In this document: positions 1 through 64,000 of the stretch, one piece after another | Layout: each line of letters opens with the position of its first letter | Numbering within the stretch: the first letter of the stretch is position 1 | Assembly: GCA_017415165.1 (NCBI GenBank) | Contig: JAFQIY010000069.1 | Span: forward strand, 124,001-188,000 | DNA: 64,000 bases | DNA from: Oscillospiraceae bacterium | GTDB lineage: Bacteria > Bacillota > Clostridia > Oscillospirales > Ruminococcaceae | Reading direction: 5' to 3' | Program-made: the position numbers and the translations under genes | Notes under the pieces: model-generated | Database searches by the model: none | Told to the model about the DNA's origin: nothing | The model's input: the letters and a program-made list of their open reading frames with translations, nothing else

Positions 1-2610
1 ACGAACCTCAGCACCGATACGGATAATACCGCGGTCGTCAAGGTCCTTGAGAGCGTCTTCACCGACATTAGGAATGTCGCGTGTGATTTCCTCAGGTCCG
101 AGCTTTGTATCACGGGATTCAATCTCATATTCTTCAATATGGATAGAGGTGTACATATCTTCACGAACAACACGTTCATTAAGGAGAACGGCGTCCTCGT
201 AGTTGTAGCCTTCCCAGGTCATAAAGCCGATGAGAGCGTTCTTACCGATAGAAATTTCGCCGTTGCAGGTAGCAGGACCGTCGGCAAGAACCTGTCCAAC
301 GTGTATCTCTTCACCCTTGTCAACGATAGGACGCTGGTTTACACAAGTACCCTGGTTGGAACGCTTGAACTTTGTAAGCTTATAAGTGTGTGTTGCGCCT
401 GTGCCTTCCTTGATGACAACTTCGTCAGCGGAAACACGTTCAACAACACCGTCGTGCTTGGAAACAACACATACGCCTGAGTCAACAGCAGACTTATACT
501 CCATACCTGTACCAACGATAGGTGATTCGGTTTTGAGGAGCGGAACAGCCTGACGCTGCATGTTCGCACCCATAAGGGCACGGTTTGCGTCGTCGTTTTC
601 AAGGAACGGAATCATCGCAGTAGCGATGGAAACTACCATCTTAGGAGAAACGTCCATATAATCGATACGTTCACGTTCACATTCGAGAATCTGGTCACGG
701 TAACGTGCATTAACGATAGGACGTGCAAACTTACCGTCTTCTGTAAGAGGTTCGTTCGCCTGAGCAACTGTAAAGTTATCTTCAACGTCAGCTGTCATAT
801 AAACAACTTCATCAGTTACAACACCTGTTGCCTTATCAACCTTTCTGTATGGAGCTTCGATAAAGCCGTACTCATTGATACGCGCAAAGGAAGCGAGGTA
901 AGAGATAAGACCGATGTTAGGTCCTTCAGGGGTTTCGATAGGACACATTCTTCCGTAGTGGGAGTAGTGTACGTCACGAACTTCGAATCCGGCACGGTCA
1001 CGGGAAAGACCGCCTGGACCGAGGGCTGAAAGACGTCTTTTATGTGTAAGCTCTGCAAGAGGGTTTGTCTGATCCATAAACTGTGAAAGCGGTGATGAAC
1101 CAAAGAATTCCTTGATTGCAGCAGTAATTGGTCTGATATTGATAAGAGCCTGCGGAGTGATGGAATCCATATCCTGAGTCTGGATATTCATTCTTTCACG
1201 GATAACTCTTTCCATACGGGAGAAGCCGATTCTGAACTGGTTCTGAAGAAGTTCGCCGACAGAACGGATTCTTCTGTTGCCGAGGTGGTCGATATCGTCG
1301 ACAAGCCCTACACCTTCGCAAAGGTTAATGAAGTAGCTGATTGTAGCATAGATATCGTCAAGGATAATATGCTTAGGAACGAGTTCCTCAGCACGGGACT
1401 TGATCATTTCCTCAAGCTCTTCCTTATCGGAAGCAGTTTCGAGGATTTCCTTGAGAACCTTGAAGTATACCTTTTCGTTGATACCGTACTTTTCAGGGTC
1501 AAAATCAACGTAAGGAGCCATATCAACCATACGGTTGCCGAGAACCTTTACTTCACGCTCTTCAATGCTGTGAGATGTTTCGCCTGTAGGTGTTGTGAAG
1601 GTTTCCTTATGTTCAACACGGAGCCATACTTCGCCTACACCTGCCTGCTCGATTTCCATAGCCTTATCGTAAGTGATAAGGTCACCCTCGTCAGCCATAA
1701 TTTCGCCTGTAAGAGGGTTGGCAACAGGTCTTGAGAGATAGTGTCCCGAAATTCTTGAGCCTACGCCAAGCTTCTTGTTATACTTGTAACGTCCGAAGCG
1801 TGCAAGGTCATATCTCTTTGCGTCAAAGAAAAGACCGTTGAGGTGATTTTCCGCACTTTCAACCGTAGGAGGTTCACCCGGACGAAGCTTCTTATATACT
1901 TCAAGAAGAGCTTCTTCTCTGTTCTTTGTAGTATCCTTCTGAAGAATTGTCTGGTTAAGACGCTCGTCTGTACCGAAAATTTCTTCGATTTCAACATCAG
2001 TACCGCAGCCGAGGGAACGGATAAATGTTGTAAGAGGAATTTTTCTGTTTTTATCAATTCTTACATAAGCAACATCGTTTGAGTCCATTTCGTACTCAAG
2101 CCATGCACCTCTGTTAGGGATAACAGTTGCTTTAAAAAGGTCCTTACCGGTCTTATCCTTTTCAAATGAGTAGTAAACACCGGGAGAACGAACGAGCTGT
2201 GATACGATAACACGCTCAGCACCGTTGATTACGAACGTACCGCTGTCTGTCATAAGCGGGAAATCGCCCATAAACACTTCATTTTCTTTTACTACACCTG
2301 TTTCCTTGTTCCAGAGAGTAGCCTTTACTCTCAGCGGAGCAGCATAAGTAACATCACGTTCCTTACACTCTGCAACGGAATACTTAGGTGTGTCGTCGAT
2401 GGAATAGTCCACAAAGTTAAGCACGAGATTACCGTTGTAATCTGTAATTGCCGCAACATCGCGGAATACTTCTTTAAGTCCCTCCTCCAGAAACCATTTG
2501 TAGGAATTTTTCTGCACCTCGATAAGGTTCGGCATTTCGAGAGCTTCATTAATCTTACTGAAACTCATTCTCGTCGTTTTACCGAGCTGCACCGGCTTGA
2601 CATTCACCAT
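1..2610 (-). CDS. rpoB: RNA polymerase beta subunit, 5' part (C-terminus outside window)
   Basis: Beta subunit of the core RNA polymerase; it forms the rifampicin pocket and part of the active site. The frame is open from an ATG at 2610 to the window edge (870 codons), so the C-terminal part is missing. The start has an AAGGAGGG ribosome site 8-10 bases upstream and gives [17 protein letters not shown]. The rifampicin cluster (about 1030-1110) reads [17 protein letters not shown] followed by [13 protein letters not shown], with the usual Asp, His and Ser at the common resistance positions, so the allele looks wild type (inference). The gene has its own promoter (2753-2781) and lies downstream of comM, not of rplJ-rplL. 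Identification is secure. Confidence 0.98.
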
Positions 2611-2752
2611 AGGCGGGTCCCTCCTTATTTTTTTGCGGGGATAGAACATCTTCCGAAAATATTTTTTCGGAGTTATTGCAATCTTAAAAGTAATGTGTTA
2701 TACTATATATAACGTCAAAACGGCATAAGATTACATTATGATACAGTATATT

Positions 2753-2781
2753 ATTATACAACAATATTCAAGCGTTGTCAA
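2753..2781 (-). promoter_or_regulatory. rpoB promoter, perfect consensus
   Basis: On the minus strand TTGACA (2776-2781) is separated by 17 bases from TATAAT (2753-2758), an exact sigma-A consensus. Transcription should begin near 2746, leaving a leader of about 135 bases before rpoB. The leader contains a hairpin with arms TCCGAAAA/TTTTCGGA (2652-2671). Confidence 0.85.
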
Positions 2782-2810
2782 GGATTTTTCCACGATTTAT
2801 TAGATTTATT

Positions 2811-2885
2811 AAAAATAACCGTATTCGAAGCAAAAACGAATACGGTTATTTTTTATTTTATACAAAAAACACAATATTTTGTGTT
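2811..2885 (-). terminator. Tandem terminator hairpins after comM
   Basis: Two hairpins follow the comM stop. The first has arms AACACAA/TTGTGTT (2868-2885) and runs into T5-6 on the minus strand. The second has 14-base arms AATAACCGTATTCG/CGAATACGGTTATT (2814-2850) with T-rich flanks on both strands. They insulate rpoB from comM read-through. Confidence 0.8.
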
Positions 2886-2893
2886 ATATTTTA

Positions 2894-4420
2894 TTATCCG
2901 CCCCAATATTTACGGTCGAGGCTTCTGAACTGTACAGCCTGAGCGATATGAGCCTTGTCGATTACTTCCGAGCCGTTCATATCGGCAATTGTTCTTGCAA
3001 CCTTCAATATACGGTCATACGCACGTGCGGAAAGTCCCATCTTCTCAAACACGTTTTTCAGCGTTTCCTTTGCCCTGTCGGTCATTACGCACACATCTGC
3101 AAGCATATCCGAGGTAATTCTCGCATTGCAGGTAACCTTTGTACCCTTAAAGCGTTCATTCTGTATTTCTCTTGCAGCCTGAACACGTTCTCTTATCTGT
3201 GCGGAGCTTTCCTCTTTGGCTGTGGAAGAAATATGCTCAAACTCAACAGGCGGAACTTCAACGTGTATATCAAATCGGTCAAGGAGAGGGCCGCTTATTT
3301 TTGAGAGATATGCAGAAACCTGCTTCTGCGAACAGGTGCATTTTCTCGTGGGGTGTCCGTAATATCCGCAGGGACAGGGGTTCATTGCGGCAACAAGCAT
3401 AAAGCTGCACGGATATGTAATAGCACCTGCTGCACGAGAAATCGTAACCTGCTGGTCTTCAAGGGGCTGACGGAGGATTTCAAGTGCAGGTCTCTGAAAT
3501 TCGGCAAGCTCGTCCAGAAACAGCATACCGTTATGTGCAAGTGATATTTCCCCGGGACGCGGAATTGTTCCTCCACCCGCAAGTCCTGCCGAAGAAATTG
3601 TATGGTGGGGACTTCTGAAAGGGCGTGCTGTAACGAGCGGGTGCTCCTTATTTACAAGTCCCGAAACCGAATGGACGTTGGTTGTTTCGATTGACTCCTC
3701 AAAGGTCATTGCAGGAAGAATTGTGTTAAGGCGCTTGGCAAGCATTGACTTACCCGAACCCGGGCTGCCAATCATCAGCACATTATGTCCCCCTGCTGCG
3801 GCGTACTCCAGTGCCTTTTTAGCTGCATACTGACCCTTTACGTCAGCAAAATCAAGAGTGTCAAATCTTTCCTCTGGCTTTATTTCGTATGGGCGCTGAG
3901 GAAGAATTACTTCCTCACGGCTGAAATGCCTTATAAGCTGACCTGCATTTTCAACGCCGTACACGGTTACGCCCTCGACAACGCTTGCTTCATAAGCATT
4001 GTCAGCAGGAACAAACACATTCTCAAAGCCTGCTTTCTTGGCTATAAGCACCATTGGCAGAACACCGTTTACAGGTCTTACGTCACCGTTGAGGGAAACC
4101 TCTCCGATGAATGCGGATTTTGAAATATCATCCTGAATATGTCCCATTACGCAGAGAAGTGCAACATAAATTGCAAGGTCGTGGACGCTTCCCGATTTTC
4201 TTGTATCGGCAGGGGCAAGGTTTACGATTACCTTTGCAAGAGGAAAAGCGATGTTGCAGCATCTCAGTGCCGAACGAATTCTTTCACGGCTTTCCTTTAC
4301 GACTGTATCGCCAAGACCTACTATATCAAATGCAGGCGCGCCCTTGCTTGTTTCTATTTCAACCTCAACAGGAAACGCATTGAGACCGAAAAGTCCGAGG
4401 CTGTTCACTTTGGCAAACAT
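2894..4420 (-). CDS. comM: YifB/ComM family AAA+ ATPase (Mg-chelatase-like)
   Basis: 508 residues, the usual length for the YifB/ComM family. Residues 1-170 form the N-terminal ChlI-like (Lon-S5-like) fold. A Walker A GSPGSGKS lies at 218-225, a Walker B-like LDELAEF follows, then a Cys cluster NPCPCGYYGHPTRKCTC and the C-terminal Mg-chelatase ATPase region. In naturally transformable bacteria ComM is a helicase that extends branch migration during recombination; in Clostridia the role is not established. The ATG at 4420 lies 2 bases after the hydrolase stop at 4423, so the two genes are probably co-transcribed. Two terminators follow. Confidence 0.93.
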   Translation of the reverse strand: MFAKVNSLGLFGLNAFPVEVEIETSKGAPAFDIVGLGDTVVKESRERIRSALRCCNIAFPLAKVIVNLAPADTRKSGSVHDLAIYVALLCVMGHIQDDISKSAFIGEVSLNGDVRPVNGVLPMVLIAKKAGFENVFVPADNAYEASVVEGVTVYGVENAGQLIRHFSREEVILPQRPYEIKPEERFDTLDFADVKGQYAAKKALEYAAAGGHNVLMIGSPGSGKSMLAKRLNTILPAMTFEESIETTNVHSVSGLVNKEHPLVTARPFRSPHHTISSAGLAGGGTIPRPGEISLAHNGMLFLDELAEFQRPALEILRQPLEDQQVTISRAAGAITYPCSFMLVAAMNPCPCGYYGHPTRKCTCSQKQVSAYLSKISGPLLDRFDIHVEVPPVEFEHISSTAKEESSAQIRERVQAAREIQNERFKGTKVTCNARITSDMLADVCVMTDRAKETLKNVFEKMGLSARAYDRILKVARTIADMNGSEVIDKAHIAQAVQFRSLDRKYWGG

Positions 4421-4422
4421 AA

Positions 4423-5367
4423 TTATTCCTCCACTTCATTTATATGGTTGCTGCACCATTGTACAATATCGTTATACACTTCATTTCGATTAATTTCGTT
4501 AAGTACTTCGTGACGTGCACCCTCATACAGCTTCATTTCAACAGCTGTACAGCCTGCATTATCAAGCACCTCAAAAAGCTCACGGGGACCCTTGCCCCAC
4601 TGCCCTATCGGGTCAGCTTCTCCGCCCAGTATAAGGAATGGTTTATCCTTCGGAGTTGCTTCAATACATTTCTTATCTGTTGCATACATAAAAAGCTTTA
4701 TCAGGTCGCAGTAGGCACTTATTGTAAATATAAAATTACATTTCGGGTCATCATAGAACTTATAGACAATATTATCATCTCTCGTAAGCCAGCCGAATTT
4801 ATTTGCAGGGTCATCTATTTTGATATTTGTATATCCATAAACCAGCTTTTCGATAAGCTCCGAACGGCACATATCTCCGCTTGCCCTGCGGAATGTATCC
4901 GCCATTGCCATAACGGCATCAACCTTTACCTTTGTATTCAGCGCACCGAGGAGAATTACACCATTATAAAGGTATCCGCATTTTGACACGGCAACCCTTG
5001 CAGTAAGCGAGCCAAGGCTGTGTCCGATTAAGAACAACGGCGTTTCAGGATACTGCTTACGGATTATTTTTGACATCTGCACGGTATCCTTCACGAGATA
5101 CTGCCAGCCCTTCTGCGGAGCAAAATAACCGAGATAATCATCATTCAGGACAGATTTGCCGTGTCCCAGATGGTCGTGACCGCACACAGCAAAGCCGTTA
5201 TCACAGAGAAAAGCTATGAATTCCTCATATCTTCCGATATATTCACACATTCCGTGAGTAATCTGAATAACTGCTTTCGGCTCAGCCGCAGGCTTGTATA
5301 TGTAATATGCAATATTATCCGTACCGTTTGAACTTCTGAAAAAGTCAGATGTTTTGTCATAATTCAT
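4423..5367 (-). CDS. Alpha/beta hydrolase, lysophospholipase/monoacylglycerol lipase-like
   Basis: 314 residues of the serine hydrolase type (Hydrolase_4/S33-like). The nucleophile elbow is GHSLGS with Ser117, and an oxyanion-type THGMCEY segment lies near residue 37. The late Asp (GGEADPIG) and His (EGARHEVLNE) complete a plausible Ser-Asp-His triad. There is no signal peptide, so it is cytoplasmic. The family cleaves carboxyl esters such as monoacylglycerols or lysophospholipids; the substrate cannot be read here. I chose the ATG at 5367 because the AGGTGG ribosome site lies 5 bases before it; an upstream GTG at 5376 overlaps that site. It is the first gene of an operon with comM. Confidence 0.85.
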   Translation of the reverse strand: MNYDKTSDFFRSSNGTDNIAYYIYKPAAEPKAVIQITHGMCEYIGRYEEFIAFLCDNGFAVCGHDHLGHGKSVLNDDYLGYFAPQKGWQYLVKDTVQMSKIIRKQYPETPLFLIGHSLGSLTARVAVSKCGYLYNGVILLGALNTKVKVDAVMAMADTFRRASGDMCRSELIEKLVYGYTNIKIDDPANKFGWLTRDDNIVYKFYDDPKCNFIFTISAYCDLIKLFMYATDKKCIEATPKDKPFLILGGEADPIGQWGKGPRELFEVLDNAGCTAVEMKLYEGARHEVLNEINRNEVYNDIVQWCSNHINEVEE

Positions 5368-5407
5368 TGTTTCCACCTACTTTTTAATAATAGTACAACT
5401 GCATTTT

Positions 5408-5436
5408 ATTATATCACCGTTTCATATTTTTAACAA
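5408..5436 (-). promoter_or_regulatory. Promoter of hydrolase-comM operon
   Basis: Minus strand: TTGTTA (5431-5436), 17-base spacer, TATAAT (5408-5413). The rest of the divergent gap up to pgcA (5368-5664) is AT-rich. A weak plus-strand -10 TATACT (5590-5595) without a good -35 may serve pgcA. Confidence 0.7.
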
Positions 5437-5664
5437 GAGTTTACCGCAAAAATTTGTTTCAGAGAAAAAATGTACAATTTTTTCTCCTGCAAAAAAATAT
5501 TTTTGGCTGTTTTACTCTTAATTTTGCCCTAACAAATAAATAGTTGTTAAAAATTTTTAAAACCTATTTTCAAGCGGAAAATTTTGTGGTATACTATATC
5601 ATATTATGCTGATAAAGCAATATTTGGTTAGATCATTCATATTTCTTATATGGAGGTATTTTTT

Positions 5665-7386
5665 ATGAACGAAAAAGAGCTCTATGCACTTTGGTGTGAA
5701 AAGGCAGTTGACGACCCTGACCTTCAGACTGAACTCAAGTCCATTGCAGGCGATGACGAGGCTATTCTCGACAGATTCTACCGTGACCTTGAATTCGGTA
5801 CAGGCGGTCTCCGCGGCGTTATCGGTGCAGGCTGCTACAGACTGAACATCTACACAATCAGACGTGCTACTCAGGGTCTTGCTGACTACGTTAAGGAAGC
5901 TTTCCCTGTTAATCCTTCCGTTGCTATCGCTTACGACAGCCGTATCAAGTCCGATGTTTTCGCTAAGGAAGCTGCTGCTGTTCTTGCTGCAAACGGTATC
6001 AAGGCTTACATCTACAACGAGCTTATGCCTACTCCGATGCTTTCCTTCGCTGTCCGTGAACTGAACTGCAGCGCAGGTATTGTTGTTACAGCAAGCCATA
6101 ACCCTGCAAAGTACAACGGCTACAAGGTGTACGGCTCTGACGGTTGTCAGCTTACTCTCGGTGCTGCTGAAATCGTGCTCAAGAACATCAATAACGTTCC
6201 TATGTTTGACGGTGCAAAGGTTATTCCTTTTGAAAAGGGTCTTGAGGACGGCACTATTGAATACATCAAGCAGGAAGTTATCACAAACTACATCAATAAG
6301 GTTTCTGAGCAGGGTATTCACACTGACCTTTGCGCAACAAGCGGTCTTAAAGTTGTTTACACACCTCTCAACGGTACAGGCAACAAGCCTGTTCGTATGA
6401 TTCTCAACAAGATTGGTATCACAGACGTTACCGTTGTCCCTGAGCAGGAATATCCTAACGGCAACTTCCCTACCTGTCCTTTCCCTAATCCTGAAATCAA
6501 GGAAGCACTTGCTCTCGGTCTGAAGCTTTGCGAAAGCGTACAGCCTGACCTGCTCCTTGCTACTGACCCTGACGCTGACCGTGTTGGTATTGCTGTTCCT
6601 GACGGAAAGGGCGATTACGTTCTTTTCACAGGTAATGAAGTTGGTGCAATGCTCCTCGAATACATCTGTGCTGAAAGAACAAAGCTCGGCACAATGCCTG
6701 AGGACCCGATTGCTGTAAAGACAATCGTTACAACTGACATTGCAAAGGCTATTGCTGAAGAATACGGCGTAAAGATTATCGACGTACTTACAGGCTTCAA
6801 GTTCATCGGTGAACAGATTGGTTTCCTCGAAGACAAGGGCGAGGAAGACCGTTACATCTTCGGTTTCGAAGAAAGCTACGGCTACCTTGCAGGCTCTTAC
6901 GTTCGTGACAAGGACGCTGTTGTTGCTTCTATGCTTATCTGTGAAATGGCTGCATTCTACCGTACAAAGGGTATCACTATGCTTCAGGCTCGTGAGAATA
7001 TGTACAAGAAATACGGTGTTTACACACATACTCAGAAGTCCTTCACCTGCGAAGGTGCAACAGGTATGCAGAAGATGAAGGAGCTTATGACAATGCTCCG
7101 TACAGATACTCCTAAGGAAATCGGCGGTCTTGCTGTAATCCGTTTTGACGATTACCTTGCAAGCACTTCCGTTGACTGCAAGACAGGTGATAAGACAATG
7201 CTTACACTTCCTAAGTCTGATGTTCTTACATTTGCACTTGAAGGCAACGCTTCCGTTATTATCCGTCCATCAGGCACAGAACCTAAGATTAAGGCTTACT
7301 ACACTACAACAGGTGCAACAAAGTCTGAGGCTGACGCACTTGAAGAAAAGATTTCCGCAGACTTCCAGAGAATTCTCGGTTTCTAA
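5665..7386 (+). CDS. pgcA: Alpha-phosphoglucomutase (phosphohexomutase family)
   Basis: 573 residues, the length of the PgcA/PGM2-type enzymes. It interconverts glucose-1-phosphate and glucose-6-phosphate (often mannose phosphates too), linking glycogen and maltodextrin breakdown and cell-wall sugar supply to glycolysis. The phosphoserine loop TASHNP (142-147, Ser144), the metal loop TDPDADR (near 304), the sugar loop FGFEESYGYL and the phosphate loop RPSGTEPKIKAY are all present. The start at 5665 follows GGAGG by 8 bases; an in-frame ATG at 5650 would bury that site. It is followed by a strong terminator. Codons such as GCT, GTT and CTT dominate, as expected for a highly expressed gene. Confidence 0.95.
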   Translation: MNEKELYALWCEKAVDDPDLQTELKSIAGDDEAILDRFYRDLEFGTGGLRGVIGAGCYRLNIYTIRRATQGLADYVKEAFPVNPSVAIAYDSRIKSDVFAKEAAAVLAANGIKAYIYNELMPTPMLSFAVRELNCSAGIVVTASHNPAKYNGYKVYGSDGCQLTLGAAEIVLKNINNVPMFDGAKVIPFEKGLEDGTIEYIKQEVITNYINKVSEQGIHTDLCATSGLKVVYTPLNGTGNKPVRMILNKIGITDVTVVPEQEYPNGNFPTCPFPNPEIKEALALGLKLCESVQPDLLLATDPDADRVGIAVPDGKGDYVLFTGNEVGAMLLEYICAERTKLGTMPEDPIAVKTIVTTDIAKAIAEEYGVKIIDVLTGFKFIGEQIGFLEDKGEEDRYIFGFEESYGYLAGSYVRDKDAVVASMLICEMAAFYRTKGITMLQARENMYKKYGVYTHTQKSFTCEGATGMQKMKELMTMLRTDTPKEIGGLAVIRFDDYLASTSVDCKTGDKTMLTLPKSDVLTFALEGNASVIIRPSGTEPKIKAYYTTTGATKSEADALEEKISADFQRILGF

Positions 7387-7394
7387 ATGAAATT

Positions 7395-7431
7395 AAGGCT
7401 CATTGTTCCGCAAAGGCAATGAGCCTTTTTT
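7395..7431 (+). terminator. pgcA terminator
   Basis: Hairpin with arms AAGGCTCATTG/CAATGAGCCTT (7395-7405 and 7417-7427) and a following T6 run. Confidence 0.9.
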
Positions 7432-7446
7432 ACAAGGAGTGACATT

Positions 7447-8160
7447 ATGGCTGATACTAAAAGAATTGAAAATACAATCGGAAAAGTAATTTCATTTTTA
7501 TTTCTTGCAATAGCCTTGATAAATCTTGCTGTTGTTGTTATGACCTCGGCTTTTATGCCTGTCGTTATGATGATTATCTGCACAGCTTGCTTCTTCGTTG
7601 CTTTCAGAAAAAAGCAGTATGATGCAAAAGCAATTGCTGTTGAACTTTTTGCTGTACTTCTTTTAGCGTATTTTATATTTTTTACTGCATTCTTTTCGGG
7701 ACGTATGAAGTGGCAGTATCCTTTTCAGCGCTGGTACATCGAATTTATGGCAAATGATGACACTGACGGATTTTTTCCTGACAAGCTCCCTGAGGACGCT
7801 GAAAACTTCCGCACGGAATATGTACCTCCTATGATGCAGGCAAGCGGTTACTACTATATTTGCTTCAACACGGAGGATATTGAGCAGTACAAGGCTTACA
7901 CTGAAAATGCAGTGCTGTCATTTACTATGGAGGAATACAATAACGGACTTTCGGCGGAAAATTCTGCAAGGTTTGATGAGCTTGCAGAAGAAGGATACGG
8001 GTTGGAATTTTATGTAAACGCACCTTATTGCATTGATAACTCCAAAAGCAACACGGAAATCCATATAATTAACTCAAATTTTTACTGGAATCACCCTCAC
8101 ACAGACATTATTTTTATCAATTATGATGAAAAGCTGGTTTGTTTTTATAGTGTTGGATAA
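7447..8160 (+). CDS. Hypothetical protein with two N-terminal membrane segments
   Basis: 237 residues, not recognised. The ATG follows AAGGAG by 7 bases. Three hydrophobic stretches lie in the first 85 residues (about 15-34, 37-57 and 66-83), followed by a hydrophilic region of about 150 residues rich in Tyr, Asn and acidic residues. A membrane protein with a large C-terminal domain, facing either side, fits this pattern. It sits alone between the pgcA terminator and the promoter of the acetyltransferase pair. No function is proposed. Confidence 0.7.
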   Translation: MADTKRIENTIGKVISFLFLAIALINLAVVVMTSAFMPVVMMIICTACFFVAFRKKQYDAKAIAVELFAVLLLAYFIFFTAFFSGRMKWQYPFQRWYIEFMANDDTDGFFPDKLPEDAENFRTEYVPPMMQASGYYYICFNTEDIEQYKAYTENAVLSFTMEEYNNGLSAENSARFDELAEEGYGLEFYVNAPYCIDNSKSNTEIHIINSNFYWNHPHTDIIFINYDEKLVCFYSVG

Positions 8161-8166
8161 ATTCTC

Positions 8167-8195
8167 TTGACATAAGTATTAAAAACATATATAAT
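8167..8195 (+). promoter_or_regulatory. Promoter of the GNAT pair, perfect consensus
   Basis: TTGACA (8167-8172), 17-base spacer, TATAAT (8190-8195); both hexamers match consensus. It lies just after the stop of the preceding gene and 56 bases before the first GNAT start. Confidence 0.85.
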
Positions 8196-8251
8196 ATTTT
8201 TTGTGTGCGTTTTTTTGAAAAATTATGTCGTTTTTATGTGAGGTTATTGTT

Positions 8252-9103
8252 ATGAAAACAAAGGCTTATAATATTTACTGCAAGTGTTTCCCTCAGCTTC
8301 CGCTGGAAGAAGAAATGTTCCTGAAACTGATTGATATGGAAAACTGCAAGCTTATCCCACACTATGAGCACGAGGTTCTGGCTGGTTTTGCTGTTGTAAA
8401 GGGCAGCTGTATCCGTCTGCTTTGCGTTGCTCCTGATTACCGTGGACGCGGCATCGGCAGCAAGCTTATGAAAAAGTGTGAACAGTACATTTCCGAAAAT
8501 GGATTTGACAAGGCTATTCTCGGTGACAAGGGCTCGGAGTTTTTAATTGGTGCGGTTACTCCTGAAAATCAGTGGAATGATATGCGCAACCGTTTCTTTG
8601 AGCGTGAAGGTTACTCCGCACGCAACGGCTGTCTTGAAATGAAGATGAGTCTTGCTGATTTTGACTATGGCAAGCTTGATATTCCTGTCTGTCCCGACGA
8701 TGTTGTTTTCGGCTATCTTGACAAGAGCGAAAAGGCTGAGCTTGTTGAAGCTGTAGGCAAGGTCAGTCCTGACTGGGTAGAATATTTCACTATGGAAAGC
8801 CCTGTTTTTGCAGCTAAAAAGGACGGAAAAATCGCAGGCTTCTGCATCGTTGACGAAAATGCTGACACGATTATCAGCACAGGCAAAAACAATGTTGGTA
8901 TTATTGGCTGTGTGGGTGTTGTTCCTGAAATGAGAAGAAACGGCATCGGTCTGCGTATGGTTGCAAAGGCTATGGACGACATCAAGGGAAAAGGCTGTGA
9001 CGATGTATTCATTCACTTTACATATCTTGACTGGTGGTACGGCAGACTTGGTTTCAAGACCTTCCTGCACTACTGGTTCGGTGAAAAGGAGCTTTGCAAG
9101 TGA
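8252..9103 (+). CDS. GNAT acetyltransferase with two GNAT-like halves
   Basis: 283 residues. The acetyl-CoA loop of motif A occurs twice: APDYRGRGIGSKLMKKCEQY near residue 65 and VVPEMRRNGIGLRMVAKAM near residue 227, so this is a tandem GNAT protein. Such proteins move an acyl group from acyl-CoA to an amine; the acceptor cannot be inferred. I start it at the ATG at 8252, which follows a GAGGT site; the upstream ATG at 8225 has no ribosome site. Its stop overlaps the GTG start of the next GNAT gene, so the two are translationally coupled and may act on related substrates. Confidence 0.85.
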   Translation: MKTKAYNIYCKCFPQLPLEEEMFLKLIDMENCKLIPHYEHEVLAGFAVVKGSCIRLLCVAPDYRGRGIGSKLMKKCEQYISENGFDKAILGDKGSEFLIGAVTPENQWNDMRNRFFEREGYSARNGCLEMKMSLADFDYGKLDIPVCPDDVVFGYLDKSEKAELVEAVGKVSPDWVEYFTMESPVFAAKKDGKIAGFCIVDENADTIISTGKNNVGIIGCVGVVPEMRRNGIGLRMVAKAMDDIKGKGCDDVFIHFTYLDWWYGRLGFKTFLHYWFGEKELCK

Positions 9104-9522
9104 TTATTACGCACGATTTTTTCGACGGAAATGTTCCTGCTGAGGCAAGAAAAATCCGTCAGGACGTTTTTATGACGGAACAGGGATTTTCCTACGAATT
9201 TGACGAAAATGACTATATCAGCGTACATATTCTGCTTTGCTGTGACGGTGTACCTGCGGGCACAGGCAGGCTTTTCAAGGACAAGGACGGCTCGTGGCAC
9301 GTCGGCAGAATTGCTGTGAGAAAGGAATTCCGAGGAAAAAATCTCGGTGCGGAGGTTATGCTTCGGATTGAGGACAAGGCTCGTGAACTTGGTGCGGACA
9401 AGATTGTTCTTTCGGCACAGTGCAGGGTTCGCGGCTTCTATGAGAAATGCGGTTACACGGCTTACGGCGAGGTTTATCTTGATGAGGACTGCGAGCATAT
9501 CAGGATGGAAAAAATACTATAA
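9100..9522 (+). CDS. GNAT acetyltransferase, ElaA/YjcF-like
   Basis: 140 residues, a single GNAT domain. The motif VRKEFRGKNLGAEVMLRIED binds acetyl-CoA, and the ending (CGYTAYGEVYLDEDCEHIRME) is typical of small GNAT enzymes related to YjcF/ElaA (family assignment by pattern). The start is GTG at 9100, overlapping the upstream stop (GTGA) and placed 8 bases after AAAGGAG. It is the second gene of a two-gene operon and ends in a terminator. Confidence 0.82.
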   Translation: MIITHDFFDGNVPAEARKIRQDVFMTEQGFSYEFDENDYISVHILLCCDGVPAGTGRLFKDKDGSWHVGRIAVRKEFRGKNLGAEVMLRIEDKARELGADKIVLSAQCRVRGFYEKCGYTAYGEVYLDEDCEHIRMEKIL

Positions 9523-9533
9523 TTGTACAAAGC

Positions 9534-9580
9534 AAAGAGTTGGGGGTGTGAATGATATATCGCCCCTACTCTTTATTTTT
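9534..9580 (+). terminator. Terminator of the GNAT operon
   Basis: Stem AAAGAGT/ACTCTTT (9534-9540 and 9568-9574) extended by GGGG/CCCC, followed by ATTTTTG. Past it, 9581-9679 carries palindromes such as TCAACAA-atta-TTGTTGA (9590-9607) and is otherwise featureless. Confidence 0.8.
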
Positions 9581-9679
9581 GTTGAAAACTCAACAAATTA
9601 TTGTTGATGTGTCAACGTTTTATTGACGTTTTAACTATAAAATTTGAATTTTTTTCGATAATATGGTTACATAAAAGTA

Positions 9680-9708
9680 TTTACATTTCTTAAACAATGT
9701 GATATAAT
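9680..9708 (+). promoter_or_regulatory. Promoter of the degV-family gene
   Basis: TTTACA (9680-9685), 17-base spacer, TATAAT (9703-9708), about 83 bases before the start codon. Confidence 0.8.
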
Positions 9709-9791
9709 AACTATGTTTTATTAAGGCTTAAATTGTAAACTTGTTTATTTCGGTTTGCAGTTCAATCTATTACGAATGGAGATTTTTTACT

Positions 9792-10679
9792 ATGGCAAGA
9801 GATTACGTTATTGTTACTGACTCATGCGCTGATATGGATATGAACTATTACAATATGAACGATGTCAGGGTTATAGGTCTGCATTACACTATCGGTATCA
9901 AGACTTATACACAGTGTTCAAGCGATGACCTTACAACAGAAAAGTTCTACGACAGAGTAAGAAGCGGTGTTCTTCCAAAATCCTCCCCTGTTACATATGA
10001 GGATGCTCTTGAACTTATGGAGGGTATTGCTGAAAGCGGAAAGGATATTTTCTTCATTTGCTTTGCCAGCGAGCTCAGTACAACTTATCAGACTTGTCAG
10101 ATTGCCGCTCAGGACGTTATGACAAAGCGCCCTGAATGTACAATCAAGGTTATTGACTCCATTTCTGCTGCTCTCGGTCAGGGACTCCTTCTCCACCTTT
10201 GCGTTAAGAAAAAGAATGCAGGAACTTCTCTTGAAGAACTTGAAAAATACGCTGAACGTATGAAGGGTCACGTTGTTCATATCTTTACTGTTGACAACCT
10301 CAATCATCTCCAGAGAGGCGGCAGAATTTCAAAGTTCTCTGCTGTTATGGGTACTCTCCTTTCCGTTAAGCCTCTACTTTGCGTTGACCCTAAGGGTGCA
10401 CTTAACGGTTATGCTAAAATCAAGGGCAGAAAGAAGGCTCTTGACACAATGGCTGAGCATATGAAGGAAAAATATCTTCCGGGTGAAAACGAGGAAATTT
10501 TCATTTCCGATGCTGACTGCCTTGAAGATGCACAGTACCTCGGCAAGGTTATTATGCAGATGATGCCTGACGTTAAGCGTGTAAGATACGGCAAAATCGG
10601 TGCTGTTATCGGCTCACACACTGGCGCTGACGCTATTGCTGTTGCTTTCATCGGCAAGAGCAGAACACCTGTTGAATAA
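9792..10679 (+). CDS. DegV family fatty-acid-binding protein
   Basis: 295 residues, the usual DegV length. It opens with YVIVTDSCADM (the DegV TDS signature) and contains the second-domain markers VIDSISAALGQG and HIFTVDNLNHLQRGGRIS. DegV proteins (FakB-like) bind one fatty acid and, in Firmicutes, present it to the kinase FakA for phosphorylation and phospholipid synthesis; no fakA gene is in view. The ATG at 9792 follows ATGGAG; a further upstream in-frame ATG lacks a ribosome site. Monocistronic, with its own promoter and terminator. Confidence 0.92.
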   Translation: MARDYVIVTDSCADMDMNYYNMNDVRVIGLHYTIGIKTYTQCSSDDLTTEKFYDRVRSGVLPKSSPVTYEDALELMEGIAESGKDIFFICFASELSTTYQTCQIAAQDVMTKRPECTIKVIDSISAALGQGLLLHLCVKKKNAGTSLEELEKYAERMKGHVVHIFTVDNLNHLQRGGRISKFSAVMGTLLSVKPLLCVDPKGALNGYAKIKGRKKALDTMAEHMKEKYLPGENEEIFISDADCLEDAQYLGKVIMQMMPDVKRVRYGKIGAVIGSHTGADAIAVAFIGKSRTPVE

Positions 10680-10694
10680 TTAAATTTTGTTCTC

Positions 10695-10727
10695 AAGTCC
10701 TGCACGGTTTGACTGTGCAGGACTTTT
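10695..10727 (+). terminator. Terminator after the degV-family gene
   Basis: Arms AAGTCCTGCAC/GTGCAGGACTT (10695-10705 and 10714-10724) followed by TTTTTG. Confidence 0.9.
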
Positions 10728-10780
10728 TGTCATTTTCGCACATTTTTTGTGAAAAATCACTTCCATTTTTAATCAAAGTA

Positions 10781-10789
10781 TGCTATAAT
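10781..10789 (+). promoter_or_regulatory. Extended -10 promoter of the ior-paaK cluster
   Basis: TGC-TATAAT (10781-10789), an extended -10; the -35 position (TTCCAT) is poor. The iorA start lies 37 bases downstream. Confidence 0.65.
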
Positions 10790-10825
10790 GTGTATATGTA
10801 TTGTTTTTAGAAAGGATTTTTGACT

Positions 10826-12550
10826 ATGAAAAAGCTTATGCTTGGTAATGCTGCCTTCGCAAGAGGGCTTTATGAGGCGGGAGTTACTGTAGTTTCAAGC
10901 TACCCCGGTACTCCTTCCACTGAAATCACAGAATATGCGGCTGAATATGATGAGATGTATGCTGAATGGGCACCTAACGAAAAGGTTGCGATGGAGGTTG
11001 CAATCGGCGCTTCTATTGCCGGCTCTCGTTCCTTCTGCGGTATGAAGCACGTTGGTCTTAATGTTGCTGCTGACCCGCTCTACACTGCCGCTTACACAGG
11101 TGTAAACGGCGGTATGGTTATTGCTGTTGCTGACGACCCGGGAATGCACTCCTCTCAGAATGAGCAGGACTCCCGTCATCACGCTATCGCTTCAAAGGTA
11201 CTTATGGTTGAGCCTTCCGACTCCTCCGAATGTAAGGAATTTGTAAAGGCTTCCTTTGACCTTTCCGAAGAATTCGACACACCTGTTATTGTTCGTATGT
11301 GCACAAGAGTTGCTCACTCACAGTCTGCTGTTGAGCTTTGTGACAGAGTTGTTCCTGCACAGAAGCCATACGAAAAGAACCCTGCTAAATATGTTATGAT
11401 GCCTGCTTTTGCAAGAGGCAGACACGTTTTCGTTGAGGAACGTCTTGAAAAGCTCCGTGCTTATGCTGAGACATCACCTCTCAACAAGGTTATTGACAAC
11501 GGCGGTGATATCGGTATCATCACAAGCGGTATTTCCTATCAGTACGCAAGAGAGGCTATGGGCGACAAGGCTTCCTATCTCAAGCTTGGTATTGTTAATC
11601 CGCTTCCTGTTGACCTTATCAAGAATTTCTGCGCTAAGTACAAGACTGTTTACGTTATTGAAGAACTTGATGATATTATCGAAACACACTGCAAGAAGAT
11701 GGGTCTTGATGTTAAGGGCAAGGAAATCTTCGGTTACATAGGCGAGTTCTCTCAGGCTATCGTTGCTGAGAAGCTTCTTGGCGAAAAGAAGGAGTCTGCT
11801 GTATTTGACGGTAACGTTCCTGTTCGTCCTCCTGTAATGTGTGCGGGATGTCCTCACAGAGGCTTGTTCTACTGCTTGTCAAAGAACAAGATTACTGTTT
11901 CTGGTGATATCGGCTGCTACACACTTGGCGCAAGTGCTCCGCTTTCCGCTATGGATACTACAATCTGTATGGGTGCTTCCATTTCCGCACTTCACGGCTT
12001 CAACAAGGCTCGCGGTGCTGAGGCTGAAAAGTCAACTGTTGCTGTTATCGGTGACTCTACATTTATGCACAGCGGTATGACAGGTCTTGTCAATATTGCT
12101 TACAATGCTACAAACTCTACTGTTATTATTCTTGACAACTCCATCACAGGTATGACAGGTCATCAGCAGAACCCTACTACAGGCAAGAACCTCAAGGGTG
12201 ACCCCGCTGCAGCTGTAAACCTTGAAGAACTCTGCAAGGCTATCGGTATCAAGAGAGTAAGAGTTGTTGACCCTTACAATCTCGCTGAAACTGAGGCGGC
12301 TATCAAGGAAGAACTTTCAATCGAAGAGCCTTCCGTTATCATTTCCCGTCGTCCTTGTGCACTTCTCAAATACGTCCAGCACAAGCCTGCACTCAAGGTT
12401 GACGCTGACAAGTGCAAGAGCTGCAAGATGTGTATGAAGCTGGGATGTCCTGCAATTTCTATGAAGGACGGCAAGGCTGTTATTGAGCATACACAGTGCG
12501 TTGGCTGCGGAATTTGTCAGGAAATGTGCAAGTTCGGTGCTATTGAATAA
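10826..12550 (+). CDS. iorA: Indolepyruvate:ferredoxin oxidoreductase, alpha subunit
   Basis: 574 residues. IorA binds thiamine diphosphate and oxidatively decarboxylates aryl-pyruvates (from Trp, Phe, Tyr) to aryl-acetyl-CoA, passing electrons to ferredoxin; the reverse, aryl-pyruvate synthesis, is also known. Seen here: the N-terminal pyrimidine domain (SSYPGTPSTEITEYAAEY), the central TPP region (GDSTFMHSGMTGLVNIAYN) and two C-terminal 4Fe-4S motifs, CKSCKMCMKLGCP and CVGCGICQEMCK. The ATG at 10826 follows GAAAGG; an in-frame TTG lies 6 bases earlier. First gene of iorA-iorB-paaK-ACT. Confidence 0.95.
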   Translation: MKKLMLGNAAFARGLYEAGVTVVSSYPGTPSTEITEYAAEYDEMYAEWAPNEKVAMEVAIGASIAGSRSFCGMKHVGLNVAADPLYTAAYTGVNGGMVIAVADDPGMHSSQNEQDSRHHAIASKVLMVEPSDSSECKEFVKASFDLSEEFDTPVIVRMCTRVAHSQSAVELCDRVVPAQKPYEKNPAKYVMMPAFARGRHVFVEERLEKLRAYAETSPLNKVIDNGGDIGIITSGISYQYAREAMGDKASYLKLGIVNPLPVDLIKNFCAKYKTVYVIEELDDIIETHCKKMGLDVKGKEIFGYIGEFSQAIVAEKLLGEKKESAVFDGNVPVRPPVMCAGCPHRGLFYCLSKNKITVSGDIGCYTLGASAPLSAMDTTICMGASISALHGFNKARGAEAEKSTVAVIGDSTFMHSGMTGLVNIAYNATNSTVIILDNSITGMTGHQQNPTTGKNLKGDPAAAVNLEELCKAIGIKRVRVVDPYNLAETEAAIKEELSIEEPSVIISRRPCALLKYVQHKPALKVDADKCKSCKMCMKLGCPAISMKDGKAVIEHTQCVGCGICQEMCKFGAIE

Positions 12551-12588
12551 TAAAATTACTACTTAATAAAATTGAAAGGGCGATTTTT

Positions 12589-13161
12589 TTGGATACACGT
12601 TCTATTATGATTGTCGGCGTGGGCGGACAGGGTTCTCTCCTCGCTTCAAGACTTCTCGGCAACGTTCTTCTTGCACAGGGATACGATGTTAAGGTATCTG
12701 AGGTGCACGGAATGTCACAGAGAGGCGGCTCGGTTGTTACTTATGTTAAATACGGTGACGAGGTTTTCTCCCCTGTTATTGAAAAGGGTGAAGCTGACGT
12801 TATCATTTCCTTTGAGCAGCTTGAGGCTGCAAGATGGGTACCTTATCTCAAGAAAGGCGGCAAGCTGATTACTTCCACACAGAAGCTTGACCCTATGCCT
12901 GTTATTACAGGTGCGGCTGAATACCCTGAAAATATTGTTGAGAAAATCAAGGCGGCTGGTGTTGAAGTTACTGCTGTTGACGCTCTCGGACTTGCTGAGC
13001 AGGCAGGCAACGCAAAGGCTTCAAACGTTGTTCTGATGGGCAAGGTTGCTTCTCAGACTGAGTTTGATGACAAGCTCTGGCAGGACGCTATTGAGCAGTG
13101 TGTACCTGCGAAGTTCCTTGAACTCAACAAGAAGGCTTTTGAGCTGGGTAAGAATGCGTAA
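12589..13161 (+). CDS. iorB: Indolepyruvate:ferredoxin oxidoreductase, beta subunit
   Basis: 190 residues, the normal size of IorB (the gamma-domain subunit of 2-oxoacid oxidoreductases). The sequence IMIVGVGGQGSLLASRLLG and HGMSQRGGSVVTYVKYG are family hallmarks for CoA and subunit contact. The start is TTG at 12589 with GAAAGGG upstream; no closer ATG fits the conserved N-terminus. It sits 38 bases after iorA in the same operon and should form the IorAB complex. Confidence 0.94.
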   Translation: MDTRSIMIVGVGGQGSLLASRLLGNVLLAQGYDVKVSEVHGMSQRGGSVVTYVKYGDEVFSPVIEKGEADVIISFEQLEAARWVPYLKKGGKLITSTQKLDPMPVITGAAEYPENIVEKIKAAGVEVTAVDALGLAEQAGNAKASNVVLMGKVASQTEFDDKLWQDAIEQCVPAKFLELNKKAFELGKNA

Positions 13162-13207
13162 ATAAAGTGACTTGCTTATTTTTAATTTAAAATTGGAGGT
13201 TTTGCCA

Positions 13208-14515
13208 ATGGCAAATTACTGGAACAAAGAAATTGAATGTATGTCCCGTGAGGACATGAAGAAGCTTCAGGACGAACGTCTTGTTGCTCAGGTAAAGCAC
13301 GTTTACGAAAATGTGCCTTACTACAAGAAGCTTATGGACGAAAAGGGTGTTACACCTGATGACATCAAGTCAACCGACGACCTTCACAAGCTGCCTTTCC
13401 TTACAAAGGCTGACCTGCGTGAAGCTTATCCTTACGGACTTCTTGCAAAGCCTCTTTCTGAGTGCGTAAGAATTCAGTCCACAAGCGGCACAACAGGCAA
13501 GCGTGTTGTTGCTTTCTACACACAGCACGACGTTGACCTTTGGGAGGACTGCTGTGCAAGAGCTATCACAGCTGTTGGCGGCACAAAGGATGACGTTTGT
13601 CAGGTTGCTTACGGCTATGGTCTTTTCACAGGCGGTCCGGGTCTTAACGGCGGCTCTCACAAGGTTGGCTGTCTGACACTTCCTATGTCCTCGGGCAACA
13701 CAGAAAGACAGATTCAGTTTATGACTGACCTTGGTGCAACAATCCTCTGCTGCACCCCTTCTTATGCTGCTTACATCGGTGAAACAATCAAGGAAATGGG
13801 TATTTCTCCTGATGATATCAAGCTCAAGGCAGGTATTTTCGGTGCAGAGCCTTGGACAGAAGAAATGCGTCGTGAGATTGAAAAGTCCCTTGGCATCAAG
13901 GCTTACGATATTTACGGTCTTACAGAAACAAGCGGTCCTGGTGTTGCTTTTGAATGTGAAGCACAGACAGGTATGCACATCAACGAAGACCACTTCCTTG
14001 CTGAAATTATTGACCCTGACACAGGTGAGGTTCTCCCTGAGGGCTCAAAGGGTGAACTTGTTTTCACAAGCCTTACTAAGGAAGCGTTTCCGCTTCTCCG
14101 TTACAGAACCCGTGATATCTGCGTACTTACAAGAGAAAAGTGCTCCTGCGGAAGAACACTTGTCAAGATGTGCAAGCCTATGGGCAGAAGCGACGATATG
14201 CTTATCATCCGCGGCGTAAACGTGTTCCCAAGCCAGATTGAAACTGTACTTATCGAGCAGGGCTACGCTCCTAACTATCTCATTGAAGTTGACCGCAGAA
14301 ACAACACTGATACACTTGATATCAATGTTGAACTTACTGAGGAACAGTTCTCCGATACAGTCAAGGGCATTCAGGAGAAGGAATATGAACTTGCTCAGGC
14401 TATCAAGACAATTCTTGGTATCAATCCTAAGGTGCACCTTGTATCTCCTAAGTCCATTGCTCGTAGTGAAGGCAAGGCTGTTCGTGTAGTTGATAAGCGT
14501 AAGCTTCACGACTAA
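13208..14515 (+). CDS. paaK: Phenylacetate-CoA ligase
   Basis: 435 residues, matching PaaK. It activates phenylacetate or other aryl-acetates with ATP and CoA. The adenylate-forming P-loop is STSGTTGK (91-98), followed by YGLTETSGPG and the C-terminal hinge region GRSDDMLIIRGVNVFPSQIE. Next to iorAB it would connect aryl-acetates, aryl-acetyl-CoA and aryl-pyruvates; this pairing is widespread in anaerobes and archaea. The ATG at 13208 follows GGAGG by 8-9 bases. No paa ring-degradation genes are present, so aromatic catabolism is unlikely. Confidence 0.93.
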   Translation: MANYWNKEIECMSREDMKKLQDERLVAQVKHVYENVPYYKKLMDEKGVTPDDIKSTDDLHKLPFLTKADLREAYPYGLLAKPLSECVRIQSTSGTTGKRVVAFYTQHDVDLWEDCCARAITAVGGTKDDVCQVAYGYGLFTGGPGLNGGSHKVGCLTLPMSSGNTERQIQFMTDLGATILCCTPSYAAYIGETIKEMGISPDDIKLKAGIFGAEPWTEEMRREIEKSLGIKAYDIYGLTETSGPGVAFECEAQTGMHINEDHFLAEIIDPDTGEVLPEGSKGELVFTSLTKEAFPLLRYRTRDICVLTREKCSCGRTLVKMCKPMGRSDDMLIIRGVNVFPSQIETVLIEQGYAPNYLIEVDRRNNTDTLDINVELTEEQFSDTVKGIQEKEYELAQAIKTILGINPKVHLVSPKSIARSEGKAVRVVDKRKLHD

Positions 14516-14519
14516 AAAA

Positions 14520-14568
14520 CAAAAAATCTACGATTTTTTGTCTCCGAGATTTGCTTTGCAAAACTCGG
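14520..14568 (+). repeat. Two-hairpin intergenic element, copy 1
   Basis: Hairpin 1 has arms CAAAAAATC/GATTTTTTG (14520-14540). Hairpin 2 has arms CCGAG and TTTGC against GCAAA and CTCGG (14544-14568) with one A/A mismatch. Read on the minus strand it gives CTCGGAG followed by an A/T hairpin, an arrangement also seen on the plus strand at 31216-31244. It lies between paaK and the ACT gene and may act as a weak terminator or RNA processing site. Confidence 0.55.
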
Positions 14569-14629
14569 TATCTGCGTGTTCATCATAAAAGCCAAAAATA
14601 ATTCCATATAAACAAAGGAGGAAAATATT

Positions 14630-15061
14630 ATGTTAATCAAGCAGATTTCTATTTTCGTTGAAAACAAGCCGGGCAGACTCAGCGCTGTTACAAAGCTTCT
14701 CAGCGACAACGGTATTGATATCCGTGCACTTTCCGTTGCTGACACAAAGGATTTCGGTATTCTCCGTCTTATCGTTAACAATCCTACAAAGGCTTGCGAA
14801 ATTCTCAAGGCGGCTGACTGCACAGTTTCCCTTACAAACGTAATTGCAATCGGTATTCACGACAAGCCCGGCGGACTTTCTGCTGCTATGGATTGCCTGT
14901 ACTCCGCTAACATTTCCGTTGAGTATATGTACGCTTTCATTTCCAAGTCCGAGGATCAGGCTTACGTTATTCTCCGTGTTGAGAACAACGACAAGGCTGT
15001 TGAGGCGCTCAAGGAAAATAATTTCACTATTCTCAAGGCTGAAGAAGTTTACGATATGTAA
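14630..15061 (+). CDS. Tandem ACT domain protein of the ior-paaK cluster
   Basis: 143 residues made of two ACT repeats: residues 1-70 (ENKPGRLSAVTKLLSDNGID) and 71-143 (HDKPGGLSAAMDCLYSANIS). ACT domains bind amino acids and usually signal pathway state. This two-ACT protein is commonly encoded next to paaK and iorAB, so sensing an aromatic amino acid is the likely role (inference). The ATG follows AAAGGAGG. It is the last gene of the cluster and is followed by a terminator. Confidence 0.88.
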   Translation: MLIKQISIFVENKPGRLSAVTKLLSDNGIDIRALSVADTKDFGILRLIVNNPTKACEILKAADCTVSLTNVIAIGIHDKPGGLSAAMDCLYSANISVEYMYAFISKSEDQAYVILRVENNDKAVEALKENNFTILKAEEVYDM

Positions 15062-15067
15062 TGCAAT

Positions 15068-15101
15068 AAATCACGGTGGGAATTTTCCTGCCGTGATTTT
15101 T
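15068..15101 (+). terminator. Terminator after the ACT gene
   Basis: Arms AAATCACGG/CCGTGATTT (15068-15076 and 15091-15099), with inner GGGAA/TTTCC pairing and a T5 tail. Confidence 0.85.
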
Positions 15102-15144
15102 CAAAGTGAAGTGTGAGATAAATTAGAATTTGTGGGGAAAACAT

Positions 15145-15738
15145 ATGATACTTTCATTACAAGGCTGTATGGCTGTAGGAAAAACAACTGCGGTACGATA
15201 TTTACAAGAAAATGCTCCGTATGTAAATATTAGTTATGAAATCAATACAGATATTATTGATGAAGTGAAGCGACGTCAGTTAGATAAAAACAAATACGAA
15301 GATTATTTGGAAATACAGAAATTATGGCTTAATAAAGAAGTTGTTCGATATAATAAAGCCAAAGAGTTTAATTGTAGTATTATGGATTTCGGAGCAGAAG
15401 AAATTGAATTTTATACATTAAATTATCCAAAAACCATCGGGCAAGAATGGGAAATAGAAAATGCATTACATAAGGAACTTGAGCAAGTTCGAAAGTGTAT
15501 GCCAACAAGAATATTATTTTTAGATGCTTCAAATGAAGTATTATTAAGACACAAGGAAAATGATAATACTCGTTCTAGAAATTTTTTCGAACATCATTTA
15601 AAATATTTATTGCCATTAAAAAGAAAATGGTTTATAGGAAAAGAAAATGTGGATGTTTTAAATGTCGATAATCTGAATGCAGATGAGGTAGGAAAAAAGG
15701 TTAAAGAATGGGTTGACTTCTGTATGGAACATTATTAA
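15145..15738 (+). CDS. P-loop nucleotide kinase-like protein, AT-rich
   Basis: 197 residues. A Walker A GCMAVGKT lies at 7-14, and the fold pattern resembles small AAA_33/deoxynucleoside- or thymidylate-kinase-like proteins. It is rich in Lys, Glu, Asn and Ile, and its codons (TTA, ATA, AAA, GAA, AAT) are much more AT-rich than those of the neighbouring iorAB, paaK and acn genes, which suggests recent acquisition. I chose the ATG at 15145; a TTG 15 bases upstream is possible. The ribosome site (GTGGGGAA) is weak. The substrate is unknown. Confidence 0.75.
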   Translation: MILSLQGCMAVGKTTAVRYLQENAPYVNISYEINTDIIDEVKRRQLDKNKYEDYLEIQKLWLNKEVVRYNKAKEFNCSIMDFGAEEIEFYTLNYPKTIGQEWEIENALHKELEQVRKCMPTRILFLDASNEVLLRHKENDNTRSRNFFEHHLKYLLPLKRKWFIGKENVDVLNVDNLNADEVGKKVKEWVDFCMEHY

Positions 15739-15767
15739 ACAAATCCCACTTTGTCTGCAAAATGTCG

Positions 15768-15798
15768 ATACCCCGAGAAACCCCTCGGGGTATTTTTC
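15768..15798 (+). terminator. Terminator before acn
   Basis: Arms ATACCCCGAG/CTCGGGGTAT (15768-15777 and 15784-15793) and TTTTTC. Confidence 0.9.
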
Positions 15799-15826
15799 TG
15801 CCCCACGCTGTTTTCTTGATAAATTA

Positions 15827-15855
15827 TTGACAAACCGCACGAAAAATGGTATACT
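15827..15855 (+). promoter_or_regulatory. acn promoter
   Basis: TTGACA (15827-15832), 17-base spacer, TATACT (15850-15855); the start codon lies 39 bases downstream. Confidence 0.85.
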
Positions 15856-15893
15856 ATATTATGTATTTTTATAAATTGAAAGGACGGTTCAGA

Positions 15894-17831
15894 ATGGGAT
15901 ACACATTAACTGAAAAAATTCTGAAGGCTCACCTTGTTGACGGCGAATTCGTCAAGGGTAAGGAAATCGGAATCCGCATTGACCAGACATTAACACAGGA
16001 CGCTACAGGTACTATGGCTTACCTCGAATTTGAGGCTATGGGCGTTCCGAGAGTTAAGACAGAGCGTTCTGTCGCATATATCGACCACAACACACTCCAG
16101 TCGGGCTTTGAAAATGCTGACGACCACCGTTTCATCGGTTCTGTTGCTAAGAAGCACGGCATTTACTTCTCACGTCCAGGCAACGGTATCTGTCATCAGG
16201 TACACCTTGAACGTTTCGGCATTCCCGGTAAGACTCTTATCGGATCCGACAGCCACACTCCAACAGGCGGCGGTATCGGTATGATTGCTATCGGTGCTGG
16301 CGGTCTTGACGTTGCTGTTGCTATGGGCGGCGGTGCTTACTACATTACATATCCTAAGATTGTCAACGTTAAGCTTACTGGCAAGCTCAATCCTTGGGTT
16401 GCTGCTAAGGACGTTATTCTTGAAGTTCTCCGCATTATGTCCGTTAAGGGCGGTGTTGGCAAGGTTATCGAATACACAGGCGAGGGCGTAAAGACACTTT
16501 CTGTTCCTGAACGTGCTACAATCACAAATATGGGTGCTGAGCTTGGTGCTACAACATCTATCTTCCCTTCCGACGAAATCACAAAGCAGTTCCTTGACGC
16601 TCAGAAGCGCGGCGAGGTCTGGACAGAGCTTTCTGCTGACCCTGACGCTGTTTATGATGAGGTTATTGAAATCAATCTTTCTGAGCTTGCTCCTCTTGCT
16701 GCATGTCCTCACTCCCCTGACAATATCAAGTCTGCAACTGAACTTGCAGGTATGAAGATTGACCAGGTTTGTATCGGCTCCTGCACAAACAGCTCACTTA
16801 TGGATATGATGAAGGTTGCTCACATTCTCAAGGGCAAGACTGTTCACCCTGACGTTTCTCTTTCTATTGCTCCTGGTTCAAAGCAGGTTCTCAATATGCT
16901 TGCTCAGAACGGTGCTCTTGCTATTATGATTGATGCAGGTGCAAGAATTCTCGAAAGTGCTTGCGGACCTTGTATCGGTATGGGTCAGTCCCCTAACTCC
17001 AAGGGTATTTCCCTCCGTACATTCAACAGAAACTTTGAGGGACGTTCAGGCACAAAGGATGGTCAGATTTATCTTGTATCTCCTGAGCTTGCTGCTGCTT
17101 CCGCTATTGCAGGTGTTCTTACAGACCCAAGAACTCTTGGTGATATGCCTGTATTTGAGATGCCTAAGGAATTCGTAATCAACGACAATATGGTTGCTGA
17201 ACCTGCTCCTGTTGAGGAAATGGATAAGGTTGAAATTCTCCGTGGTCCTAACATCAAGCCTTTCCCTGTTACAAAGCCTCTTGCAGACAGCATTGAAGCA
17301 CCTTGCTCACTCAAGGTTGGCGACAACATCACAACTGACCACATTATGCCTGCAGGTGCGAAAATCCTTCCACTCCGTTCCAACATTCCTGCTATCTCCA
17401 AGTTCTGCTTTACAGTTTGCGACGAGGAATTCCCTGCTCGTGCTGAAAGCCTTGGAAAGAGCATTATCGTTGGCGGTGCAAACTATGGTCAGGGTTCATC
17501 CCGTGAACACGCTGCACTTGCTCCTCTCCACCTCGGCGTAAAGGCTGTTCTGGTTAAGAGCTTTGCAAGAATTCACCGCTCCAACCTTATCAATGCTGGT
17601 ATTCTCCCACTCACATTCGTGAACGAGGCTGACTACGAAAAGATTTCTCAGGGCGATGAGCTTGTACTTGCTAATGTTCGTGCTGATATTGAAGCTGGCA
17701 AGACTGAGCTTGTAGTAAAGAACAAGACAACAGGTGCAGACATTCCTGTTCTCTGCGAGCTTTCAGGCAGAACTAAGGATATTATTCTTGCAGGCGGTTT
17801 GCTTGACTACACAAGAGAGAGTTTGAAGTAA
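15894..17831 (+). CDS. acn: Aconitate hydratase
   Basis: 645 residues, the shorter aconitase type found in anaerobes. It isomerises citrate to isocitrate with a 4Fe-4S cluster; the cluster ligands are in IGSCTNSS and SACGPCIGMGQ. The C-terminal swivel domain carries GGANYGQGSSREHAALAP. The ATG at 15894 follows GAAAGGACG; an upstream in-frame ATG at 15846 overlaps the promoter and is rejected. The stop overlaps the start of a small membrane protein gene (TAATG). With icd about 1.8 kb downstream it forms the oxidative citrate to 2-oxoglutarate branch used for glutamate synthesis. No citrate synthase gene is in the window. Confidence 0.96.
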   Translation: MGYTLTEKILKAHLVDGEFVKGKEIGIRIDQTLTQDATGTMAYLEFEAMGVPRVKTERSVAYIDHNTLQSGFENADDHRFIGSVAKKHGIYFSRPGNGICHQVHLERFGIPGKTLIGSDSHTPTGGGIGMIAIGAGGLDVAVAMGGGAYYITYPKIVNVKLTGKLNPWVAAKDVILEVLRIMSVKGGVGKVIEYTGEGVKTLSVPERATITNMGAELGATTSIFPSDEITKQFLDAQKRGEVWTELSADPDAVYDEVIEINLSELAPLAACPHSPDNIKSATELAGMKIDQVCIGSCTNSSLMDMMKVAHILKGKTVHPDVSLSIAPGSKQVLNMLAQNGALAIMIDAGARILESACGPCIGMGQSPNSKGISLRTFNRNFEGRSGTKDGQIYLVSPELAAASAIAGVLTDPRTLGDMPVFEMPKEFVINDNMVAEPAPVEEMDKVEILRGPNIKPFPVTKPLADSIEAPCSLKVGDNITTDHIMPAGAKILPLRSNIPAISKFCFTVCDEEFPARAESLGKSIIVGGANYGQGSSREHAALAPLHLGVKAVLVKSFARIHRSNLINAGILPLTFVNEADYEKISQGDELVLANVRADIEAGKTELVVKNKTTGADIPVLCELSGRTKDIILAGGLLDYTRESLK

Positions 17832-18031
17832 TGAATATATTAAGACGTTTTTATCTTGACACACCTGATTTGATTATTCTTCTTTGTGCAATAGCTGTTT
17901 TTTATGGAATGAAATGGGCAGCAAAAAGATTTTTTCCTGATATGGACGAAAAGAAACGTGACTCTGTTACATTTGGAATAGCTATGGTTCTTTTTATGGT
18001 CATTATCGGAATTCGTTATGCAGCAAAATAA
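17831..18031 (+). CDS. Small two-segment membrane protein, paralogue A
   Basis: 66 residues, unknown function. The ATG shares its A with the acn stop (TAATG), so translation is coupled to acn. Two hydrophobic segments (about 13-29 and 47-63) flank a basic/acidic loop KRFFPDMDEKKRDS. It aligns with the next gene product over about 50 residues (shared D-x-I, K-x2-AK-x2-FPD), so the two are tandem paralogues. They may form a hetero-oligomer in the membrane, but nothing more can be said. Confidence 0.65.
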   Translation: MNILRRFYLDTPDLIILLCAIAVFYGMKWAAKRFFPDMDEKKRDSVTFGIAMVLFMVIIGIRYAAK

Positions 18032-18048
18032 AGGAGATATTCAAGTCA

Positions 18049-18255
18049 ATGGAACTTACATTTTTACTCAGATATCGCAGACATCATCATTGGTCGACGG
18101 CTGATTTTATTGCATTTATCTGTGCATTAATTGTTATTTATGCAATAAAAAGCTTTGCCAAAAAATATTTTCCCGACATCAGCGAATCCAAGCTTAATAT
18201 AATTTCTACAATAGTTATTGTTGTTGCAGTGCTTATTGCAAATTCTATTGAATAG
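18049..18255 (+). CDS. Small two-segment membrane protein, paralogue B
   Basis: 68 residues, unknown. The ATG follows AAGGAG by 13 bases, which is long, so expression may depend partly on coupling to the upstream gene. A basic N-terminus (RYRRHHH) precedes a hydrophobic segment (about 19-35), the loop KSFAKKYFPDISESK shared with paralogue A, and a second hydrophobic segment (about 50-66). Only one base separates its stop from the next ATG. Confidence 0.62.
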   Translation: MELTFLLRYRRHHHWSTADFIAFICALIVIYAIKSFAKKYFPDISESKLNIISTIVIVVAVLIANSIE

Positions 18256-18256
18256 T

Positions 18257-18724
18257 ATGGATATTAAAAATAATAACAATCCTTCTGTTGTTGTGACGTC
18301 ACGCTGCGGCAAGGATTGCTCGCAATGCGAAATGAAAACTGAAGAATTATGTGCAGGCTGTTTTGAGCTTGAGGAGGGCAACTGGGCTGGTGACTGCGAA
18401 ATCAAGGCTTGCTGTGAAGGCAAGGAGCTTGAGCATTGCGGATGCTGCTCACGTTTCCCCTGCGAGTTGCTCCGCAACACTGCTTTCGACGAAGAAGAAG
18501 GCGATGACGGAGAACGGCTTGTTACGCTGAAACGCTGGGCGGAAGAAAATGACGTACAGAAAAATAATTCACGAAGCTACATTCTCGGCGGAGTTGCTTT
18601 AGGTGTGGTTGTTGGTGCGATTTTCGGTGCATTGTCGGGAAGCTTTGCGGCGGTTATGTTTGCGTGTGTTCTGGTTGGTACTGCTGTGGGCGTTATGATT
18701 GATATTACTAAGAAAAATAAATGA
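18257..18724 (+). CDS. DUF3795-like Cys-rich protein with C-terminal membrane hairpin
   Basis: 155 residues. Residues 10-75 are Cys-rich (SRCGKDCSQCEMKTEELCAG, CEIKACC, CGCCSRFPCELL), the pattern of DUF3795 proteins thought to bind zinc or an Fe-S centre. Residues about 103-146 form two glycine- and valine-rich membrane segments, an addition to the usual soluble DUF3795. The ATG lies one base after the preceding stop, so it belongs to the acn-downstream operon. The function is unknown. Confidence 0.72.
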   Translation: MDIKNNNNPSVVVTSRCGKDCSQCEMKTEELCAGCFELEEGNWAGDCEIKACCEGKELEHCGCCSRFPCELLRNTAFDEEEGDDGERLVTLKRWAEENDVQKNNSRSYILGGVALGVVVGAIFGALSGSFAAVMFACVLVGTAVGVMIDITKKNK

Positions 18725-18748
18725 CGTATATGATTGTCGGGTGATTAG

Positions 18749-19603
18749 GTGAAAAGGTTTATTGACGAGATAACAGATTTTCTCAAAGCAAATGCTGTTG
18801 TATTTCTTTATACGGCAATGGCTGTTACTGCAATTATTATTGCTATGCTGATTGCTGGAATTCATCTTAATGTAAATTATCCTGAACACTATAGTTTATC
18901 TGTTGTACTGCTCACAATATCTGCACCGGGACTTATATTTACTCCGTTGATATGGATTTTCTACTGGGCACTGACTCACGAAAGCACAGAACAAAAACTG
19001 GAGAAGATTAATTCTTATATTCCGCCTGTGGAAATGATTCCTGCACCAAGAGTTCCGAAAACACGCTTTAATTTTAAAGAAGATGTTGTCAGAAATACAA
19101 TTGAAGCTATTGCTCAAAAATATAAGTTCAAGTTGATATTCAATACTCAGAATTATGAAATTCTGCCGTTTGGTCACAACTGTTCTCCCAAAAAAGGATA
19201 TTATATTTGCTTATGGGATAAAAAAACACCTATCAATTATTTTTCTATTCGAATTTACCCTGAAATAATCATTTTTGATGCACCTCAGGTTATGGGATGT
19301 AAAATTCTGCTTGCAGATGATATTGCAAGAACTAATTATCTTGGCTTTGCTGAAGATACAGCTATATCAGAAACGGAATTTACAGCACTTACCGACAACG
19401 AGATTTTTGACATTATTGAAAAAATGATTGACGTTTTATATGGTGCTGTAGATATTAAGGTGAAGAAAGCCGAAAGTATGCTTTATCGAAAGTATTATCA
19501 GGCTTATGATTACACTTTTCACGTTGACGCACCTGATTATTACGGCTACACTGACACAGTTACAATAGGTAATTTTAAATTTATTATAAACGGAGGTTAT
19601 TAA
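18749..19603 (+). CDS. Hypothetical membrane protein between DUF3795 gene and icd
   Basis: 284 residues, GTG start at 18749. Two hydrophobic segments (about 16-37 and 48-72) are followed by a soluble part of about 200 residues with many aromatic residues ([22 protein letters not shown]). It is more AT-rich than acn and icd. Only one base separates its stop from the icd ATG, and the icd ribosome site (CGGAGG) lies inside its end, so the genes are co-transcribed. No family recognised. Confidence 0.68.
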
Positions 19604-19604
19604 A

Positions 19605-20822
19605 ATGGCTGATAAAATTAAAATGCTTACCCCACTTGTTGAAATGGACGGCGACGAGATGACCCGCATCATCTGGAAGATGATTAAGGACATTCTTCTC
19701 ACTCCTTATGTTGAGCTTAACACTGAATACTATGACCTCGGTCTTGTTCACCGTAACGAAACAAACGATCAGGTTACTTTCGACTCTGCTGAGGCTACAA
19801 AGAAGTACGGTGTTGCTGTAAAGTGTGCTACTATCACACCTAACGCTGCTCGTATGCCTGAGTACAACCTCAAGGAAATGTGGAAGTCCCCTAACGGTAC
19901 TATCCGTGCTATTCTTGACGGTACTGTTTTCCGTACACCTATCATTGTAAAGGGTATCACTCCATTTATTCCCACCTGGACAAAGCCTATCACTATCGCT
20001 CGTCACGCTTACGGCGATGTTTACAAGAACACTGAAATGCGTGTTGAAGAAGGCTGCAAGGCTGAGCTTGTTGTTACTGACAAGGACGGCAACGAAACAC
20101 GTTCCCTCATTCACGAATTCGGCGGCACTGACGGTATCATTCAGGGTCTCCACAACACAGACAAGTCCATCGGCAGCTTTGCAAGAGCTTGCTTCAACTA
20201 TGCTCTTGACCTGAAGCAGGATCTCTGGTTTGCTACAAAGGATACTATCTCCAAGAAGTACGACCACCGCTTCAAGGATATTTTTGCTGAAATCTATGAG
20301 AACGAGTACAAGGAAAAGTTTGAAGCAGCTGGCATTGAATATTTCTACACACTCATCGACGACGCTGTTGCAAGAGTTGTTCGTTCAAACGGCGGTTACA
20401 TCTGGGCTTGTAAGAACTATGACGGCGACGTAATGTCCGATATGGTTGCTACAGCTTACGGAAGCCTTGCTATGATGACTTCTGTTCTTGTTTCCCCTGA
20501 CGGCGTTTACGAGTACGAGGCTGCTCACGGTACTGTTCAGCGTCACTACTACAAGCACCTCAAGGGCGAAAAGACTTCCACAAACAGCGTTGCTACAATC
20601 TTCGCTTGGAGTGGTGCGCTCCGCAAGAGAGGCGAGCTGGACAACACACCTGACCTTGTTGAATTTGCTGACAAGCTTGAAAAGGCTACAATTCAGACAA
20701 TTGAAGAGGGCGTTATGACAGGCGACCTTGCTGCTCTCTCCTCTATTCCTAACAAGCAGACTGTTGACACAGAGGCTTTCCTCGTTGCTATCAACGAAAG
20801 ACTTGCAAAATTAATGCAGTAA
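19605..20822 (+). CDS. icd: NADP-dependent isocitrate dehydrogenase (homodimeric, eukaryote-like type)
   Basis: 405 residues, the length of the homodimeric IDH subfamily related to eukaryotic enzymes. It oxidises isocitrate to 2-oxoglutarate with NADP. Recognisable parts are [13 protein letters not shown] at the N-terminus, the substrate segment [16 protein letters not shown], the metal aspartates in [11 protein letters not shown] and the cofactor loop [12 protein letters not shown]. The ribosome site is CGGAGG. It is followed after 21 bases by rex, which in Clostridia senses NADH/NAD. Confidence 0.96.
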
Positions 20823-20843
20823 AGATAAAGGACGTGCACGCAA

Positions 20844-21482
20844 ATGGCAAAGAAATCAGGTATATCAATCTCTGTTATCAAGCGTCTGCCGCGGTATTAC
20901 CGCTTTATAGGCGAGCTTGTGAAGCAGGGTACGGTAAGGATTTCCTCCGGTGAACTGGCTGAGAAAATGTCGCTTACCGCTTCACAAATCAGACAGGATT
21001 TAAACTGCTTCGGCGGCTTCGGGCAGCAGGGGTACGGTTACAACTTAATCGAGCTTCAGGCTGAAATCGGCAAAATTCTTGGGGTTACACAGGGGTACAA
21101 AACTGTGCTTATCGGTGCAGGTAACCTTGGACGTGCTATTGCTACGCATATGAATTTCAGCGAGTACGGCTGCAAGCTGGTGGGTATTTTCGACAGCGAT
21201 GCGGCAAAGGCAGGAACTACTGTTGCGGGGCTTGATGTAATGCCTGTAACGCAGATGGAAAGCTTTTTTGCAGCTGAACAGCCGCAGATTGCTATTCTGT
21301 GTATTCCGAAAACCTCGGCACAGGAGCTTGCTGACAAGCTTGTTGCATTAGGCATAAAGGCATTCTGGAATTTCAGTCACTACGATATCAAAATTTCCCA
21401 CAAAGACGTTGTGGTTGAAAATGTTCACCTTGGTGACAGCATTATGATGCTTTCTTATGCACTTACTAATGGTGAAGAATAA
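20844..21482 (+). CDS. rex: Redox-sensing transcriptional repressor Rex
   Basis: 212 residues, typical for Rex. The N-terminal winged helix (residues 1-75; RISSGELAEKMSLTASQIRQD) binds DNA, and the Rossmann domain binds NADH/NAD through GAGNLGRAIA (91-100). Rex represses fermentation and respiration genes until NADH rises. The ATG follows AAAGGACG. It is the last gene of the acn-icd operon, which could tie Rex production to oxidative carbon flow. I found no convincing Rex operator (TTGTTAA-N4-TTAACAA) upstream of acn. Confidence 0.95.
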   Translation: MAKKSGISISVIKRLPRYYRFIGELVKQGTVRISSGELAEKMSLTASQIRQDLNCFGGFGQQGYGYNLIELQAEIGKILGVTQGYKTVLIGAGNLGRAIATHMNFSEYGCKLVGIFDSDAAKAGTTVAGLDVMPVTQMESFFAAEQPQIAILCIPKTSAQELADKLVALGIKAFWNFSHYDIKISHKDVVVENVHLGDSIMMLSYALTNGEE

Positions 21483-21487
21483 AAATT

Positions 21488-21519
21488 GCTCTCCCTTTTG
21501 GTTAAGGGAGAGCTTTTTT
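21488..21519 (+). terminator. Terminator after rex
   Basis: Arms GCTCTCCCTT/AAGGGAGAGC (21488-21497 and 21504-21513) followed by T6. It also ends transcription from the convergent anti-sigma gene, whose stop lies in the T-run. Confidence 0.9.
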
Positions 21520-22681
21520 ATGCAAATATTTCTTCGAAACGGGTTTTGAAGTCTTCGGGGGTGTTGTCAGAGTAGGTTATGTTTTCAATTGAATAGTAGA
21601 TATACCCATTAAGTATAGGCAAATCAAAGCTCACCGTAAATTCTGTACCGTCCTCATTTTTTATGGTAAGGATTGTGTACTGTGAGAAATATCTGTCGCA
21701 GTTTTCGATTATTTCATCACGCATATAGGTTATTTCCCCTGTTTCGCAATTTACATAAGTGTAATCTGTGAAAAGATTTTCAAGCCTCTTTTCATTTTCT
21801 CGAGTAATTTCGAAACTCAAATCCACATTCATATTATGCTCTGCTTTTAATTTTTCATAATTGTAGAAGTAAAATGCTTTATGATAATATCCTTCTTCTT
21901 TAAGTCCGTCAAAAAAATTTTTTATCTTATTTTTACTAATAAGTGTCGTTGCAGGAAATCCTTTACATAGTTCATATGCAAGTTCTGAATCATCAATATC
22001 ATCTTTGTAATATCCAGCCATACTTACACCTAACCTGAAATTCTGTGCATATTGACTGCAATCAAAGTGAATAACTCGGAACGCCTTTTTGTCATTCTTA
22101 GCAAGGTCAGTTTCAAGTTCAAGAAGCAGGTAGCCGTAAGATGTTTGTCCTTCCTCACATTCGACGGTATATCGCTTTACAGGGTATTTTTCAAAGTAAT
22201 TCTTAAAATCCTCTGCATACATAGCTTTAAGTTCAGCAATTTCTTCATCTGTATATCCTGATTGATTTTGAAGCGTTACACTGTCAAGAAATTCGCTGTA
22301 CTCCCCATTTTTTATCATTTTACCAAACTGTTTAAGCTTATGTTCGGTCATAATACTTGAAAATGTATAGCCTAAATCAGTTTCTTCGTTTATAGTCAAT
22401 ATACATAATATGGCACTTGGTATAAGTATTGTCGCACAGATAAGCAATGTTATAATTCCTAACCTTACATAACGCTTATGAAAAAGCTTAAACACCTTTG
22501 AATGCTCTATTTCAGCTTTTGTGTCGCTGTCACTTACAAGCTTAATCTTCATTGCTTCAAGCTTTTCCCTGCACTCACTGCACTCGGATATATGATGCTC
22601 AACAATTGTACGGCTGTCATCTGAGCAGATTTCGTCTGCGTAAAGAGGAAGCAAATCCTCTATCACTTTACAGGTAATCAT
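21518..22681 (-). CDS. Membrane anti-sigma factor with zinc-finger (zf-HC2)
   Basis: 387 residues. The N-terminus has the anti-sigma zinc motif H30-x3-C34-x2-C37, followed by a membrane segment at about 75-97 and an extracytoplasmic domain of about 290 residues rich in Tyr and acidic residues. Such proteins hold the partner ECF sigma factor at the membrane until a signal arrives. The ATG overlaps the stop of the sigma gene (ATGA), and GGAGG lies in the sigma coding end, so the pair is coupled. The large outer domain is not recognised; it is probably the sensor. Confidence 0.88.
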   Translation of the reverse strand: MITCKVIEDLLPLYADEICSDDSRTIVEHHISECSECREKLEAMKIKLVSDSDTKAEIEHSKVFKLFHKRYVRLGIITLLICATILIPSAILCILTINEETDLGYTFSSIMTEHKLKQFGKMIKNGEYSEFLDSVTLQNQSGYTDEEIAELKAMYAEDFKNYFEKYPVKRYTVECEEGQTSYGYLLLELETDLAKNDKKAFRVIHFDCSQYAQNFRLGVSMAGYYKDDIDDSELAYELCKGFPATTLISKNKIKNFFDGLKEEGYYHKAFYFYNYEKLKAEHNMNVDLSFEITRENEKRLENLFTDYTYVNCETGEITYMRDEIIENCDRYFSQYTILTIKNEDGTEFTVSFDLPILNGYIYYSIENITYSDNTPEDFKTRFEEIFA

Positions 22682-23160
22682 TCAAATTCCTCCAATTCTT
22701 TCTTCAGTTTTTCCTTGCCGCGGTAGAAAGTTACTCTTGCCCAGCTGTCGGATTTACCAAAAATTTCGCCTATTTCGGCAAAACTCATATCGGTATGGAC
22801 TCTGAGCAGAATTATCTCCCGATAAGGCTCTTCAAGGCGGTGAACAGCCTTATATATTTCGCGGCAGTTTTCACGCTCGAGAATGTCCTTATCCTCGACG
22901 ATTTCCGTTTCATATATATCTTGTCCGCTGTTTCGTCGCTCCTTTTTCAGATATGTATAGTAGCAATTCTTAGCAATCGTACAAAGCCAGGTTGTCACCT
23001 TTACCTTTCCGTCAAAACGGTTTGCACTTTTTACTGCACGGAAAAAGGTTTCCTGTGTAAGCTCCTCAGCAAGGACAGCATCACCGCACATTGCCAAAAG
23101 ATATTTGAAAACCATATCTGCATACTTTTTATATGTTTCGTCAAGTTTCAGGCTGTTCAC
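22678..23160 (-). CDS. ECF-type RNA polymerase sigma factor
   Basis: 160 residues with region 2 (MVFKYLLAMCGDAVLAEELTQETFFRA) and region 4 (LRVHTDMSFAEIGEIFGKSDSWARVTFYRGKEKLK). It directs RNA polymerase to a small regulon, kept inactive by the adjacent anti-sigma. The start is uncertain: GTG at 23160 is used here, but AAAGGGGGTG lies directly on it, so a CTG 9 bases downstream is possible. An ATG further upstream has no ribosome site. Regulon promoters were not identified. Confidence 0.88.
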   Translation of the reverse strand: MNSLKLDETYKKYADMVFKYLLAMCGDAVLAEELTQETFFRAVKSANRFDGKVKVTTWLCTIAKNCYYTYLKKERRNSGQDIYETEIVEDKDILERENCREIYKAVHRLEEPYREIILLRVHTDMSFAEIGEIFGKSDSWARVTFYRGKEKLKKELEEFE

Positions 23161-23202
23161 CCCCTTTCTGTATATTAAACTCCGATAAGTGCAAAACGTT
23201 AC

Positions 23203-23238
23203 AAAAAACGGCAAAGATACCAAAATATCTTTGCCGTT
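23203..23238 (-). terminator. Terminator after the TIM-barrel glycosidase
   Basis: Arms AACGGCAAAGATA/TATCTTTGCCGTT (23207-23219 and 23226-23238); on the minus strand the stem runs into TTTTTTG. Confidence 0.9.
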
Positions 23239-23245
23239 AAATTTA

Positions 23246-24691
23246 TTAAAGAACAACTGGCTCAAATTCGAGTCTGATTTTTGGCAGCTTCTTTACTGTG
23301 TAGTAGTAATTTTCTGCCCAGTCATCGCCCTGAGATGGGTCGTTTTCGCCGCTTGCAGGAGGTGCAAAAAGCTTGAGAGTCATATCACAAGCGCCGTTGA
23401 GAGGCTTCTCATAGAATGCGCTCATAAGGTCGATGCACTTTGCTTCAGGTGACTTATAGAACCATCTGCCGTTGATTTCCATCATATAGTTGCTGTCGTC
23501 GTCCTCATCAAAATAGAGCTCGCAGAAGTGCGGGTTGCTGTCGAAATGCATTGGAATTGCAAGTCCTTCTGCGTCCTCTGCGCCGCCCCAACGGAGTGTT
23601 ACAGGGAGTTCAATTTCAGTGCCTTGCTCCATTTTAGGGAGGAAACGCTCGCTGTGGATAATTTCCTTGTAAGTTTTCATAACAGGCTGCGGAATACCAA
23701 CGTCAGCGTTGTTAGGATCCTGAATTTCAAGACCGAGACGTCCTCTGTCACGGAACTGATAGAAAGTGAAGCCGCTGAACCAGTCTGCGTTTTCTTCTTC
23801 CATAATATCACAGAATTCCTTGACCATCATTGCCTGGTCGTAAGCACCTGTTACGTCGCCGTCAGCATTGAACTCGGACATTACCATTGGCTTTGCAACG
23901 CCGCCATTAAGCTCCTTATATCTTTCAAAGCTGAGCTTTGTGAGGTTGTAGGTATCTCTTACCTTGCTTCTGGAGAAGCTGTTTCCGCCCTTCTGTGCAA
24001 CGTCGAAAGGCCAGCCCCAGTGGAGAGCCATATACTTGTCAACAGACCAGATATCAGCCTCAGGGATACATTGAGCAAATTCCTTTTCCTTTTCCATTTC
24101 AGGACCATTTTCAGGGTGCTCAACACCGCCGATGCAGATGATAGTCTTAACGTTAGGAGCGTGCTCGTGGATAATCTTGCTGAAACGAACAAAGAAATCA
24201 GCAACGCCCTGATAGGTTGTACGCTTTGTAAACGAGAACCAGTCACCTGTTGCTTCGTGGTTGATACGGAGAAGCAGTCTGCCGAAGGGACGCAAATCCT
24301 TTGCGATTGCGATGAGGTGCTCGTCGGACACGTTAGGGTCAACGGTAAGTGTGAGGGTTACGTCCTGACCGTGACGGCGGACATCTCTCATATAAGTGAA
24401 AGGCTCGTCGTTGGTTGTGCCGTTAAGACCGCCCTTGTATGTAAAGTAGTCATCATATGGGTAGTCCCACTGGAAGGAAACATTAGCGTCCTTCATTACC
24501 TCGGAAATTCTGCCGGGCCACTCCTTGTCGAGTGGGTAGTAGCAGTACATAAGGCTGATACTTCTGTGTGGTCTGCCCAGGGCGTGGAGGATATAGTCCT
24601 GATTAACGTACTCGCCTCTTTCGGAGCCGTCACCAAGGTCAACGGCGCACTTTGCAGCGCCCATATGGATACCGTAAATCTTCTCGCTCAT
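23246..24691 (-). CDS. Intracellular TIM-barrel glycoside hydrolase (GH26/clan GH-A-like)
   Basis: 481 residues without a signal peptide. The first 350 or so look like a clan GH-A barrel: RINHEATGDWFSF (near residue 142) resembles the acid/base strand of GH26 mannanases, and MVMSEFNADG (near 275) fits the nucleophile strand. Residues 350-481 form an extra beta-type domain with an acidic stretch YFDEDDDSN. Cytoplasmic location implies action on imported oligosaccharides. The family call is by motif only; GH5 or GH113-like enzymes are alternatives. A promoter and an operator-like site lie upstream, so induction by sugar is likely. Confidence 0.62.
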   Translation of the reverse strand: MSEKIYGIHMGAAKCAVDLGDGSERGEYVNQDYILHALGRPHRSISLMYCYYPLDKEWPGRISEVMKDANVSFQWDYPYDDYFTYKGGLNGTTNDEPFTYMRDVRRHGQDVTLTLTVDPNVSDEHLIAIAKDLRPFGRLLLRINHEATGDWFSFTKRTTYQGVADFFVRFSKIIHEHAPNVKTIICIGGVEHPENGPEMEKEKEFAQCIPEADIWSVDKYMALHWGWPFDVAQKGGNSFSRSKVRDTYNLTKLSFERYKELNGGVAKPMVMSEFNADGDVTGAYDQAMMVKEFCDIMEEENADWFSGFTFYQFRDRGRLGLEIQDPNNADVGIPQPVMKTYKEIIHSERFLPKMEQGTEIELPVTLRWGGAEDAEGLAIPMHFDSNPHFCELYFDEDDDSNYMMEINGRWFYKSPEAKCIDLMSAFYEKPLNGACDMTLKLFAPPASGENDPSQGDDWAENYYYTVKKLPKIRLEFEPVVL

Positions 24692-24735
24692 TTTTCATAC
24701 AACCTTTCGTCAGAAAATAACAATTTTTATATAAA

Positions 24736-24749
24736 AGTAATCGTTTCCA
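24736..24749 (-). promoter_or_regulatory. LacI/CcpA-type operator at glycosidase start site
   Basis: The minus strand reads TGGAAACGATTACT, close to the cre/LacI pattern TGWNANCGNTNWCA with mismatches at positions 3 and 14. It covers about +1 to +14 of the predicted transcript, a classic repression position. Confidence 0.5.
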
Positions 24750-24756
24750 TATGATT

Positions 24757-24785
24757 AATTTAACATATATTTTCCTGTTTGTCAA
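24757..24785 (-). promoter_or_regulatory. Promoter of the glycosidase gene
   Basis: Minus strand TTGACA (24780-24785), 17-base spacer ending TGT, then TAAATT (24757-24762), an extended -10. Confidence 0.7.
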
Positions 24786-24813
24786 TTACTAATTTGTGAA
24801 CTTAATTGAGAGT

Positions 24814-24840
24814 GGAAAACGAACGCAAAGCGTTAGTTGT
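24814..24840 (-). terminator. Terminator after the immunity-like gene
   Basis: Minus strand hairpin AACTAACGC-ttt-GCGTTCGTT (one mismatch) followed by TTCC; it starts directly after the stop at 24841. Confidence 0.55.
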
Positions 24841-25419
24841 TCAATTATTAAACCAAGGTTCGCCAATATCTTTAAATGTAAAATTCTTCAGCTTATTATT
24901 TTCAACAATTTCTTTTACACGTTCTGTTGCAACATATGCACCAAAATTGTTAAATGTAAATATATCACTACCATCCCAACTATCAATATCTATTGAAAAA
25001 CCTTTATTGCTTAAATTAGGTCCGCTTGCTGGAATTTCATTGCCATCATTATCATATAGAACTCCACATTTAACGGGACTTAACATATAATACTTTATCC
25101 TTTCAATATCAAGAGCATTTCCTTTTTTATCAGTCCATCCATCGCATACCCACGGAATTACATCACCGAACTTAATCCCTTCTTTTTGAAAAATCTCAAT
25201 AACAGCATTACTTATTAACCTTGTACCTGCCATTAATGGGTAATGGTCTGCAAGTTTTACCCCTTTAACTGTATATAAATATGGTTCTGTATATACAAAT
25301 TTTACCCCCGTACTCAATTCCCCATTTTCATAAACCTGTACTTCTTCTATTTTATAATTTTTTGCAGTTAATTGAGCATAATTATTTGAATAATTTTGAT
25401 CTATAAAATAAAACTTCAT
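24841..25419 (-). CDS. Imm11/DUF1629-like immunity protein candidate
   Basis: 192 residues, AT-rich, with no signal peptide or membrane segment. Its layout (short N-terminal strand region FYFIDQNY, central LADHYPLMAGTRLISNAVIEIFQ, later DIERIKYYMLSPV) resembles the DUF1629/Imm11 group of polymorphic-toxin immunity proteins; this is a pattern match, not a confirmed hit. I start it at the ATG at 25419, which follows AGGAGG by 8 bases. A terminator-like hairpin (25441-25460) sits directly in front of its ribosome site. No toxin gene is visible, so it may be an orphan immunity gene. Confidence 0.5.
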   Translation of the reverse strand: MKFYFIDQNYSNNYAQLTAKNYKIEEVQVYENGELSTGVKFVYTEPYLYTVKGVKLADHYPLMAGTRLISNAVIEIFQKEGIKFGDVIPWVCDGWTDKKGNALDIERIKYYMLSPVKCGVLYDNDGNEIPASGPNLSNKGFSIDIDSWDGSDIFTFNNFGAYVATERVKEIVENNKLKNFTFKDIGEPWFNN

Positions 25420-25440
25420 ATCATAACCTCCTAAAAACAA

Positions 25441-25465
25441 AGGGCGGAAAAATCCGCCCTCAAAA
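25441..25465 (-). repeat. Duplicated hairpin, copy 1
   Basis: AGGGCGGA-aaaa-TCCGCCCT followed by CAAAA. The same 25 bases occur at 25994-26018. On the minus strand it ends in TTTGTTTTT, so it is a good terminator for the gene at 25554-25859, placed only about 10 bases before the next ribosome site. Confidence 0.85.
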
Positions 25466-25553
25466 TTATTGAGAGCTGGCAAAATAAAAGAAAAATGTCA
25501 CATATAATTGGCATATAGCAACAGATAATTTAAATAACAATTATATTTATAAA

Positions 25554-25859
25554 TTATAACCCTGGTCCAATAGGGCGATCTTTTATATAAAGAAGAACAA
25601 ATAAAACCCAAATTACCCATATGATAAAATATACTATTAATTGTTCAACAACTAACAATACTTTTTTTGATTCTGAAGTGTTCAAATTAGAAATAGCCTT
25701 TATAGTGCATGTAATTATACCAATTACAGTAATTATTACATCTAAAAACATAAACCAAGCAATAGGTATTGAATTAAATAAACCGGGGTAAAATACCCAT
25801 GTGCAAGAATTCAAAAAAAAGCAAAAGGATATCCGTTTATATTTCTTAAATTCGTCCAT
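25554..25859 (-). CDS. Small multi-pass membrane protein in AT-rich patch
   Basis: 101 residues, unknown. Three to four hydrophobic segments (about 10-28, 32-54, 71-92) connected by short polar loops, with a basic N-terminus (MDEFKKYKRIS). The ATG at 25859 follows GAGGTTT; an in-frame TTG lies 6 bases upstream. The gene is bracketed by two identical terminator hairpins, which suggests it entered as a cassette by duplication or recombination. A role as an immunity partner of the neighbour is possible but unsupported. Confidence 0.55.
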   Translation of the reverse strand: MDEFKKYKRISFCFFLNSCTWVFYPGLFNSIPIAWFMFLDVIITVIGIITCTIKAISNLNTSESKKVLLVVEQLIVYFIIWVIWVLFVLLYIKDRPIGPGL

Positions 25860-25899
25860 AGCCAAACCTCAAAAATGACTCAATATTTTTCACAATACG

Positions 25900-25971
25900 T
25901 TAATTGATTTCAGATGTTTCAACGTTGCAATTATAAAACGAAATATTGAACTTAACATTTAAATCATTCAC
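25900..25971 (-). CDS. Possible 23-residue peptide
   Basis: A GTG at 25971 preceded by AAAGGGTGA opens a frame of 23 codons (MNDLNVKFNISFY and so on) that stops at 25900. It could be a small peptide or a remnant of a lost gene in this patch. Only the ribosome site supports it. Confidence 0.2.
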   Translation of the reverse strand: MNDLNVKFNISFYNCNVETSEIN

Positions 25972-25993
25972 TGTAATCACCCTTTAATAAATA

Positions 25994-26018
25994 AGGGCGG
26001 AAAAATCCGCCCTCAAAA
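25994..26018 (-). repeat. Duplicated hairpin, copy 2 (after ychF)
   Basis: Identical to 25441-25465. It begins right after the ychF stop and is the likely ychF terminator, although its T-run (TATTTATT) is interrupted. Confidence 0.8.
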
Positions 26019-26019
26019 A

Positions 26020-27114
26020 TCATACATTAAATCTGAACAGAACAACGTCGCCGTCATTCATTACATACTCCTTACCCTCGGAACGGACAAGACCCTTTTC
26101 CTTTGCGGCATTGAGTGAGCCGCATTCCATAAGGTCATCGAAGCTGACAACCTCGGCACGGATAAAGCCTCTTTCAAAGTCGGTATGGATTTTACCTGCC
26201 GCCTGTGGTGCTTTTGTACCCTTTGTGATTGTCCACGCTCTTACCTCTGGCTGTCCTGCTGTGAGGTAGGAAATGAGTCCGAGAAGTGCGTAGCCTTCCT
26301 TGATAATTCTGTCAAGACCTGAAACTTCAAGACCAAGCTCGGAGAGGAACATTTCCTTGTCCTCGTCGCTCATATCGGAGATTTCAGCTTCAAGCTGTGC
26401 ACAGATTGGGAGAACTGCTGCGTTCTCACGCTTTGCAATTTCGCACACCTTTTTATAGTGTACGGAAGTTTCGATGTTGTTCTTGAAGTCGTCCTCGCAG
26501 AGATTTGCTGCGTAGATAACAGGCTTTGCGGAGAGAAGCGGAGTTGTTTTGATAAGCTCTGCCTGCTCCTCGGTGAAGTCGAAGGAACGTGCGGAATGTC
26601 CTTCTTCAAGGTGCTGTTTCAAAGCTTCGAGGAACTCTACTTCTGCAAGGAACTTCTTGTCGCCCTTAGCGGCTTTCTTTGCTCTGTCGATACGGCGGTC
26701 AACCATTTCGATATCGGAGAAGATAAGTTCGAGGTCAATTGTTTCAATATCACGTTCAGGGTTGATTTCGCCGTCAACGTGGATAATATCAATATCCTCA
26801 AAACAGCGTACAACGTGAACGATAGCGTCAACCTCACGGATATTTGCAAGGAACTTGTTGCCAAGACCCTCGCCCTTTGACGCACCCTTTACAAGACCTG
26901 CGATATCAACGAATTCGAGGGTTGCCGGGGTGAACTTATCTGGGTTATACATTTCCTTCAGCTTATCGAGTCTTTCATCAGGAACGGAAACGATACCCAC
27001 GTTAGGCTCGATTGTGCAGAACGGATAGTTTGCAGACTCAGCGCCTGCGTTTGTAAGTGCGTTAAAAAGTGTACTCTTTCCCACGTTAGGGAGACCAACC
27101 ATACCAAGCTTCAT
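26020..27114 (-). CDS. ychF: Redox-regulated ATPase YchF (OLA1 family)
   Basis: 364 residues, the family length. It is a Obg-related P-loop protein that prefers ATP and binds ribosomes. G1 is GLPNVGKS (7-14), G3 is [10 protein letters not shown] and the C-terminus is a TGS domain ([21 protein letters not shown]). Near-universal in bacteria. It stands upstream of the AT-rich patch and about 46 bases downstream of the small membrane protein gene at 27161, with which it may be co-transcribed. Confidence 0.96.
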
Positions 27115-27160
27115 ATCTTTGAAAATCCTTTACTGTGTTTTATTTTTTAGCAAATAAGTA

Positions 27161-27415
27161 TCAGAATGAGAGTTCTTCCTCATCAAAATCGAAATCGTCC
27201 TCGTCGTCATAGCCGAAGTTGAGTTCTCTTGCGTAATCATCTGCATTGAAGGTGTTTTTCTTTGCTTTCTTGGACTTTACGCCTGCTGTGCAAACGATAC
27301 CGATGATGAGTCCCACGAGGAAGGACACCACTGCGATAAGCACGATAACACCATTTGAAACAGAAACCTCTTCCTTAGCCTTTGCAACAGTATTTGCGGT
27401 AATTTCCTTAAACAT
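27161..27415 (-). CDS. Small single-pass membrane protein with acidic tail
   Basis: 84 residues. A hydrophobic segment (about 22-45, SNGVIVLIAVVSFLVGLIIGI) is followed by a basic cluster KSKKAKK, so the N-terminus is probably outside. The C-terminal tail (YDDEDDFDFDEEE) is extremely acidic. The ATG follows AAGGAG by 9 bases. It has its own promoter and is followed by ychF. The function is unknown; the acidic tail might bind a basic or metal partner in the cytoplasm. Confidence 0.72.
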   Translation of the reverse strand: MFKEITANTVAKAKEEVSVSNGVIVLIAVVSFLVGLIIGIVCTAGVKSKKAKKNTFNADDYARELNFGYDDEDDFDFDEEELSF

Positions 27416-27509
27416 AAAAAAATCTCCTTTTCCCCGCCGTTGTAATTAAAAATATCATTTACGGCGGCAAATGACACAAATAATCGGCGAACCGACATAT
27501 CCAACATAT

Positions 27510-27538
27510 ATTATACAATTTTTCAAAGCAAATTGCAA
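27510..27538 (-). promoter_or_regulatory. Promoter of the 27161-27415 gene (and ychF)
   Basis: Minus strand TTGCAA (27533-27538), 17-base spacer, TATAAT (27510-27515). Confidence 0.75.
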
Positions 27539-27578
27539 GATATTTCAGGAAAATTTATTCGTCACCGCTTGGTACAAA

Positions 27579-27620
27579 TTCAACAAAATCAAATGTTGGA
27601 AATAGTATGGTTTTGTTGAA
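27579..27620 (+). promoter_or_regulatory. Inverted repeat upstream of GH13 promoter, candidate operator
   Basis: Arms TTCAACAAAA (27579-27588) and TTTTGTTGAA (27611-27620) are exact inverses, with centres 32 bp apart (about three helix turns). A third half-site TGTTGGAA lies between at 27594-27601. The element ends 16 bases before the -35 of the GH13 gene, suitable for an activator or a looping repressor. Confidence 0.45.
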
Positions 27621-27635
27621 ATTTATATCAGGCAC

Positions 27636-27664
27636 TTGATATACGGACAGCATTATGGTATAAT
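27636..27664 (+). promoter_or_regulatory. GH13 promoter
   Basis: TTGATA (27636-27641), 17-base spacer, TATAAT (27659-27664). Confidence 0.82.
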
Positions 27665-27700
27665 GTAAAAGATTTATGCAAACTGAAAAGGAGTTTTACT

Positions 27701-29401
27701 ATGTCCCACTGGATTGAAAAAAGTAATATTTATCACCTCTACCCTCTCGGCTTCTGCGGCTGTGAGCGTTTCCGCTCCGAAGCAAAAGACCTTAACAAGG
27801 GCAGAATTCTGAAGGTTATTGAGTGGATTCCGCACCTCAAAAGCCTGAATATGAATGCAATTTATTTCGGACCGATTTTTGAGTCCTTTGAGCACGGCTA
27901 CGACACAACCGATTACTACACCATTGACAAGCGTCTCGGTACGAACGAGGATTTTGCCAAGGTTTGCGAAGAACTGCACAAGAACGGCATCCGTGTTATT
28001 CTGGACGGTGTTTTCAACCACGTCGGCAGAGACCATTTCGCTTTCAAGGACTTACAGCAGAACGGTCAGAATTCACGCTACAAGGACTGGTTTGCAGGTG
28101 TGAATTTCGGAGGTCGCTCCCCTTACGGCGACAGCTTCTCCTATGACGGCTGGAATGGCTGCTACAACCTTGTAAAGCTGAACCTTTACAACAATGAGGT
28201 TGTGGAGCATCTTTTCGGTGCGGTAAAGATGTGGATTGAAAAATGGGGCATTGACGGTATCCGTTTCGATGCCGCCGACTGTCTTACAGATGATTTTATC
28301 AGACGTATTCACACGCTGACACGCAGTATGCGTCCCGACTTCTGGCTGATGGGTGAAATTATTCACGGACAGTACAATCACTGGGCTAACCCTGAAATGT
28401 TTGACTGCGTGACAAATTATCAGTGCTACAAGGGAATTTATTCCTCACACAATGACCGCAACTACTTTGAAATCGCTCACTCAATTGACTATCAGAATGG
28501 TCAGTACGGCAATCTTTATATGTATAATTTTCTTGACAATCACGATGTTTCACGTCTTATGTCGGTGCTGAAAGACCCTGCAAGGGTTGAATGCTGTTAC
28601 ACGATGATGTACGGAATGTACGGTGTACCGTCAATTTACTACGGAAGTGAATTCGGCATTTACGGTGCAAAGGGACACGGCGCTGAGGCTGACCTGCCTG
28701 TAAGACCTTGCCTTGACCTGAACAACATTCCTGACAGAAATGACGAGCTTCTGAAGCACATTTCCGCGCTTGGTGCGATAAGACTTTCCACACCTGCAAT
28801 TCAGTCGGGCGGTTACTCCAAAATGGAGCTTCGCAACCAGACTTTCTCTTTCAAGCGTGAAAAGGACGGCGAGGAGGTTTACATTCTGCTGAATGTCAGC
28901 GACGGGGATTACACCTTCCGTTTCAACACAAAGTACGGCAAGCTTGTTGACCTGCTTACGGGCAAGACTTTCGGCGGCGGAAATGCTGAAATCTGCGTAC
29001 CGAAGAACAAGTCTATGATTATTGCTGACGGTAGCAAGGCTGTGGAAATTCCTGAGCCTGAGACTATTGAGGTTAAGGTTGAAGCACCTGCTGAGCCTGC
29101 ACCTGCTCCTGTTGCTTCTGTTGTTGAAGTAAAGGAAGAACCTGCACCAAAGAATAATGGCGTTGTAGGAATTGGCGTGCCTGAGGGAAGAAAAATCGTT
29201 CTCGGCGGTCACTACAAGCATTTCAAGGGCGGAGATTATGTTGTGCTGAATGTTGCAAAAGACAGCGAAACTCTTGAAGAAATGGTTGTTTATATGCAGA
29301 TTTACGACAAGCCGACAGTTTGGGTAAGACCTTTGAAGTTGTTCCTTGAAGATGTTGACGACCACGGCAATATTAAGCCGAGATTTGCTTTTGTTGAATA
29401 A
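27701..29401 (+). CDS. Intracellular GH13 alpha-amylase family enzyme with linker and C-terminal domain
   Basis: 566 residues, no signal peptide. The GH13 regions are DGVFNH (102-107), GIDGIRFDAAD with nucleophile Asp190, MGEI with acid/base Glu219, and FLDNHD with Asp282. It probably hydrolyses maltodextrins or cyclodextrins in the cytoplasm (neopullulanase or maltodextrinase type); exact specificity is unknown. After the barrel and a beta domain comes a Pro/Ala/Glu linker (about 447-485, PEPETIEVKVEAPAEPAPAP) and a terminal module of about 80 residues (GHYKHFKGGDYVVLNVAKD). That module resembles DUF1653-type folds (low certainty). Own promoter, candidate operator and terminator. Confidence 0.88.
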   Translation: MSHWIEKSNIYHLYPLGFCGCERFRSEAKDLNKGRILKVIEWIPHLKSLNMNAIYFGPIFESFEHGYDTTDYYTIDKRLGTNEDFAKVCEELHKNGIRVILDGVFNHVGRDHFAFKDLQQNGQNSRYKDWFAGVNFGGRSPYGDSFSYDGWNGCYNLVKLNLYNNEVVEHLFGAVKMWIEKWGIDGIRFDAADCLTDDFIRRIHTLTRSMRPDFWLMGEIIHGQYNHWANPEMFDCVTNYQCYKGIYSSHNDRNYFEIAHSIDYQNGQYGNLYMYNFLDNHDVSRLMSVLKDPARVECCYTMMYGMYGVPSIYYGSEFGIYGAKGHGAEADLPVRPCLDLNNIPDRNDELLKHISALGAIRLSTPAIQSGGYSKMELRNQTFSFKREKDGEEVYILLNVSDGDYTFRFNTKYGKLVDLLTGKTFGGGNAEICVPKNKSMIIADGSKAVEIPEPETIEVKVEAPAEPAPAPVASVVEVKEEPAPKNNGVVGIGVPEGRKIVLGGHYKHFKGGDYVVLNVAKDSETLEEMVVYMQIYDKPTVWVRPLKLFLEDVDDHGNIKPRFAFVE

Positions 29402-29405
29402 AATT

Positions 29406-29441
29406 AAAGTCGGAAAGAAACCAATCTTTCCGACTTATTTT
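29406..29441. terminator. Bidirectional terminator
   Basis: Arms AAGTCGGAAAGA/TCTTTCCGACTT (29407-29418 and 29425-29436), with T-rich sequence on the plus side and TTTAATTT on the minus side. It separates the GH13 gene from the convergent gene ending at 29435. Confidence 0.85.
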
Positions 29442-29695
29442 TTATCATTAAAATATTTTCGCCACATAAAGCCAATTCCAAGTGCCAAACCGATTGCACA
29501 CACCATAAAGAGAAATCGGTTTTCGTTACCCTTTGTTGCAAAGATACACAAAGAAGCGATAAGGGCGATGCCCATAATTACTGTGAAAGCTATTACCCAG
29601 CCTAATTTCAGCGGCTTCTTCTCGCTGCCCTCGGTCACGGAGCAGAATATTTCTACTGCAAGTTCAACAACAAATTCAATAATATCGTCGAGCAT
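29435..29695 (-). CDS. Small membrane protein with two segments
   Basis: 86 residues. A polar N-terminus (MLDDIIEFVVELAVEIFCS) that may form an amphipathic helix is followed by two membrane segments (about 35-56 and 61-80). The ATG at 29695 has AGGCAGGT upstream; a more upstream ATG at 29716 overlaps the preceding gene further. No family recognised. It follows the four-helix-bundle gene directly, so the two are probably one transcript. Confidence 0.6.
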   Translation of the reverse strand: MLDDIIEFVVELAVEIFCSVTEGSEKKPLKLGWVIAFTVIMGIALIASLCIFATKGNENRFLFMVCAIGLALGIGFMWRKYFNDKK

Positions 29696-29699
29696 TATG

Positions 29700-30068
29700 T
29701 TACCTGCCTTTATCATTTTTCTGGTTTCTTTTAGCCGTGTTTAAAGATGAAATTAAAATCCGCTTGATTTCAAGACAATCTTCAAGCATAGACTCGCCAA
29801 GATTTTTTTCTATATATTCCGTCAAAATCAGCAGTCTCAACCAATATTCAGTTTCAGCAGTTTCTTTTAGAGAAATTTGCAATTTGGCAATAAAATCTGC
29901 CTGGCTGACACCATATGCCGCTTCATTAGCATTTGCCCCAATTGATGTGCCACTTCGTAAAATCTGTTTGGAAATTACAGCTTCCTTTTTCTCTTTTTGA
30001 AGATACTGACAAAGCCTTACTATTCTTGCGGCAAAGTGCAATGATTTATCCAAAAGAGGATTTTCCAT
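29700..30068 (-). CDS. Four-helix bundle protein (23S rRNA intervening-sequence protein family)
   Basis: 122 residues, all helical. The segment RIVRLCQYLQKEKKEAVISK, then QILRSGTSIGANANEAAYG and later LKETAETEYWLRLLI are hallmarks of the S23/IVP four-helix bundle family, first seen inside 23S rRNA intervening sequences; relatives occur as stand-alone genes of unknown function and as accessory proteins of diversity-generating retroelements. Neither an rRNA gene nor a reverse transcriptase is near. AT-rich inverted repeats lie directly upstream (30087-30174). The ATG at 30068 follows AAAGGAG. Confidence 0.85.
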   Translation of the reverse strand: MENPLLDKSLHFAARIVRLCQYLQKEKKEAVISKQILRSGTSIGANANEAAYGVSQADFIAKLQISLKETAETEYWLRLLILTEYIEKNLGESMLEDCLEIKRILISSLNTAKRNQKNDKGR

Positions 30069-30086
30069 AACATACTCCTTTTAATG

Positions 30087-30174
30087 AATAAATAAAAATG
30101 AATAATGAATAACGAATAATACAAATGCAGCCTGTCAATTTATTATTCACTATTCATTATTCATCATTCATTAT
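30087..30174. repeat. AT-rich GAATAAT/ATTATTC inverted repeats
   Basis: Reiterated AATGAATAATGAATAA units on one side face TTATTCATCATTCATTATT units on the other. A longer inverted pair, CAAATGCAGCCT (30122-30133) and AGGCTGCATTTG (30200-30211), reaches into the CCA end of the tRNA-Gln gene. The pattern is that of a small palindromic non-coding element. Confidence 0.65.
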
Positions 30175-30180
30175 TAAATT

Positions 30181-30204
30181 AGCCTCATACATAAGTATGA
30201 GGCT
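30181..30204 (-). terminator. Terminator-like hairpin after tRNA-Gln(CUG)
   Basis: Arms AGCCTCATAC/GTATGAGGCT with a 4-base loop, 6 bases after the tRNA CCA end on the minus strand; the T-run is broken (AATTTAAT). Confidence 0.6.
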
Positions 30205-30209
30205 GCATT

Positions 30210-30285
30210 TGGCTGGGGTGCAGGGATTCGAACCCCGGAAGTGCCTGAGTCAGAGTCAGGTGCCTTACCGCTTGGCGACACCCCA
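30210..30285 (-). tRNA. tRNA-Gln (anticodon CUG)
   Basis: 76 bases including an encoded CCA. The acceptor TGGGGTG pairs with CACCCCA, the anticodon stem is CCTGA/TCAGG with loop CTCTGAC (anticodon CTG), and the T arm contains GGTTCGAATCC. It reads CAG codons. Confidence 0.95.
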
Positions 30286-30332
30286 GTATATAAGTTCGCT
30301 GTGAAAAGTTCATTTACAACGAACTTTTTGAC

Positions 30333-30408
30333 TGGCTGGGATAGGTGGATTCGAACCACCGAAATGACGGAGTCAAAGTCCGCTGCCTTACCGCTTGGCT
30401 ATATCCCA
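30333..30408 (-). tRNA. tRNA-Gln (anticodon UUG)
   Basis: 76 bases including an encoded CCA. The acceptor TGGGATA pairs with TATCCCA, the anticodon stem is GCGGA/TCCGT (one G-T pair) with loop CTTTGAC (anticodon TTG), and the T arm contains GGTTCGAATCC. It reads CAA. A hairpin GAAAAGTTC/GAACTTTTT (30303-30329) lies between the two tRNAs and may guide processing. Confidence 0.95.
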
Positions 30409-30448
30409 TTATTGGATATATCAGCGAATCTCTTCAAGCGACTTATAT

Positions 30449-30477
30449 ATATTATCATATTTTTCTTGCGTTGTCAA
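30449..30477 (-). promoter_or_regulatory. tRNA-Gln operon promoter
   Basis: Minus strand TTGACA (30472-30477), 17-base spacer ending TGA, TAATAT (30449-30454); the first tRNA begins about 40 bases downstream. Confidence 0.82.
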
Positions 30478-30517
30478 TAGTTATTTTTATTTTCGTGATT
30501 TTGCACAAAATTCGAAA

Positions 30518-31135
30518 CTATATCTCGTTTCTGTTTTCCAAAGCTTTAAAAAGTGTAACCTCATCTGCGTACTCCAGAGTGCCGCCAACGGGTAAACCGA
30601 ACGCAAGTCTTGTAACCTTTACACCCAGCGGTTTAAGCAGCTTTGAGATGTACATAGCTGTTGCTTCGCCCTCTACGGTTGGGTTTGTTGCCATAATAAC
30701 CTCCTCTACGCCGCCCTTTTGTATGCGTGCAAGAAGCTCCTTGAGACGAATTTTATCAGGGGTTATTCCGTCAAGAGGAGAAATAAGACCGTGCAGGACG
30801 TGATAAACGCCTTTATACTCGTTGGTACGCTCAAAGGCTGATATATCCTTTGGTGTTTCGACAACGCAAATCGTGCTGTGGTCACGCAGTTCATCTGCAC
30901 AAACGGGACAAAGCTCATCCTCCGTTAAATTCTGACACTCTGCACAGCTTTTTATTGTACTGTGGGCACGGATTATTGCATCGGCAAAATCCTGCGCCTC
31001 CTTATCGGTCATACTCATAACGTGATATGCAAGTCTTTGTGCGCTTTTCATACCGATACCGGGGAGACGTGCAAACTGCTCTGCAAGAAGCACGAGAGGA
31101 AGTGCGGTACTGTTGTTACCCATATAAATATTCAT
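30518..31135 (-). CDS. recR: Recombination protein RecR
   Basis: 205 residues, the standard size. RecR works with RecO to load RecA at single-strand gaps. Seen: the helix-hairpin-helix [15 protein letters not shown], the zinc finger with Cys64, 67, 76 and 79, the Toprim domain ([12 protein letters not shown]) and the C-terminal Walker-B-like segment. The start is taken as ATG at 31135; the ribosome site (CAGGAAA) is close, and ATG at 31123 is the alternative. It lies downstream of dnaX and ybaB as in most Firmicutes, but a run of hairpins separates it from ybaB. Confidence 0.95.
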
Positions 31136-31177
31136 TTTCCTGATAAGGAAAATGCACTCCTTTCCGACGTTTTGTGG

Positions 31178-31248
31178 TTTTGCTCGCAAAATTCGAAACT
31201 GCTGTTTCGAAAACAAAACTCGGAGTCTGAAATTTTTTCAGACTTCCT
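31178..31248. repeat. Run of three adjacent hairpins between ybaB and recR (copy 2 of element)
   Basis: In order: TTTTGC-tc-GCAAAA (31178-31191), TTCGAAAC-tgct-GTTTCGAA (31192-31211) and AGTCTGAAA-ttt-TTTCAGACT (31224-31244). The sequence CTCGGAG before the third hairpin, followed by an A/T stem, matches the arrangement at 14520-14568 on the opposite strand. They may form a processed RNA or an attenuator in front of recR. Confidence 0.55.
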
Positions 31249-31265
31249 CCTATAATAAAGTTCAA

Positions 31266-31293
31266 CGGCATACACGGGTTGACGTGTATGCCG
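31266..31293 (-). terminator. Hairpin after ybaB
   Basis: Arms CGGCATACACG/CGTGTATGCCG (31266-31276 and 31283-31293), 13 bases after the ybaB stop; followed by TTGAACTTTATTAT on the minus strand, so termination may be partial. Confidence 0.6.
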
Positions 31294-31305
31294 AAAGAGT
31301 GTCAA

Positions 31306-31653
31306 TTAGAAAAGACCTGGGAAAGAAACGCCGCCTGTGATTGCGCCCATTTCCTTTTCTGTTGTTTCTTCAATCTGCTTTACAGTATCGTTGAATGCGC
31401 TGATGATAAGGTCCTGAAGCATTTCGATATCGTCAGGGTCAACGACCTCAGGCTTGATAACGAGGTTCTTGATTGCCTTTCTGCCTGTCATTGTTACTTC
31501 TACAGCACCGCCGCCTACAGTTGTGGAGAACTCTCTGTTTTCGATATCTTCCTGAACCTCAGTGATTTTCTCCTGCATTTTCTGAGCCTGCTTAATCATA
31601 CTGTTCATATTCTGAGCACCGCCGCCCATTCCCTGTGGTAATCTTGCTCTCAT
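31306..31653 (-). CDS. YbaB/EbfC family nucleoid-associated protein
   Basis: 115 residues. Core signature QNMNSMIKQAQKMQEKITEVQEDIENREF, then GGGAVEVTMTGRKAIKNLVIKPEVVDPDDIEMLQDLIISAFNDT. YbaB binds DNA as a dimer and is encoded between dnaX and recR in most bacteria, exactly as here. The ATG at 31653 follows CGGAGT; the longer in-frame extension has no ribosome site. Ends with the usual variable tail. Confidence 0.94.
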   Translation of the reverse strand: MRARLPQGMGGGAQNMNSMIKQAQKMQEKITEVQEDIENREFSTTVGGGAVEVTMTGRKAIKNLVIKPEVVDPDDIEMLQDLIISAFNDTVKQIEETTEKEMGAITGGVSFPGLF

Positions 31654-31770
31654 TTTTTTACTCCGTTTCTCCGCCGCAAAAACTAATAGATTAAACGAAA
31701 CATCCATCGGCGGGAGATGCTCCGTGATTTTACAGATTTATAATTACGTTTCAAATGAAACTGTAAATCC

Positions 31771-33348
31771 TTATGACTGCTGTTCAACAGGAATATTATT
31801 TTCCTGCGCTCTGCTCAGAACACCCGCTAATTTGTCGTTCTGGGCACTATTTCTGTCGCCCACATATTTTGCTTTGATTGCCAGCTTCTCGCCTGTTACA
31901 AGATAAATTGCCTCTCTCAGCTTTGCAACGTGCTCCTTATTACGCAAAAGGTCGATAAAGAAGCTGTTTGTGGTGGCAATAAACATATATCCTCCGCCCT
32001 TTTTAGCGTAAGAGCCGCTTAATGCACCCTTTACAGACGGACAGATTTCCGCAAATTTTTCGAGGACATCCTGCCATCTCGGCTCATCAAAAAGCTGAAC
32101 GGACTGAATTGCTGTAAGGTCAGCCGCTTCATTCTGCTGCTGTGGAACGTACTGGGGTCTTGAACTCTGACGTGTATTCTGCTGAACCGGCTGTTCAGCA
32201 AGCTTACGTTCAAGCATATCGATTTTCGCCAGCAGCTCAGGGCTTACCGCCGCAGCTGTCTGTGCAGGCTTAACCGAGCAAAGCTTCAGCAGGCTCATTT
32301 CCATTTCCACACGCTTTGCGCTGACTTTTGCCACACGCTCGTTGCAGGACTGGAGAATTTCAAGCTTGGACATTATTTCATCAAGTGTAAGCTTATCCGC
32401 AAGCGTTTTTATGCGGTCAAGCTCGTTGGGCATACACACAAGCAAATCGATATTTTCGGGAACTGCCTTTGCAAGCATAATATTTCTGAACTGAGAAATA
32501 AGCTCCTCACAAAGCTTCTGCATATCCTTGGACATATTATAGAGCTTGTCAATAACCTCAACTGCCTTTGCAGCATTATTATCGGCAACTGCTTCAATAA
32601 TATCAAAAACAGGTTCGCGTCCAGCAATTCCTGCCGCATTTGAAACGATGTCAAGCGTAACATTATCGGAAAATGCCACACACTGGTCAAGCAGTGAAAG
32701 AGCGTCACGCATACCGCCGTCGGCTGTTTTGGCAATAAGCTCGGCAGCCTCACGGTCGAGGTTAATCTGTTCCTTTTCTGCAACGTACAGAAGTCTTTCA
32801 GTTATGTCAGCAGGCAGAATTCTTCTGAAATCGTACCTTTGACAGCGTGAAAGAATTGTAGGCAGAACCTTATGGACTTCTGTTGTCGCTAAAATGAATT
32901 TAACGTGCGGAGGCGGTTCCTCCATTATTTTCAGCAAGGCATTGAAAGCATCCTTACTGAGCATATGGACTTCGTCGATGATGTAAACCTTGTATTTACA
33001 TCTTTCGGCGGTATATACTGCACCGTCGCGCAGGTCACGGATATCATTTACGCCGTTATTTGAAGCGGCGTCGATTTCGATAATATCTGCAAGTGCGCTT
33101 GCGTCTGCATCACGGCAGATTTCACATTCAAGGCAGGGATTTCCGTCAACGGGGTGCTGACAGTTGAGTGCCTTTGCAAGAATTCTTGCACAGGTAGTTT
33201 TACCCGTACCTCTTGAACCTGTAAACAAGTAGGCGTGGGCAGTTTTATTATTAATGAGCTGATTACGCAGAGTTGTGGTAATATGAGGCTGTGAAACAAC
33301 GTCGTCAAAAGTCATCGGACGATATTTTCTGTAAAGTGCCTTATACAT
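31771..33348 (-). CDS. dnaX: DNA polymerase III subunits gamma/tau
   Basis: 525 residues. DnaX is the ATPase of the clamp loader. The Walker A is GSRGTGKTT (near residue 44), the zinc motif CQHPVDGNPCLECEIC follows, then DEVHMLSKDAFNALLK (Walker B) and the sensor 1 motif ATTEVHK; domain III ends near 365, and a shorter tau-like tail follows after a Gln-rich linker. I start it at ATG 33348, 8 bases after GGAG; an in-frame GTG 9 bases upstream overlaps that site. No slippery A-run for a programmed gamma frameshift was noticed. It lies 12 bases after the TPR gene. Confidence 0.96.
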   Translation of the reverse strand: MYKALYRKYRPMTFDDVVSQPHITTTLRNQLINNKTAHAYLFTGSRGTGKTTCARILAKALNCQHPVDGNPCLECEICRDADASALADIIEIDAASNNGVNDIRDLRDGAVYTAERCKYKVYIIDEVHMLSKDAFNALLKIMEEPPPHVKFILATTEVHKVLPTILSRCQRYDFRRILPADITERLLYVAEKEQINLDREAAELIAKTADGGMRDALSLLDQCVAFSDNVTLDIVSNAAGIAGREPVFDIIEAVADNNAAKAVEVIDKLYNMSKDMQKLCEELISQFRNIMLAKAVPENIDLLVCMPNELDRIKTLADKLTLDEIMSKLEILQSCNERVAKVSAKRVEMEMSLLKLCSVKPAQTAAAVSPELLAKIDMLERKLAEQPVQQNTRQSSRPQYVPQQQNEAADLTAIQSVQLFDEPRWQDVLEKFAEICPSVKGALSGSYAKKGGGYMFIATTNSFFIDLLRNKEHVAKLREAIYLVTGEKLAIKAKYVGDRNSAQNDKLAGVLSRAQENNIPVEQQS

Positions 33349-33360
33349 TTTACTCACTCC

Positions 33361-34272
33361 TTATCTGACAAGCTCCTTCGTAATATCTGTATTATTTTTC
33401 ATAGTTTCATCAATATCGTTTATAAGTCCCACGGACTCGGCAATATTGCAATAAAAAATTTTGAAGCCGTTGACGTCCTCCATATTACAGCGGACAGCTT
33501 CTCTGAAATATTCATTGCTTTTTTCAAGGTCTTTCATCTGCAGGCAGGCAAGAGAACAGCCGCCCAACGCAAAGGAATAGTTCATACCCTCATCAACGGA
33601 CTTCCTGAAATATTCAAGCGCCTTTTCTCCGTCACCCTTTTTCAGGTATGCAAGACCTATATCGGTATATATAAATTCGAAATAACTTTCACGTTCGATA
33701 AGCACGTTATAATACTCAATCGCATCATCAAATCTGCCGTTCTGAGCAAGACATCTTGCGGCAAGAAGGTAAACATCGTTAAGACGCATACCCAATTCAA
33801 GGCAGTTTTCAAAGTGTTTTACTGCATTTGCGGGATAACCCATCAACTGATAGCAGCGTCCCTGATAAAAGGAAAGGACAGCTTTCTGGATGTCTGCAAG
33901 CTGCTTTCCCTCAATTTCCTCCATTTTATCAAGAGAGGTATTGAAATCAAAGTGATGCATATCAATTATGGCTTCTCTGAGCAGCTTTTCATATTTTACA
34001 CCGAACTGCATAAGCATATTTACGTCAAACTCGCCAAGCTTTGAACTGCTGTATTTCGCGTCATTGCTGAAAAAGAAATGATAAGCAAGCAAAGCAGGAA
34101 AAAGAGACAGACCAGCCGCAATCAGAAGCGGTTGATAATACTGTCTGACTTCGTCAATTCCATAGGAATATGTTATTATAATAGCACCTGCTGTCACAGA
34201 TATTACTATATGAAACAGGAGCACAGGAAGAAAGCTTTTCAGCAATCTGACAATTCTGTCCGTTATTTTCAA
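33361..34272 (-). CDS. Membrane-anchored TPR protein
   Basis: 303 residues. Two membrane segments (about 14-36 and 49-70) are followed by a soluble part of about 230 residues with tetratricopeptide-like units, for example KHFENCLELGMRLNDVYLLAARCLAQNGRFDDAIEYYNVLI and AYLKKGDGEKALEYFRKSVDEGMNY (split here into shorter reads of A-G/A-Y spacing). TPR proteins are scaffolds; no partner is evident. The start is taken as TTG at 34272, 8 bases after AGGGTGG; GTG codons overlapping that site are alternatives. It is inserted between the SRP RNA and dnaX. Confidence 0.75.
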   Translation of the reverse strand: MKITDRIVRLLKSFLPVLLFHIVISVTAGAIIITYSYGIDEVRQYYQPLLIAAGLSLFPALLAYHFFFSNDAKYSSSKLGEFDVNMLMQFGVKYEKLLREAIIDMHHFDFNTSLDKMEEIEGKQLADIQKAVLSFYQGRCYQLMGYPANAVKHFENCLELGMRLNDVYLLAARCLAQNGRFDDAIEYYNVLIERESYFEFIYTDIGLAYLKKGDGEKALEYFRKSVDEGMNYSFALGGCSLACLQMKDLEKSNEYFREAVRCNMEDVNGFKIFYCNIAESVGLINDIDETMKNNTDITKELVR

Positions 34273-34301
34273 TGAGTTTACCACCCTAAAAATAAAATAA
34301 T

Positions 34302-34423
34302 CCGATACATAGGTGTGCAGGCTGACTGCGGCACACAGAACGTTCCGCTTAATGCTGCTCGGTTCCCCGCCTGACATGGTTCACGGTGTTCCGTTGCACA
34401 GGGCCCGCACACCTATATATCGG
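34302..34423 (-). ncRNA. ffs: Signal recognition particle RNA, small bacterial (4.5S) type
   Basis: On the minus strand the conserved SRP loop core reads CATGTCAGGCGGGGAACC followed by GAGCAGCA, the binding site of Ffh. Terminal arms CCGATATATAGGTGTGC (5') and GCACACCTATGTATCGG (3') pair along 17 positions, giving a hairpin of about 122 nt followed by ATTATTTTATTTTT as terminator. Its position just upstream of dnaX-ybaB-recR is the classic Firmicutes arrangement. Exact ends are estimated from the stem. Confidence 0.93.
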
Positions 34424-34444
34424 ATATACTCCGTAAGTATTAAC

Positions 34445-34473
34445 ATTATAGCATACATTTTTCCGTTTTGCAA
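34445..34473 (-). promoter_or_regulatory. SRP RNA promoter
   Basis: Minus strand TTGCAA (34468-34473), 17-base spacer ending TGC (extended -10), TATAAT (34445-34450). Confidence 0.82.
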
Positions 34474-34539
34474 GCACTTTTTCAATTTTTTTCTTTTTCA
34501 TTTCCTGACGGCGCCGCATATGTTTTTTTGCAAAAATAA

Positions 34540-34568
34540 TTGAAATAAAGAGAAATATATGATATAAT
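34540..34568 (+). promoter_or_regulatory. Promoter of the 34607-37447 operon
   Basis: TTGAAA (34540-34545), 17-base spacer ending TGA, TATAAT (34563-34568). Confidence 0.82.
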
Positions 34569-34606
34569 TAAATAAATATAGTTTTATCTCGGAGAGGAGT
34601 TCGGAA

Positions 34607-36283
34607 ATGAACAACAGCATTGTAAGATTTGCGGTTCACGATAACAATAATTTTTACAAGATTGATTTGTCCAAGACACTTCTGCAATTTACTGAATTTG
34701 ATTTTACCTATTTCTGGGAACAGTGCATTGAGGCAGGAAGAATGGCACGCAAAAACGGCCGTCTGCCGCAGAATATCATTTCCAACGCCAAAACCGTGGT
34801 AAGCCGTGCTCACCCGTTTGTTGAGGCGTGCATTTCCAATGACTATTCCGAAATTGTTACTGACTGCATTATTGAGTATATCTGCCACAGCGAAAGAATT
34901 GGTCTTGAAGAACTGTGGGCAAGGTGCATTACTCCGAAGAATCTTTACGAGACGGCTATTTTCCGCCGTATTTCCGAATACAAGGCAAACCGTGCGATGA
35001 ACCGCTGGACAAGCATTGTGCGGCTTCAGGAATACGCACGCAACAAGCTGGAATTCATTTTCGGCACTTCTGAGGGTGAACCTCTGCTTACTGAGGAAAT
35101 TATCCGCACACGAAAGGAATATTTTGACCTTGCTGTTTCAGTTGCGGCAAATGAGCTTGGCTGCCCTGATAATGCTATGCCGTCGGTACGTCTCTGCACA
35201 CCTGCTACACTCCCGAATGCGGCTTTTGCGGTAAGCAAGGTTTCCAAAGCTATTTACAGACGCTTTGCCGAGGCACTTTCCCACGGTCAGGATATGTCTG
35301 CGCTTGAAAACAGAAACTGTTCAAAAATCCACGACCAGGTTGCAATGGAAGCGTATGCTTATGTAAAGAATATGTCCCGTCCGGGTGAAATTGATATGAA
35401 TTTTGCTCTTGAGGCAATCCGTGACAACCCTACAGAGCTTTATCTCCCTGACAGCCTTAAAGCCGTCATAGACCTTGAGGTTGAACTTATGATTCAGCGC
35501 GGTATTTATCTGCGCAAATGTGAATCCTGCGGAAGATATTTTACTGTTACAGACGATAATACACGCTGTGACCGTGTAAACAGCTCAGGTAAAACCTGCC
35601 GCAAACAGTATGAGGAGCTTCTTGAAAGCATTGCTCAGGCGGCAAAGGTCAATATGCCTGAGGAAGAAATTGCACCTACACCTGTTCCTGTTGTTGAAAC
35701 TAAACCCGATATCCCTGTTACTGTTCCGCCTGAGACGGAGAAACGCAGTCAGAAGCTTTACAATGCTTTGTACAAGCGTGTCGGCAAGGGTATCGACGAA
35801 AACGAGTTCAAGGAATGGTCGCAGTACCTTTCAAATATGAAGCGCAACCTGAAAATCGGTGAGGCCACACTTTCTCAGCTTGACGAATTCCTTGACTACT
35901 CCGACAGACTTTGCGAGGAAGTCAAGCGTGCAAGCAAGACAAAGACTCCTCACGCTCCTGTCGAGAAAACTTACGAAAGGAACAGTGCTCCTGCGCAAAA
36001 CGCCGTTGAACCTGCTGTACAACAGCCTGTAGTGCAGAATGAACCTGTTCAAGCACCTGCTGAACCACAGGTTGCTACCATTGTTTCTTCTGATGAAGTA
36101 AATGTAAAACCGTTTGTTCCGCAGACGTTTGACACGCTTTTTGACGCATTTATGGCAGGTTACAACGATGATGACGAAAATGAAAAGGTTGCGCCTGAAA
36201 AGCGTGAGAAGAAGCACGTTGAAATAAAAATGCCGCAATGGGAGCGCCTTAGCCGTGAGGACGCTTACGGTAAAAAGGACTGA
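34607..36283 (+). CDS. Uncharacterised zinc-knuckle protein (DUF6076-like)
   Basis: 558 residues. Residues 1-300 are mostly helical without known motifs. A zinc-binding pattern CESCGRYF...C...C (Cys305, 308, 321, 331) follows, as in DUF6076-type proteins of gut Clostridia (tentative). Residues 350-490 form a Pro/Ala/Val/Gln-rich, probably disordered region with one helical island (SQKLYNALYKRVGKGIDENE), and the end has an acidic GYNDDDENEK stretch. The ATG follows GGAGAGGAG. It leads a three-gene operon with an unknown protein and shikimate kinase. No function is proposed. Confidence 0.7.
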   Translation: MNNSIVRFAVHDNNNFYKIDLSKTLLQFTEFDFTYFWEQCIEAGRMARKNGRLPQNIISNAKTVVSRAHPFVEACISNDYSEIVTDCIIEYICHSERIGLEELWARCITPKNLYETAIFRRISEYKANRAMNRWTSIVRLQEYARNKLEFIFGTSEGEPLLTEEIIRTRKEYFDLAVSVAANELGCPDNAMPSVRLCTPATLPNAAFAVSKVSKAIYRRFAEALSHGQDMSALENRNCSKIHDQVAMEAYAYVKNMSRPGEIDMNFALEAIRDNPTELYLPDSLKAVIDLEVELMIQRGIYLRKCESCGRYFTVTDDNTRCDRVNSSGKTCRKQYEELLESIAQAAKVNMPEEEIAPTPVPVVETKPDIPVTVPPETEKRSQKLYNALYKRVGKGIDENEFKEWSQYLSNMKRNLKIGEATLSQLDEFLDYSDRLCEEVKRASKTKTPHAPVEKTYERNSAPAQNAVEPAVQQPVVQNEPVQAPAEPQVATIVSSDEVNVKPFVPQTFDTLFDAFMAGYNDDDENEKVAPEKREKKHVEIKMPQWERLSREDAYGKKD

Positions 36284-36300
36284 CCGAAAGGAGCTTCTGA

Positions 36301-36948
36301 ATGTTTTTTATAAATGAAACGGCTGCTATAAACGGTATTGCCGACACAATTATCAAAGGCGGCGTCAGCCTTTACAACGCTATAAAATACATCTATTCCA
36401 TTACGGAAAAGGATTTTTACAACGTTAACATCAAGGACGCTTTCAAGGTTGTTCTGAACAACATTACTGACACAGACAGCCTACAGGCGCTTGGTCTGAG
36501 AATTAATGACAGAACCTGCATAGAAATGCAGAATGAAGAATACAACCGTGTGCTGCCGATGATTGTTTACTCGCTTGCAGTACGTATTCCGACGCTGAAA
36601 AACGTAAAAAACGGCGACGACTTTATGACCGATGACCAGCTGTACCGTCTGTACACGGCGGTTATGGAAAAGGGTGCGGAAAACTACAAGGATATGATTT
36701 CCGAAACATTTCTGGAAACCAAATATCTGGTGCGTAAAGGCAAGAAGCTTCCTCCGTTTACTGCAGACTGGTACAAGACTTACATTTACACTAACGTCCC
36801 TTCTCTTGCGGAAATTACCAACAAGAATATGTTCCTGTTAGGACTTGTGGACGTGCTTTTTGCGATGTTCTATTCCTGCCTTGAAGAAGAACTTCACAAC
36901 AAGATTATTGAGTTCACCGCTGACAAGCCTGAGGATGAGGAGAAATAA
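36301..36948 (+). CDS. Uncharacterised protein, operon partner of the zinc-knuckle gene
   Basis: 215 residues, soluble, mostly helical, no signal peptide and no recognised motif. The ATG follows AAAGGAGC by 8 bases; only 17 bases separate it from the upstream stop and one base from aroK. Aromatic and Asn residues are frequent. Being placed between the zinc-knuckle protein and aroK suggests co-expression, not a shared pathway. Confidence 0.7.
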   Translation: MFFINETAAINGIADTIIKGGVSLYNAIKYIYSITEKDFYNVNIKDAFKVVLNNITDTDSLQALGLRINDRTCIEMQNEEYNRVLPMIVYSLAVRIPTLKNVKNGDDFMTDDQLYRLYTAVMEKGAENYKDMISETFLETKYLVRKGKKLPPFTADWYKTYIYTNVPSLAEITNKNMFLLGLVDVLFAMFYSCLEEELHNKIIEFTADKPEDEEK

Positions 36949-36949
36949 T

Positions 36950-37447
36950 ATGAAACCTGTGTATCTGTGCGGCTTTATGGGCTGCGGAAAATCCACTGTG
37001 GGAAAAATCCTTGCCCGTAAAAACGGCTGCGGATTTATTGATATGGACGATTACATTGTTGAACGTGAGGGAATGACTATTCCGCAGATTTTTGCTGAAA
37101 AGGGAGAAAAATATTTCCGTGACACTGAAACCGCGGTTATCGGTGAACTTGCCGAAAAGGGAGCGGTAATTGCCTGCGGAGGCGGTGCGATGCTTAAAAA
37201 GGAAAATGCGGAAATTGCTTCCGAAAACGGCATTGTGGTTTACATTGACATTCCGTTTGAGGTTTGTTATGGACGCATTTCAGGTGATACTAACCGTCCG
37301 CTTGTTATGAACAACACCAAGGAACAGCTTGAAGAAATTTACAACGGCAGAGCACCTGTTTACCGTGAAAATTCAACGACAGCTGTTGACGGAAACGGCA
37401 CGGCTGAGGAAGTTGCAGAAAGAATTGCCGAAGCAATCAAATACTAA
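36950..37447 (+). CDS. aroK: Shikimate kinase
   Basis: 165 residues, the normal size. It phosphorylates shikimate at O3 in the chorismate pathway. Walker A GFMGCGKS (8-15), the shikimate-binding Asp in FIDMDDYI, RDTE, GGGAM and the lid R (NRPLV) are present. The ATG lies one base after the upstream stop, with GAGGAG 8 bases before. Last gene of its operon, followed by a strong terminator. No other aro genes are nearby. Confidence 0.95.
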   Translation: MKPVYLCGFMGCGKSTVGKILARKNGCGFIDMDDYIVEREGMTIPQIFAEKGEKYFRDTETAVIGELAEKGAVIACGGGAMLKKENAEIASENGIVVYIDIPFEVCYGRISGDTNRPLVMNNTKEQLEEIYNGRAPVYRENSTTAVDGNGTAEEVAERIAEAIKY

Positions 37448-37451
37448 AGAA

Positions 37452-37487
37452 AAGGTCTTTGAGAACAGCAAGTTACTCAAAGACCTT
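37452..37487. terminator. Terminator between aroK and ppa
   Basis: Arms AAGGTCTTTGAG/CTCAAAGACCTT (37452-37463 and 37476-37487), followed by ATATTTTATT on plus and TTTTCTTT on minus; it can serve both convergent genes. Confidence 0.85.
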
Positions 37488-37492
37488 ATATT

Positions 37493-38038
37493 TTATTCAG
37501 AAATCCTGCCCTTGCAGAAGCTATCAATGTATCTGTCTATACAACGCTCTATGATTGCGATTGCTTCTTCCCTGCCCTTCATTTCGTCGATTACAGTTTC
37601 CTTTTCTTCAAGGGATTTGTAAACGCTGAAGAAGTGGGACATTTCCTCGAAGATATGCTTGGGAAGCTCGCTGATATCACGGTAAGAATTGTATGTAGGG
37701 TCATTGAAAGGAATTGCGATAATTTTATCGTCGCGTGCACCATTATCAAGCATTGAAATTACACCGATTGGGTAGCAGTTTACCAGTGCAAGTGAGCAGA
37801 TTGACTCTGAACAAAGCACGAGAACATCCAACGGGTCGCCGTCCTCGGCATAGGTTCTTGGGATAAAGCCATAGTTTGCAGGATAGTGTGTTGATGTATA
37901 AAGCACACGGTCAAGCATAAGAAAGCCTGTTTTCTTATCAAGCTCGTACTTCATCTTGCTGCCCTTTTCAATTTCGATTACAGCAAAGAAATTTTCCTTG
38001 GTAATTCTGTTCGGGGAAATATCGTGCCAGATATTCAT
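37493..38038 (-). CDS. ppa: Family I inorganic pyrophosphatase
   Basis: 181 residues. It hydrolyses pyrophosphate to drive biosynthesis. Family I signatures are EIEKGSKMKYELDKKTG, RVLYTSTHYPANYGFIPRTY and the metal site EDGDPLDVLVL. The position after a glycosyltransferase and glmS suggests read-through from those genes (2-base gap to the GT2 stop). Ends at the convergent terminator. Confidence 0.95.
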   Translation of the reverse strand: MNIWHDISPNRITKENFFAVIEIEKGSKMKYELDKKTGFLMLDRVLYTSTHYPANYGFIPRTYAEDGDPLDVLVLCSESICSLALVNCYPIGVISMLDNGARDDKIIAIPFNDPTYNSYRDISELPKHIFEEMSHFFSVYKSLEEKETVIDEMKGREEAIAIIERCIDRYIDSFCKGRISE

Positions 38039-38040
38039 AA

Positions 38041-38991
38041 TTATCGTTCCTTTCTTTTCTTGTATAATTCTTCGGTTTCACCGATTATATATCTTGGTCT
38101 GTCCTTTACTTCCATATAGGTTTTGGCGATATACTGACTCTGCACGCCCATACAGAACAGGTTAAGTCCGCCCACAAGGCAAACCATTGCTATAATTGCA
38201 AGGTACTCTGCGGAGTTTACAACTGCTATGATAATAAACACAATTGCAAGGACAAACAGCAGCATTGATACCACAACCGACAGCGCAAGCGGTGCTGTTG
38301 AAAATGCAAAAATTCCTTCAAGGGAATACATAAAAAGCTTCCAGAAATTCCAGGTGGTTTTACCTGCGGCTCTCTCTGTATTTTCAACCTCAATGTATTT
38401 TGTACGGAAGCCTACCCAGCTGAAAATGCCTTTGGAAAAGCGATTGTATTCGGGCATTGCAAGGATTGCATCGACCATCTGACGGGTCATAAAGCGGTAA
38501 TCCTGTGCACCGTCCACAATATAGGTCTGGGAAATTTTATTGATAACCTTATAGAAGCTTCGTGAAAAGAATGACAACAGCTTCGGCTCGCCCTTACGGG
38601 TAACACGTCTTGTTCCTGCGCAGTCATACTCTCCGCTTGAAACGTACTCATACATTTGCGGCATAAGCTTCGGAGGATGCTGCAAATCGGCGTCCATTAT
38701 CACCACATAGTCGCCCTTGGAATTTTCAAGCCCTGCAAGCATACCTGCTTCCTTGCCGAAATTGCGGCTGAACGAAACATAGCGGAAACGGCTGTCCTGC
38801 TCAGAATATTCACGGAGAATTTCAAGGGTTTTATCCCGTGAGCCGTCGTTTATAAACAGGAATTCAAATTCAAGGTGCGGATGCTTCTCGGTCATTTCCG
38901 AGGAAACACGGAGTATTTCCTCACGGAACAGCGGAAGCACCTCCTGCTCATTATAGCAAGGCACGATAACTGAAATCAGTTCTTTTTCCAT
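38041..38991 (-). CDS. GT2 glycosyltransferase with two C-terminal membrane segments (GtrB/DPM1-like)
   Basis: 316 residues. The GT-A domain shows VPCYNEQEVLP, DGSRDKTLEI and the donor/metal site DADLQHPP, then two membrane segments (about 235-258 and 266-288) and the tail YIAKTYMEVKDRPRYI typical of GtrB/YkcC bactoprenol glycosyltransferases. It likely transfers glucose or another hexose from a nucleotide sugar to undecaprenyl phosphate for surface polymer decoration. The ATG follows GAAAGGAAAA. Between glmS and ppa on one strand. Confidence 0.93.
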   Translation of the reverse strand: MEKELISVIVPCYNEQEVLPLFREEILRVSSEMTEKHPHLEFEFLFINDGSRDKTLEILREYSEQDSRFRYVSFSRNFGKEAGMLAGLENSKGDYVVIMDADLQHPPKLMPQMYEYVSSGEYDCAGTRRVTRKGEPKLLSFFSRSFYKVINKISQTYIVDGAQDYRFMTRQMVDAILAMPEYNRFSKGIFSWVGFRTKYIEVENTERAAGKTTWNFWKLFMYSLEGIFAFSTAPLALSVVVSMLLFVLAIVFIIIAVVNSAEYLAIIAMVCLVGGLNLFCMGVQSQYIAKTYMEVKDRPRYIIGETEELYKKRKER

Positions 38992-39009
38992 TCAAGGTTT
39001 TCCTTTCAT

Positions 39010-40833
39010 TTACTCTACAGTAACGGATTTTGCAAGGTTTCTCGGCTTGTCGACGTCACAGCCTCTCTGCACGGCTGTATAGTATGCGATAAGCTGCATT
39101 GTTACAACCGAAAGAAGCGGCAGGAACAAATCCTCAGCGTCAGGGAGTCCTACCTTATAATCTGCACAATCCTTATCAATATTCACGGACTCACGGCAGA
39201 TGATGACAACCTTAGCGCCGCGGCTCTTTACCTCACGGACGTTGGAAATTGTTTTGTCGAAAAGCTTGCTCTGTGTTGCGGCAACAATTACGGGCATACC
39301 ATCGTCGATAAGAGAAATTGTGCCGTGCTTAAGTTCACCTGCTGCATAAGCTTCACTATGAATGTAAGAAATTTCTTTAAGCTTAAGAGAGCCTTCCATA
39401 CTGAGGGCATTGTCAAGACCTCTGCCGATATAGAGCAGGCTGTCTGCATTGATAAGCTTTGAAGCGACATACTGATAGTTGGACATATCGTCGAGACAAA
39501 GCTGGATTTTTTCAGGAATTGCAAGAAGTCCTGCTGTAAGGCGCTTGCACTCTGCTTCGTCAATTTTACCGTGCGCATAAGCAACAGCGAAAGCAAACAG
39601 GTACATAAATGCGACCTGAACAGCGTATGCCTTTGTTGAGCAAACAGAAATTTCAGGACCTGCGTTGGTGTAGATAACCATATCCGCTTCACGGGCAATT
39701 GATGAGCCTACCACGTTTACAACGGCGAGGGTATCCGCACCCTTCTTGCGGGAAAGCTTGAGTGCTTCGAGAGTATCAGCAGTTTCGCCTGACTGGGAAA
39801 TGATTACCACCAAATCATTTTCTGTAACAAGCGGATTTCTGTATCTGAATTCGGAAGCAATGTCAACAATAACGGGAGTCTGTGCCAAATCCTCAATAAG
39901 GTACTTGCCAACCATACCTGAGTGCATTGCTGAGCCGCAGCCTACGATATAGATATTTCTGTAATTTCTGATTTTTTCAGCTGTAAGTCCGCACTCCTCA
40001 AAGTTAGGGAGTCCGTCCTTGACTCTTGGAGAAACGGTATTGCGCACCGCCTCAGGCTGCTCGTGGATTTCCTTGAGCATAAAGTGCTCATATCCGCCCT
40101 TCTGTGCAGCGGTAACGTCCCAAGTTGCAGTCTGGAGCTCTTTTTCAATTTCAAGACCGTGAATATCTGTAAAGCGTATGCCCTTTTCGCTAAGGATAGC
40201 GATTTCTCCTCTTTCAAGGAAGTAATAGTCACGGGTATGCTCCAAAATTGCAGTTACGTCAGAAGCGATATAGCTTGCAGCTTCGCCCTTGCCAACGATA
40301 AGCGGACTATCCTTGCGTACTGCAAAAATCTTGTTTTTGTGCTCTCTGAAAACAATTCCGAGAGCGTATGCACCCTCGATATCTCCGAGTGCTTTTTCGA
40401 TTGCTTCAATTGGGTCGCCCTCGTAGTAATAATCGAGAAGCTTAGCAACAGTTTCGGTATCTGTTTCACTTTCGAAGCCGTATCCCTTACTGATAAGGAA
40501 GGATTTCAGCTCACGGTAATTTTCGATAATACCGTTGTGGACAATAGAAACTCTGCCGTTTCCGATTGGGTGGGAATTCACATCGGACGGCTCGCCGTGG
40601 GTTGCCCATCTTGTATGACCGATACCGCAGGTTGCCTGCAAAGTGTCTCCCTCATCAAGCTTTACAGCAAGACCCTCATCAATTTTTCCCTTTGCCTTTA
40701 CGGTTTTGATTTTATCATCTTCAAAAACTGCGATACCTGCTGAGTCATAGCCACGGTATTCCAGCTTTCTGAGCGCATCAACAAGAATATCTGCGCAGGC
40801 TTCCCTGCCTACATATCCAACTATTCCGCACAT
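39010..40833 (-). CDS. glmS: Glucosamine-6-phosphate synthase (isomerizing)
   Basis: 607 residues. It makes glucosamine-6-phosphate from fructose-6-phosphate and glutamine. The N-terminal nucleophile Cys follows Met1 (MCGIVGYVG), the glutaminase domain spans about 1-240, and two SIS domains follow with SQSGETADT and the C-terminal KSVTVE. The ATG follows TGGAG by 9 bases. Only 34 bases separate the upp terminator hairpin from the start, so no room exists for a glmS ribozyme and no separate promoter was found; expression may rely on read-through. Confidence 0.97.
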   Translation of the reverse strand: MCGIVGYVGREACADILVDALRKLEYRGYDSAGIAVFEDDKIKTVKAKGKIDEGLAVKLDEGDTLQATCGIGHTRWATHGEPSDVNSHPIGNGRVSIVHNGIIENYRELKSFLISKGYGFESETDTETVAKLLDYYYEGDPIEAIEKALGDIEGAYALGIVFREHKNKIFAVRKDSPLIVGKGEAASYIASDVTAILEHTRDYYFLERGEIAILSEKGIRFTDIHGLEIEKELQTATWDVTAAQKGGYEHFMLKEIHEQPEAVRNTVSPRVKDGLPNFEECGLTAEKIRNYRNIYIVGCGSAMHSGMVGKYLIEDLAQTPVIVDIASEFRYRNPLVTENDLVVIISQSGETADTLEALKLSRKKGADTLAVVNVVGSSIAREADMVIYTNAGPEISVCSTKAYAVQVAFMYLFAFAVAYAHGKIDEAECKRLTAGLLAIPEKIQLCLDDMSNYQYVASKLINADSLLYIGRGLDNALSMEGSLKLKEISYIHSEAYAAGELKHGTISLIDDGMPVIVAATQSKLFDKTISNVREVKSRGAKVVIICRESVNIDKDCADYKVGLPDAEDLFLPLLSVVTMQLIAYYTAVQRGCDVDKPRNLAKSVTVE

Positions 40834-40867
40834 AAGAACATCTCCAATCCATACAGAAATAAAACAC

Positions 40868-40895
40868 GGATACGCTTAATAAACTAAGCGTATCC
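40868..40895 (-). terminator. Hairpin between upp and glmS
   Basis: Arms GGATACGCTTA/TAAGCGTATCC (40868-40878 and 40885-40895), followed on the minus strand by GTGTTTTATTTC. It is GC-moderate with an imperfect T-run, so partial termination is likely. Confidence 0.7.
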
Positions 40896-40910
40896 CCTTA
40901 AATTCTATGC

Positions 40911-41540
40911 TTACTTTGTACCAAAAATTCTGTCGCCTGCGTCACCGAGACCAGGAACGATATAAAGTCTTTCGTCAAGCTTTTCGTCAACAGAACCGCA
41001 GTAAATTTCCACATCAGGATATACGCTGTGAACTGCTTCGATACCCTCAGGTGAAGCGATAATGCACATCATCTTGATGCTCTTTGCGTTGGCATTTTTA
41101 AGAATTTCGATAGTCTTTACAGCTGTACCGCCTGTTGCGAGCATAATATCTGTAATAATTACGTCACGCTCAGCAATATCAAAAGGCAGCTTGCAGTAAT
41201 ACTGAACAGCTTCCTTTGTATCAGGGTCACGGAACATACCAACGTGACCGATTTTTGCAGCAGGAACAAGCTTTACAGCACCGTCAACCATACCAAGTCC
41301 CGCACGGAGAATTGGCACAAATGCAAGCTTTCTGCCTGAAATAACCTTTGTTTTTGCAATTGCAACAGGAGTCTGAACCTCTACTGTTTTGAGCGGCAGG
41401 TCACGTGTTGCCTCGTAGCACATAAGCATTGCTGTTTCGGAAACAAGCTCTCTGAACTCCTTGGAGCCTGTATTGATATCACGGAGAAGTGAGATTTTAT
41501 GCTGAACGAGTGGGTGCTCGATTATTGTAACTTTATTCAT
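40911..41540 (-). CDS. upp: Uracil phosphoribosyltransferase
   Basis: 209 residues. It converts uracil and PRPP to UMP (salvage). The PRPP loop is [14 protein letters not shown], and the C-terminal uracil site is near [17 protein letters not shown]. The ATG follows AAAGGAT; 5 bases separate it from rpiB. Last gene of the long thr-tsa-rpiB operon, and functionally related to deoA further on. Confidence 0.97.
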
Positions 41541-41545
41541 AATGA

Positions 41546-41992
41546 TTATCCTTTCATCTTGTTTTCGATATCGGTAATGAGGTCAACTCTGCGCTGATGT
41601 CTGCCGCCCTCAAAGCCTGTATGCAAGAATGTATCAACAATTTCAAGTGCTGCACCTGCGCCGAGGACACGTCCGCCCATACAGAGGGCATTGGCATTGT
41701 TGTGAAGTCTGGTGTACTTTGCCATATATGTGTCTGTGCAGAGCGCTGCTCTTATCCCGTTGATTTTGTTTGCAGCCATAGAAATTCCTATTCCTGTACC
41801 GCAGATGAGAATTGCGTATTCAGCAGTACCGTCAAGAACCTTTGCACATACCTCTTCGGCAACATTCGGGTAATCAATACTGCTACCGTCCATACAGCCG
41901 AATTCCATATACTCATAATTATTTTCCTTAAGCCACGCAATTACTTCGCCTTTAAGTTCGTATCCGCCGTGGTCACTGCCAATTGCAATCAT
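41546..41992 (-). CDS. rpiB: Ribose-5-phosphate isomerase B
   Basis: 148 residues. It interconverts ribulose-5-phosphate and ribose-5-phosphate. The N-terminus [13 protein letters not shown], the Cys in CGTGIGMS-like [13 protein letters not shown], and [10 protein letters not shown]-like [15 protein letters not shown] are diagnostic. The ATG at 41992 follows GGAGGT by 5 bases; an earlier in-frame TTG overlaps that site. Linked to upp: ribose-5-phosphate is the precursor of PRPP. Confidence 0.96.
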
Positions 41993-42058
41993 AGTTACCT
42001 CCAAAAGATAAATTACTTATTTATTATACCACACAAAAACCGTTCAGGCAAGTATTTT

Positions 42059-42721
42059 TTACTTTTCCTGCAAATCCTTTTCAGCCTTTGTTATCTGCAG
42101 ATATGCCGCATCAAGCTTGTCAGGTGTGCTTAGCTCCTTATCAAAAGCAGCTGAACAGAGTCCCGTTGCAAGCTGTAACTTCAGATGAGGCGGGGCAATC
42201 AGAAGGCGTTCCCCGTTCAGCTTATCGGCAGCATCACCGACAACAGCAATTGTACCGTCATATTCATCAAGCCTTGACTTTAATTCCTCCAAAGGAAGGA
42301 TTTCATCATTGGTAAGGCGTTCAGCTTTACACCCATCTGATTTAAATACAGCACAATACACCAAATCAAGTCTTGCAGTCATTACAGCACAGATTATACC
42401 TTTGTGCAAGGAAATGTTATTAGCAAGCCCCTCAAGGGTTGATACACCTATGCACGGCTTATTCTGTGCAAAGCAAATTGCCTTTACAGCGGATATTCCT
42501 ATTCTAAGTCCCGTATATGAACCCGGACCTGCAGCAACAGCAATGCCGTCCACATCTGAAAGGTCAACACCTGCATTTTTCAGCACATCGTTGCAGATAG
42601 GCAGGATAACCTGTGAATGGGTAAGTGATGTATATACCGTTGTCTGTGCAAGCACTTTATCCTCCGTGCACAATGCAACAGATGCAGTTTTTCCGGAAGT
42701 ATCAATTCCGAGCAGCGTCAA
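42059..42721 (-). CDS. tsaB: tRNA threonylcarbamoyladenosine biosynthesis protein TsaB
   Basis: 220 residues. TsaB is the scaffold partner of TsaD in N6-threonylcarbamoyladenosine formation on ANN-reading tRNAs. The N-terminus LLGIDTSGKTASVAL and GPGSYTGLRIGISAVKAICFA are typical. The start is taken as TTG at 42721, 9 bases after AAGGAG; the ATG at 42730 sits directly on that site. It overlaps the end of tsaE by 20 bases, so the two are coupled. A 66-base gap to rpiB follows. Confidence 0.94.
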   Translation of the reverse strand: MTLLGIDTSGKTASVALCTEDKVLAQTTVYTSLTHSQVILPICNDVLKNAGVDLSDVDGIAVAAGPGSYTGLRIGISAVKAICFAQNKPCIGVSTLEGLANNISLHKGIICAVMTARLDLVYCAVFKSDGCKAERLTNDEILPLEELKSRLDEYDGTIAVVGDAADKLNGERLLIAPPHLKLQLATGLCSAAFDKELSTPDKLDAAYLQITKAEKDLQEK

Positions 42722-43145
42722 AACGCTCATCTCCTTCAACGGTGATTTCTCTTTCGTTATCACCGCAATGATTTATTGTAATGGTTATGCACTTTACAGG
42801 TAAGCACTCCTCAATATTTTCAGACCACTCGCATACAACAACGCTTTCATCTGTAAGATAATCGTAAAAGCCTGTTGTTTCAAGCGCTTCCGCGTTCATA
42901 ATTCTATACATATCAAAATGGTAAAGTGTTACACCTTTACCCCTGTATTCATTAACAAGGGCAAAGGTAGGAGAGAAAACTTCATCAGGAAGTCCCATTC
43001 CAATGGCAAGACCACGGGTAAAGGTTGTTTTTCCTGCACCGAGTCCGCCTTTATATGCGATAACATCTCCGCCCCTGAGCAGCTTTCCGATTTTTTCGGC
43101 AAAGGCAATTGTTTCTTCAGGAGAAGCTGTTTTTACCTTAATCAT
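42702..43145 (-). CDS. tsaE: tRNA threonylcarbamoyladenosine biosynthesis ATPase TsaE
   Basis: 147 residues. TsaE hydrolyses ATP to reset the TsaBD complex. Walker A GGLGAGKTTF (33-42), SPTFALVNEY and the FDMYRI segment identify it. The ATG directly follows the GNAT stop at 43146. Overlaps tsaB. tsaD is not in the window. Confidence 0.95.
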   Translation of the reverse strand: MIKVKTASPEETIAFAEKIGKLLRGGDVIAYKGGLGAGKTTFTRGLAIGMGLPDEVFSPTFALVNEYRGKGVTLYHFDMYRIMNAEALETTGFYDYLTDESVVVCEWSENIEECLPVKCITITINHCGDNEREITVEGDERFDAARN

Positions 43146-43955
43146 TTATTTCTCCTCAGTCTGAACATTAATAATTCTGAAGCTTTCACAGAAGAAATTG
43201 ATATCATCATCCTCAAGTGAACAGATACGGTAATTCATTCCGCTAAGCATATCAGTGTTGCGAACCTTCATTATATCAAATCCTGTAAGCACTGTTTTTA
43301 CACCCGTACAGCCGATTTCAAACCTACGGACATTTTCAAAAATGATATCAACAGAAAAAGCTTTTGGTTCATCGCAATACAGCGTCATAAACACGCTTGC
43401 AACCAACTCGCCGTTGCTGAGCGTACTGTAATATTTAAAATCTCCGAATGCGTCAAAGTTGTACCAATAAAAATCAGGCGCAATATCAGTAATTTGCTCA
43501 ATACCGTATATGTCACGGAAGTTACGGCGCAAACGGCAGTTGTCCTCAGGGAGAATCATTTTCTTGCACATTCCTCTGTTACGCTTTTCAAAGCCTTGCT
43601 TTTCATACCAGGGAATAAGACTGTCCTCACAGAAAAGCTGAACATTAAGCTTGTTGCTGCCTGACTGACAATAATACACCAGACGGGTAACAATCTGCTC
43701 GCCTATCCCCTTGCGGCGGTAATCAGGGCGCACGCATATTCCGCTCATTATTGCAGCAATATGTCCGTCCGAAGCAACTCTGCCCAAGCCTACAAGCTTA
43801 TATCCGTCATAGGCATAAACCGAATAGAAGCTGTTTTTATTTGCCTTTTCGATATCATCATCGGTATAACCTGGCAGTCTGTACCATTTCAGGGCACGGT
43901 ACAAGTCAATAACATCGCTGTCATTTCGTGTTTCAGAGAAATATTCAATTTCCAC
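43146..43955 (-). CDS. GNAT acetyltransferase in the thr operon
   Basis: 269 residues. N-terminal GNAT domain (residues 1-140) with acetyl-CoA loop VRPDYRRKGIGEQIVTRL; the second half (about 150-269) has no clear acyl-CoA motif and may be a degenerate GNAT fold. I take the GTG at 43955, about 6 bases after AGGGGTG; an upstream GTG and a TTG are alternatives. Placed between thrB and tsaE with almost no gaps. Substrate unknown. Confidence 0.8.
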   Translation of the reverse strand: MEIEYFSETRNDSDVIDLYRALKWYRLPGYTDDDIEKANKNSFYSVYAYDGYKLVGLGRVASDGHIAAIMSGICVRPDYRRKGIGEQIVTRLVYYCQSGSNKLNVQLFCEDSLIPWYEKQGFEKRNRGMCKKMILPEDNCRLRRNFRDIYGIEQITDIAPDFYWYNFDAFGDFKYYSTLSNGELVASVFMTLYCDEPKAFSVDIIFENVRRFEIGCTGVKTVLTGFDIMKVRNTDMLSGMNYRICSLEDDDINFFCESFRIINVQTEEK

Positions 43956-43973
43956 CAAAATCACCCCTGTTTA

Positions 43974-44864
43974 TCAGTTAATAATTCTTGTTCCTATATT
44001 ATCAATATGAAGCTCGTGGACATCCCAATCGGAAAGTCCCATTCTGTCAAGAGCAAACCTCATTTTTCCCTCAAAATATTCGTTGTCAGCGTCAACAATT
44101 GCCATAAGGGCAGGACCTGCACCACTGAGATATGCGGCATATGCACCAAGGCTGTACGCTGTATCAAACACGTCTCTGCCGTGGGGGATAAGCTCCATTC
44201 TGTATGGCTGATGAAGCCTGTCGTGCACCGCTGTACGCAGGTTTTCATACTTGCCTGTAAGCAGGGACGCGGAAAAAAGCGCTGCTCTTGAAAGATTATA
44301 AACAGCGTCCTTATGGGAAATTTCCTGCGGCAGACACGCTCTCGCCTTTTCAGTTTTAAGCTCAAAATTCGGGATTACAACAACAAATTTGAGAGTTGTG
44401 TAAACCTCCTGCTTAACCCAGTGAACAGACTTTCCGTCAAAAACCGCTGTCACAATACCCCCTAGAAGTGCAGGAGCGGTATTATCGGGATGTCCCTCAA
44501 TCTGTGCCGAAAGGTTAACCAGGTCGTCAAGTCCCATTGGCTCACCCAGAAGCTGATTTGCACCTACAAGACCTGCTATGATACACGCCGACGAACTTCC
44601 GAGCCCCCTCGCCATAGGGATATTGTTAATCTGCTGAATTTTCAACCCGTTTAATGGCTTGCCGCAGATATCATAAAGTATTCTTGCAGAGTCATACACA
44701 AGATTAGAAGCGTCATTGGGCACGTCTGTACCGTCAAGACTTTCGATAAAAATTCCGTCAGCTTCTTCGATATTGACGTAGTTATAGTAATTCAATGCAA
44801 GACCCAGTGCATCGAAGCCTGCACCGAGATTTGCACTTGTTGCGGGAATTTGTATTTTAATCAT
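43974..44864 (-). CDS. thrB: Homoserine kinase
   Basis: 296 residues, GHMP kinase family. It phosphorylates homoserine for threonine synthesis. The ATP loop MARGLGSSSACIIAG (about 85-98) and the N-terminal ATSANLGAGFDALGLAL are characteristic. The ATG follows AAAGGAC. It lies 23 bases after hom; threonine synthase (thrC) is not in view. Confidence 0.96.
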   Translation of the reverse strand: MIKIQIPATSANLGAGFDALGLALNYYNYVNIEEADGIFIESLDGTDVPNDASNLVYDSARILYDICGKPLNGLKIQQINNIPMARGLGSSSACIIAGLVGANQLLGEPMGLDDLVNLSAQIEGHPDNTAPALLGGIVTAVFDGKSVHWVKQEVYTTLKFVVVIPNFELKTEKARACLPQEISHKDAVYNLSRAALFSASLLTGKYENLRTAVHDRLHQPYRMELIPHGRDVFDTAYSLGAYAAYLSGAGPALMAIVDADNEYFEGKMRFALDRMGLSDWDVHELHIDNIGTRIIN

Positions 44865-44887
44865 CCGAAGATAGTCCTTTCAGGAAA

Positions 44888-46117
44888 TCATTCAAGCTCA
44901 AGAACACGGATTGTTCCGAGAATTTCGCCGCCAAGCTGTGCAAGCTTTTCGTCAAAAAGCTTTTCCTGCATTGCAGGTGCTATGAAAGCAAGCTCGCCGT
45001 CAGGCTGATTTTCGCGGCTGAGATACTCAACTGTACCGAACACTTCGGAAATCTTTTCCGCAGCAACACCGTTTGCACGAACGTAGATTGAAACAACATC
45101 GTCCTTATAATCAGCAATGAAGCTGTCATCTGTGCTGTCTGCCCAAGTCTGAGAAATAGATGTGGATGTCATTTTTGCAACTGCAGCAATATCACCCACA
45201 ACAGCACTTGCAGTAGGAAGCTTACCGGCACCTCTGCCGTAGAACATTACCTCGTCAAAGCCGTCGCCATAAACCATCACGCCGTTGAAAACATCGGAAA
45301 TATGTGAAAGCTGATTGTTATTGCAAACAAATGCAGGACGAACCATAGGCAGGATTTTACCGTCATTACACTTCTTTACAGAACCGATAAGCTTGATTTC
45401 ACCGCCCCAGCTCTGAGCGTACATAACGTCCTCAAGAGTAAGCTTTGTGATACCCTCGCAGTGCACCCACTTAGGGTAAACGTGCTTACCGAAAACGAGG
45501 GAAGAAAGGATACAGATTTTTCTGCAGGCGTCGTGACCCTCAACATCAGCTGTTGGGTCCTGTTCAGCATAACCAAGCTTCTGAGCCATTTCGAGAGCGT
45601 CGCTGAAAGCCATCTGCTCGTTAATCATCTTTGTGAGGATAAAGTTTGTTGTACCGTTAAGGATACCTGCAACAGCGGAAATATCGTTACCAGCAAGACA
45701 AACGTGGAGAGGACGGATAATTGGAATTGCACCGCCTGTTGAAGCTTCAAACAGGAAGTTGCAGTTATGCTCAGCAGCAATTTTAAGAAGCTCAGCACCC
45801 TTTTCCGCAACAAGCTCCTTATTAGAAGTAACAACATTCTTACCATTCTCAAGACAAGCCTTTACATAGCCGTATGAGAACTTCATACCGCCGATTACCT
45901 CAGCAACAATTGTTACCTCAGGGTCATTAACGATATCGTCAAAATTCTTTGTAAATTTATCAGCATAAGGGCTGTCGGGAAAATCACGGATATCAAGGAT
46001 ATACTTGATATCAAGATCCTTCCCTGACTTAGCGCAAATCTTATCCTTATTTTTATAAAACAGCTCAACCGTACCTGAGCCTACAACACCATAACCTAAA
46101 ACTGCGATTTTTGACAT
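44888..46117 (-). CDS. hom: Homoserine dehydrogenase
   Basis: 409 residues. It reduces aspartate semialdehyde to homoserine. The NAD(P) motif GYGVVGSG (8-15), the catalytic region ASTGGAIPIIRPL and GTTNFILTKM are present; a short C-terminal ACT-like region (about 345-409) suggests threonine feedback. The ATG at 46117 follows AAGGAG by 8 bases. Upstream is an ACT protein, downstream thrB, so the operon makes homoserine phosphate. Confidence 0.96.
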   Translation of the reverse strand: MSKIAVLGYGVVGSGTVELFYKNKDKICAKSGKDLDIKYILDIRDFPDSPYADKFTKNFDDIVNDPEVTIVAEVIGGMKFSYGYVKACLENGKNVVTSNKELVAEKGAELLKIAAEHNCNFLFEASTGGAIPIIRPLHVCLAGNDISAVAGILNGTTNFILTKMINEQMAFSDALEMAQKLGYAEQDPTADVEGHDACRKICILSSLVFGKHVYPKWVHCEGITKLTLEDVMYAQSWGGEIKLIGSVKKCNDGKILPMVRPAFVCNNNQLSHISDVFNGVMVYGDGFDEVMFYGRGAGKLPTASAVVGDIAAVAKMTSTSISQTWADSTDDSFIADYKDDVVSIYVRANGVAAEKISEVFGTVEYLSRENQPDGELAFIAPAMQEKLFDEKLAQLGGEILGTIRVLELE

Positions 46118-46149
46118 TACAATTACTCCTTTTTCTATTGACAACTTGT

Positions 46150-46590
46150 TTATTCACCTGAGATAAATTTTACATCAACAACGCCATTCAAAGCTGCCAA
46201 ATCATTTTTCAGACCATATGCATCAGCTTCATCACCAAACAATCTTACGGTTATATTGACCGCAGCAACGCCGTCTATTGGCATATTCTGATTAACAGTA
46301 ATAATGTTTGCACCCTGTCGATGAAATTCTGCAAGAATTGCAGAAAGCACTCCAGGTTCGTCCTTCAGGACAGCGTAGTATGATATTATTTTCTGCGTAA
46401 GCTTTTCCTCATATGCAAATACGCACTCTTTGTACTTATAGAATGCACTTCTTGAAATACCAATTCTTTTGCAGGCAGAAGCTGAACTCTTTTCTTCTCC
46501 GCAAGCCAAAAGCCTTTTTACCTCCAAGACTTTAGGAAAAATTTCAGGAAGAACATCGGTACTGATAACTACAAACGATGAATTACCCAT
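46150..46590 (-). CDS. ACT domain protein, PheB/UPF0735 type
   Basis: 146 residues. N-terminal half contains a helix-turn-helix-like part (SASACKRIGISRSAFYKYKE) and the C-terminal half an ACT domain (EPGVLSAILAEFHRQGANII). This is the UPF0735/PheB layout, often encoded directly before hom in Clostridia; a role as amino-acid-dependent regulator of the threonine operon is plausible. The ATG at 46590 follows GGAGG by 6 bases; a longer TTG-started form lacks a ribosome site. First gene of the operon. Confidence 0.9.
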   Translation of the reverse strand: MGNSSFVVISTDVLPEIFPKVLEVKRLLACGEEKSSASACKRIGISRSAFYKYKECVFAYEEKLTQKIISYYAVLKDEPGVLSAILAEFHRQGANIITVNQNMPIDGVAAVNITVRLFGDEADAYGLKNDLAALNGVVDVKFISGE

Positions 46591-46649
46591 ACTAACCTCC
46601 GTCGAATAACGTCCTTGTGATAAAAACAAGTGTACTCACTATAAATACA

Positions 46650-46679
46650 ATTGTACCATATTTTACATATGTTTGTCAA
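46650..46679 (-). promoter_or_regulatory. Promoter of the ACT-hom-thrB operon
   Basis: Minus strand TTGACA (46674-46679), 18-base spacer ending TGG, TACAAT (46650-46655); leader about 55 bases with a short hairpin CTTGT/ACAAG. Confidence 0.8.
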
Positions 46680-46711
46680 TAGAAATAGTATTAATATTCT
46701 ATATTAAACAA

Positions 46712-46745
46712 ACAAAAAGCTGTACAACCAAGGCTGTACAGCTTT
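46712..46745 (-). terminator. Terminator of the ABC importer operon
   Basis: Arms AAAGCTGTACA/TGTACAGCTTT (46716-46726 and 46735-46745) followed by TTG TTT on the minus strand. Confidence 0.85.
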
Positions 46746-46756
46746 CAATGAACATA

Positions 46757-47641
46757 TTATTCCTTTACACCGCCAAGAGCAACACCTTCAACGATGAACT
46801 TAGAGAAGATAAAGTAAACAACAACTACAGGAATGATAGAAAGCATAATTGCTGCATATTTAGCACCAAAGTCAGCCAGCTTATCGTTCGAGAGGATTGT
46901 ATTAACCATCATTGGAAGTGTCATCTGGTTTGGTTCTCTGGATACGAGAATCATAGAAGGCATATAGTAGTTGTTCCAGCTTGCAACGAAAGCGAAGATA
47001 GCCTGAACAGCAAACGCCGGTTTCATCATTGGAATTGCGATTGTGAAGAATGTTCTGAACTCGTTGGAACCGTCAATTCTTGCAGCTTCTACGATTTCAA
47101 GAGGGAAGGAAGATTTCATATACTGACGCATAAAAAATACAACCTGTGGAGCTGCGATTGCAGGAATGATAAGTGGGAGGTAGTTATCAGTAAGACCAAT
47201 CTTGGACATAAACTGATAGAAACCTACGGATGTTACCTGTACAGGAACCATCATTACTGCGAGGATAAATGTATATGCAGGACCCTTGAGTCTGAAGTCA
47301 TATACACAGACACCGTAAGCAGTTGCACCTGCAAAGAGAACAGTCAGGAATGTACAAGAGAATGCGATAATTGCACTGTTGATGTAACCTGTAAATGCGT
47401 CATACTGAACCTTACCTGTTGCGGACCAATCAAGCATTGTTTCAATATTCTTGAAAAGATTAAGTCCAGGAATAAGTGAAACGCCGTTACCAGTAATATC
47501 AACAGATGTTCTTGTAGCATTAACAACGAGAACATAAATTGGAATCAAGCTAAGTACGCAAAGGATAATCATACACGCTGTAACGATTATATCCAATGGC
47601 TTTGGCTTACTACGATTTACTTTTTCTTCAACCATATTCAT
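46757..47641 (-). CDS. Sugar ABC transporter permease, MalG type
   Basis: 294 residues with six membrane segments. The EAA loop EAARIDGSNEFRTFFTIAIPMMKP contacts the ATPase. Belongs to the carbohydrate uptake 1 (CUT1) class. The ATG follows AAGGAGG by 10 bases. It is the last gene of the operon; the ATPase must come from elsewhere (a shared MsmK-like protein is common in this group). Confidence 0.93.
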   Translation of the reverse strand: MNMVEEKVNRSKPKPLDIIVTACMIILCVLSLIPIYVLVVNATRTSVDITGNGVSLIPGLNLFKNIETMLDWSATGKVQYDAFTGYINSAIIAFSCTFLTVLFAGATAYGVCVYDFRLKGPAYTFILAVMMVPVQVTSVGFYQFMSKIGLTDNYLPLIIPAIAAPQVVFFMRQYMKSSFPLEIVEAARIDGSNEFRTFFTIAIPMMKPAFAVQAIFAFVASWNNYYMPSMILVSREPNQMTLPMMVNTILSNDKLADFGAKYAAIMLSIIPVVVVYFIFSKFIVEGVALGGVKE

Positions 47642-47664
47642 AGTATAATAACCTCCTTATCCTT

Positions 47665-48642
47665 TTACAGTAACTTGCTTGTCTTCTTGCTCTTCTTTAC
47701 CTTAACATCCTTATCTCTGTTAATAGCAAAGCATACAGAACCAAGAACAGAAGTAATTACAAACAAGATTACAGATGCAGCAGCAGAATAACCGAAGTTA
47801 TTAAGGCTTGTATCGTGGAAGTTATTGAAGATATAAACAGCAATTGTTTCAGTAAACTTGTTCTGAGAAGTACCTACATTATAAAGAGCAGGCATATCGT
47901 ACATCTGGAGACCACCAATCATAGATGTTACAACTGTGTAGAGAAGGATTGGTCTGAGAAGTGGAAGTGTAATTCTGAAGAACTGCTGTGTATGTGAAGC
48001 ACCGTCAATACTTGCAGCTTCAAAGAGTGAACCATTGATACCCATAATACCGGACATAAGCATAATAGTTGTATTACCATACCACATCCAAGTCTGGATA
48101 ATCATAATCATAACTCGAGCTTCTGTTTTACCGCTTACAAAGCTGATTGTTTCAGTTGTAAAGCCATTCTTGAGAAGCATAGCGTTAATAGCACCAAGCT
48201 GGGAGTCAGAGAAAAGCATAACGAAAAGTGCAGCAGCAGAAGCAGCTGTAATAATGTTAGGCATGTACATAATAATCTTGTACGCACCCTTACCTGGAAT
48301 TTTCAAGCGAGCATTTGTAAACCAAGCAGCAAGCACAAGTGAAAGGATAATCTGTGGAATAAAGTTACCAAACCAAAGAATAAAAGTGTTACTAAGAACT
48401 CTTATAAATGAATCGTGAGCTGCTTGCTGAGCAAATCCACCACCAAACAGAAGGGTCTTGAAGTTTTCAAAACCAACAAATTCGTCTATCTTCTTACCAT
48501 TGCCAAAGAAGCTGAGGTAAAAAGTGTTAAAAAGTGGATAAATCTGAAAGATTGCATATACTAAAAAGAATGGAAGAATGAATATGTAACCATATTTAGC
48601 ATAGCTTATAGAGCGAATTCTTCCGCCTGATCTGTTTGCCAT
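47665..48642 (-). CDS. Sugar ABC transporter permease, MalF type
   Basis: 325 residues, six membrane segments after a basic N-terminus (MANRSGGRIRS). The EAA loop is EAASIDGASHTQQFFRITLPLLRP, and the tail is Lys-rich. It pairs with the MalG-type permease 23 bases downstream to form the translocation channel. The ATG follows GAGGAGAG. A hairpin separates it from the binding-protein gene upstream. Confidence 0.93.
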   Translation of the reverse strand: MANRSGGRIRSISYAKYGYIFILPFFLVYAIFQIYPLFNTFYLSFFGNGKKIDEFVGFENFKTLLFGGGFAQQAAHDSFIRVLSNTFILWFGNFIPQIILSLVLAAWFTNARLKIPGKGAYKIIMYMPNIITAASAAALFVMLFSDSQLGAINAMLLKNGFTTETISFVSGKTEARVMIMIIQTWMWYGNTTIMLMSGIMGINGSLFEAASIDGASHTQQFFRITLPLLRPILLYTVVTSMIGGLQMYDMPALYNVGTSQNKFTETIAVYIFNNFHDTSLNNFGYSAAASVILFVITSVLGSVCFAINRDKDVKVKKSKKTSKLL

Positions 48643-48686
48643 AAAATTCTCTCCTCAAAATCAAAAGTAATATTTATTTAAATCTA

Positions 48687-48711
48687 TGGGGCAGACATAA
48701 AGCCTGCCCCA
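48687..48711 (-). terminator. Intercistronic hairpin after the binding-protein gene
   Basis: GGGGCAG/CTGCCCC (48688-48694 and 48704-48710) without a good T-run. Such hairpins commonly protect the binding-protein mRNA and give it a higher level than the permease mRNAs. Confidence 0.65.
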
Positions 48712-48744
48712 AGACTTAAAATTATTCAGCTATTTGCTTCTTGA

Positions 48745-50187
48745 TTAACCCTCAAAGTTAGAGTAGTCGAGATCAGGAAGTGCAGCAGCTACGTTCTGAG
48801 CCCAACCAGCGATAGCTTCATCAGCTGTAGCGTATGTGCCCTGGCAGTAAGCTGTTACTGCATCGTTGAATGCTGTCTTAATTGTGGAGTCATATGGTGT
48901 GATACCGCCAGCCATATCGATCTGATCAGCAACTACGTTGAGAACTTCGAAGTGGTTCTGACCGCCGAGTACGCCGAGACCAGCATAGTTAGGAATTACG
49001 TTAGCCATAGCAGCCTTGTTAGAAACGTATTCGCCCTTGTCGTTAGCGTATGCTGTAGCACCTTCTGTGTTTGTTGTGAAGAAGGAGATGAATTCCTTAG
49101 CGAGTTCTGGGTTGTTGCATCTGCTTGCAACTGTAGCCCATGTACCGCCCCAGTAGAAAGGCTGTGGACCAACTACTACATTCCACTTACCGTATGTAGC
49201 GCCGCCTTCGCCGCCTGCAGCCTGAGAAAGGATAGCATCGCCGAAGCCCCATGTGGATACGAAGTAACCCATTGTTGTATCTGTCTGACCAGCTGCATAC
49301 CAGTCTGTGGACCACTGACCGAGATCCTTGATGATGTAGCCATTGTCATACATCTGCTTAGCAAGGTCGATGTAACCCTTAGCGGAATCATCGAGTGTGA
49401 GCTTGTTGTCAGCTACCCATGGAGTATTTCTGCCAGCGGAGAATACCTGCCATGCACCAGCAGCTGTTGTTGTGAGAGCTGTCTGACCGCCGGAAGCTTC
49501 GCTTACCTTAGCAGCTGTAGCAACGAAGGAATCCCAGTCGCCGATGAGAGCCTGCATTTCATCAGGTGTTGTAACGCCGAGATATGTTTCAGCGAGGTCT
49601 GTTCTGTAGCAGAAACCACCTGCAGCAGCCTGCCAGGAGAGACCCTTCTGAACGCCGCTTGTGGACTTACCGATTTCTACTGTATAGCCGTAGAGATCGC
49701 CGTAGTCAGCATCGGAGAAACCGATATCGGAGAGAGCCTTTGTACCTGTCTCAGCAGAGTCATCATTGATGTACTTGAGAGCCCAGTCAGCTTCAACGAA
49801 CATAATATCAGCATCGTTGTTAGCGTCAGAGAGGTAGTTGTCATAGTTTTCAGCAGCTTCACCACCGCCGCAGCCAAAGCTCTTTACGTTGAACTCGTCA
49901 GCTGTGTGACCAGTCTGTTCGCAGAAAGTCTTGAGCATTGGGTCGATGTCGTCTGTGTTCCAGCAGAGAACTGTGAGCTTGTCGCCAGCAGCAGCATCAG
50001 CATTACCTGCATCAGCGTTGCCTGCATCTGCGTTACCTGCATCTGCGTTGCCTGCATCTGCAACTGTTGTTGTGTCACCTTCAGCAGCAGGTGTGTCTGT
50101 CTTTTCTTCGCTAGAGCAGCCAGCGAGCATGGTTCCAGCACATGCAAGAGCTGCGAGAAGAGCAATGTTCTTCTTAAAATTCTTCAT
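48745..50187 (-). CDS. Extracellular sugar-binding lipoprotein of ABC importer
   Basis: 480 residues. Signal peptide with lipobox LAGC; Cys24 would be lipidated and anchor the protein outside the membrane. A low-complexity spacer (residues about 30-66) contains four copies of AGNAD. The rest is a CUT1-type solute-binding fold (LTVLCWNTDDIDPML, ALSDIGF, WSTDWYAAGQTDTTMGYFVSTWG). Many Trp and Tyr residues suit carbohydrate binding; the sugar is unknown. The ATG follows AAGGAGG. LacI gene upstream, permeases downstream. Confidence 0.93.
   Translation of the reverse strand: MKNFKKNIALLAALACAGTMLAGCSSEEKTDTPAAEGDTTTVADAGNADAGNADAGNADAGNADAAAGDKLTVLCWNTDDIDPMLKTFCEQTGHTADEFNVKSFGCGGGEAAENYDNYLSDANNDADIMFVEADWALKYINDDSAETGTKALSDIGFSDADYGDLYGYTVEIGKSTSGVQKGLSWQAAAGGFCYRTDLAETYLGVTTPDEMQALIGDWDSFVATAAKVSEASGGQTALTTTAAGAWQVFSAGRNTPWVADNKLTLDDSAKGYIDLAKQMYDNGYIIKDLGQWSTDWYAAGQTDTTMGYFVSTWGFGDAILSQAAGGEGGATYGKWNVVVGPQPFYWGGTWATVASRCNNPELAKEFISFFTTNTEGATAYANDKGEYVSNKAAMANVIPNYAGLGVLGGQNHFEVLNVVADQIDMAGGITPYDSTIKTAFNDAVTAYCQGTYATADEAIAGWAQNVAAALPDLDYSNFEG
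49999..50060 (-). repeat. 15-bp tandem repeat inside the binding-protein gene
   Basis: About four units of GCATCTGCGTTGCCT (plus-strand reading, with A/T and G/A variants) encode the pentapeptide repeat AGNAD between the lipid anchor and the binding domain. Copy number could vary between strains. Confidence 0.85.
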
Positions 50188-50240
50188 TTGATTTTTCCTC
50201 CTTAAAAATATATTATATTATAAAAATATAATAGCTTGGT

Positions 50241-51260
50241 TTAATCATCAGTCAATCTCTTAACCGATGAACCTTCCTCAAGATAGCCGTCAATCACAAC
50301 AGGAACAACATTGCCGGTTATCTCTTTTTTTATCAGGGCAATCAGCTGCTTTGCGGCTTCCGCACCGATTCTCTCCGTATCCTGTCTGAAGGTTGTTAAC
50401 CTTGGGTTCAGATACTGTGAAAGAATAATGCCATCATAACCCATTATCGAAATATCCTCCGGAACACTCATATTCAGCTTTTCGAACGCCGTTATTGCAC
50501 CGATTGCCGAAAAATCATCTGGCAAAATAATGCAGGTAGGCGGGTCGTCAAGCTTTACAAGCTGTGCCGCAAGCTGCTCCGTAGTAATCGGGTCATGGTA
50601 TCTGCCTTGAAGCATATAATCGCTTCTGATATTTATATTCAGGCTTTTCAGTGTATCTTCGTAACTTTTGACTCTTGTAGAAGTAACAGCTGAAGTATCG
50701 CCATAAATATACGCAATTTTTCTGTGTCCCATATTATATGCATATTCAACAAGAGATCTCATACCGAACTCATTGTTGGAAACAATTGCAGGACAATTAG
50801 GACTCTTATTATCAATTGTAACCGTAGGGACTGAACTGTTGAGAAGCTCTGTAATTTCCGCATCCTCAAAGTCGTCCACACAAGCAACAAACACACCGTC
50901 AACGTTTCTGCATATACAATGCTCATAAAATGTCATTTTGTTGTCGCCAATCTGACGGCTGATAAATGTTATATCATAGCCCCTTGACTCAGCCTCATTT
51001 TTGAAGCTGTTCAGCACCGCCGCAAAATGGCTGTGGGTCAGACCGCTGTTGGCCTGTTCCGCAAAAAGAACACCCAAATTATATGTACGGTTGGTTTTCA
51101 GCGCTCTTGCCTGTGAGTTCGGAAGATATCCCAACTTTTTGGCAGTTTCGCGTATCATTGCCTTTGTAGCTTCGCTGACATCCTTATGATTATTCAGCGC
51201 CTTGCTGACCGTTGCAATCGAAACACCGCAGGCAGAAGCTATGTCCTTTATCGAAACCAT
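50241..51260 (-). CDS. LacI family transcriptional regulator
   Basis: 339 residues. N-terminal helix-turn-helix (SIKDIASACGVSIATVSKALN) and hinge, then a periplasmic-binding-protein-like sensor domain (residues 60-339). It should repress its own operon (regulator, binding protein and permeases) until the imported sugar or a derivative binds. Palindromic sites upstream (51294-51305, 51532-51543, 51563-51574) fit such a regulator. The ATG is 7-8 bases after GGGAGA. Confidence 0.94.
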   Translation of the reverse strand: MVSIKDIASACGVSIATVSKALNNHKDVSEATKAMIRETAKKLGYLPNSQARALKTNRTYNLGVLFAEQANSGLTHSHFAAVLNSFKNEAESRGYDITFISRQIGDNKMTFYEHCICRNVDGVFVACVDDFEDAEITELLNSSVPTVTIDNKSPNCPAIVSNNEFGMRSLVEYAYNMGHRKIAYIYGDTSAVTSTRVKSYEDTLKSLNINIRSDYMLQGRYHDPITTEQLAAQLVKLDDPPTCIILPDDFSAIGAITAFEKLNMSVPEDISIMGYDGIILSQYLNPRLTTFRQDTERIGAEAAKQLIALIKKEITGNVVPVVIDGYLEEGSSVKRLTDD

Positions 51261-51293
51261 AACACATCTCCCTGCCTAATTTTGTTGGAAAGC

Positions 51294-51305
51294 TTTAAAC
51301 GTTTT
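51294..51305. promoter_or_regulatory. LacI-type operator 1
   Basis: TTTAAACGTTTT with an 8-base palindrome AAACGTTT, located about +10 to +25 of the lacI transcript; suits autorepression. Confidence 0.55.
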
Positions 51306-51322
51306 CGCCGCTTTCGTTAATA

Positions 51323-51351
51323 AATATACAACCGAAAATCAATTCTGTCAA
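51323..51351 (-). promoter_or_regulatory. lacI-importer operon promoter
   Basis: Minus strand TTGACA (51346-51351), 17-base spacer, TATATT (51323-51328). The 323-base gap 51261-51583 also holds three operator-like palindromes and a possible second promoter (TTGGAC ... GATAAT) near 51390-51425; otherwise it is AT-rich and empty. Confidence 0.8.
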
Positions 51352-51531
51352 TGGGTTTTGTGAATTCTGAGTGAAAAATAGTCTTTTTGCATAACATTAT
51401 CTACTTTTTTTAGTCTTTTTGTCCAATCGTTTATTAATTTTAAATGAACGTTTTGACATAAATTGACATTCATATAGTTAAATGATACAACCATTTTTAT
51501 TTTGCTTTATCGTTTTTGTTTAAAAAATCAA

Positions 51532-51543
51532 TTAAACGTTTAA
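51532..51543. promoter_or_regulatory. LacI-type operator 2 (perfect palindrome)
   Basis: TTAAACGTTTAA, an exact 12-base palindrome with the central CG of LacI family operators, about 180-200 bp upstream of the lacI promoter and just after trpS. Confidence 0.6.
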
Positions 51544-51562
51544 CCTGTTTACCTGACTTAAA

Positions 51563-51574
51563 GTAAACGCTTAC
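51563..51574. promoter_or_regulatory. LacI-type operator 3
   Basis: GTAAACGCTTAC, palindromic except for the central C/G context; 31 bp centre-to-centre from operator 2, about three helix turns, so the two face the same side of the DNA. Confidence 0.55.
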
Positions 51575-51583
51575 ACGGCTTTT

Positions 51584-52591
51584 TTACGGTGCATCAACAA
51601 AACCGACTTTTCTGTATGCCTTTGCAACAGTTTTTCTGCTTACGCTGAGTGCCATCTGTGCACCTGCCGTATAACATTCTTTAAGGTACGCCTTATCTGC
51701 AATAAGTCTTGCAAACTCGTCACGGACAGGTTTAAGGTGGTCAGCTACAGCTTCACCTACAGCAAGTTTGAAATCTCCGTAGCCCTTTCCGTCAAATTCA
51801 CGCTCGATAGAGGCGTAATCCTTGCCTGTTACAACGGAATAAATGGACATAAGATTGCTGATACCAGGCTTTTCATCGTCATATCTTACAACAGCTTCAC
51901 TGTCTGTAACGGCTCTCTTGAACTTTCTGATGATTACATCAGGCTCGTCAAGAATGAAAATGCAAGCATTAGGATTTTCGTCAGACTTGGACATTTTCTT
52001 CTCAGGATCCTGAAGGGACATTACTCTTGCGCCGACCTTCGGAATATACGGCTCCGGAACTGTGAACAGCTCGCCGTACTTATTATTGAAGCGCTGAGCG
52101 ATATTTCTTGCAAGTTCAAGATGCTGCTTCTGGTCTGCACCAATTGGAACAAGGTCAGCCTTATACGCAAGGATATCCGCAGCCATAAGCACAGGGTATG
52201 TGAAAAGACCTGCATTGATATCGTCAGGGTGCTTCTGGGACTTATCCTTGAACTGGGTCATTCTTGAAAGCTCACCGAACTGTGTTGAGCAGGACAAAAT
52301 CCAGTTAAGCTCAGCGTGGGATTTAACGTGGCTCTGGATAAATGCAATGGACTTCTTAGGGTCAACACCGCACGCAAGAAGAAGTGCATATGCTTCGAGA
52401 GTGTTCTGACGAAGCTTTGCAGGGTCCTGACGGACAGTAATTGCGTGCATATCAGCAACGGCATAGATACAGTCAAATTCATCCTGAAGCTTACCCCAAT
52501 GCGAAACAGCACCCACATAGTTGCCGAGAGTAAATGTTCCCGTTGGCTGTATAGCGCTTAATATTCTCTTTTTGTTTACCTGTTCGGACAT
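51584..52591 (-). CDS. trpS: Tryptophanyl-tRNA synthetase
   Basis: 335 residues, the bacterial length. Class I signatures: TGTFTLGNYVGAV (HIGH-like) and KKMSKSDEN (KMSKS). It charges tRNA-Trp. The ATG at 52591 has AAGGG 10 bases upstream; a TTG six codons earlier is the alternative. The 52592-52668 leader is too short for a T-box. Monocistronic; no clear terminator hairpin, only weak CACCG/CGTG pairing just after the stop. Confidence 0.96.
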   Translation of the reverse strand: MSEQVNKKRILSAIQPTGTFTLGNYVGAVSHWGKLQDEFDCIYAVADMHAITVRQDPAKLRQNTLEAYALLLACGVDPKKSIAFIQSHVKSHAELNWILSCSTQFGELSRMTQFKDKSQKHPDDINAGLFTYPVLMAADILAYKADLVPIGADQKQHLELARNIAQRFNNKYGELFTVPEPYIPKVGARVMSLQDPEKKMSKSDENPNACIFILDEPDVIIRKFKRAVTDSEAVVRYDDEKPGISNLMSIYSVVTGKDYASIEREFDGKGYGDFKLAVGEAVADHLKPVRDEFARLIADKAYLKECYTAGAQMALSVSRKTVAKAYRKVGFVDAP

Positions 52592-52668
52592 ATTATCAAA
52601 TCCCTTCAAAATACTATACTATATTAATATACTAAAACAGATGTAGTTAATTTTACAAATGCTTATAT

Positions 52669-52697
52669 ATTATAGCACATATTTCTTCTTTAGGCAA
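52669..52697 (-). promoter_or_regulatory. trpS promoter
   Basis: Minus strand TTGCCT (52692-52697), 17-base spacer ending TGC (extended -10), TATAAT (52669-52674). Confidence 0.72.
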
Positions 52698-52732
52698 CAT
52701 AAAATTTTAAAAAAATCAAAGGAGGGCAATCA

Positions 52733-54382
52733 TTGAAAAAACAAACCTTTATTTTCAGTTCGGCAATACTTATTTTATCTGCTGTTGCAGCCAAGCTTAT
52801 CGGTGCACTTTTCCGCATCCCCCTCGCAAATATGCTTGGCGGAACAGGTATGGGATATTTTTCGGGTGCATACGGCATTTTTATGGTTATCTATGCACTT
52901 TCCGTAACGGGACTGCCCACTGCCGTTGCAAAGCTTGTTGCCGAAAACTCTGCACTTGAACGTTACGCAAATATACATAAAATAAAATCTGCAGCACTGC
53001 TTTTCTTTGGTATAACAGGACTTGCATTTACGATTATTCTTATTTTAATCGCTTACCCCTTCTGTATGTTCACGGCAGGAATTGAAACTATCCCGTCAGT
53101 GCTTATGATTGCACCGTCGATTTTTTTCTGCTGTGTAACCTCTGTATATCGCGGCTACTATGAAGGGTTAAGAAATATGTTTCCCACAGCTGTTTCACAG
53201 GTCATTGAAGGACTTTTCAAGCTTTGTACGGGACTTGCTTTCTGCATATATGTAATGCGCAACCCTGAAAAATTTGATTTTATCAGTGCTTTTTTCGGCA
53301 GCTGCGGCACGACTGCAATCGCTGCAGCTGCGGCAATACTCGGAATTACCGTTTCATCTGCGGCAGGAACGATTTTTCTCATTGTCCGTGACAAGCTGTG
53401 GGGAGATGGAATTTCGGAATTTCAGGTTGCTTCACAAGAAAATCAAAGTGATAGCACACGGAAAATCATTTCACAGCTGCTTAAAATTGCTTTGCCTGTT
53501 GCGGCAGGTGCACTCGTTACAAATCTGACATCGCTTATAGACCTTGTAACTATCACCCGCTCACTGGAAAATGCTGTAAAAAATAATCCTGACTATTTTA
53601 TAGAAGTAACTCAGTCCGATAACCTCTCTCAGCTTCCGAATTTCCTTTTCGGCAGCTTCACGGGGCTTGCAATCACAGTATTCAATCTCATCCCCTCCTT
53701 TACCAATATGTTCGGCAAGGGCATCCTCCCCTCTCTTTCAGAAGCATTTACATCAAAAGACAGCGAAGCAATTGCTTTGAACACGGAAAAAGCATTGCTT
53801 TCAACAGCGATAATTGCTATTCCGTCGGGGTTCGGAATATTTGCGCTGTCGGAAAATATTCTCGGATTTCTATTTTCCTCCAGACCTGTTGAAGCTAAAC
53901 TCAGCGCCGCATCAATGTCAATTCTTGGAATTGCCGTTATTTTCCTTTGCATTTCATCAACAATCTTTTCTGTACTTCAGGCAGCAGGAAAACCTCAGCT
54001 TCCCGTTAAGATTATGATTGCAGGAGTAGCCGTAAAGCTTGTCGGAAATCTCTTTCTTGTACCGATTCCCGAACTGAATATTGCAGGTGCAGCAATTTCA
54101 ACACTTTTATGTTACATTGTAATTTTCATTCCAGCGATATACTATATGATAAAACTGACAAATATTTCCGCACACAGGTTTTTTGTAGATTTATGTAAAT
54201 TATGTTACTGTTCTGTTATGTGTGCAGTTTCCGCAAAACTAACCGAAAATATCCTTTTAAATACGATAAATACGCCGTATGTGCTATTTATTTCCATTTT
54301 TGTTGGGGTAATTTTTTACATATTATTTGGCTTTTTATTGGGCATATTTACGAAAAGCACACTAAAATTGCTTATTTCTTAA
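52733..54382 (+). CDS. MOP superfamily flippase (SpoVB/MurJ-like polysaccharide exporter)
   Basis: 549 residues with about 14 hydrophobic segments. N-terminal SSAILILSAVAAKLIGALFRIPLANMLGGTGMGYF is the SpoVB/MurJ-like opening (contains R-x-P and G-x2-G). Members move lipid-linked wall precursors or are needed for the spore cortex. The start is TTG at 52733, following AAAGGAGG by 8 bases. Divergent from trpS. mazG lies 92 bases downstream, behind its own promoter, as in the spoVT-spoVB/mazG region of many Firmicutes. Confidence 0.9.
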   Translation: MKKQTFIFSSAILILSAVAAKLIGALFRIPLANMLGGTGMGYFSGAYGIFMVIYALSVTGLPTAVAKLVAENSALERYANIHKIKSAALLFFGITGLAFTIILILIAYPFCMFTAGIETIPSVLMIAPSIFFCCVTSVYRGYYEGLRNMFPTAVSQVIEGLFKLCTGLAFCIYVMRNPEKFDFISAFFGSCGTTAIAAAAAILGITVSSAAGTIFLIVRDKLWGDGISEFQVASQENQSDSTRKIISQLLKIALPVAAGALVTNLTSLIDLVTITRSLENAVKNNPDYFIEVTQSDNLSQLPNFLFGSFTGLAITVFNLIPSFTNMFGKGILPSLSEAFTSKDSEAIALNTEKALLSTAIIAIPSGFGIFALSENILGFLFSSRPVEAKLSAASMSILGIAVIFLCISSTIFSVLQAAGKPQLPVKIMIAGVAVKLVGNLFLVPIPELNIAGAAISTLLCYIVIFIPAIYYMIKLTNISAHRFFVDLCKLCYCSVMCAVSAKLTENILLNTINTPYVLFISIFVGVIFYILFGFLLGIFTKSTLKLLIS

Positions 54383-54399
54383 AAATTTTGAAAAAACCC

Positions 54400-54428
54400 T
54401 TGAATTTATTTGATTTATCGGTTAATAT
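54400..54428 (+). promoter_or_regulatory. mazG promoter
   Basis: TTGAAT (54400-54405), 17-base spacer, TAATAT (54423-54428), 46 bases before the mazG start. Confidence 0.7.
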
Positions 54429-54474
54429 ATTAAATGTACCATTTTTGCGTGTGCAATTCAATTCGGAGGGTTTT

Positions 54475-55266
54475 ATGGACTTTGTTCTCAAAAAGAGATA
54501 TGATATAAATGATTTTCTCCGTATTATGGAAATTCTCCGCTCGGAAAATGGCTGCCCCTGGGACAGAGAACAGACTCACCAGTCTATCAGAAAGGACTTC
54601 CTCGAGGAAGTTTATGAAGCTGTTGAGGCTATTGACCTTGAAGATACTGCCCTGCTTCGTGAGGAGCTTGGCGATGTGCTTTTACAGGTTATTTTCCACT
54701 CCCGTATTGAGGAGGAAAAAGGAAATTTCTGTTTCGATGATGTTGTTGATGAGGTCTGTCAGAAGCTGGTTATCCGTCACCCGCACGTTTTTGCTGATGT
54801 TGTTGCGGAAACAAGTGATGAGGTGCTGAAAAACTGGAATGACATCAAGCAGCAGACTAAGGGACAGGAAACTTACTACGAAACTCTCGAAAGCGTCTGC
54901 ACTGCTCTCCCTGCTCTTATGCGTGCACAAAAAGTCGGCAAGCGTGCTGAACGTGCGGGAATGGATTTTGAGAATGTTACTCAGGTTCTTGATTGCCTTG
55001 AAGCTGAAATTGCTGAGCTTAAAGAAGCTATTGCAAGCGGCAGACAGGAGTGTATCGAGGAGGAGCTTGGAGATGTGCTTTTCTCCTGCACAAACCTTGC
55101 ACGTCACACCAAATGTGACGCTGAGGAGGCACTTACACGTTCTACTGAAAAGTTTATGAAGCGTTTCAAGGATACTGAGGAAATGGTAAGATGTGACGGG
55201 ATTGATATGAAGTCCCTTAACATAAATGAGCTTGACGTTTATTGGCGTAAAGCTAAAACAAAATAA
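54475..55266 (+). CDS. mazG: Nucleoside triphosphate pyrophosphohydrolase MazG
   Basis: 263 residues with two MazG units. The first has RKDFLEEVYEAVEAID then LREELGDVLLQV; the second LEAEIAELKEAIAS then IEEELGDVLFS. It cleaves NTPs and dNTPs to NMP and pyrophosphate, removing damaged nucleotides. The ATG at 54475 follows GGAGGG by 7 bases; the much longer upstream open frame overlaps the flippase gene and is not used. Followed by HU and rqcP, the Firmicutes mazG-rqcP neighbourhood. Confidence 0.95.
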   Translation: MDFVLKKRYDINDFLRIMEILRSENGCPWDREQTHQSIRKDFLEEVYEAVEAIDLEDTALLREELGDVLLQVIFHSRIEEEKGNFCFDDVVDEVCQKLVIRHPHVFADVVAETSDEVLKNWNDIKQQTKGQETYYETLESVCTALPALMRAQKVGKRAERAGMDFENVTQVLDCLEAEIAELKEAIASGRQECIEEELGDVLFSCTNLARHTKCDAEEALTRSTEKFMKRFKDTEEMVRCDGIDMKSLNINELDVYWRKAKTK

Positions 55267-55305
55267 AAAATGGGGTTTCCCATCAAATTTATGGAGGTAG
55301 TTAAA

Positions 55306-55584
55306 ATGACAAAAGCAGAACTTATCAATGCAATTGCAGAAAAGGGCGGTCTTACAAAGAAGGACGCTGAAAAGTCCCTCAACGCTGTAGTAGCATCTAT
55401 CACAGACGCTCTCGTAAAGGGTGACAAGGTTCAGATTGTTGGTTTCGGTACATTTGAGGTTCGTGAGAGAAGCGCTAAGGAAGCTATTAACCCAAGAACT
55501 AAGGAAAAGATTAAGGTTCCTGCAAAGAAGGCTCCTGCTTTCAAGGCTGGTAAGGCTCTCAAGGATGCTGTTGACGCTAAGTAA
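55306..55584 (+). CDS. hup: HU family DNA-binding protein
   Basis: 92 residues. The sequence MTKAELINAIAEKGGLTKKDAEKSL and GFGTFEVRERSAKEAINPRTKE are diagnostic of HU. It bends and compacts DNA as a dimer. The ATG at 55306 follows GGAGG by 8 bases; the preceding in-frame start lacks a site. Codon use shows high expression. Located 39 bases after mazG and followed by a strong terminator. Confidence 0.97.
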   Translation: MTKAELINAIAEKGGLTKKDAEKSLNAVVASITDALVKGDKVQIVGFGTFEVRERSAKEAINPRTKEKIKVPAKKAPAFKAGKALKDAVDAK

Positions 55585-55606
55585 TTAACAGTTTTATAAA
55601 ATGTAC

Positions 55607-55638
55607 GAGCAGACAGGATTGTTCCGTCTGCTCTTTTT
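55607..55638 (+). terminator. HU terminator
   Basis: Arms GAGCAGAC/GTCTGCTC (55607-55614 and 55626-55633) followed by T5. Confidence 0.88.
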
Positions 55639-55661
55639 ATTGTATTTATAGGAGTGATTTT

Positions 55662-55907
55662 ATGCGACTTGACAAATATCTAAAGGTTACACGTCTCATA
55701 AAAAGACGTACTATTGCCAACGAAGCCTGCGATGCAGGAAAAATTTCCGTAAACGGCAAGATTGCAAGGGCTTCCTACGATGTTAAGGTTGATGATATAA
55801 TTGAAATCAATCTCGGTATGAAGCCGCTCAAGGTAAAGGTTACTAACGTTACTGAATATGCCACTAAGGAAAACGCTGCTGACAACTACATTGTTGTGGA
55901 GGGTTGA
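55662..55907 (+). CDS. rqcP: S4-domain RNA-binding protein RqcP/HslR
   Basis: 81 residues, one S4 domain (MRLDKYLKVTRLIKRRTIANEACDAG). RqcP works with RqcH in alanine tailing of stalled nascent chains on large ribosomal subunits (known in Bacillus). The ATG follows GGAG by 9 bases. Usually directly after mazG; here the HU gene is inserted. One base separates its stop from the next ATG. Confidence 0.93.
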   Translation: MRLDKYLKVTRLIKRRTIANEACDAGKISVNGKIARASYDVKVDDIIEINLGMKPLKVKVTNVTEYATKENAADNYIVVEG

Positions 55908-55908
55908 T

Positions 55909-56079
55909 ATGGGTTCCTTTGAATATGTTGTTATCAGAATTGACGGCGATTATGCGGTGCTGAAGCGTACTGACATTGTAACAGACGACACTGTTCTTGT
56001 TGCACGCGCACTGCTTCCTGAGGAAACAGACGAGGGCACTCGCCTGCTCTGGGAAAATCTTGAATACACCGTATTATGA
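55909..56079 (+). CDS. DUF3006-like small protein
   Basis: 56 residues, acidic. The pattern YVVIRIDGDYAVLKR and LLPEETDEGTRLLWE resembles DUF3006, a beta-rich family of unknown function common in Firmicutes. The ATG at 55909 lies one base after the rqcP stop and GGAGGG lies in the rqcP end, so translation is coupled. Possibly an accessory of the same ribosome-quality operon, but there is no direct evidence. Confidence 0.7.
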   Translation: MGSFEYVVIRIDGDYAVLKRTDIVTDDTVLVARALLPEETDEGTRLLWENLEYTVL

Positions 56080-56080
56080 A

Positions 56081-56116
56081 AAATGCCCCCACGGCTTCAG
56101 TCCGTGAGGGCATTTC
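56081..56116. terminator. Bidirectional terminator
   Basis: Stem AAATGCCC-CACGG/CCGTG-GGGCATTT with one bulge; minus strand continues TTTTTC. It sits between the convergent DUF3006-like and zinc-ribbon genes. Confidence 0.85.
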
Positions 56117-56120
56117 GTTA

Positions 56121-56582
56121 TTATTCTTCTGTTGTTTCTTCTGCAGCTTCTTCAGCAACAACGATTTCGATGTCTGCCTTTTCTTCAGCAACTTCTTCAA
56201 CAACCTCTTCCTCAACAACAGGCTCAGGCTTTTCGAGTGCTGCACCGCACTTGCCGCAGAAAGAATCCTCAATCGGACAGCTTGCACCGCAGCTGCACTT
56301 AACAAGACCCTTGATTGCGAGAATCTGGTTCTTCATCTCTGCAATTGTATCGAGGGAAGCTGTTACAGAGTTAACTGCGTCAGCAATTTCTGCATCAGGA
56401 TTTTCCTTGTACATATCGTAGTAATACTTACCGATAAGTGTGTAGTTTTCGCTGATAGCACGCTCGGAAGAAATAATCTTTGCGTTCAGCTTTGCAGTAT
56501 TGCCAACCTGCTTTGTCTTTTCACCTACGTTCTTGCCTGTCTCTGTGATTGTGTCAGTAATCTTTTTGATGATATCGCTCAT
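56121..56582 (-). CDS. Zinc-ribbon protein with coiled-coil N-terminus and acidic tail
   Basis: 153 residues. A helical, probably coiled-coil region (about 1-85, IKKITDTITETGKNVGEKTK) leads to a zinc ribbon CSCGASCPIEDSFCGKCG (near 95-112) and an acidic Glu/Val tail (PEPVVEEEVVEEVAEE). Such zinc-ribbon proteins of Clostridia have no known role. The ATG follows CGGAGG. It ends at the shared terminator and seems to be monocistronic. Confidence 0.8.
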   Translation of the reverse strand: MSDIIKKITDTITETGKNVGEKTKQVGNTAKLNAKIISSERAISENYTLIGKYYYDMYKENPDAEIADAVNSVTASLDTIAEMKNQILAIKGLVKCSCGASCPIEDSFCGKCGAALEKPEPVVEEEVVEEVAEEKADIEIVVAEEAAEETTEE

Positions 56583-56668
56583 TATAAATTCCTCCGTTCA
56601 AAAATTTGTATGTGGATATTCGTTTATTTTGCTTGACAACAATATTATACTACATATAATATTAAATG

Positions 56669-57976
56669 TCAATACCCTTTTATAACTTTTTTTACAATTT
56701 TTTCAGGACACGGATTTTCCGTCGCTGTATAAGTGAAAACCTTGGCAAAATCCTCTGCAATTGCATCAATATCACATTTGGTTGAGGTATAAAGGGTTGC
56801 AATCCTTTCACCCTTGCTGACCTTGTCCCCAACGGTTTTATCGAATATTATTCCTGCTGTAAAGTCAATATCCGACTCCTTGGTTTCACGTCCTGCACCG
56901 AGTTTAAGTGAGATAAGACCTGTTTTTTCGCAGGAAATTCCTGTTACGAAGCCGTCCTCTGACGCAAATATTTCCTTTGAGCGCTTTGGCTGAGCAAAAA
57001 AGGTATAGTCATTTATCACCTCAGGATTTCCGCCCTGAAGCTGTATCATTTCGCTGAGTTTCGCGAGTGCTTTACCTGATGAAACAGCTTCCTCAGCCAT
57101 TTTTCTGCAATCCTCTGTGCTTCCCTTTCCTGCCACATAAAGCATTTCTGTTGCAAGCACAAGAGAAACCTCCAGCAAATCGTCAGGGGCATTTCCTTTA
57201 AGCGCTTCAATCGCTTCGATAACCTCAAGTGAGTTACCAACAGCACGTCCCAACGGCTTTTCCATATCTGTTATTACGGCAACACACTTCCTGCCTGCAA
57301 GCTTACCAACACGCACCATTGCGTCCGCAAGCTTTTCAGCGTCCTCGTAAGTTTTCATAAATGCACCGTCTCCGACCTTAACATCGAGGACAATTCCGTC
57401 TGCACCTGTTGCAAGCTTCTTGCTCATAATTGATGAGCAGATAAGGGGTATACTATCAACGGTAGCGGTAGCATTGCGCAATGCGTAGATTTTCTTATCA
57501 GCAGGTACAAGTGAGCCTGTCTGCCCTGCAACAGCAAGACCTGCTTTTTTTACATTCTCAACGAATTTTTCAAAGGATATTTCCGTTTTAAAACCGGGTA
57601 TGGACTCAAGCTTATCAATTGTACCGCCTGTGTGTCCAAGTCCTCTGCCTGACATTTTCGGCACGCACACACCGCAGGCAGCAACGATTGGTGCAACGAT
57701 AAGAGTAGTTTTATCACCTACGCCGCCTGTACTGTGCTTATCGACATTAAATCCGCCTGTTTCAGGTTTAATCATATCCCCTGACCTTGCCATAGCCATA
57801 GTCAGGTCGGTTGTTTCTCTGTCCGATAACGAACAAAAGCATATCGCCATAAGAAGTGCAGACATCTGATAATCGGGGATGCTGCCGGACACATATCCGG
57901 CAACAACCCAATTGATTTCCTCTGTACTTAATTCGACGTTATGCTTTTTCTTGGTAATTATTTCATAAATAGTCAT
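56669..57976 (-). CDS. pdp: Pyrimidine-nucleoside phosphorylase
   Basis: 435 residues. It splits thymidine, uridine and deoxyuridine with phosphate. The phosphate loop KHSTGGVGDKTTL, GRGLGHTGGTIDKLE and KKLATGADGIVLDVKVG are diagnostic of the DeoA/Pdp family. It complements upp in pyrimidine salvage. The ATG overlaps the stop of the SpoIID-like gene (ATGA) and has only a weak ribosome site, so it depends on coupling. A salvage enzyme at the end of a sortase operon is unexpected. Confidence 0.95.
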   Translation of the reverse strand: MTIYEIITKKKHNVELSTEEINWVVAGYVSGSIPDYQMSALLMAICFCSLSDRETTDLTMAMARSGDMIKPETGGFNVDKHSTGGVGDKTTLIVAPIVAACGVCVPKMSGRGLGHTGGTIDKLESIPGFKTEISFEKFVENVKKAGLAVAGQTGSLVPADKKIYALRNATATVDSIPLICSSIMSKKLATGADGIVLDVKVGDGAFMKTYEDAEKLADAMVRVGKLAGRKCVAVITDMEKPLGRAVGNSLEVIEAIEALKGNAPDDLLEVSLVLATEMLYVAGKGSTEDCRKMAEEAVSSGKALAKLSEMIQLQGGNPEVINDYTFFAQPKRSKEIFASEDGFVTGISCEKTGLISLKLGAGRETKESDIDFTAGIIFDKTVGDKVSKGERIATLYTSTKCDIDAIAEDFAKVFTYTATENPCPEKIVKKVIKGY

Positions 57977-59484
57977 AGCACTTCAATTCCCGTAAAATAA
58001 TGTTTGAGTATCTGTTCATAAGAATATCCCTGTTTTGCAAGAATATTCGCACCATTCTGGCTCATTCCAACACCGTGACCGTAGCCGTATGTAGTGAACG
58101 TGAAGTAGCCATCGCTGTATGTAACCTCAAAAGCTGCACTTTTGAGCTTGTAATTGAGAATTGACTCACGCATTGAACGACCTGTAATAACCTTCTGACC
58201 GTCAATATTTACCTTTGCAACGTAATTTCCGTCAATGATTTCGGTAACCGTAAACCAGTTGGACGGGTCATCCGAAAGAGTTATTCCAAGCTTTTCTTCG
58301 GTAAGCGTACGCATATTTTCCTCACTTACCTTCATCTGATAACCATAGTTCGGGTCATTTCCGACATCAAATGGGCAATACACGCTCTTGAGATACGGAA
58401 CACTGCTGCCCCATACATTCTTTGCATCGGTTGTATAACCTGACGATGAAGCCATATAAACTGTCTGTGCAACATTTCCGTTATAATAACAGCACACACC
58501 CCATACCTCGGAAACTAAATCCTTGATACGCTGAGGTACATTACCCTTAACAAGAACGGACGGAGTGAGTCCGTTTACGTTGTGATATTTAACATAAGAA
58601 TATGCTGCAACTGCCTGAGCCTTGATTGCTTCATCGCTGAAGCTTGCGGAAATCTCATTGTTGACAATCTGACAGATAAGGTCGTAAGCGTTGACTGTCT
58701 GTGTACTTCCGTTGAACTTTGCAGTAAAAGTTTCATCTGTAGAAATATCAGCACCTGTTACCACGCTGACAGATACGGACGTTTCCGTGCTTTGGGTTGA
58801 ATCATCAGTCCAGAGGGTGATAATTATATCTTCGGAAGCATCAGGAACGGTATTATCGAAATTTTCATCTTCCTCAAACACGAATGTTACTGTTTCTTCA
58901 GTTGCTTCTGTTTCAGGAGCAGCTGTCTGCTCCAGGACAATTTCCGCAGGCTCTTCCTCATCATTGGAAATCACCTTATCTTCATTTGAATCCTCACCAA
59001 AAACGGACTGCTCCATAGCTTCGGCACTTCCGTCATCATACTCATCAACATCAAAATCCTCGGGATAATCTACATCCTCATCATCTTCCTGAGGTTCTTC
59101 CGCAGATGTTTTTTCAGGAGCAGCTGAAACGGTTTTCTCAGCTTCTTCCATAACAGGTGCAGCAGTTGTCACAGCAGGTTCTTCTGTTTGTTCAGCTGTT
59201 TCTTCATCAGCAGGAGCTTCTGTCTGTTCTTCCTGAAAACTATTTTCAGGCAAAGCAGGGACAGCTTCAACAACCTCTGTTTCGTCATACACCTGAGGAA
59301 TATCAACAATTTCCGCATCTATATCTTTATATGTAATTTCAGTCACAGTTTCTGTTTCAGTCGAATAATAATATTCCATTGAAATGGCATTCTCATCAAC
59401 ATCCTCTACCATAAATGCAAAGGTATAGAAAATGCCAACCAGAAGAAGTGCCGCAATACCGCTCAGAGTGGTATTCAGCTTCAT
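57973..59484 (-). CDS. SpoIID/LytB domain protein with long acidic stalk
   Basis: 503 residues. A membrane segment or uncleaved signal (about 8-26) is followed by an extracytoplasmic stalk (about 30-245) rich in Glu, Thr, Pro, Ala and Asp, and by a SpoIID domain (about 250-503) with IVNNEISASFSDEAIKAQAVAAYSYV and GHGVGMSQNGANILA. SpoIID is a lytic transglycosylase acting on denuded glycan strands during engulfment; LytB relatives modify amidases in vegetative cells. The conserved Glu of NNE would be catalytic. The ATG follows AAAGGAGGGG. It lies 27 bases after the last sortase, suggesting one operon. Confidence 0.86.
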   Translation of the reverse strand: MKLNTTLSGIAALLLVGIFYTFAFMVEDVDENAISMEYYYSTETETVTEITYKDIDAEIVDIPQVYDETEVVEAVPALPENSFQEEQTEAPADEETAEQTEEPAVTTAAPVMEEAEKTVSAAPEKTSAEEPQEDDEDVDYPEDFDVDEYDDGSAEAMEQSVFGEDSNEDKVISNDEEEPAEIVLEQTAAPETEATEETVTFVFEEDENFDNTVPDASEDIIITLWTDDSTQSTETSVSVSVVTGADISTDETFTAKFNGSTQTVNAYDLICQIVNNEISASFSDEAIKAQAVAAYSYVKYHNVNGLTPSVLVKGNVPQRIKDLVSEVWGVCCYYNGNVAQTVYMASSSGYTTDAKNVWGSSVPYLKSVYCPFDVGNDPNYGYQMKVSEENMRTLTEEKLGITLSDDPSNWFTVTEIIDGNYVAKVNIDGQKVITGRSMRESILNYKLKSAAFEVTYSDGYFTFTTYGYGHGVGMSQNGANILAKQGYSYEQILKHYFTGIEVL

Positions 59485-59511
59485 ATTTATCCCCTCCTTT
59501 TCTGTGTCCCT

Positions 59512-60558
59512 TTATTCTACATATGTACCGCCATTATACTTATAATAAACAGCAGGCCACTTTGGATTTTTATTAACAGCAAAGCCTGTTGTATCAAGAT
59601 TTTCAACTGTTTCTCCCGCACGGAGCTTTCTTCCGATAATAACGTGACGTGCAGGCTCCCACTCATATGAACAAGTGGAAAGAGTAATGAACTTATCGTT
59701 TTCGTTCACATTAATTCCTGTGTGGAAATGGCTTCGTTCAGTTATTTCCTCAATAAAGGTTTCGAATGTATGATTCTTGTCAAAATTGATGTAGTTGTGA
59801 TAGTCAAAGACATTTCCGTTATCGTGCTCAGGCTCTGTATTGATAACAAAGGAAGCAAGAATAACGTATGTGCTTTGCTCATACTTGTTGTCGAAATAGA
59901 TATATGGATTCTGAAGCCAGTATTTTGCGTCCCACTTATAGAAATCCATCTGTCCGAACATTGTTCCGTCACGCTGATTATGACCGTAAAGAATAATATT
60001 ATCGGACTGTAAATCCGGATAGTCATTCACAACATTACGGTAATCGGCATAAACCGTACCGCAGGAACGTGTCTGACCATAGATATTCTTTTTGAGGTAA
60101 TAATCATTGTCATCTGCCTGAACAACAGCCTCACTCATTACACCGGGGATGGAAACATATCCTGCGTAATCCTCATTGATTGCGAGCATTTCGTCCGCAA
60201 AAGCCATATTAACCAGCGGATTTCTTATAATTTCGCCATCATCCGTAATTTCAACAGTAGGAGGAGTTGTTTCTGCCTCGCCGGACTGCACCTGATTGCT
60301 CAGGTTATTAAAAATATTATATTTGTTGCTTAAATCCTTCTGATTTTGTTTTGCTTCAAAAATATGATAGAAATATACTGCAAGGATTACTGCACAGACT
60401 ACCAGTGCAAAAATGGAAATAAGCACAATAACCTTACTTATTATAACATTTGATTTATCGCCTTTAAGCGGTATAAAGCTCTCCACAAAACCTTTCTTTT
60501 TCTTTTTCTGTGGCTGTTTATACCTTGGAGCTGCGCGGACTTCATCCGACATTGCCAT
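59512..60558 (-). CDS. Class B sortase, array member 1
   Basis: 348 residues. A short basic cytoplasmic N-terminus (KKKKKG), membrane segment at about 38-66, a stalk, and a class B catalytic domain with His193 (ILYGHNQ), Cys296 (TLSTCS) and Arg304 (EPAR). Sortases cleave a C-terminal sorting motif (NPQTN-like or LPxTG) and join the protein to peptidoglycan or pili. No such substrate is visible. The ATG is about 11 bases after AAAGGA, a long spacing. Fourth in transcription order, ahead of SpoIID. Confidence 0.92.
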   Translation of the reverse strand: MAMSDEVRAAPRYKQPQKKKKKGFVESFIPLKGDKSNVIISKVIVLISIFALVVCAVILAVYFYHIFEAKQNQKDLSNKYNIFNNLSNQVQSGEAETTPPTVEITDDGEIIRNPLVNMAFADEMLAINEDYAGYVSIPGVMSEAVVQADDNDYYLKKNIYGQTRSCGTVYADYRNVVNDYPDLQSDNIILYGHNQRDGTMFGQMDFYKWDAKYWLQNPYIYFDNKYEQSTYVILASFVINTEPEHDNGNVFDYHNYINFDKNHTFETFIEEITERSHFHTGINVNENDKFITLSTCSYEWEPARHVIIGRKLRAGETVENLDTTGFAVNKNPKWPAVYYKYNGGTYVE

Positions 60559-60593
60559 TTGGTAACCATTCCTTTCTTTTTCTGCACATTAAG

Positions 60594-62462
60594 TTACGGA
60601 GTAACAGTTGTTTCTTCGGCAGCTGAACTTTCAGAAGGCGCTGTTGTTTCCGCTGTTTCAGCTTCTGCCGCTTCATCGGGAGCAGAGGTTTCGGCAGCCG
60701 ATGTTTCCTCATCGGAAACAGTGGTTTCAGCCGCCTTGGTTGCGGTTTTCAATTCCTTCATTTTTTCAGCATAGCTTTTATACTTCTTTTTGGTTGTTTT
60801 CTCAGTAACCTTTTCGGAAGCTTCAGGAGCAGTAGTTTCTTCTGTTATTTCAGTTTCTTCCGTTTCCTCTGTTTCAGAAGCTTCTTCTGTTTCCTCTGTT
60901 TCTTCCGTTTCAGAAATTTCCTCGGTAAGTGTTGTTTCGTTGGACATAATTGCTTCCCAGTCAACACCCTCAGCATTATAATTAAGGTATGCTTCTGAAA
61001 AATCAAAATCCTCTATTGACTCGCCGTCACGGAGACGTCTTGCGAAAACAACAAAACGCGAATCCGAAAACTCATTTGAACAGGTTGAGAGACAAAGCAG
61101 CTTGTCACCGTATTGAACATCAACAGGAGATACAATCTGATTACGCTTCTGAACTTCATTTATATACCAGTTGAAGGTTTCTTCATCATTAAGTGTCTCT
61201 ATGTAGTCGTGATAATGGAAAACGATACCGCTGCTATGCTGTTCAGGTCTTACGTGAGTTACAAAGTAACCGTAAATCACATACTCCCCTGTTTCAAACT
61301 CAGGGCTGAACTTGATAACGGGATTTTCCTGATAGAATTCAACATTCTGCTTATAATCCTTCAGATTGCCGAACATTGTACCGTCTTCCTGATTATGTCC
61401 GTAAAAAACGATGTTCGGAGATATATATTCCTCGCTTACGGTACAGCGGTAATCAAGGAACACCGTTCCTGCCTTGTTTGTACCGCCGTAATAGTTATGG
61501 TCGAGATAATAATCATTGTCATCGCCCTGCATTATAGGCTCATAAATGTCGCATCCGTCCACTTCAAGGTAGCCGATATAATCCTCATTGATGCTTTTGA
61601 AATGTTCTGCAACATTGAAATTGTGCTCGGCAATTTCTTCCTCGGTAGGAGCAATCGTAATAATATTTCCCTCGCTGTCAACCGTCGTTGCAACGGTCGT
61701 TGTGATAATGCTCTGGTTTTCCTTTTTCTCCTCAACCGCTTCTTCGGACTGTATAAGCGTGCTGACAAGCATTACACCTGCTCCGACAAAAACAATTACC
61801 GCAGCAAGGAAAATAATTTTTCTGATTATTTCACCTATGCTGTCGCCTTTCCAAGGAAAAAGACCTTTCAGAAATCTTTTCAGAAACTTATCATTTACAT
61901 CTTCCGGCATTTCTTCGGCAGCCTCCTCAGGCTTTTCTGCTTTTTCATTTTCCTCAGCAGGTTCAACTGTTTCTTCTTTTTCAGCTTCATCTGCTGCTGA
62001 ATTATCCTCAGGCTGTTCAGTTTCATCAGGAGTTTCAGTCTGCGCTTCGGAAACAAGCGCCGCAGCTTCCGCTTCCGTCATTTCCTCAGAATCTATATTG
62101 TCTTTCCAAAGGGAAGCTTCACCGAGTATTGCCTCCTCGACCATCGCCTCTATATTTTCTTCCTTTTTCAGAATAAAATCCGCATTTTCGGATTCTGAAG
62201 TATCAATTTCCAGTATTTCCTCGGGAATTTCCTCGTCCTCATCTGCGACATCTTCCAGAAATATCTCCTCGGTAACTTCATCGGAATTTTCTTCAGCAAT
62301 TCCGTCCTGTTCTTCAACTGAGTTCACATCGTTAATATCAGTTTCAGCAATAAACTCCTCCTCGGGGAGTACTTCATCATTGCCCTTTTTTTCATTTACG
62401 GCATTATCATATTCCTCAAGGATATCGTCTACTGTATATTTTTTTTCTTCATTATTGGGCAT
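60594..62462 (-). CDS. Class B sortase with long acidic N- and C-terminal tails, array member 2
   Basis: 622 residues, about twice the usual length. Residues 1-190 are a very acidic cytoplasmic region (EEEFIAETDINDVNSVEE, AAALVSEAQTETPDETEQ); a basic patch (about 192-215) and membrane segment (about 215-238) follow. The catalytic domain (about 285-500) has His356 (FYGHNQ), Cys461 (LSTCS) and Arg469. The last 115 residues are an outside tail of EETEE and Ala/Thr/Glu repeats with a KKKYKSYAEKMKELK island. All three catalytic residues are intact. The long tails are not typical for SrtB. The ATG follows AGAGGT. Confidence 0.9.
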   Translation of the reverse strand: MPNNEEKKYTVDDILEEYDNAVNEKKGNDEVLPEEEFIAETDINDVNSVEEQDGIAEENSDEVTEEIFLEDVADEDEEIPEEILEIDTSESENADFILKKEENIEAMVEEAILGEASLWKDNIDSEEMTEAEAAALVSEAQTETPDETEQPEDNSAADEAEKEETVEPAEENEKAEKPEEAAEEMPEDVNDKFLKRFLKGLFPWKGDSIGEIIRKIIFLAAVIVFVGAGVMLVSTLIQSEEAVEEKKENQSIITTTVATTVDSEGNIITIAPTEEEIAEHNFNVAEHFKSINEDYIGYLEVDGCDIYEPIMQGDDNDYYLDHNYYGGTNKAGTVFLDYRCTVSEEYISPNIVFYGHNQEDGTMFGNLKDYKQNVEFYQENPVIKFSPEFETGEYVIYGYFVTHVRPEQHSSGIVFHYHDYIETLNDEETFNWYINEVQKRNQIVSPVDVQYGDKLLCLSTCSNEFSDSRFVVFARRLRDGESIEDFDFSEAYLNYNAEGVDWEAIMSNETTLTEEISETEETEETEEASETEETEETEITEETTAPEASEKVTEKTTKKKYKSYAEKMKELKTATKAAETTVSDEETSAAETSAPDEAAEAETAETTAPSESSAAEETTVTP

Positions 62463-62476
62463 AAGTAAAATACCTC

Positions 62477-63466
62477 TTACTGGTTATATATAAAATTATA
62501 ATCAGGCTCAAGCATATCGGAATTGATTTCCGCAAGAGAAACATTAACCTCAGGACTTTCGCCGTCACGGACACGTCTGCCGATTACAACAAAACGTGAT
62601 GGTTCAAATTCGTTTGAACAGGTTGAAAGTGTAATGAACTTATCATCCTCATTAAAGTCAACACCTGTATTTACAGCTGTTCTTGCAAGGAGATTTTCTT
62701 CAAAGGCTGAAAAGCTCTTTTTCTTTGTAAAGTTCACATAGTTGTGATAATCCCAGATAAGACCGTCTCTTGTCTGATAAGGCTCAACCTCGATAACGAA
62801 CATTCCTATGATTTTGTATGTATATTCCTCATAGAGATTACTGAATGTAAATGTGGGATTTTCAAGATAGAAGTCAAAGTTCTTGGTGCTGTCCTTTTTG
62901 ATTTTATATTTTTTCAGAGTACCGAACATTGTTCCGTCAGCCTGATTGTGACCGTAGATAATGAGGTTGTCCGACTGATTATCGTTATAGTCATTGGCAA
63001 TACATCTGAAATCAATATAAAGCTGACCTGCAATATTATAATTGCCGTCAAAATCCTTATCAAGATAATAATCGTTATTGTCGGTCTGAACAATAACATT
63101 GTCGATATTGGTATTCGGAACAGTAATCCAGCCTGCCGTATCGGGGTTGTCCTCAACAAAGCCCTTCATACTCTCCAGAAGCACCAGCGGAGGCGGCTCG
63201 GTTTCAACGGGAGTCGTGTCGGAAGGAGCTGTTGTTTCCGTTGTTGTTGCAGGAGTAATAACAGTTGCAGCAGAGGTATGCTTGTTACGCATATCATCAA
63301 TATCACTCTGATTTTTCGCCTGCTGAACAAAATACCACGCAAGGATTGCAAGTGATGCAATCAGCACCACACAGCAAACCAATGTTATAATTTTTCTTGC
63401 AAGCTCAACCTTTGAATCGCCCCTGCGCGGAAGAAGCTTGTCTATAATGCTTGTATTTTTCGCCAT
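62477..63466 (-). CDS. Class B sortase, array member 3
   Basis: 329 residues. Short N-terminus with RRGDSKVELARK, a membrane segment (about 25-48), a Thr/Pro-rich stalk (about 64-92, TPATTTETTAPSD), and a catalytic domain with His173 (IYGHNQ), Cys283 (TLSTCS) and Arg291 (EPSR). The ATG follows GAGGTTT by 7-8 bases, and 12 bases separate it from the upstream sortase stop. Closely related to member 4 in the ending SNEFEPSRFVV. Confidence 0.92.
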   Translation of the reverse strand: MAKNTSIIDKLLPRRGDSKVELARKIITLVCCVVLIASLAILAWYFVQQAKNQSDIDDMRNKHTSAATVITPATTTETTAPSDTTPVETEPPPLVLLESMKGFVEDNPDTAGWITVPNTNIDNVIVQTDNNDYYLDKDFDGNYNIAGQLYIDFRCIANDYNDNQSDNLIIYGHNQADGTMFGTLKKYKIKKDSTKNFDFYLENPTFTFSNLYEEYTYKIIGMFVIEVEPYQTRDGLIWDYHNYVNFTKKKSFSAFEENLLARTAVNTGVDFNEDDKFITLSTCSNEFEPSRFVVIGRRVRDGESPEVNVSLAEINSDMLEPDYNFIYNQ

Positions 63467-63478
63467 AAATAAACCTCA

Positions 63479-64000
63479 TTACTTATAAATTACGTCCCAG
63501 TCAGGCTCTTTCGCCTCAGTGTTAAGGTAAGCCAGTGAAACATCAACCTCAGAGTTCTCCCCCTCTCTGACTTTTCTTGCAAAAACGACAAATCTTGAAG
63601 GTTCAAATTCATTTGAGCAAGTAGAAAGTGTAAGGAACTCGTCGCCGTACTGCACGTCCACAGGCGTAATAATCTGTGTTCGTAGCATTATATTATCAAT
63701 AAAGCTGTTGTATTCCGATTTATCCTTGAAATTCAGTTCATTATGATAATCGAAGATTACGCCGTCCGCTGTCTGTGATTCGAGAACGGGAGTTACGAAG
63801 TACGCAAATATCTTATATGTGTCAGCCTTATAGTTGGAGCTGAACTGAATTACAGGATGCTCTGAATAATATGTCAGATTTTTCTTATAGTTGGCAAGGT
63901 CACCGAACATTGACTTATCCTTCTGATTGTGACCGTACAGGATAAGATTGTCGGAGCGCTCACGGGCACTGATTTTGTTGCGTCTGTCCATAAAGACAGT
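63479..64000 (-). CDS. Class B sortase, array member 4 (5' end outside window)
   Basis: 174 codons of the catalytic part are visible; the N-terminus and membrane anchor are beyond 64000. The catalytic His is in ILYGHNQKDKSMFG, the Cys in TLSTCSNEFEPSRFVVFA with the Arg eight residues later. Domain features match members 2 and 3. The frame continues past the window edge without a stop, so more sortase or substrate genes may lie upstream. Confidence 0.9.
   Translation of the reverse strand, partial: TVFMDRRNKISARERSDNLILYGHNQKDKSMFGDLANYKKNLTYYSEHPVIQFSSNYKADTYKIFAYFVTPVLESQTADGVIFDYHNELNFKDKSEYNSFIDNIMLRTQIITPVDVQYGDEFLTLSTCSNEFEPSRFVVFARKVREGENSEVDVSLAYLNTEAKEPDWDVIYK

Follow-up and report, generated by a model that had tools for sequence, protein, structure and literature searches.

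An uncultured Ruminococcus-like gut bacterium carries an array of four differing, apparently functional class B sortases at one end of the 64,000-nucleotide stretch of DNA analyzed here (the window). Sequence comparison indicates that the array is a long-kept, position-stable four-sortase set. We lean toward reading it as a diversified wall-anchoring operon, in which four active, non-interchangeable sortases would split their roles by signal class and act with a SpoIID-type enzyme. In this proposal, the sortases and the SpoIID-type peptidoglycan enzyme, encoded as one operon, would constitute the cell's wall-anchoring machinery, and the substrates would be secreted proteins encoded elsewhere, with C-termini made up of xxxTGN, then an Ala-rich helix, then Lys/Arg. 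A sortase would cleave the Thr-Gly bond and link Thr to a peptidoglycan stem amine, as C. difficile SrtB does. The srtB1 and srtB4 lineages would serve (N/S)PxTGN signals, and the relaxed signals of a tandem family would fall to srtB2 and/or srtB3.

Organization of the array

Open reading frames and class matches bear out an earlier note's claim of four consecutive minus-strand class B sortase genes at positions 59512-64000. The window end cuts srtB1 (63479..64000), which is intact in the assembly, extending to 64438 (L006 9480-10439; 319 aa). It is followed on the same strand by srtB2 (62477..63466; 329 aa), srtB3 (60594..62462; 622 aa) and srtB4 (59512..60558; 348 aa). Beyond these, also on the minus strand, lie a SpoIID/LytB-domain gene (57973..59484; 503 aa) and a deoA/pdp pyrimidine-nucleoside phosphorylase gene (56669..57976), a conserved neighbor that shares 4 bases with the SpoIID-like gene and is probably outside the array's function. 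A small minus-strand gene with a zinc-ribbon-like part, judged by eye (56121..56582), lies near the array in many four-copy loci. The earlier suggestion of a single operon gains support from the intergenic gaps within the array (35, 14 and 12 bases), a terminator-like hairpin 3' of thiI and a promoter-like site before srtB1, the hairpin and promoter calls being consensus matches alone. The promoter-like site falls in the 204-base gap before srtB1 and matches 11/12 consensus positions, and is one of four such sites within 9.3 kb.

All four copies have TIGR03064, class B sortase, as their best NCBIfam match (E 2e-45 to 2e-38). At 154.8 bits, srtB1 is slightly above the curated cut-off of 153.75, and srtB2-4 fall below it at 131.9, 132.6 and 138.8 bits; all four pass the Pfam cut-off for PF04203 (Sortase). 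The best PDB sequence match of srtB1 is B. anthracis SrtB (E 3.6e-28). For srtB4, the copy chosen for modeling, the predicted fold is class B: the model (mean pLDDT 81.4) resembles solved class B sortases most closely, and Foldseek rows 1-19 are all class B sortases. By PF04203 the host genome (93% complete) encodes five sortases, comprising the four of the array and one alone on another contig, and alignment shows the catalytic His, Cys and Arg to be invariant across them. Outside this core the copies differ. A membrane helix is present in the host srtB2, and a lipobox-like start occurs in 5/44 four-copy loci; srtB3 carries a long acidic stretch N-terminal to its membrane helix (median 203 aa, 28% Asp/Glu across 44 loci) and a Thr/Glu-rich tail at its C-terminus.

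Conservation among relatives

The best 80 of 390 relatives yielded 71 distinct loci, every one from a record whose title reads MAG, uncultured or Candidatus. Of these 71 loci, 43 again have four copies in a row (44 four-copy loci with the host), so the array is not a product of chance. Within the 44 loci the catalytic triad is intact in 174/176 copies, with the remaining two running off contig ends; the earlier note's refuting case, extra copies inactive in most strains, was looked for and not found. In a sortase-domain tree from a single FastTree run, rooted on single-copy sortases and with certain deep supports low, every array position forms a separate clade. Identity is about 40-49% between positions versus 64-69% within them (300 random pairs each). 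These four distinct clades, together with position-specific residues at two substrate-contacting sites, make the divergence among copies look functional, as the earlier note had proposed.

The first of these sites matches K143 of B. anthracis, near P2', and is basic in srtB1 (44/44) and srtB4 (41/44), Ala in srtB2 (32/44) and Glu in srtB3 (36/44). This site alone cannot separate the signal classes described below, because Asn at P2' is common to both. The second, on the P4 side, is mostly His in srtB1-srtB3 and Gln in 23/44 srtB4 copies, a grouping that differs from the split at the K143-equivalent site. Both points weigh against the proposed assignment of copies to signal classes.

Candidate substrates and sorting signals

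The earlier observation that the array lacks a local substrate stands inside the window, where the sorting-signal profile of the lineage gives no hit below E 0.11 among open reading frames of at least 40 aa. It does not extend to the genome, in which a scan for C-terminal sorting signals revealed nine candidate proteins whose C-terminus runs from xxxTGN through an Ala-rich helix to Lys. Six are tandem genes adjoining rplQ/rpoA and three are single, and these candidates and the sortases lie on separate contigs. Against the first tail profile, one protein, itself a profile row, scored E 5e-12 and the other eight 5e-9 to 0.003. P3 is Thr in 2/9 of these signals, which are preceded by Ala/Pro/Thr-rich linkers. 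A lineage-specific profile was needed because standard signal searches returned nothing over cut-off in the host genome, whether with PF00746 (Gram_pos_anchor; best E 0.023, to a tailed protein) or the srtB_target model. A degenerate DNA pattern for the signals was dropped after giving 5 sites versus 11 in backward-read controls. Since the host's five sortases all match class B best, the sorting signals of this genome are most likely theirs.

As to the function of the candidates, 0/9 match a Pfam family over cut-off. In the PDB, a 17-row profile built for one tandem family hit chains of xylanase 10C (1gny, the CBM15 module; E 0.0012); the match is a weak hint, because the alignment begins within the signal peptide. 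Searches with a further tandem family and with the large family returned no match at E 1, and a mixed alignment returned only signal-peptide matches to a pullulanase (E 0.019). A predicted model of a tailed protein adjoining thiI in one relative (L084) has a pLDDT of 40.

Tails are present in 21/21 genus members. One genome (G012, 78% complete) has seven tails, yet no sortase was found in it, a point against the preferred reading. Signals of two kinds occur: (N/S)PxTGN, and a relaxed class in which Ala is as frequent as Pro at P3. Pro occupies P3 in 25/27 small and 14/15 large proteins, and in 34/88 middle-sized proteins, which have Ala in 42/88 and keep T and G in 87/88 and N in 83/88. Distribution of the classes follows array composition. 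Three-copy arrays are without srtB2/srtB3 and retain the srtB1 and srtB4 lineages, and in three-copy genomes the (N/S)PxTGN class alone was seen: the relaxed-class profile found no such protein in 8 three-copy genomes and reached E < 1e-10 in 11/13 four-copy genomes. This distribution is partly circular because the profiles were trained on the same lineage; counting only genomes that gave the profile no row, the relaxed class appears in 6/8 four-copy genomes. The contrast between three-copy and four-copy genomes may represent one evolutionary event, the direction of which a thiI tree left unresolved.

Neighboring genes and fusions

Extending the sequence upstream of position 64000 revealed thiI and iscS ahead of srtB1, and not a substrate-sortase pair for each copy. 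In 18/42 testable four-copy loci the search for a same-strand thiI ahead of the array found none, and two relatives carry a tailed gene between iscS and thiI, likewise on the upstream side of the array. The SpoIID/LytB-domain gene comes next after the sortases in 41/41 testable four-copy loci. Such synteny alone is no proof of joint action. In two relatives, CinA, SrtB and SpoIID parts are joined in one open reading frame, which suggests that anchoring is coupled to peptidoglycan opening. Like other SpoIID/LytB-domain proteins, the array's downstream gene product exceeds the TIGR02669 cut-off (138.2 versus 83.3 bits); it differs from the sporulation protein in falling under the cut-off of the SpoIID equivalog TIGR02870 (158.4 versus 234.75 bits). 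The host genome has two more SpoIID-domain genes, one of which scores higher in Pfam (C35, 82.7 versus 36.1 bits). In the available portion of a C. acetobutylicum study, a SpoIID-like protein is listed among four potential sortase substrates and discounted (PMC4877998). We likewise rejected the SpoIID-like protein as a substrate, as the window's copy has no sorting tail. A more specific version of the proposal, which we advance tentatively, is that the sortases and a predicted SpoIID-type glycan-cleaving enzyme act as one unit, with duplicated copies reading the Pro-free signals of a tandem-expanded displayed family.

Alternative explanations

Could the array instead be one housekeeping sortase in four versions of equal specificity, retained for the sake of output or of control by growth stage? 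The triad is identical in all four copies, the Cys-adjacent motif is nearly the same at positions 1-3, most subsite residues examined are common, and both signal classes have Asn at P2'. However, strict orthology by position across 44 loci, the identity gap between and within positions, and K143- and P4-site residues that differ by position argue for separate roles, and we consider redundancy unlikely. Our preferred reading of divided roles has a difficulty of its own, in that relaxed signals are often without the Pro retained in known sorting motifs. The relaxed xxxTGN tails might therefore be membrane anchors, leaving the few (N/S)PxTGN proteins as sole substrates and the extra copies to serve other clients; the near parity of Ala and Pro at P3 is indeed unlike known motifs. 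Yet a simple anchor would have no need of so consistent a T, G and N, although this conservation is partly selected, as the profile that found the tails includes TGN. Furthermore, one protein family mixes SPATGN (L048, L050) and ATETGN (L151) endings, and we regard membrane anchoring as decidedly improbable.

The earlier note had also raised stepwise assembly of a surface structure. Several sortases and small tandem substrates, in numbers like those of pilus gene sets, would suit a pilus or layered surface polymer in which small tandem proteins are linked stepwise and one copy anchors the product, and a class B sortase of S. pyogenes polymerizes pili according to the accessible text of PMC11987632. 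We found no sign of this here. Candidates and sortases occupy separate contigs, no candidate exceeds the cut-off of any pilin or CnaB family (the one SpaA match, E 0.065, scored 13.8 versus 23.1 bits) or shows a pilin motif by eye, and no CnaB/SpaA pilin-like gene is among the named sortase neighbors. The Ala/Pro/Thr-rich linkers suit plain wall display, and a sortase-built polymer seems very unlikely.

Comparison with known systems

Class B sortases are described, in the portions of the sources available, as single enzymes with one or few clients (PMC4591827, PMC11987632). Titles and abstract openings, covering few subscription papers, held no report on CinA-sortase or sortase-SpoIID fusions, nor on class B sortases arrayed in tandem in this group. 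The four-copy set, with signal classes that track particular copies, offers a natural case for testing how substrates are divided among sortases, and the CinA-SrtB-SpoIID fusions make a coupling of anchoring to peptidoglycan opening directly testable. The signals also predict wall-fixed surface proteins of gut Ruminococcus relatives.

The SrtB of B. anthracis and S. aureus serves one haem protein, IsdC, in the text available, and the signals NPKTG/NPQTN that go with it are similar to the NPxTGN class (PMC11987632). In contrast, the host has many candidate substrates, no haem gene was seen among the sortase neighbors, and the arrangement of a single SrtB with an adjacent substrate is replaced by thiI-iscS upstream and a window without a tailed open reading frame. 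S. pyogenes Spy0129 (3psq), a class B fold among the Foldseek matches listed for the srtB4 model, takes part in pilus assembly, whereas no pilin-like candidate substrate was found in the host. Pairing of one class B sortase with one adjacent substrate, which the earlier note took as usual, is not general, as in C. difficile a lone conserved SrtB has seven putative substrates according to the available part of that study (PMC4591827). That SrtB cuts Thr-Gly and links its substrate to diaminopimelic acid (PMC4591827, same portion), and the likeness to the host extends to the class B fold (4ux7 is the third Foldseek row for the srtB4 model), to xPxTG substrate motifs, (S/P)PXTG in C. difficile, and to one enzyme class for several proteins. 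The host differs in having four tandem copies with a SpoIID-like neighbor gene rather than a single conserved sortase, tandem candidate-substrate arrays, and signals that are sometimes Pro-free.

A conserved tandem array of class B sortases

The four consecutive sortase genes described in the earlier note are real: minus-strand open reading frames occupy positions 59512–60558 (srtB4), 60594–62462 (srtB3), 62477–63466 (srtB2) and 63479 onward (srtB1), with intergenic gaps of 35, 14 and 12 bases. The window cuts srtB1, which is whole in the assembly (2.62 Mb, 75 contigs, 93% complete) as a gene for a 319-aa protein at 9480–10439 of L006, the same locus extended past the window. TIGR03064 is the best NCBIfam match for all four proteins, its cut-off being passed by SrtB1 only, and the first 19 Foldseek rows for the SrtB4 model (pLDDT 81.4) are class B sortases. 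Upstream substrate–sortase pairs, entertained earlier as an ordinary explanation, did not appear; the genes reached beyond srtB1 are thiI and iscS, which share its strand. The 204-base thiI–srtB1 gap carries a terminator-like hairpin and a promoter-like site (11/12), both consensus matches only, in a region with 33 promoter-like sites versus 18.8 in shuffles; a separate transcript probably begins at the array. On the 3′ side of srtB4, a gene for a SpoIID/LytB-domain protein precedes one for a pyrimidine-nucleoside phosphorylase. Close to the contig end, a tRNA-Leu adjoined by a phage-type integrase gene (L006:14152–15512) probably marks an integrated element near the array.

A genome-collection scan identified 390 relatives, and the best 80 of these, retained for comparison, correspond to 71 distinct loci, all recorded as MAG, uncultured or Candidatus and many naming herbivore gut samples. 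Within this best-80 set the closest SrtB1 is 89% identical, and script counts assign four consecutive copies to 43 of the 71 loci, three copies to eight (L130, L132–L138), contig-end arrays to 15 and another arrangement to five (L146–L150). Together with our own locus this gives 44 four-copy loci, in which positions 1–3 (all 44 copies each) and position 4 (43 usable) form separate clades with supports of 0.29, 0.76, 1.0 and 0.996, respectively; the remaining members are genes from contig-end arrays. Identity is 64–69% within positions versus about 40–49% between them. Of the 176 copies at these loci, 174 retain the catalytic His, Cys and Arg and two are truncated at contig ends, so the extra copies, whose inactivity had been proposed as a refutation, do not look dead. 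The array is real and conserved, and it is probably functional.

The surroundings recur too, to differing extents, among these best 80 relatives: a SpoIID-domain gene comes next in all 41 four-copy loci with room and in 7/7 three-copy loci, deoA lies downstream in 35/38 and 5/7, and thiI was found upstream in 24/42 and 8/8. Across our genome and 20 genus members, at least four sortases occur in 16 of 21; G002, G008 and G017 have three each, G020 one and G012 none, while G004 has six, including a pair that sits on a different contig and scores higher with PF04203. In the tree, three-copy arrays comprise two srtB1-like genes and one srtB4-like gene, without srtB2 or srtB3. A lipobox-like start replaces the helix of SrtB2 in 5/44 four-copy loci and of the third gene product in 7/8 three-copy loci.

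Individual loci vary further. One subgroup carries an extra membrane-protein-like frame between srtB1 and srtB2 (L103:2721–3761, L107:2658–3713, L121:10891–11985), for which a Pfam search of the L103 copy gave no match. Another has a gene between iscS and thiI, assigned to PIN7 by Pfam in L105 (7766–8596), with similar frames in L126 and L128. At the contig-end array L081:1041–5741, iscS and thiI run antiparallel to the sortase genes; 27 bases separate the stop of the srtB2 frame from the contig end.

Duplication history and gene fusions

Two loci, L078 and L147, have the order iscS–thiI–cinA–srtB(s)–spoIID, the putative ancestral arrangement, and L149 shares this order from thiI onward. CinA parts are fused to SrtB in L076 and L077 (Pfam) and likewise in L154 and L155 (BLAST). 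At the iscS–thiI locus, single frames join CinA, SrtB and SpoIID in L148 (8717–12202, 1161 aa; every part confirmed by Pfam) and L150 (8615–12214, 1199 aa; CinA parts below the Pfam cut-off). L146 resembles a CinA–SrtB fusion, with a weak CinA part and a frame reaching the contig end. The predicted topology fits, the CinA part preceding the helix and sortase and SpoIID following it. Tandem copies arose more than once: in the tree, those of L076, L147 and L149, all three in L078 and both in L077 fall outside the four-copy clades. A fifth sortase of our genome stands alone on contig C35 (L007:9234–10166), has a lipobox-like start by eye and is sister to the srtB2 clade; two CotH kinase genes and transglutaminase-core genes are nearby.

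Candidate substrates and two signal classes

Standard sorting-signal models found nothing over cut-off in our genome. A profile built from relatives' tails (SPATGN, NPKTGN, SPNTGN) and one of our own recovered nine proteins (E 5e-12 for the profile's own row, 5e-9 to 0.003 for the other eight): six tandem genes adjoining rplQ and rpoA (L179:6032–10811) and single genes at L180:5607–6329, L181:5499–7151 and L182:4391–5203. All nine have a signal-peptide-like start and end in TGN, an Ala-rich helix and Lys; their signals are STETGN, ATETGN, APPTGN, APETGN, IPDTGN, NPTTGN, APTTGN, NPTTGN and APKTGN, with Pro at P3 in seven. One of them (L179:10494–10811) is a 105-aa protein whose mature part is mainly acidic, Val and Thr residues. 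The claim that substrates are missing thus holds for the 64-kb window, which has no tailed gene, but not for the genome, where these putative substrates are encoded elsewhere.

A refined profile, which includes the nine proteins and is trained on our own lineage, found between one and nine tails in each of the 21 genus genomes, six in G022, and tails in 6/39 other genomes; a tailed frame of 101–150 aa occurs in 19/21 genus genomes. Most of 20 stretches from relatives have tandem tailed genes, and eight of the 20 contain rplQ. Two relatives, G006 and G007, do have a local candidate substrate, since a tailed gene separates iscS from thiI in each.

From 199 tail hits at the loci examined, duplicate removal left 130 distinct proteins. 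Pro occupies P3 in 25 of 27 short proteins (Asn at P4 in 23) and in 14 of 15 long ones; among the 88 middle-sized proteins this position holds 42 Ala, 34 Pro and seven Thr residues, at least three of the 88 rows being script misreadings (two MALTGA, one blank). Searched with a profile of this relaxed class, 11 of 13 four-copy genomes reach E < 1e-10, the others being G083 (6.6e-6) and G070 (5.8e-5). Five of the 11 contributed rows to the profile; of the eight four-copy genomes that did not, six pass. None of eight three-copy genomes has a relaxed-class protein, the three weak matches being NPETGN proteins, and all 12 tail matches in six three-copy genomes are NP[EKS]TGN. This is a correlation with the presence of srtB2 and srtB3, which three-copy arrays lack, possibly with one event behind it; the thiI tree does not settle the direction of change.

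Specialization or redundancy

By a narrow balance we favor conserved, non-interchangeable sortases that, with a SpoIID-type enzyme, would anchor substrates encoded elsewhere, the copies dividing the two signal classes among themselves. Against this, catalysis is putative, sorting motifs without Pro are unusual, a TGN-containing profile favors TGN in its selection, and G012 (78% complete) has tails with no sortase found. Residue K143 of B. anthracis SrtB is close to P2′, and residues Y191 and S231 are close to P4 (PMC11987632). We transferred these sites by alignment to 2oqw, with the offset set from R243. At the four-copy loci of our genome and the best 80 of 390 relatives, the K143 equivalent is Lys/Arg for SrtB1 (44/44) and SrtB4 (41/44), Ala for SrtB2 (32/44) and Glu for SrtB3 (36/44), the partition that the two signal classes would produce; because Asn is at P2′ in both classes, the site itself cannot read their difference. 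The Y191 position splits differently, being mainly His in SrtB1–3 and Gln in 23/44 SrtB4 copies. The P3 pocket (L106, F121, Y138) is largely conserved, more variably in SrtB2, and its residues give no clear reason for Pro loss. This want of a single consistent split counts against specialization and suits four copies sharing one specificity, an explanation we consider rather unlikely.

SpoIID proteins cleave glycan strands, and in the specialized arrangement the role of the SpoIID-like protein would be to open or trim glycan close to the anchoring site, although synteny is no proof of joint action. It is a separate copy, since our genome has two further SpoIID-domain proteins, one scoring higher. 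Secreted substrates would be cut between Thr and Gly and then linked to peptidoglycan, after the model of C. difficile, whose sortase cuts its substrate between the same residues and joins it to peptidoglycan (PMC4591827).
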